The notes beneath the pieces are model-generated. The model ran no database searches and was not told where the DNA came from. It worked only from the letters and a program-made list of their open reading frames with translations. This document shows, piece after piece, positions 1 through 11,124 of a stretch of DNA of 11,124 nt. The stretch lies in NCBI GenBank assembly GCA_003161205.1, contig PMOU01000613.1, forward strand, positions 4,074 to 15,197. The letters are read 5' to 3'. How positions within the stretch are numbered: position 1 is the first letter of the stretch; each line of letters opens with the position of its first letter. The stretch is from Actinomycetota bacterium (GTDB taxonomy: Bacteria > Actinomycetota > Actinomycetes > Streptosporangiales > Streptosporangiaceae). The position numbers and the translations under genes were made by a program.

Positions 1-1535
1 GCGGCCATCTCGTGCAGCGACGGTCTGGCCGACGACGGATCGGTGCCCACCGGTCCGGCGTAGGCGCGCCAGCGGGTCGGCTGGCCGGCCGGCTGGGTGA
101 TCAGCGCCACCTCCTCGGCCTGCAGGCCATGGCGCAGCGACTGGAGCGCGACGACCAGGCCTTCGCCGACCACCACCGGACCCGCCAGCGTCTCCAGCAT
201 CTCCCTGATCGTCTCCAGCACGCGGTTCCTGGTCGTCACCGCCTCGAGCAGCCGGTCGCGTTCGATCGCGCTGGCGGCGTACCCCGCGTAGACGGTGACG
301 AGATCGAGCTCGTCTCGCTGCGGTGCGCCGTCCTGCCCGCGGAACACCGTGATGACCCCGCTCAGCCCGCTCGGCCCGAGCACCGGAACCGACCACGAAC
401 TGGCCACCTTCACCGTCTTGGCCAGATCGCGGAAGCTCCGCCAGGCCGCGCCGGCGCGCACGTTGTCGGCGATGACGGGCCGTTCATCGGCCGCGGCCAG
501 GCCCACCGGACCGCCGCCGGGGCCGAACGGGAGCCTGGTCCACTCGTCCAGCTCGCCCGGAGCGAAGCCCAGCGACGCCGCGCAGAACAGGCTCCGGTCC
601 GAGACCAGGTGAATGCACAGCCGTTCGCTGGACAGCGCCGACCCGAGCGCGGACAAGATCAGCGACAGGCTCGACGACGGATCCGCCGAGACCAGCCGGT
701 CGGTCAGCCCGTGCAGCCGGGTGAGCTGGCGGCGCGCGGAGGTGTCGATCTGCTGGCCGGAAAGCAGCGCCACCACGTCGTCGGGGTGCGTATCGGCCGG
801 GCGCAGGTCCGCCACGATCCGGCCCTGGCGCAGGACCACCACGCGGTCGGCCAGCCGGAACATCTGGTCGATGTCGTGGCAGGCCAGCAGGATCGTCGTC
901 CCCTGCTCCCGCAGGCCCATGATCAGCTCTTCGACCTGCGCCGATTCCTTCACGCCGAGCGCCGCCGTCGGCTCGTCCAGGGCCAGCAGCCGCGGCCTGC
1001 GGGCCATGGCCCGGGCCACCGCCACCAGCTGCCGCTGGCCGCCGGACAGCGAGCGGACGCTGCGGGTAGTGTCCTTCAGCGGGATGCCGAGCGAGCTCAG
1101 CTGGTCCGCGGCGGCCGCGTGAAACCGGGTATCGGACCGTATCAGCCGGCGCGTCTCCTGGCCGAGCAGGATGTTGGCCGCGACGTCCAGGTTGTCGCAC
1201 AGCGCCAGGTCCTGCCAGACCACGGCGATCCCGTGCTTGGCCGCCCCGGCCGGATCCGACGGCACTCGCTTGCCGGCCAGGAAGATCTCACCGGAGGCCG
1301 GGACCACGTCACCGGCGATGCAGCGCACCAGGGTCGTCTTGCCCGCGCCGTTCTCGCCCGCCAGCGCGACGAGCTCGCCGCTGCGGACGTCCAGGTCGAT
1401 GTCGTCCAGGGCATGCAGGCGGCCGTAACTCAGGCTCAGCCCGGACACCGAGAGCAGCGGGCTGATCCCGGGGCCCGGCGCGCCGGCGGGGACAGCAAGG
1501 GCAGTGTCCCTGGCGGCGAGGAGAGAACCGGTCAT
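1..1535 (-). CDS. ABC-type ATPase fused to GAF sensor region (3' end outside window)
   Basis: About 511 codons are visible and the frame is open at the left edge. The N-terminal half is a sugar-importer type ABC ATPase (RbsA/XylG/MglA-like): Walker A GENGAGKTT at residues 60-68, Q-loop Gln108, signature LSGGQ at 163-167, Walker B LLALDEPT around 183-190 with Glu188, and His220 in the switch. Instead of the second ATPase domain of sugar importers, residues about 284-425 read like a GAF domain and a second GAF-like segment starts near 445. Proteins of this sort often end in a histidine kinase, but that part is outside the window, so a signalling role is inference. No membrane segment is visible. 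The ATG at 1535 is chosen because the ABC fold begins about 25 residues later; its ribosome binding site is weak, so it may be leaderless. It is divergent from the thiamine-binding gene, with 121 bp between them. Confidence 0.85.
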   Translation of the reverse strand, partial: MTGSLLAARDTALAVPAGAPGPGISPLLSVSGLSLSYGRLHALDDIDLDVRSGELVALAGENGAGKTTLVRCIAGDVVPASGEIFLAGKRVPSDPAGAAKHGIAVVWQDLALCDNLDVAANILLGQETRRLIRSDTRFHAAAADQLSSLGIPLKDTTRSVRSLSGGQRQLVAVARAMARRPRLLALDEPTAALGVKESAQVEELIMGLREQGTTILLACHDIDQMFRLADRVVVLRQGRIVADLRPADTHPDDVVALLSGQQIDTSARRQLTRLHGLTDRLVSADPSSSLSLILSALGSALSSERLCIHLVSDRSLFCAASLGFAPGELDEWTRLPFGPGGGPVGLAAADERPVIADNVRAGAAWRSFRDLAKTVKVASSWSVPVLGPSGLSGVITVFRGQDGAPQRDELDLVTVYAGYAASAIERDRLLEAVTTRNRVLETIREMLETLAGPVVVGEGLVVALQSLRHGLQAEEVALITQPAGQPTRWRAYAGPVGTDPSSARPSLHEMA

Positions 1536-1656
1536 CCCGACATTGTGTGTCTTCTACCGTGCACTTCGCCACTCAGGGGGGCGGGGAAGGTGGCTGGGGG
1601 ATGAACTAGGGTCCGTTCGGTAGGTGTGATTTTTGAACTGGCGAGAGGAGCGGGCC

Positions 1657-1809
1657 GTGCTTGTCGCGTTTTCTGTGACGCCGATCGGGACCGGTGAGGC
1701 GGTCGGGGAGGCGGTGGCGGAAGCGGTCCGGGTGGTGCGGGACAGCGGGCTGCCGAACCGGACCGACGCGATGTTCACCACCATCGAGGACGAGTGGGTG
1801 GGGTTTTAA
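1657..1809 (+). pseudogene. Truncated thiamine-binding family protein (MTH1187/DUF77)
   Basis: GTG at 1657 is preceded at 6 nt by a strong ribosome binding site (GAGAGGAG, 1642-1649/50). The product begins [16 protein letters not shown] and contains [18 protein letters not shown], closely matching the N-terminal half of the small (about 100 aa) thiamine-binding proteins of the MTH1187/YqgV type, which bind thiamine or related pyrimidines as oligomers. After the Trp codon at 1795-1797 the family would continue with Asp/Glu-Glu-Val-Met; here it reads Val-Gly-Phe and stops at 1807-1809, giving only 50 residues. The sequence turns abruptly AT-rich at the same place. I read this as a gene cut by an insertion or deletion; the missing half is not in the window. 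The product is unlikely to fold. Its role in thiamine uptake or salvage is known only for the family. Confidence 0.85.
1795..1800. other. Junction of host-type DNA with an outer inserted segment
   Basis: Homology to the thiamine-binding family ends between the Trp codon (1795-1797) and about 1799. To the left is ordinary chromosomal-looking gene content with divergent genes; to the right begins an AT-rich stretch followed by poorly recognised DNA and a plasmid/ICE-type gene. No terminal inverted repeat or direct repeat could be paired because the other end is not in the window. A deletion junction remains possible. Confidence 0.55.
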
Positions 1810-1813
1810 TTAA

Positions 1814-2203
1814 CTATTTTTGGGCGAACCTGCGATCCGCGGCACCGTTACTGCTTCTGAGCAGTAGAAAGGCCGTCCAGCAGGGTAACCTGCCTGCGGG
1901 CAACGCCGTCTCAACCGGTTTCCGCTGGGGTATCCAGGCGGTTGCGGCGGCGATGGCCAGCCAGCACACCTCTTCATTAGTTGCAGCCTGTGTGCTCTCG
2001 GCGACGGCCTGGATGTGGGCCCTGATGAGCTTCCGCTCGCTTAGGAACCCTCCGGGTAGATGGTGCCACCGGGCCTCGATCTCGGCCATCCGGTCGGCCG
2101 CTTCTAGCCGCTGGATGTACCGTTCGCCCGACTGGCCCTCACCGGCCAGGTATGCCTTGTTGGCCTGGTCCCAGTCGATGATGTCGCTGATGATGTCATG
2201 CAT
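1814..2203 (-). CDS. Hypothetical small protein (129 aa)
   Basis: I do not recognise a family. The first 90 or so residues read like a real, soluble, mainly helical protein rich in acidic and Ala residues, starting MHDIISDIIDWDQANKAYL. The codons there are mostly G/C-ending. From about residue 95 on, codon use becomes more AT-rich and the sequence less protein-like, and a 6-bp hairpin (1849-1854 with 1861-1866) falls inside it, so the C-terminal tail may have been altered near the element border. ATG at 2203 is chosen because it opens the convincing part; a purine-rich stretch lies upstream (complement of about 2205-2224). Two copies of TCTGACAG lie 29-57 bp upstream. It points toward the truncated thiamine-binding gene and is probably cargo of the outer segment. 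Confidence 0.55.
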   Translation of the reverse strand: MHDIISDIIDWDQANKAYLAGEGQSGERYIQRLEAADRMAEIEARWHHLPGGFLSERKLIRAHIQAVAESTQAATNEEVCWLAIAAATAWIPQRKPVETALPAGRLPCWTAFLLLRSSNGAADRRFAQK

Positions 2204-2231
2204 CGTCCGACTCCGCTTCTTCCCTGATTGA

Positions 2232-2260
2232 TCTGACAGTCTGCCTGTTAGGTCTGACAG
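2232..2260. repeat. Direct repeat TCTGACAG x2, 21-bp period, upstream of the 129-aa gene
   Basis: TCTGACAG occurs at 2232-2239 and again at 2253-2260, 21 bp apart, which is about two helical turns, with a degenerate CTGTTAG between them. The placement just upstream of the minus-strand start at 2203 fits an operator for a repressor or activator. The function is inference. Confidence 0.35.
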
Positions 2261-2295
2261 CGCTCTGATGCGGCACCGCCACCAGGGGCGCCGGG

Positions 2296-2314
2296 CTGCC
2301 GACGCGGTCGGCAG
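2296..2314. repeat. Perfect inverted repeat, 8-bp arms, 3-bp centre
   Basis: CTGCCGAC (2296-2303) and GTCGGCAG (2307-2314) form a perfect palindrome around a GCG centre. No T-run follows on either strand, so it is not a classical terminator. It could be a dimer-binding operator or a structural element; GC-rich DNA also produces such arms by chance. Confidence 0.35.
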
Positions 2315-3071
2315 GCGCGGCGGGCGCTTCCCTTACCGTCGCCACGACGCTCACCACGGGGCGCCGAGGATCGCGGAGGCCGCCATGACGACCTGCCGAC
2401 GGCGAACGCGCGCGTTATCCAGGAAAACGCCAGCCGGGCAAGTTCCGGGAGACAGCTCATGGCCAGGATGCCGCGCGACAACAGCGGCCCGCGCGTGCCA
2501 TGGCCCGCCCGCGCACCCCTTGGCCAAGTTTTTACCGTTCCGGGGATACCTGTCGGTCTACCCGTGCCTTGACAGCCCACCCGGCACGGAGCGTTCATGA
2601 AGGATGCGCGAGCGTCGCGCGGCGCGGCACCAACCTCCTTGCCGGCCGCGGCACGGCGCGCACGGCCACGGCTGGCACGCGACCCCCGTCCGGGGAGCGT
2701 GCGGACGGCGGGCTCCGGACCGGGCGGGGACCTGGGACCGGGGAGGCGACGCCGACGCACGCGCCAGCCGGCCCCTTCACCCGTCACGGCGGCCTGGCCC
2801 GCCCCTTCCCTGACGACCTTCCGCCTGCCCCGTGTCCACTCCGGGGATGAAGGCGCCCTTGGCATGCGCGGGGACCGGCACGGTTCACGCGCGGAAAGGC
2901 GACTGCGCGCATGACCTCGCTCCACAGCCAGCGTTCCACCTGGCAGACCCCCCGGACGGTCGCCCGGCAGGCAACCCGGACCACCAGATCTGCCGCCCGA
3001 CCTGCCGACCCCGGCCCGACCGTAACCCCTGGTAAGCGGCGAAATGTACCTGCGGGAGGGGACCGGGGCTT

Positions 3072-3690
3072 ATGACTGTGTCATCACATTCTCATACGCG
3101 CGGGGCAGGCACAGGCGCAGGTGTCGGCACCAGGGCGGCCCGGGACGAGGCAGCGGTGCTGTCCGTGGCCGGTCACCTGACCGACCGCGACCGTGAGCTT
3201 GTGCGCCTGGTGGCGCGGCACCGCGTACTGACCACCGACCAGCTCGCCGCGCTCGCGTTCGGGAACATCACCACCGCCAGGCACCGCCTGGCGGTGGTCG
3301 TGCGCCTAGGCCTGCTGCGCCGCTTCCGGCCGCACCTTCAAACCGGCTCCGCGCCGTGGCACTACGTCCTCGGCCCCATCGGCGCCGCGCTGCTCGGCCA
3401 GGAAGACCGCGACGAGAAAAGATGGCTGCCGATGGTCCGCGCGGACCGGCAGCTTGCCCTCGAACGCTCCCAGCGCCTGGGACACTTGACCGGCGCGTCG
3501 TGGTTCTTCGTCGCCCTGGCGCGGCACGCCCGCGAGCACGGCGGCGGTGAACTCCTGAGGTGGGACGGCGAAGGCGAAGCCTCCGACTACCTGTACGCCC
3601 GCAGCCGCGAACTCGGCCCACGCCCCGACGGGCTCGGCGTCTGGGCGCAAGACGGAACCGACATCGCGTTCCTCCTCGAATACGACACCG
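3072..3690 (+). pseudogene. Replication-relaxation (Replic_Relax) protein, 5' part, interrupted by transposon
   Basis: ATG at 3072 follows a GGGAGGGG ribosome binding site (about 3053-3060). The 206 codons up to Thr (3687-3689) match the Replic_Relax family of actinomycete plasmids and integrative elements: a helical/winged-helix region at about 35-110 (LTDRDRELVRLVARHRVLTT, then a second helix and a GLLRRFRP strand), a middle helical part (about 120-155) and the conserved PDGLGVWAQDGTDIAFLLEYDT near 185-206. The frame then leaves the family and stops at 3747-3749 after 19 unrelated residues encoded by transposon DNA. The missing C-terminal half resumes at 10951. The family is tied to plasmid replication and DNA relaxation; the broken product is probably inactive. 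It is probably a gene of the outer element. Confidence 0.85.
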
Positions 3691-3702
3691 TTGTTATGGA
3701 CA

Positions 3703-3716
3703 GTTCGCTGTCTCAG
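3703..3716 (+). repeat. Left subterminal inverted repeat of the transposon
   Basis: GTTCG (3703-3707), one base, then TGTCTCAG (3709-3716). The reverse complement of the right end gives GTTCG, four bases, TGTCTCAG. TGTCTCAG begins 18 bp inside the left end. This is probably part of a recombinase-binding arm. Confidence 0.6.
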
Positions 3717-3768
3717 GGAGTGAGTTATCTCAGCCCGGCTGCCTCGTGATTGTGATCGGTTCGTGATT
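3709..3768 (+). repeat. Paired short direct repeats at 17-bp spacing near left end
   Basis: TGTCTCAG (3709-3716) recurs as TATCTCAG (3726-3733), 17 bp on. TCGTGATT (3744-3751) recurs exactly at 3761-3768, also 17 bp on. The equal spacing suggests repeated protein-binding sites for the recombinases or the TnpC-like protein at the end of the element. The function is inference. Confidence 0.4.
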
Positions 3769-3781
3769 TTCTCGGCTTGGT

Positions 3782-3790
3782 TGTTACTGT
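3782..3790 (+). repeat. TGTTACTGT, left copy (recombinase site or extended -10)
   Basis: The same 9-mer stands in inverted orientation near the right end (10885-10877). Here it lies upstream of the cargo gene. Its form TG-N-TACTGT also fits an extended -10 promoter box, so it may be a shared promoter element and not a recombination site; no good -35 box stands 17 bp upstream. Confidence 0.35.
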
Positions 3791-3902
3791 TAGGCGCTAT
3801 TCGGTATGAGCGCGAGACGTGGTTGACGGTGAGCATCTTTGAGTCGGGAATCCTGGGATGGTCCGCGACGTGGGCGTGAGCACGGCGGGGCATCATGAGG
3901 AC

Positions 3903-4403
3903 GTGAGACGGGTGGTGATCCTCGGTCGTGGCGGGGCTGGCAAGTCGACCCTCGCCCGGCGTCTGGGCGGGGTGACCGGCTTGCCCGTGGTCGAGTTGGA
4001 CACGCTGTTCTGGCAGCCCGGCCTCGTCCCGGCAGATCCTGGTACGTGGGCGGCTCGGCAGCGGGAACTGGTCCAGCGCGATGCCTGGATCCTGGAGGGC
4101 GACCTCGGACCCTACGACGCGGCCCTGGATGCGCGGCTTGGGGCCGCTGACACGATAGTGGTGCTGGACTTCGCCTTCTGGCGATGTGCATGGCAGACGA
4201 TCCGCCGGGGCCGTGAACAGGGCGGTTACTGGCGGTGGGTGTGGAAGTACCGGCGCGAGAGCCTCCCGGAGGTGATGCAGGCGGTCACCGCAAATGCTCC
4301 GCATGCGCGGGTGTGCGTGCTGCGCAGTCCTGGCATGACCCGGCGCTTCCTCGCTGAGGTTCAGCGGACGGCCGGCAAGGACGCTGCGCCTCGCAGCGGG
4401 TAG
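3903..4403 (+). CDS. P-loop kinase-like protein (adenylate kinase/topology-modulation type), transposon cargo
   Basis: The 166-aa product has a Walker A loop GRGGAGKST at residues 8-16, the ELD motif ending at Asp33, a conserved WILEGDLGPYD block near 62-72 and a Walker B-like TIVVLDF with Asp89, followed by an Arg/Trp-rich segment that probably forms the lid. This is the pattern of small adenylate-kinase-like ATPases annotated as topology modulation or AAA-family proteins. The substrate is unknown. GTG at 3903 is preferred because family members start two to four residues before the first strand; GTG 3876 and ATG 3858 are in-frame alternatives, none with a strong ribosome binding site. It lies alone on the plus strand at the left end of the transposon, convergent with the recombinase operon, and its codon use resembles its neighbours. 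An AGCGGG/CCCGCT hairpin straddles the stop codon (4395-4409). Confidence 0.75.
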   Translation: MRRVVILGRGGAGKSTLARRLGGVTGLPVVELDTLFWQPGLVPADPGTWAARQRELVQRDAWILEGDLGPYDAALDARLGAADTIVVLDFAFWRCAWQTIRRGREQGGYWRWVWKYRRESLPEVMQAVTANAPHARVCVLRSPGMTRRFLAEVQRTAGKDAAPRSG

Positions 4404-4578
4404 CCCGCTCCGGAACTCTCCGCGCCGTTGAGAAGGCTTGCGTTCCAGTGAGAGCGCGAGCACCGCGACGTCAGCGTGAGCGCCGCGGAGGTTTTGGCCA
4501 GGACCTATCCCTGTGTCGGTGCGCATCAGGAGTGACCTCTCGTGATCAAGATGAATGACGCTCAACAGGCCTGGTTCT
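4404..4578. other. Convergent intergenic tail of the transposon, no gene seen
   Basis: This 175-bp stretch separates the cargo gene from the end of the TnpC-like gene. It is visibly less GC-rich from about 4500 on than the genes around it. Neither strand shows a start with a ribosome binding site, though the minus-strand frame stays open through it. No hairpin followed by a T-run was found, so I call no terminator. Confidence 0.4.
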
Positions 4579-4983
4579 TCAATGCCCTTCCTTGCCGGGG
4601 AGTGGTGCGAGCTGGGTGCGGTGGTCAAGTGCGGCGCGGAGGGCCTGGTTCTCGCGGTAGAGGTTGGCGGTCACGGCGGCGAGGGCGGCGAGCCTGCCGT
4701 TCAGGGTGGTGATCTTCTGGTTGGCGTCGCGGAGCGCTGCGCGGAGCACGGTGACGGGGTCGTCGGCGGGGACGCTCGGGATGTCCCGGGCAGAGGGCTG
4801 CTCAACGCAGGCGTTCCATTCGGCGAGGATCGTCTCGGCTCGGTGGACGGTGGCGTGGCTGACGGCTGCTTCGCGGGCGAGGTTTTCCTTGGTGAGGGCG
4901 CCGTCGGTGCGCTGCGGGGTGCCGTTGAGGAGTCGTTGCATCGCGGCGCGCAGCTTGGTCTCGGTGGCCGGGGAGACGGGCAT
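4579..4983 (-). CDS. Tn554 TnpC-like transposition accessory protein (DUF6262 type)
   Basis: The 134-aa protein has a predicted helix-turn-helix at about 30-57 (LTKENLAREAAVSHATVHR) and a long heptad-like coiled coil at about 77-121 (ITTLNGRLAALAAVTANLYR followed by ENQALRAAL). Size, order and pattern agree with TnpC of Tn554 (about 125 aa), which assists transposition and helps set orientation but is not a recombinase. ATG at 4983 lies one base after the stop of R3, and AAGGA (complement of 4991-4995) sits 7 nt upstream inside R3, so the two are translationally coupled. It is the last gene of the recombinase operon. Confidence 0.8.
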   Translation of the reverse strand: MPVSPATETKLRAAMQRLLNGTPQRTDGALTKENLAREAAVSHATVHRAETILAEWNACVEQPSARDIPSVPADDPVTVLRAALRDANQKITTLNGRLAALAAVTANLYRENQALRAALDHRTQLAPLPGKEGH

Positions 4984-4984
4984 G

Positions 4985-7402
4985 TCAGTGTCCTTGCTGG
5001 TGCCAGGCGCCGGTGATGCGCTGGACGTCGGCGAGTCGCTGCTGGAGAGCTTGCTTGCGGGGCGGGGCCAGGCGGGTCTGGCGGAGCATGGCGGTCAGGT
5101 CGGCTTCTTCGGCGAGCCAGGCCGGGGCGTGGGTGGCGGTGACGGCGGAGTTGCGGCAGCGGGCGGGGTGGCAGGCGCCGATGAGCGGGGCCTGGCCGCG
5201 CTGGGCGGGCGGGAGGGCGTTCTGGCACTCGGCCTGGGCGGGGTCCCACAGGCAGTGGTTGATGGTGCCGAAGTGCAGGTCGGCGAACTCGTCGCGGAGC
5301 AGGGTGATCTCGGTCCGGGGGTCGGCGTGCTGGGCGTGCAGGGCCGGGGCGCTGCCGAGGGCGGCGTTGACCTTGTCGAGCCCGGTGTGCAGGCGTGCGG
5401 CGCCGGGGCCGACCGCGACGACGCGGCCGTCGCGGCGGGCGTGCAGGAGGTCGGCCAGGCGCCGGGCGGCGGCCAGTTCGAGCTGGCTGCCGAGTTCGTC
5501 CGCCCAGGCGGTGTCGGCGGCCGCGTAGCCGGGGGTGGCGGCGTTGGCCAGGGCCCGGCGGGCGGCGTGCTTGAGCTGCAGGCCGAGGGCGATCTCGGAG
5601 TCGGGTTCCTGCCCGGTGATGATCGACATGGTGCGGCGGAACATGTGCGGCCGGACGCGGCCGGCGGGGATGGGCTGCAGGCCGAGGCGGTGGCTGGCGG
5701 TGTTGATGTGGGCGATGAACAGGTCGATGTCCTGGCGGGCGGCGATGCCCCGCCGCCCGTTGCGGATCCTGCCCGCCGGGTTCGCCGGCGGCGGCCTGAG
5801 GGTGGCGAAGATGTGGGTGGGGTGGGCGGACAGGCGCTCGGCCACGGCGATCGCCTGCGCGACCGGCTCGGTGATCCACCACCGCAGCTGGGGCCGGGCC
5901 GGGTCGAGTTTGGTCTTGTGCGAGGTCACGGCCGGTGATCCGTAGTGGGTGGTCACCGCGCCGCGCTGGATTTCCTGGATCTCGCTGTCGCGCATCATGC
6001 TCAGCGCGGCAACGAAGATGTAGATCGCGGCGCGGAGCATGCGCAGCTCGTGGCCGAACTGGCCGGGGCCGAGCCGCTCGAGCCAGGGCCCGGTGGTGCC
6101 GTCGGCGCGGGTCACGATGGCAAAGCCGGCGCAGTCCAGCCGCCCGAGAGCGGGGTCGGATTCGCCGCCGGCGATGTGCACGCGCCCGGCCGCGGCGACA
6201 GCGGCGGTGACCAGGGCGCGGCGGTGCTGCCCGGCGGTGCCGCTGAAGATGTCCCTGCCGCGATGGTCCGGGTCGATGAGCCGGGCCAGGGTTGCCCACA
6301 GCACCGTGCCCGCGGCGCCGTTGCGGTGATCACGTCCGCGGACGGGAATCTGGCTGGCCGGGTCGGCCAGCCAGCCCCGCAGGCCGGCGTCGATGACGGC
6401 GGCGCTGGGGGTGCGGGGCAGCGCTGGCTCTCGGGGGGCGCCGGAACCGGCGAAGGCCTGGCCGCTGCGGACGGGCTGGATCCTTCCCCCGGCGGCGGCT
6501 GCTTCGATGAGGGCACGGCGGGCGGTGGCGCGCTGGCCCCCGGCGGCGAAGACCGAGTCGGTGCCGCCGCCGGTGATCAGCAGGCTCAGCACGGTCCAGC
6601 GGGGGGTTCCGGCGGGCGCGTCCCGCCAGGCGGCGGCGTGCACCGGCACCAGGTTCGCGGGGTCGGCCAGCCAGCTGGCCACGAGCTGGTCGTAGTGCGC
6701 GCTGGCCTGGCTGCCCGGGGTGCGGCCCGCCAGTGAGGCAGCGGTGGTGCGGTCGCGCAGGTCCAGGAGATCGCCGGCGAATACGTCGATGTAGATCCAG
6801 GCGGCGTGCAGCAGCGGCCACCAGGTCGCCGGCGGGATCGCCGGGGTGGAGACGGGCCGGGCGACCCGGCGGCCGACGTCGGCGGCGGTCCGGTTCGGCC
6901 ACGGGTCCTCCGGCACGCCGCCGCCGGTCAGGATGGGGGCCAGCACGACCAGGCGGCAAATCGATGACACGTAGCCGCTGACCGAGGATGGCCCGAGGCG
7001 CCCGGCGGTCTCCTCCAGGAACGCATCCCAGTGCGTGCTCGTCCAGGCGGGCAGGTCCGCGGGCAGCGCGTGCCGCTGCGCCCATCCCATCAGCGTGGTG
7101 AGGTGGTGGCACAGCCGCGCGAGGGTCTGCAGCGCCGCCGGCTGGGCGGGCAGGTGCACCCCGGCCTCGCGAAGTGCCCGGTGGGCGGGGTTGAGCAGCG
7201 CGAACGGCGCTTCGCGGGCGCGCAGGTTCCAGGCCGCCTCGGCGGGGAAGCGCAGCTTCCACGCGCCGGGGGTCTTGTTGCTGGGCCTGCGGATCGCGTC
7301 GGCGGGTCACTCATCGGACCGCCCGAAAACGGGTCCGCTGACGGCGGGGATCTTGTCGGGGTGGCCGGCGAACACGAGCTCGCCGTCGCCGAATGCCGGC
7401 AT
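4985..7402 (-). pseudogene. Tyrosine recombinase R3 with in-frame TGA at codon 32
   Basis: From ATG at 7402 the frame runs 805 codons, broken only by TGA at 7309-7307. The 31 codons before it (MPAFGDGELVFAGHPDKIP...) have G/C-ending codons and the same frame, and no ATG follows for a long way, so a nonsense change in an originally longer gene is the simplest reading. GTG at 7159 (codon 82), with GAGG 5 nt upstream, could restart a 724-aa protein with the catalytic domain intact. The catalytic set is complete (full-frame numbering): Arg471 in SMMRDSEI, His586-x-x-Arg589 in RPHMFRRTM, His612, Tyr626. A C-terminal Cys set (717, 726, 744, 749) may bind zinc. Residues about 238-312 and 338-416 are two copies of one segment (WLADPA..VPV..AGT..W), which accounts for the large size. 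The ATG has no ribosome binding site and stands 21 bp after the R2 stop in the same frame. Confidence 0.75.
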
Positions 7403-7423
7403 CGGCCGGCCGTGCGGAGGCGG

Positions 7424-9382
7424 TCACCGGTGGTACTCCGTCCGCATGCCGAGCGGCAGGTCCAGCGGCGGCCCCGCCGCGGCGGCGGCCCGGGCCTTCG
7501 CGGTCTCTTCCGGGCAGGCGGCGAACAGCCCGGCCAGCGCGGCGGCCTGGCGCCCCCAGACGGCCTGCCAGCGGGGCGGTTCCAGGATGTCGCGCTGGGC
7601 GGCGATGTGGTCCGCGAGCTGCAGCAGCCGCGGGAACTGCGCGGTGAACATCACCGCGTTGCGGCACAGCATGCACATCGCGGGCGCGACGTGGCACAGC
7701 GTCCCAGCCGGGGTGTGCGGGGAGTCATACGGGTCACGGCAGTTCGTCAGGCCCATGTCCAGCTGCCCGGCGCGCAGCGCGGCTGCCTGCCCGGCGCTCA
7801 GCCCCGCCGCCGCGGCGGCCTCCGGCCCGGCCAGGCTTTTCTCGGCGCTTGCGTCGAGGAACACCGGGTGCTTCCCGGTCTTCGCGAAGACCCTGTCCTG
7901 GGCGGCGTTGACGGCCCTGGCGGCCAGCACGTGCGCGGTCGTGCCGTGGGCGTAGTGGCCGCGGAACACCTCCACGTGGTGGTCGTCGCCGGCCAGGTCG
8001 GTCAGGGTCCCGCCGAGGGCGGCCACGCGGGTGGTCTTGGCGGTCTTGCGGAGCCGGCGGGCGTCATGCGGCGCCGAGATCGCCGGCGGGGTGCCGTCCT
8101 CGCCCGGGTGGGCAGTGATCCAGTGGGTAAGCCGGCGCCCCCCTTGCCTGAACAGGGCGGCCCGGGCGCCCAGCCTGGTGTCGTAATCGCGGGCTTCGAC
8201 GGCCAGGAACAGCCAGCCGCCGGCGTCGAACGTCTCCCGGCTGGCGGCGGTAACGGCCAGCAGGCGGCGGATCAGGCCGGGGATGTCCCAGTTCCCGCCG
8301 CCGCGATGCACCCGGTCGCCCGCAACGGGCGGCGGCCCTTCGGGCGGGTGGAGGCGGACGCGGACGCGGCCGGCCCGGGCCTTGGCCTGGCGGAGCCGGA
8401 CCGCACCGTCGCTGAACTCGATATCGGCCAGCGTCAGGTCGGCCAGTTCCTCGGGGGTGCAGTCGGCCATGGCCAGCAGGAGCAGCACCCGGAACGGCTG
8501 CAGGTCCAGTTCGCAGGGGAACAGCAGGCCGCCGGCGGCCATCATCAGCCCGAAGCGGCCGTGCCGGTGCCCGGCGCTGGCGCCCAGCATCTGGCGGACC
8601 GCGGCCGGCCAGGCGGCGACCTTCTCCGGCAGCCCGGCGTGCAGCGCCGTCGTGGTCAAGATGCCATGACGGGCGGCCCACACCAGGTTCGCCGGCTCGC
8701 CCCATCCCCTCAGCCGGGGGTCCTCGCCGCCGGCCAGCAGCGCCGTGCCCCTGGCCAGGCGCGCTTCCAGCGCGGTGATGTCCGCCCGCGCCATCTTCCG
8801 CAGCATCAGCCGCTCGGCGTTGGAGAACTCATCCAGCGGCGTCGTCGTGCCCTTGCCGAACATCGGCCGCGCGGCGGCCAGCGCCCGCAGCCGCTCATCA
8901 ACGCCCGCATCCCGCGCTGCCCGCTGCCCGATCAATGTGAAGAGCACGACGACGCTCTGGTAGGGCTGCTGCGAGCGCGGGCCGTGCTGCTGGCGCAGCG
9001 CCGTCTCCCAGCCGCGGATGATCTCGGCCAGGTCGACGGGGCCGCCGTCGAGGCGGGCCGCGGCAGGATCAGCGCCCGCCGTGCGGCACCACCGGTCGGT
9101 GAAGCCGGCGAAGCCGCGGATCGCGACCGCGTAGCGTGACCCGTCGGCCAGCGCGGTCACCCGCGCATACCGGACCCACTCATCAGCCAGTTGCGCCGCC
9201 AGCAGCGAGCAGGCGAACGCCTGCGGATCAACCCGGTAGGTGCGCACGGCGTCCCGGTGCCGCGACTGGACGACCCGCACGCCGATCCGCGCGCCTGGCT
9301 CTGCCAGCGCGCCAGTCTCCGCGACCGGGACCGCGTCAGGCCGGGGCGCCCGCACCGCGTGGTGCTCGCCGCGGCGCGGCAT
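7424..9382 (-). CDS. Tyrosine recombinase-family protein R2, catalytic residues degenerate
   Basis: The 652-aa protein sits second in the operon, the position and size of TnpB in Tn554 (630 aa). A SAM-like DNA-binding region is likely in the first 200 residues. The catalytic fold is suggested by LLLLAMADCTPEELADLTL (300-318), PHDARRLRKTAKT (438-450) and FRGHYAHGTTAHVLA (473-487). The first block has Cys-Thr-Pro where the first catalytic Arg is expected, and no Tyr follows GHYAHG at the usual distance, so it may be a non-catalytic partner. A C-terminal Cys548/563/570/573 set (C-x14-C-x6-C-x2-C) resembles a zinc finger. ATG at 9382 overlaps the R1 stop as TGATG and has GGGAGGA (complement of 9390-9396) 7 nt upstream; the earlier ATG at 9448 lacks this signal and would overlap R1 by 67 bp. 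Confidence 0.75.
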   Translation of the reverse strand: MPRRGEHHAVRAPRPDAVPVAETGALAEPGARIGVRVVQSRHRDAVRTYRVDPQAFACSLLAAQLADEWVRYARVTALADGSRYAVAIRGFAGFTDRWCRTAGADPAAARLDGGPVDLAEIIRGWETALRQQHGPRSQQPYQSVVVLFTLIGQRAARDAGVDERLRALAAARPMFGKGTTTPLDEFSNAERLMLRKMARADITALEARLARGTALLAGGEDPRLRGWGEPANLVWAARHGILTTTALHAGLPEKVAAWPAAVRQMLGASAGHRHGRFGLMMAAGGLLFPCELDLQPFRVLLLLAMADCTPEELADLTLADIEFSDGAVRLRQAKARAGRVRVRLHPPEGPPPVAGDRVHRGGGNWDIPGLIRRLLAVTAASRETFDAGGWLFLAVEARDYDTRLGARAALFRQGGRRLTHWITAHPGEDGTPPAISAPHDARRLRKTAKTTRVAALGGTLTDLAGDDHHVEVFRGHYAHGTTAHVLAARAVNAAQDRVFAKTGKHPVFLDASAEKSLAGPEAAAAAGLSAGQAAALRAGQLDMGLTNCRDPYDSPHTPAGTLCHVAPAMCMLCRNAVMFTAQFPRLLQLADHIAAQRDILEPPRWQAVWGRQAAALAGLFAACPEETAKARAAAAAGPPLDLPLGMRTEYHR

Positions 9383-10836
9383 CAGCGGGTCCTCCCGCCG
9401 GCCACGAGCGTGGCATAGTCGGCGTAGGTTGTCTCCGCGTCGTTCCACTCCGCTACCGCCTGCGCGACCAGCGCACTGGTCTGCCCCAGGTAAGTGAGGT
9501 ACCGCATCGTCGAGGCAGGAGCGCGGTGGCCCAGGAGACGCTGCACGATCAGCAGCGGGTTAAGGGCGATGTGACCGGCCAGGTAGCCGCCGTGCCCGGC
9601 CGCCTCCCGCTGGGTCCTCTCCGCCTCGATGACCAGCTCAGTGAGTTGCTGCAGCATGAAAACCGCGAAAGTGCGCCTTAGATCATGTATTCGGAATCGG
9701 CGCGGCATCTCCGCCGGCAGTCCGTGCCCGGCCGCGATCCGCACCGCCCGGCCATGGGCGGATGAGAACACCTGCTCCCATCGCTGCTTGGTCAGCATCC
9801 GCCCGCCCCGCCCGGCGAACAGCGCCATCGGCTCCAGCCCGCGGCTGCCCTCGGTCACGGTGATCTGGCGCAGCTGGGCGGGCATCGCCGCGACCCGGAA
9901 CACGCGCCGCCGCCCGTGCAGGCACCCGGTCAGCCGCATCGCCGCCGTGTCCACGTCGCTGACCACGAACAGTTCCTCGCGGCGGCCGGCCAGGACCGCG
10001 GCCGACCGGCGGATCACCGAGGCACGCTCAGTGCGCCGGTACACATCGATCTCGCGAAGCGTCGCGTGCTGGATCAGCACATCGCGGGGCAGGCCGTACT
10101 TCGCGGTCGCCTGCAGCCGAACCGTCACCGGCAGGCCATCACGTCCAGGGGGCGCGACCTCGATGTCCAGCAGGCAGGAGAACTCCCGCAGCCGCATGCC
10201 GGTGGTCACCGCCAGTTCCGCCGCCGCGCAGTTGCGCAGCGGCGCCGCCCCGCGGAACGACCGGTCGGCGTCACCGCCGGGCAGCAGCCCGCGCAGCCCG
10301 ACCTGCCGCAGCAGCCGCCACTGCCGGTAGGTCAGGCAGCGGACATCCAGGTCAACGGTCGCGCCCCAGGCCAGCACGTCACGGCCTCCAGGCCGCCGGA
10401 AGTACGGCCACGCCGCCAGCCTCCCGGCCTGCACCGCCCAGCCGTAGAAACTGTTGACCGCCGCCCGGCGGCGCTTCCACGTGGCCGCCGACACCGGCCG
10501 CTCCCGGTCCCGGGTGCAGTACTCCCGGTAGGCCACCAGGTCATCCTCCCCAGCCGACAGCAGATCAGACGGCACCGGCAGCCGCCCCAGAAAGGCGGCC
10601 AGGTCGAGCAGGTCATGGGCGTAATCGGCCATGGTGGAGGCCGCCAGCGACTTCGACAGCTGGAAGAAGAACGAGCACAGCGGCTCCGCGGGCCGCATGT
10701 CCGGGCCCAGGATGAACGGGGTGCCCTCCGCCACCGCACCGTCGCGCTCCACGTACGCCACAGCATCCAGATCCATCCCGGGCACCGGGACGAAGTACCG
10801 CCGCACCTTCTGATGCGACACGAAGTAGTGATCCAC
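9382..10836 (-). CDS. Tyrosine recombinase R1 (Tn554 TnpA-like), intact
   Basis: The 484-aa integrase-type recombinase has an N-terminal core-binding region at about 55-145 and a catalytic domain from about 200. The full set is present: Arg215 in TTGMRLREFS, His384-x-x-Arg387 in RIHDLRRTF, His437 in LLGHRAP and the nucleophile Tyr446 in TMRYLTYL. It would cut and join the transposon ends through a 3'-phosphotyrosine. GTG at 10836 is chosen because GAAAGG (complement of 10843-10848) stands 6 nt upstream. The ATGs at 10932 and 10965 would put the start in the terminal repeat or even in the flanking gene and add a non-conserved leader. It is the first gene of the operon, starting about 115 bp inside the right end, and is followed by R2 with a one-base overlap. 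It is longer than Tn554 TnpA (361 aa). Confidence 0.88.
   Translation of the reverse strand: MDHYFVSHQKVRRYFVPVPGMDLDAVAYVERDGAVAEGTPFILGPDMRPAEPLCSFFFQLSKSLAASTMADYAHDLLDLAAFLGRLPVPSDLLSAGEDDLVAYREYCTRDRERPVSAATWKRRRAAVNSFYGWAVQAGRLAAWPYFRRPGGRDVLAWGATVDLDVRCLTYRQWRLLRQVGLRGLLPGGDADRSFRGAAPLRNCAAAELAVTTGMRLREFSCLLDIEVAPPGRDGLPVTVRLQATAKYGLPRDVLIQHATLREIDVYRRTERASVIRRSAAVLAGRREELFVVSDVDTAAMRLTGCLHGRRRVFRVAAMPAQLRQITVTEGSRGLEPMALFAGRGGRMLTKQRWEQVFSSAHGRAVRIAAGHGLPAEMPRRFRIHDLRRTFAVFMLQQLTELVIEAERTQREAAGHGGYLAGHIALNPLLIVQRLLGHRAPASTMRYLTYLGQTSALVAQAVAEWNDAETTYADYATLVAGGRTR
9390..9396 (-). promoter_or_regulatory. Ribosome binding site of R2 inside R1
   Basis: GGGAGGA on the minus strand, 7 nt before ATG at 9382. 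It decides the R2 start and supports translational coupling with R1. Confidence 0.65.
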
Positions 10837-10842
10837 GCCTGA

Positions 10843-10848
10843 CCTTTC
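10843..10848 (-). promoter_or_regulatory. Ribosome binding site of R1
   Basis: GAAAGG on the minus strand, 6 nt before GTG at 10836. It favours this start over the upstream ATGs, which lack such a signal and fall in the end of the element or beyond it. Confidence 0.6.
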
Positions 10849-10876
10849 GAAGACGGCAGCAAGCAACAAGCCCAGG

Positions 10877-10885
10877 ACAGTAACA
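10877..10885 (-). repeat. TGTTACTGT, right copy, upstream of recombinase 1
   Basis: This is the inverted partner of the left 9-mer, ending 40 bp before the GTG of recombinase 1. It may be an inner recombinase-binding site or an extended -10 for the recombinase operon. Both readings are inference. Confidence 0.35.
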
Positions 10886-10923
10886 GGCGTGAAGAGACCA
10901 TCTATCTGGTGATTTAGGGGGCA

Positions 10924-10940
10924 CTGAGACATCCCCGAAC
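10924..10940 (-). repeat. Right subterminal inverted repeat of the transposon
   Basis: On the minus strand GTTCG (10940-10936), GGGA, then TGTCTCAG (10931-10924), beginning 19 bp inside the right end. It mirrors the left copy with a 3-bp longer gap between the two blocks. Confidence 0.6.
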
Positions 10941-10950
10941 CCTTGCCGTA

Positions 10951-11124
10951 ACCGGCACCGAGCACCTGCCCCAGCTCGTCGGCAAACTCACCGGCTACGC
11001 CGAGCAGGCCGGGACCAACACCGCGCTCACGATGCCACTCCTGTTCTGCTTCCCCACCGCGCGCCGCGAGCAGTCCGCCCGCAAGGCACTCGCCGCCACC
11101 GCCGCCGCATCCCTCGACCTACAG
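10951..11124 (+). pseudogene. Replication-relaxation (Replic_Relax) protein, 3' continuation
   Basis: 58 codons are open to the right edge: TGTEHLPQLVGKLTGYAEQA, then a hydrophobic strand MPLLFCFPTARRE. The first lines are what normally follows LLEYDT in this family, so this is the C-terminal continuation of the gene broken at 3690, in the same frame once the transposon is removed. There is no start of its own. The end of the gene lies outside the window. Confidence 0.85.

Follow-up and report, generated by a model that had tools for sequence, protein, structure and literature searches.

Genes and features at the locus

The window (the whole stretch of DNA that was analysed, 11,124 nucleotides) is GC-rich and actinomycete-like in sequence and contains a gene of the Replic_Relax family whose two parts are separated by an insert (Table 1). 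The gene starts at 3072, and PF13814 scores 99.1 bits on the left open reading frame (3072-3749, Pfam); the right-hand flank carries on the same Replic_Relax protein as the left-hand flank. The broken gene is a plasmid-type gene of an actinomycete, interrupted by a 7.3-kb mobile element, and the proposal of the sequence-only reading that a mobile element lies within a reading frame is borne out. Clustered at the right end of the element are the genes for an ordinary tyrosine recombinase, for a recombinase-fold protein that lacks the first catalytic Arg, for a large recombinase and for a small protein; the element also carries one cargo gene in a stretch of ∼0.9 kb. The cargo protein scores 112.3 bits against PRK08118, below the cut-off of 215. 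The AT content of the first 150 bp of the far end is 44–56%, versus 27% in the element. RNA families and tRNA genes that could serve as the target were found nowhere in the window.

Table 1. Features of the window, with positions, strand and the basis of each assignment.
Feature	Position	Strand	Basis or remark
Replic_Relax gene, left part (host side)	3072..3687	+	PF13814; intact homologue P0101 98% identical
Foreign 6-bp spacer CCGTTG, adjoining the recombinase-distal end	3688..3693	+	Homologues score lower with CCGTTG
Element, 7,258 bp, TTA...TAA (orientation of the recombinase genes)	3694..10951	-	End motifs as in 13 other mapped elements
Recombinase-distal end repeat TTATGGACAGTTCGC-TGTCTCA	3694..3715	+	Motif counted in 392 Streptomyces genomes
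Cargo, P-loop kinase-like protein, 181 aa	3858..4403	+	Closest NCBIfam PRK08118
ginD/srap-like small protein, 134 aa	4579..4983	-	hhalign with fourth genes of other operons
Third gene (here termed ginC), large tyrosine recombinase, 724 aa from GTG	4985..7159	-	Catalytic motifs
N-terminal region of the third gene, judged from relatives	7160..7423	-	One in-frame stop at 7307-7309
Second gene (here termed ginB), 652 aa, predicted tyrosine-recombinase fold without the first catalytic Arg	7424..9382	-	Overlaps the end of the first gene
First gene (ginA/intA), tyrosine recombinase with RHRY, 484 aa from GTG	9382..10836	-	PF02899, PF00589, homologues, motifs
Recombinase-proximal end repeat TTACGGCAAGGGTTCGGGGA-TGTCTCA	10925..10951	-	Relatives conserve it upstream of the first gene
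Host 6 bp CCGGCA, target core attB	10952..10957	+	Restores D-T-G-T-E as in homologues
Replic_Relax gene, right part, running off the window	10958..11124	+	Re-joined frame; homologues

The catalytic residues of the third protein are R390, K415/K417, H505xxR508, H531 and Y545; a structure model of this protein (pLDDT 59.1) was too poor to use. The second protein is predicted to have a tyrosine-recombinase fold, an assignment made with VIA-align; Foldseek gave no match for this protein at E≤0.001 (best 7e-3). The first-Arg motif is also missing from its counterparts in all 7 other operons that were scanned. When the actinomycete and proteobacterial rows were aligned, C548 and C563 of the second protein were invariant and C570 and C573 nearly so, and C636, C645, C663 and C668 of the third protein were invariant; these C-terminal cysteines may possibly bind metal.

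Alignment of the proteins of three relatives by tblastn reads through the stop at 7307-7309 in the third gene, and a start at GTG 7159 would give the 724-aa product. The copy in the window may be inactive, and possibly immobile, because of this in-frame stop; intact copies of the element exist in other genomes. The transposon had been called complete, which holds for its ends but is doubtful for its function, given the stop near the start of the third recombinase gene. Damaged-looking copies were also seen in other actinomycetes, with a fused second/third frame in NBC_00853 (L036) and a partial second gene in the G1047 contig (L046).

Two further genes lie to the left of the Replic_Relax gene. 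An ABC sugar-type transporter ATPase occupies positions 3-1535; the AraG/YtfR-like matches listed cover residues 25-272 of 511, and the C-terminal half lies outside them. A gene for a thiamine-binding protein (PF01910, 1657-1806) ends just before 1807, with profile positions 1-46 of 92 present. This break probably marks a second integration or a rearrangement boundary near the Replic_Relax gene.

Boundaries of the insert and the empty site

Homologues of the interrupted gene were searched for with the left open reading frame (3072-3749), of which the last ∼20 residues are element sequence. The search yielded 667 homologues, and the junction was compared in 120 listed ones. The alignment across the junction was ungapped in 114 of these 120, and the triplet after E-Y-D was TGT in 71 and TGS in 25. 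P0101, an intact homologue with 98% identity across 92% of the query, shows EYDTGTEHLPQL, which is the predicted empty-site sequence. A natural empty site had been anticipated from the DNA alone, with homologues continuing in GTEHLPQL-like sequence after LLEYDT, and the homologues agree with this expectation.

The net insert is 7,264 bp, consisting of the 7,258-bp element and one extra 6-bp segment, and its excision yields the joined protein LLEYDTGTEHLPQL. The sequence-only reading had placed the cut at exactly 3691-10950 (7,260 bp). This is off by 4 bp and out of frame: the shared ACCG is kept twice and the protein continues as YDTDRHRAP after a frameshift. The ACCG itself is real and, as had been remarked, a long target duplication is not visible. 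The overlap is, however, not a target-site repeat; a phage-like reading of ACCG as a direct repeat was rejected, since the ends homologous to those of other elements set the edges at 3694/10951 and the 6-bp flanks differ. An alternative 5-bp match, CACCG (at 3686 and 10956), keeps the frame but, examined by hand, loses two residues that the homologues have. Movement of the element as one unit, also proposed earlier, fits the data; the two 6-bp flanks differ, and the move was therefore not a simple cut and paste with identical crossover.

Ends of the element and mapped relatives

In relatives from Streptomyces and Nonomuraea, the region upstream of the first recombinase gene contains TTA followed, 17–19 bp on, by TGTCTCA (TGTATCA in the variant of G783). 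The far end of the relatives is the inverted counterpart, TGAGACA-N3-GAACTGTTCCTAA, with variants. The ends are thus imperfect inverted repeats, identical at 7 of the first 12 bp in the window and at 6 to 9 of 12 over 14 elements; TGTCTCA is present at both ends of the element in the window. Each end motif is found a single time in the window and in none of 300 dinucleotide shuffles.

Both ends could be mapped in 14 elements including that of the window (13 distinct sites) out of 22 oriented contigs; the other 8 contigs, with one mapped end or none, were left out. The end repeats are common to the 13 other mapped actinomycete elements, at 12 distinct sites, and the mapped lengths range from 6,604 to 44,647 bp. 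The G783 element (L039, 6.6 kb) seems to consist of just the four genes and the two ends, without cargo. A 44.6-kb element (L059, 626-45272) lies in trpA of Streptomyces mirabilis plasmid pI and carries chromate and heavy-metal genes.

With at most two mismatches, the far-end motif was found at 26 sites in 23 of 392 Streptomyces genomes, compared to 1 for the reversed control; 8 of the 23 genomes had already shown the far end, so these 8 are not independent of the pattern. Ten of the 26 far-end sites were followed over ∼20 kb, and the near-end motif was found at none of them. In these lone far ends (L127-L136, ∼20 kb each), 8 of 10 stretches were without gin similarity, one contained part of ginB and one a short piece of ginC. 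The lone far ends may be decay remnants or belong to very large islands.

Target genes of the family

A target gene was recognised in 8 of the 14 mapped elements, where removal of the insert re-joins a known protein: Replic_Relax (1), NUDIX (3), CpaF/TadA-type ATPase (2), TrpA (1) and IstB (1); the other 6 are without an identified target. Pfam was run on four joins and on the left part of the gene in the window, and the other labels, among them those of the G1047, G1008 and IstB joins, were given by eye. Simple motifs assigned the 26 far-end flanks to the ATPase (four), NUDIX (five) and TrpA (one), with 16 lacking a target label. Since the targets vary, fixed-site integration was discarded for the family as a whole. 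The family is thus not tied to one site and prefers GC-rich cores within conserved coding motifs.

Origin of the 6-bp flanks

The two 6-bp segments that border the element were compared for their fit to the host gene. In the window, 115 of the 120 listed homologues scored higher with the recombinase-side CCGGCA than with CCGTTG, 4 scored lower and 1 equal. The two ATPase sites were compared with 61 Streptomyces genomes, of which 57 gave a match; the best 30 loci were fetched, and 26 were readable with the motif used. The residues AG, specified by the recombinase-side 6 bp, were present in 22 of these 26 (RG in 2, VG in 1 and MG in 1), and those given by the far 6 bp (KG or SR) in none of the 26. 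The host 6 bp is thus found on the recombinase side at the three sites compared with close homologues (the window, G867 and G1041).

Pfam scores for the recombinase-side versus the distal 6 bp were 79.7 versus 78.4 at a NUDIX site, 174.2 versus 173.1 at one ATPase site and nearly tied at the TrpA site (190.4 versus 190.0). At the ATPase site of G1041, Pfam favours the distal 6 bp (179.7 versus 177.9 bits); we gave more weight to the closer homologues at this site.

In 11 of 13 distinct elements, the cores at the two ends are not the same; NBC_01136 was omitted from this comparison, because it occupies the same site as NBC_01384. Core similarity within elements amounted to 43 matches versus 39.6 for shuffled pairing, and 17.5% of the shuffles reached 43. 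Real pairs are thus no more alike than shuffled ones, and crossover homology of the cores cannot be claimed.

CCGTTG is probably the trace of the previous insertion site of the element, a donor origin that we infer. In the YIM121038 element, which lies in an IstB-like gene, the far 6 bp is CGGCGG, the Nudix-box core occupied by the sister element G1008; the first proteins of the two elements are 92.0% identical. This match faintly hints at a donor-derived far 6 bp, CGGCGG also being a common far 6 bp in general. The same one-way short-flank pattern is described for SE-6945, a strand-biased circularizing integrative element (SE), in which the target supplies the 6 bp next to the intA end and the donor the 6 bp at the other end (PMC9345347), and for a Tn554-like element of Staphylococcus with a 7-bp 'att brought in' (PMC12486829). 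The 6-bp rule for SEs is given in the available text of PMC9345347 and PMC10214605.

Distribution and related operons

Close relatives are found in Streptomyces, Nonomuraea, other actinomycetes and Streptosporangiaceae bins, and it is from these that the host of the window is taken to be an actinomycete. At E≤1e-60, the first recombinase was detected in 26 of 392 Streptomyces genomes and in 2 of 394 genomes drawn from the class; at E≤1e-40, it was detected in 2 of 345 genomes of the order of Nonomuraea. Among viral contigs, 3 stretches matched a pattern and none of these encodes a relative of the first protein.

Operons of other bacteria were compared by profiles. The ginC profile contained 13 of 16 rows after a length filter, and the ginB profile retained the row of G1047, which is partly first-gene sequence, and that of NBC_00853, which has a fused frame. 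The first three genes are collinear with operons carried by plasmids of Serratia/Paraburkholderia and Roseovarius, and the counterparts match at 98.9–99.8%. The fourth gene, compared by hhalign, gave 77.3% for Nocardioides, 95.7% for P. putida, 87.3% for B. glumae, 23.7% for Serratia/Paraburkholderia and 2.7% for Vibrio. Nocardioides pNOCA01 matches the second, third and fourth proteins of the window at 96.6%, 98.7% and 77.3%, respectively. The operon of Vibrio furnissii, which is not proven to be an SE, matches in gene 1 (96.1%) and weakly in gene 3 (46.9%), and genes 2 and 4 are without a match (0.1% and 2.7%). In the P. putida operon, genes 2 and 3 gave only 6.1% and 6.6%.

The collinear set of the first three genes in Roseovarius (L070, a plasmid of Roseovarius indicus) lies in an alphaproteobacterium; the available text of PMC10214605 reports neither SE nor GInt marker pairs from Alphaproteobacteria. 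The word Streptomyces is absent from the available text of the GInt paper (PMC5385486) and of the SE paper (PMC10214605). Four-gene SE or GInt elements of actinomycetes were not found in the literature at the level of titles and abstract openings.

Comparison with known systems and alternative explanations

The data are best explained by the insert being an actinomycete member of the broad class of site-selective multi-tyrosine-recombinase transposons (SE/GInt/Tn554 type), to which we assign a probability of roughly 0.8. SE-6283 and SE-6945 have the same gene order, in which an ordinary recombinase is followed by a recombinase-fold protein that lacks a full RHRY set, then by a large recombinase and a small auxiliary protein; they share the inverted end repeats, the 6-bp spacer and the host 6 bp on the recombinase (intA) side. 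SE-6945, however, has ends given as GTA, versus TTA in the window, and SEs are reported only from Gammaproteobacteria in the available text of PMC10214605, whereas the element in the window has actinomycete relatives. The same source separates SEs from GInts by sequence and gene order.

The strongest competing explanation, which we consider possible but unlikely, is that the insert behaves like a GInt, and that the differing 6-bp end sequences arose by random repair of heteroduplexes. GInts, defined in PMC5385486 as ginABCD islands, also group the genes for three recombinases and a small protein at one end; their cargo follows the fourth gene, the stagger is 6 nt, and attI variants are described. 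In the description given there, cargo measures 2.5–70 kb and the far end is short and AT-rich; the window has a cargo stretch of ∼0.9 kb and a far end with 44–56% AT in its first 150 bp. The imperfect direct repeats of 10–17 nt that GInts possess were not seen in the window, where only ACCG is shared in register (by eye, 4 of 10 positions). In the gene order described in that paper the protein lacking the first Arg is GinC, whereas in the window it is the product of the second gene. Unlike a GInt, the present family uses several targets within coding motifs. Moreover, random repair should mix the two sides, whereas at the window, G867 and G1041 it is the recombinase side that carries the host 6 bp.

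The insert could alternatively be a Tn554-type transposon with two recombinases and TnpC, a class reported for Actinobacteria (PMC3414803); we regard this as less probable still. The short foreign flank on one side, the large recombinase and the TnpC-like small protein are shared with Tn554 and with the actinobacterial Tn554-related elements (PMC3414803, PMC12486829). The latter are described with two recombinases, and pNOCA01, which matches the second, third and fourth proteins, is in the table of PMC3414803. Tn554, however, consists of tnpA, tnpB and tnpC, whereas the window has a four-gene operon with an extra recombinase-fold gene between the two recombinases, the product of which lacks the first-Arg motif throughout the operons scanned; the available text of PMC10214605 gives no Tn554 counterpart of this middle gene. 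Furthermore, Tn554 has one fixed target and the family of the window has no such single site.

Three adjacent recombinase genes are likewise present in RIT (recombinase in trio) elements, the archetype of which has proteins of 315–410 aa, all with the catalytic Tyr, and 34-bp terminal repeats (available text of PMC10214605). In contrast, the proteins of the window measure 484, 652 and 724+ aa, and its end repeats are imperfect (7/12). Overall, the footprint is SE- or Tn554-like and the gene order SE-like, but we do not class the element with SE, GInt, Tn554 or RIT, since at least one defining feature of each does not apply.

Integration of the phage or ICE type by a single integrase, with the other genes as passengers, is very improbable: the first gene is an ordinary integrase by Pfam, but an identical overlap at both ends is normally expected in this case, the 6-bp cores being different in most elements, and the order of the first three genes is kept across phyla. 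An assembly artefact that joined two unrelated contigs is the least credible explanation, because both flanks encode one protein and the ends match those of 13 elements in other genomes.

Proposed mechanism

Transposition by the multi-recombinase class preferred here can be outlined from the gene order, motifs, ends, empty site and the identity of the host 6 bp, all of which are read from the aligned sequences; the circle, the strand bias, the copy-out first step and the roles of the partner proteins are put forward as likely. The first and third proteins, both with RHRY, would cut and join at the imperfect inverted end repeats, and their partners in the complex would be the second protein, which shares the fold but has lost the first Arg, and the small fourth protein. 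The first step would be copy-out. Both ends would recombine to give a circle, in which a 6-bp spacer drawn from the recombinase-side flank lies between them. This circle would then insert into a new GC-rich 6-bp target core within a coding motif, so that the recombinase side would be flanked by the 6 bp of the target and the far side by the 6 bp that the circle had carried.

Implications

The wider interpretation, for which we see about even odds, is that SE-type transposition with a one-way 6-bp carry is ancient and cross-phylum and not confined to Gammaproteobacteria, that the actinomycete lineage aims at GC-rich cores in conserved motifs of multi-copy gene families (the Nudix box, pilus-type ATPase and IstB P-loop), and that every copy retains, in 6 bp, a record of where it was inserted before. 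This would extend the host range stated for SEs in the available text of PMC10214605, and the actinobacterial 'Tn554-related' elements described in 2012 (PMC3414803) gain a middle gene that the available text does not mention. The actinomycete family, whose ends are defined, whose targets include at least five kinds of gene and whose empty sites can be read, forms a natural data set for two questions, the division of labour among tyrosine recombinases and the one-way flank carry in SE/Tn554-type elements; the apparently cargo-free G783 adds to its usefulness. If the interpretation is true, transposition histories would be readable from genomes through the 6-bp record that each copy keeps.
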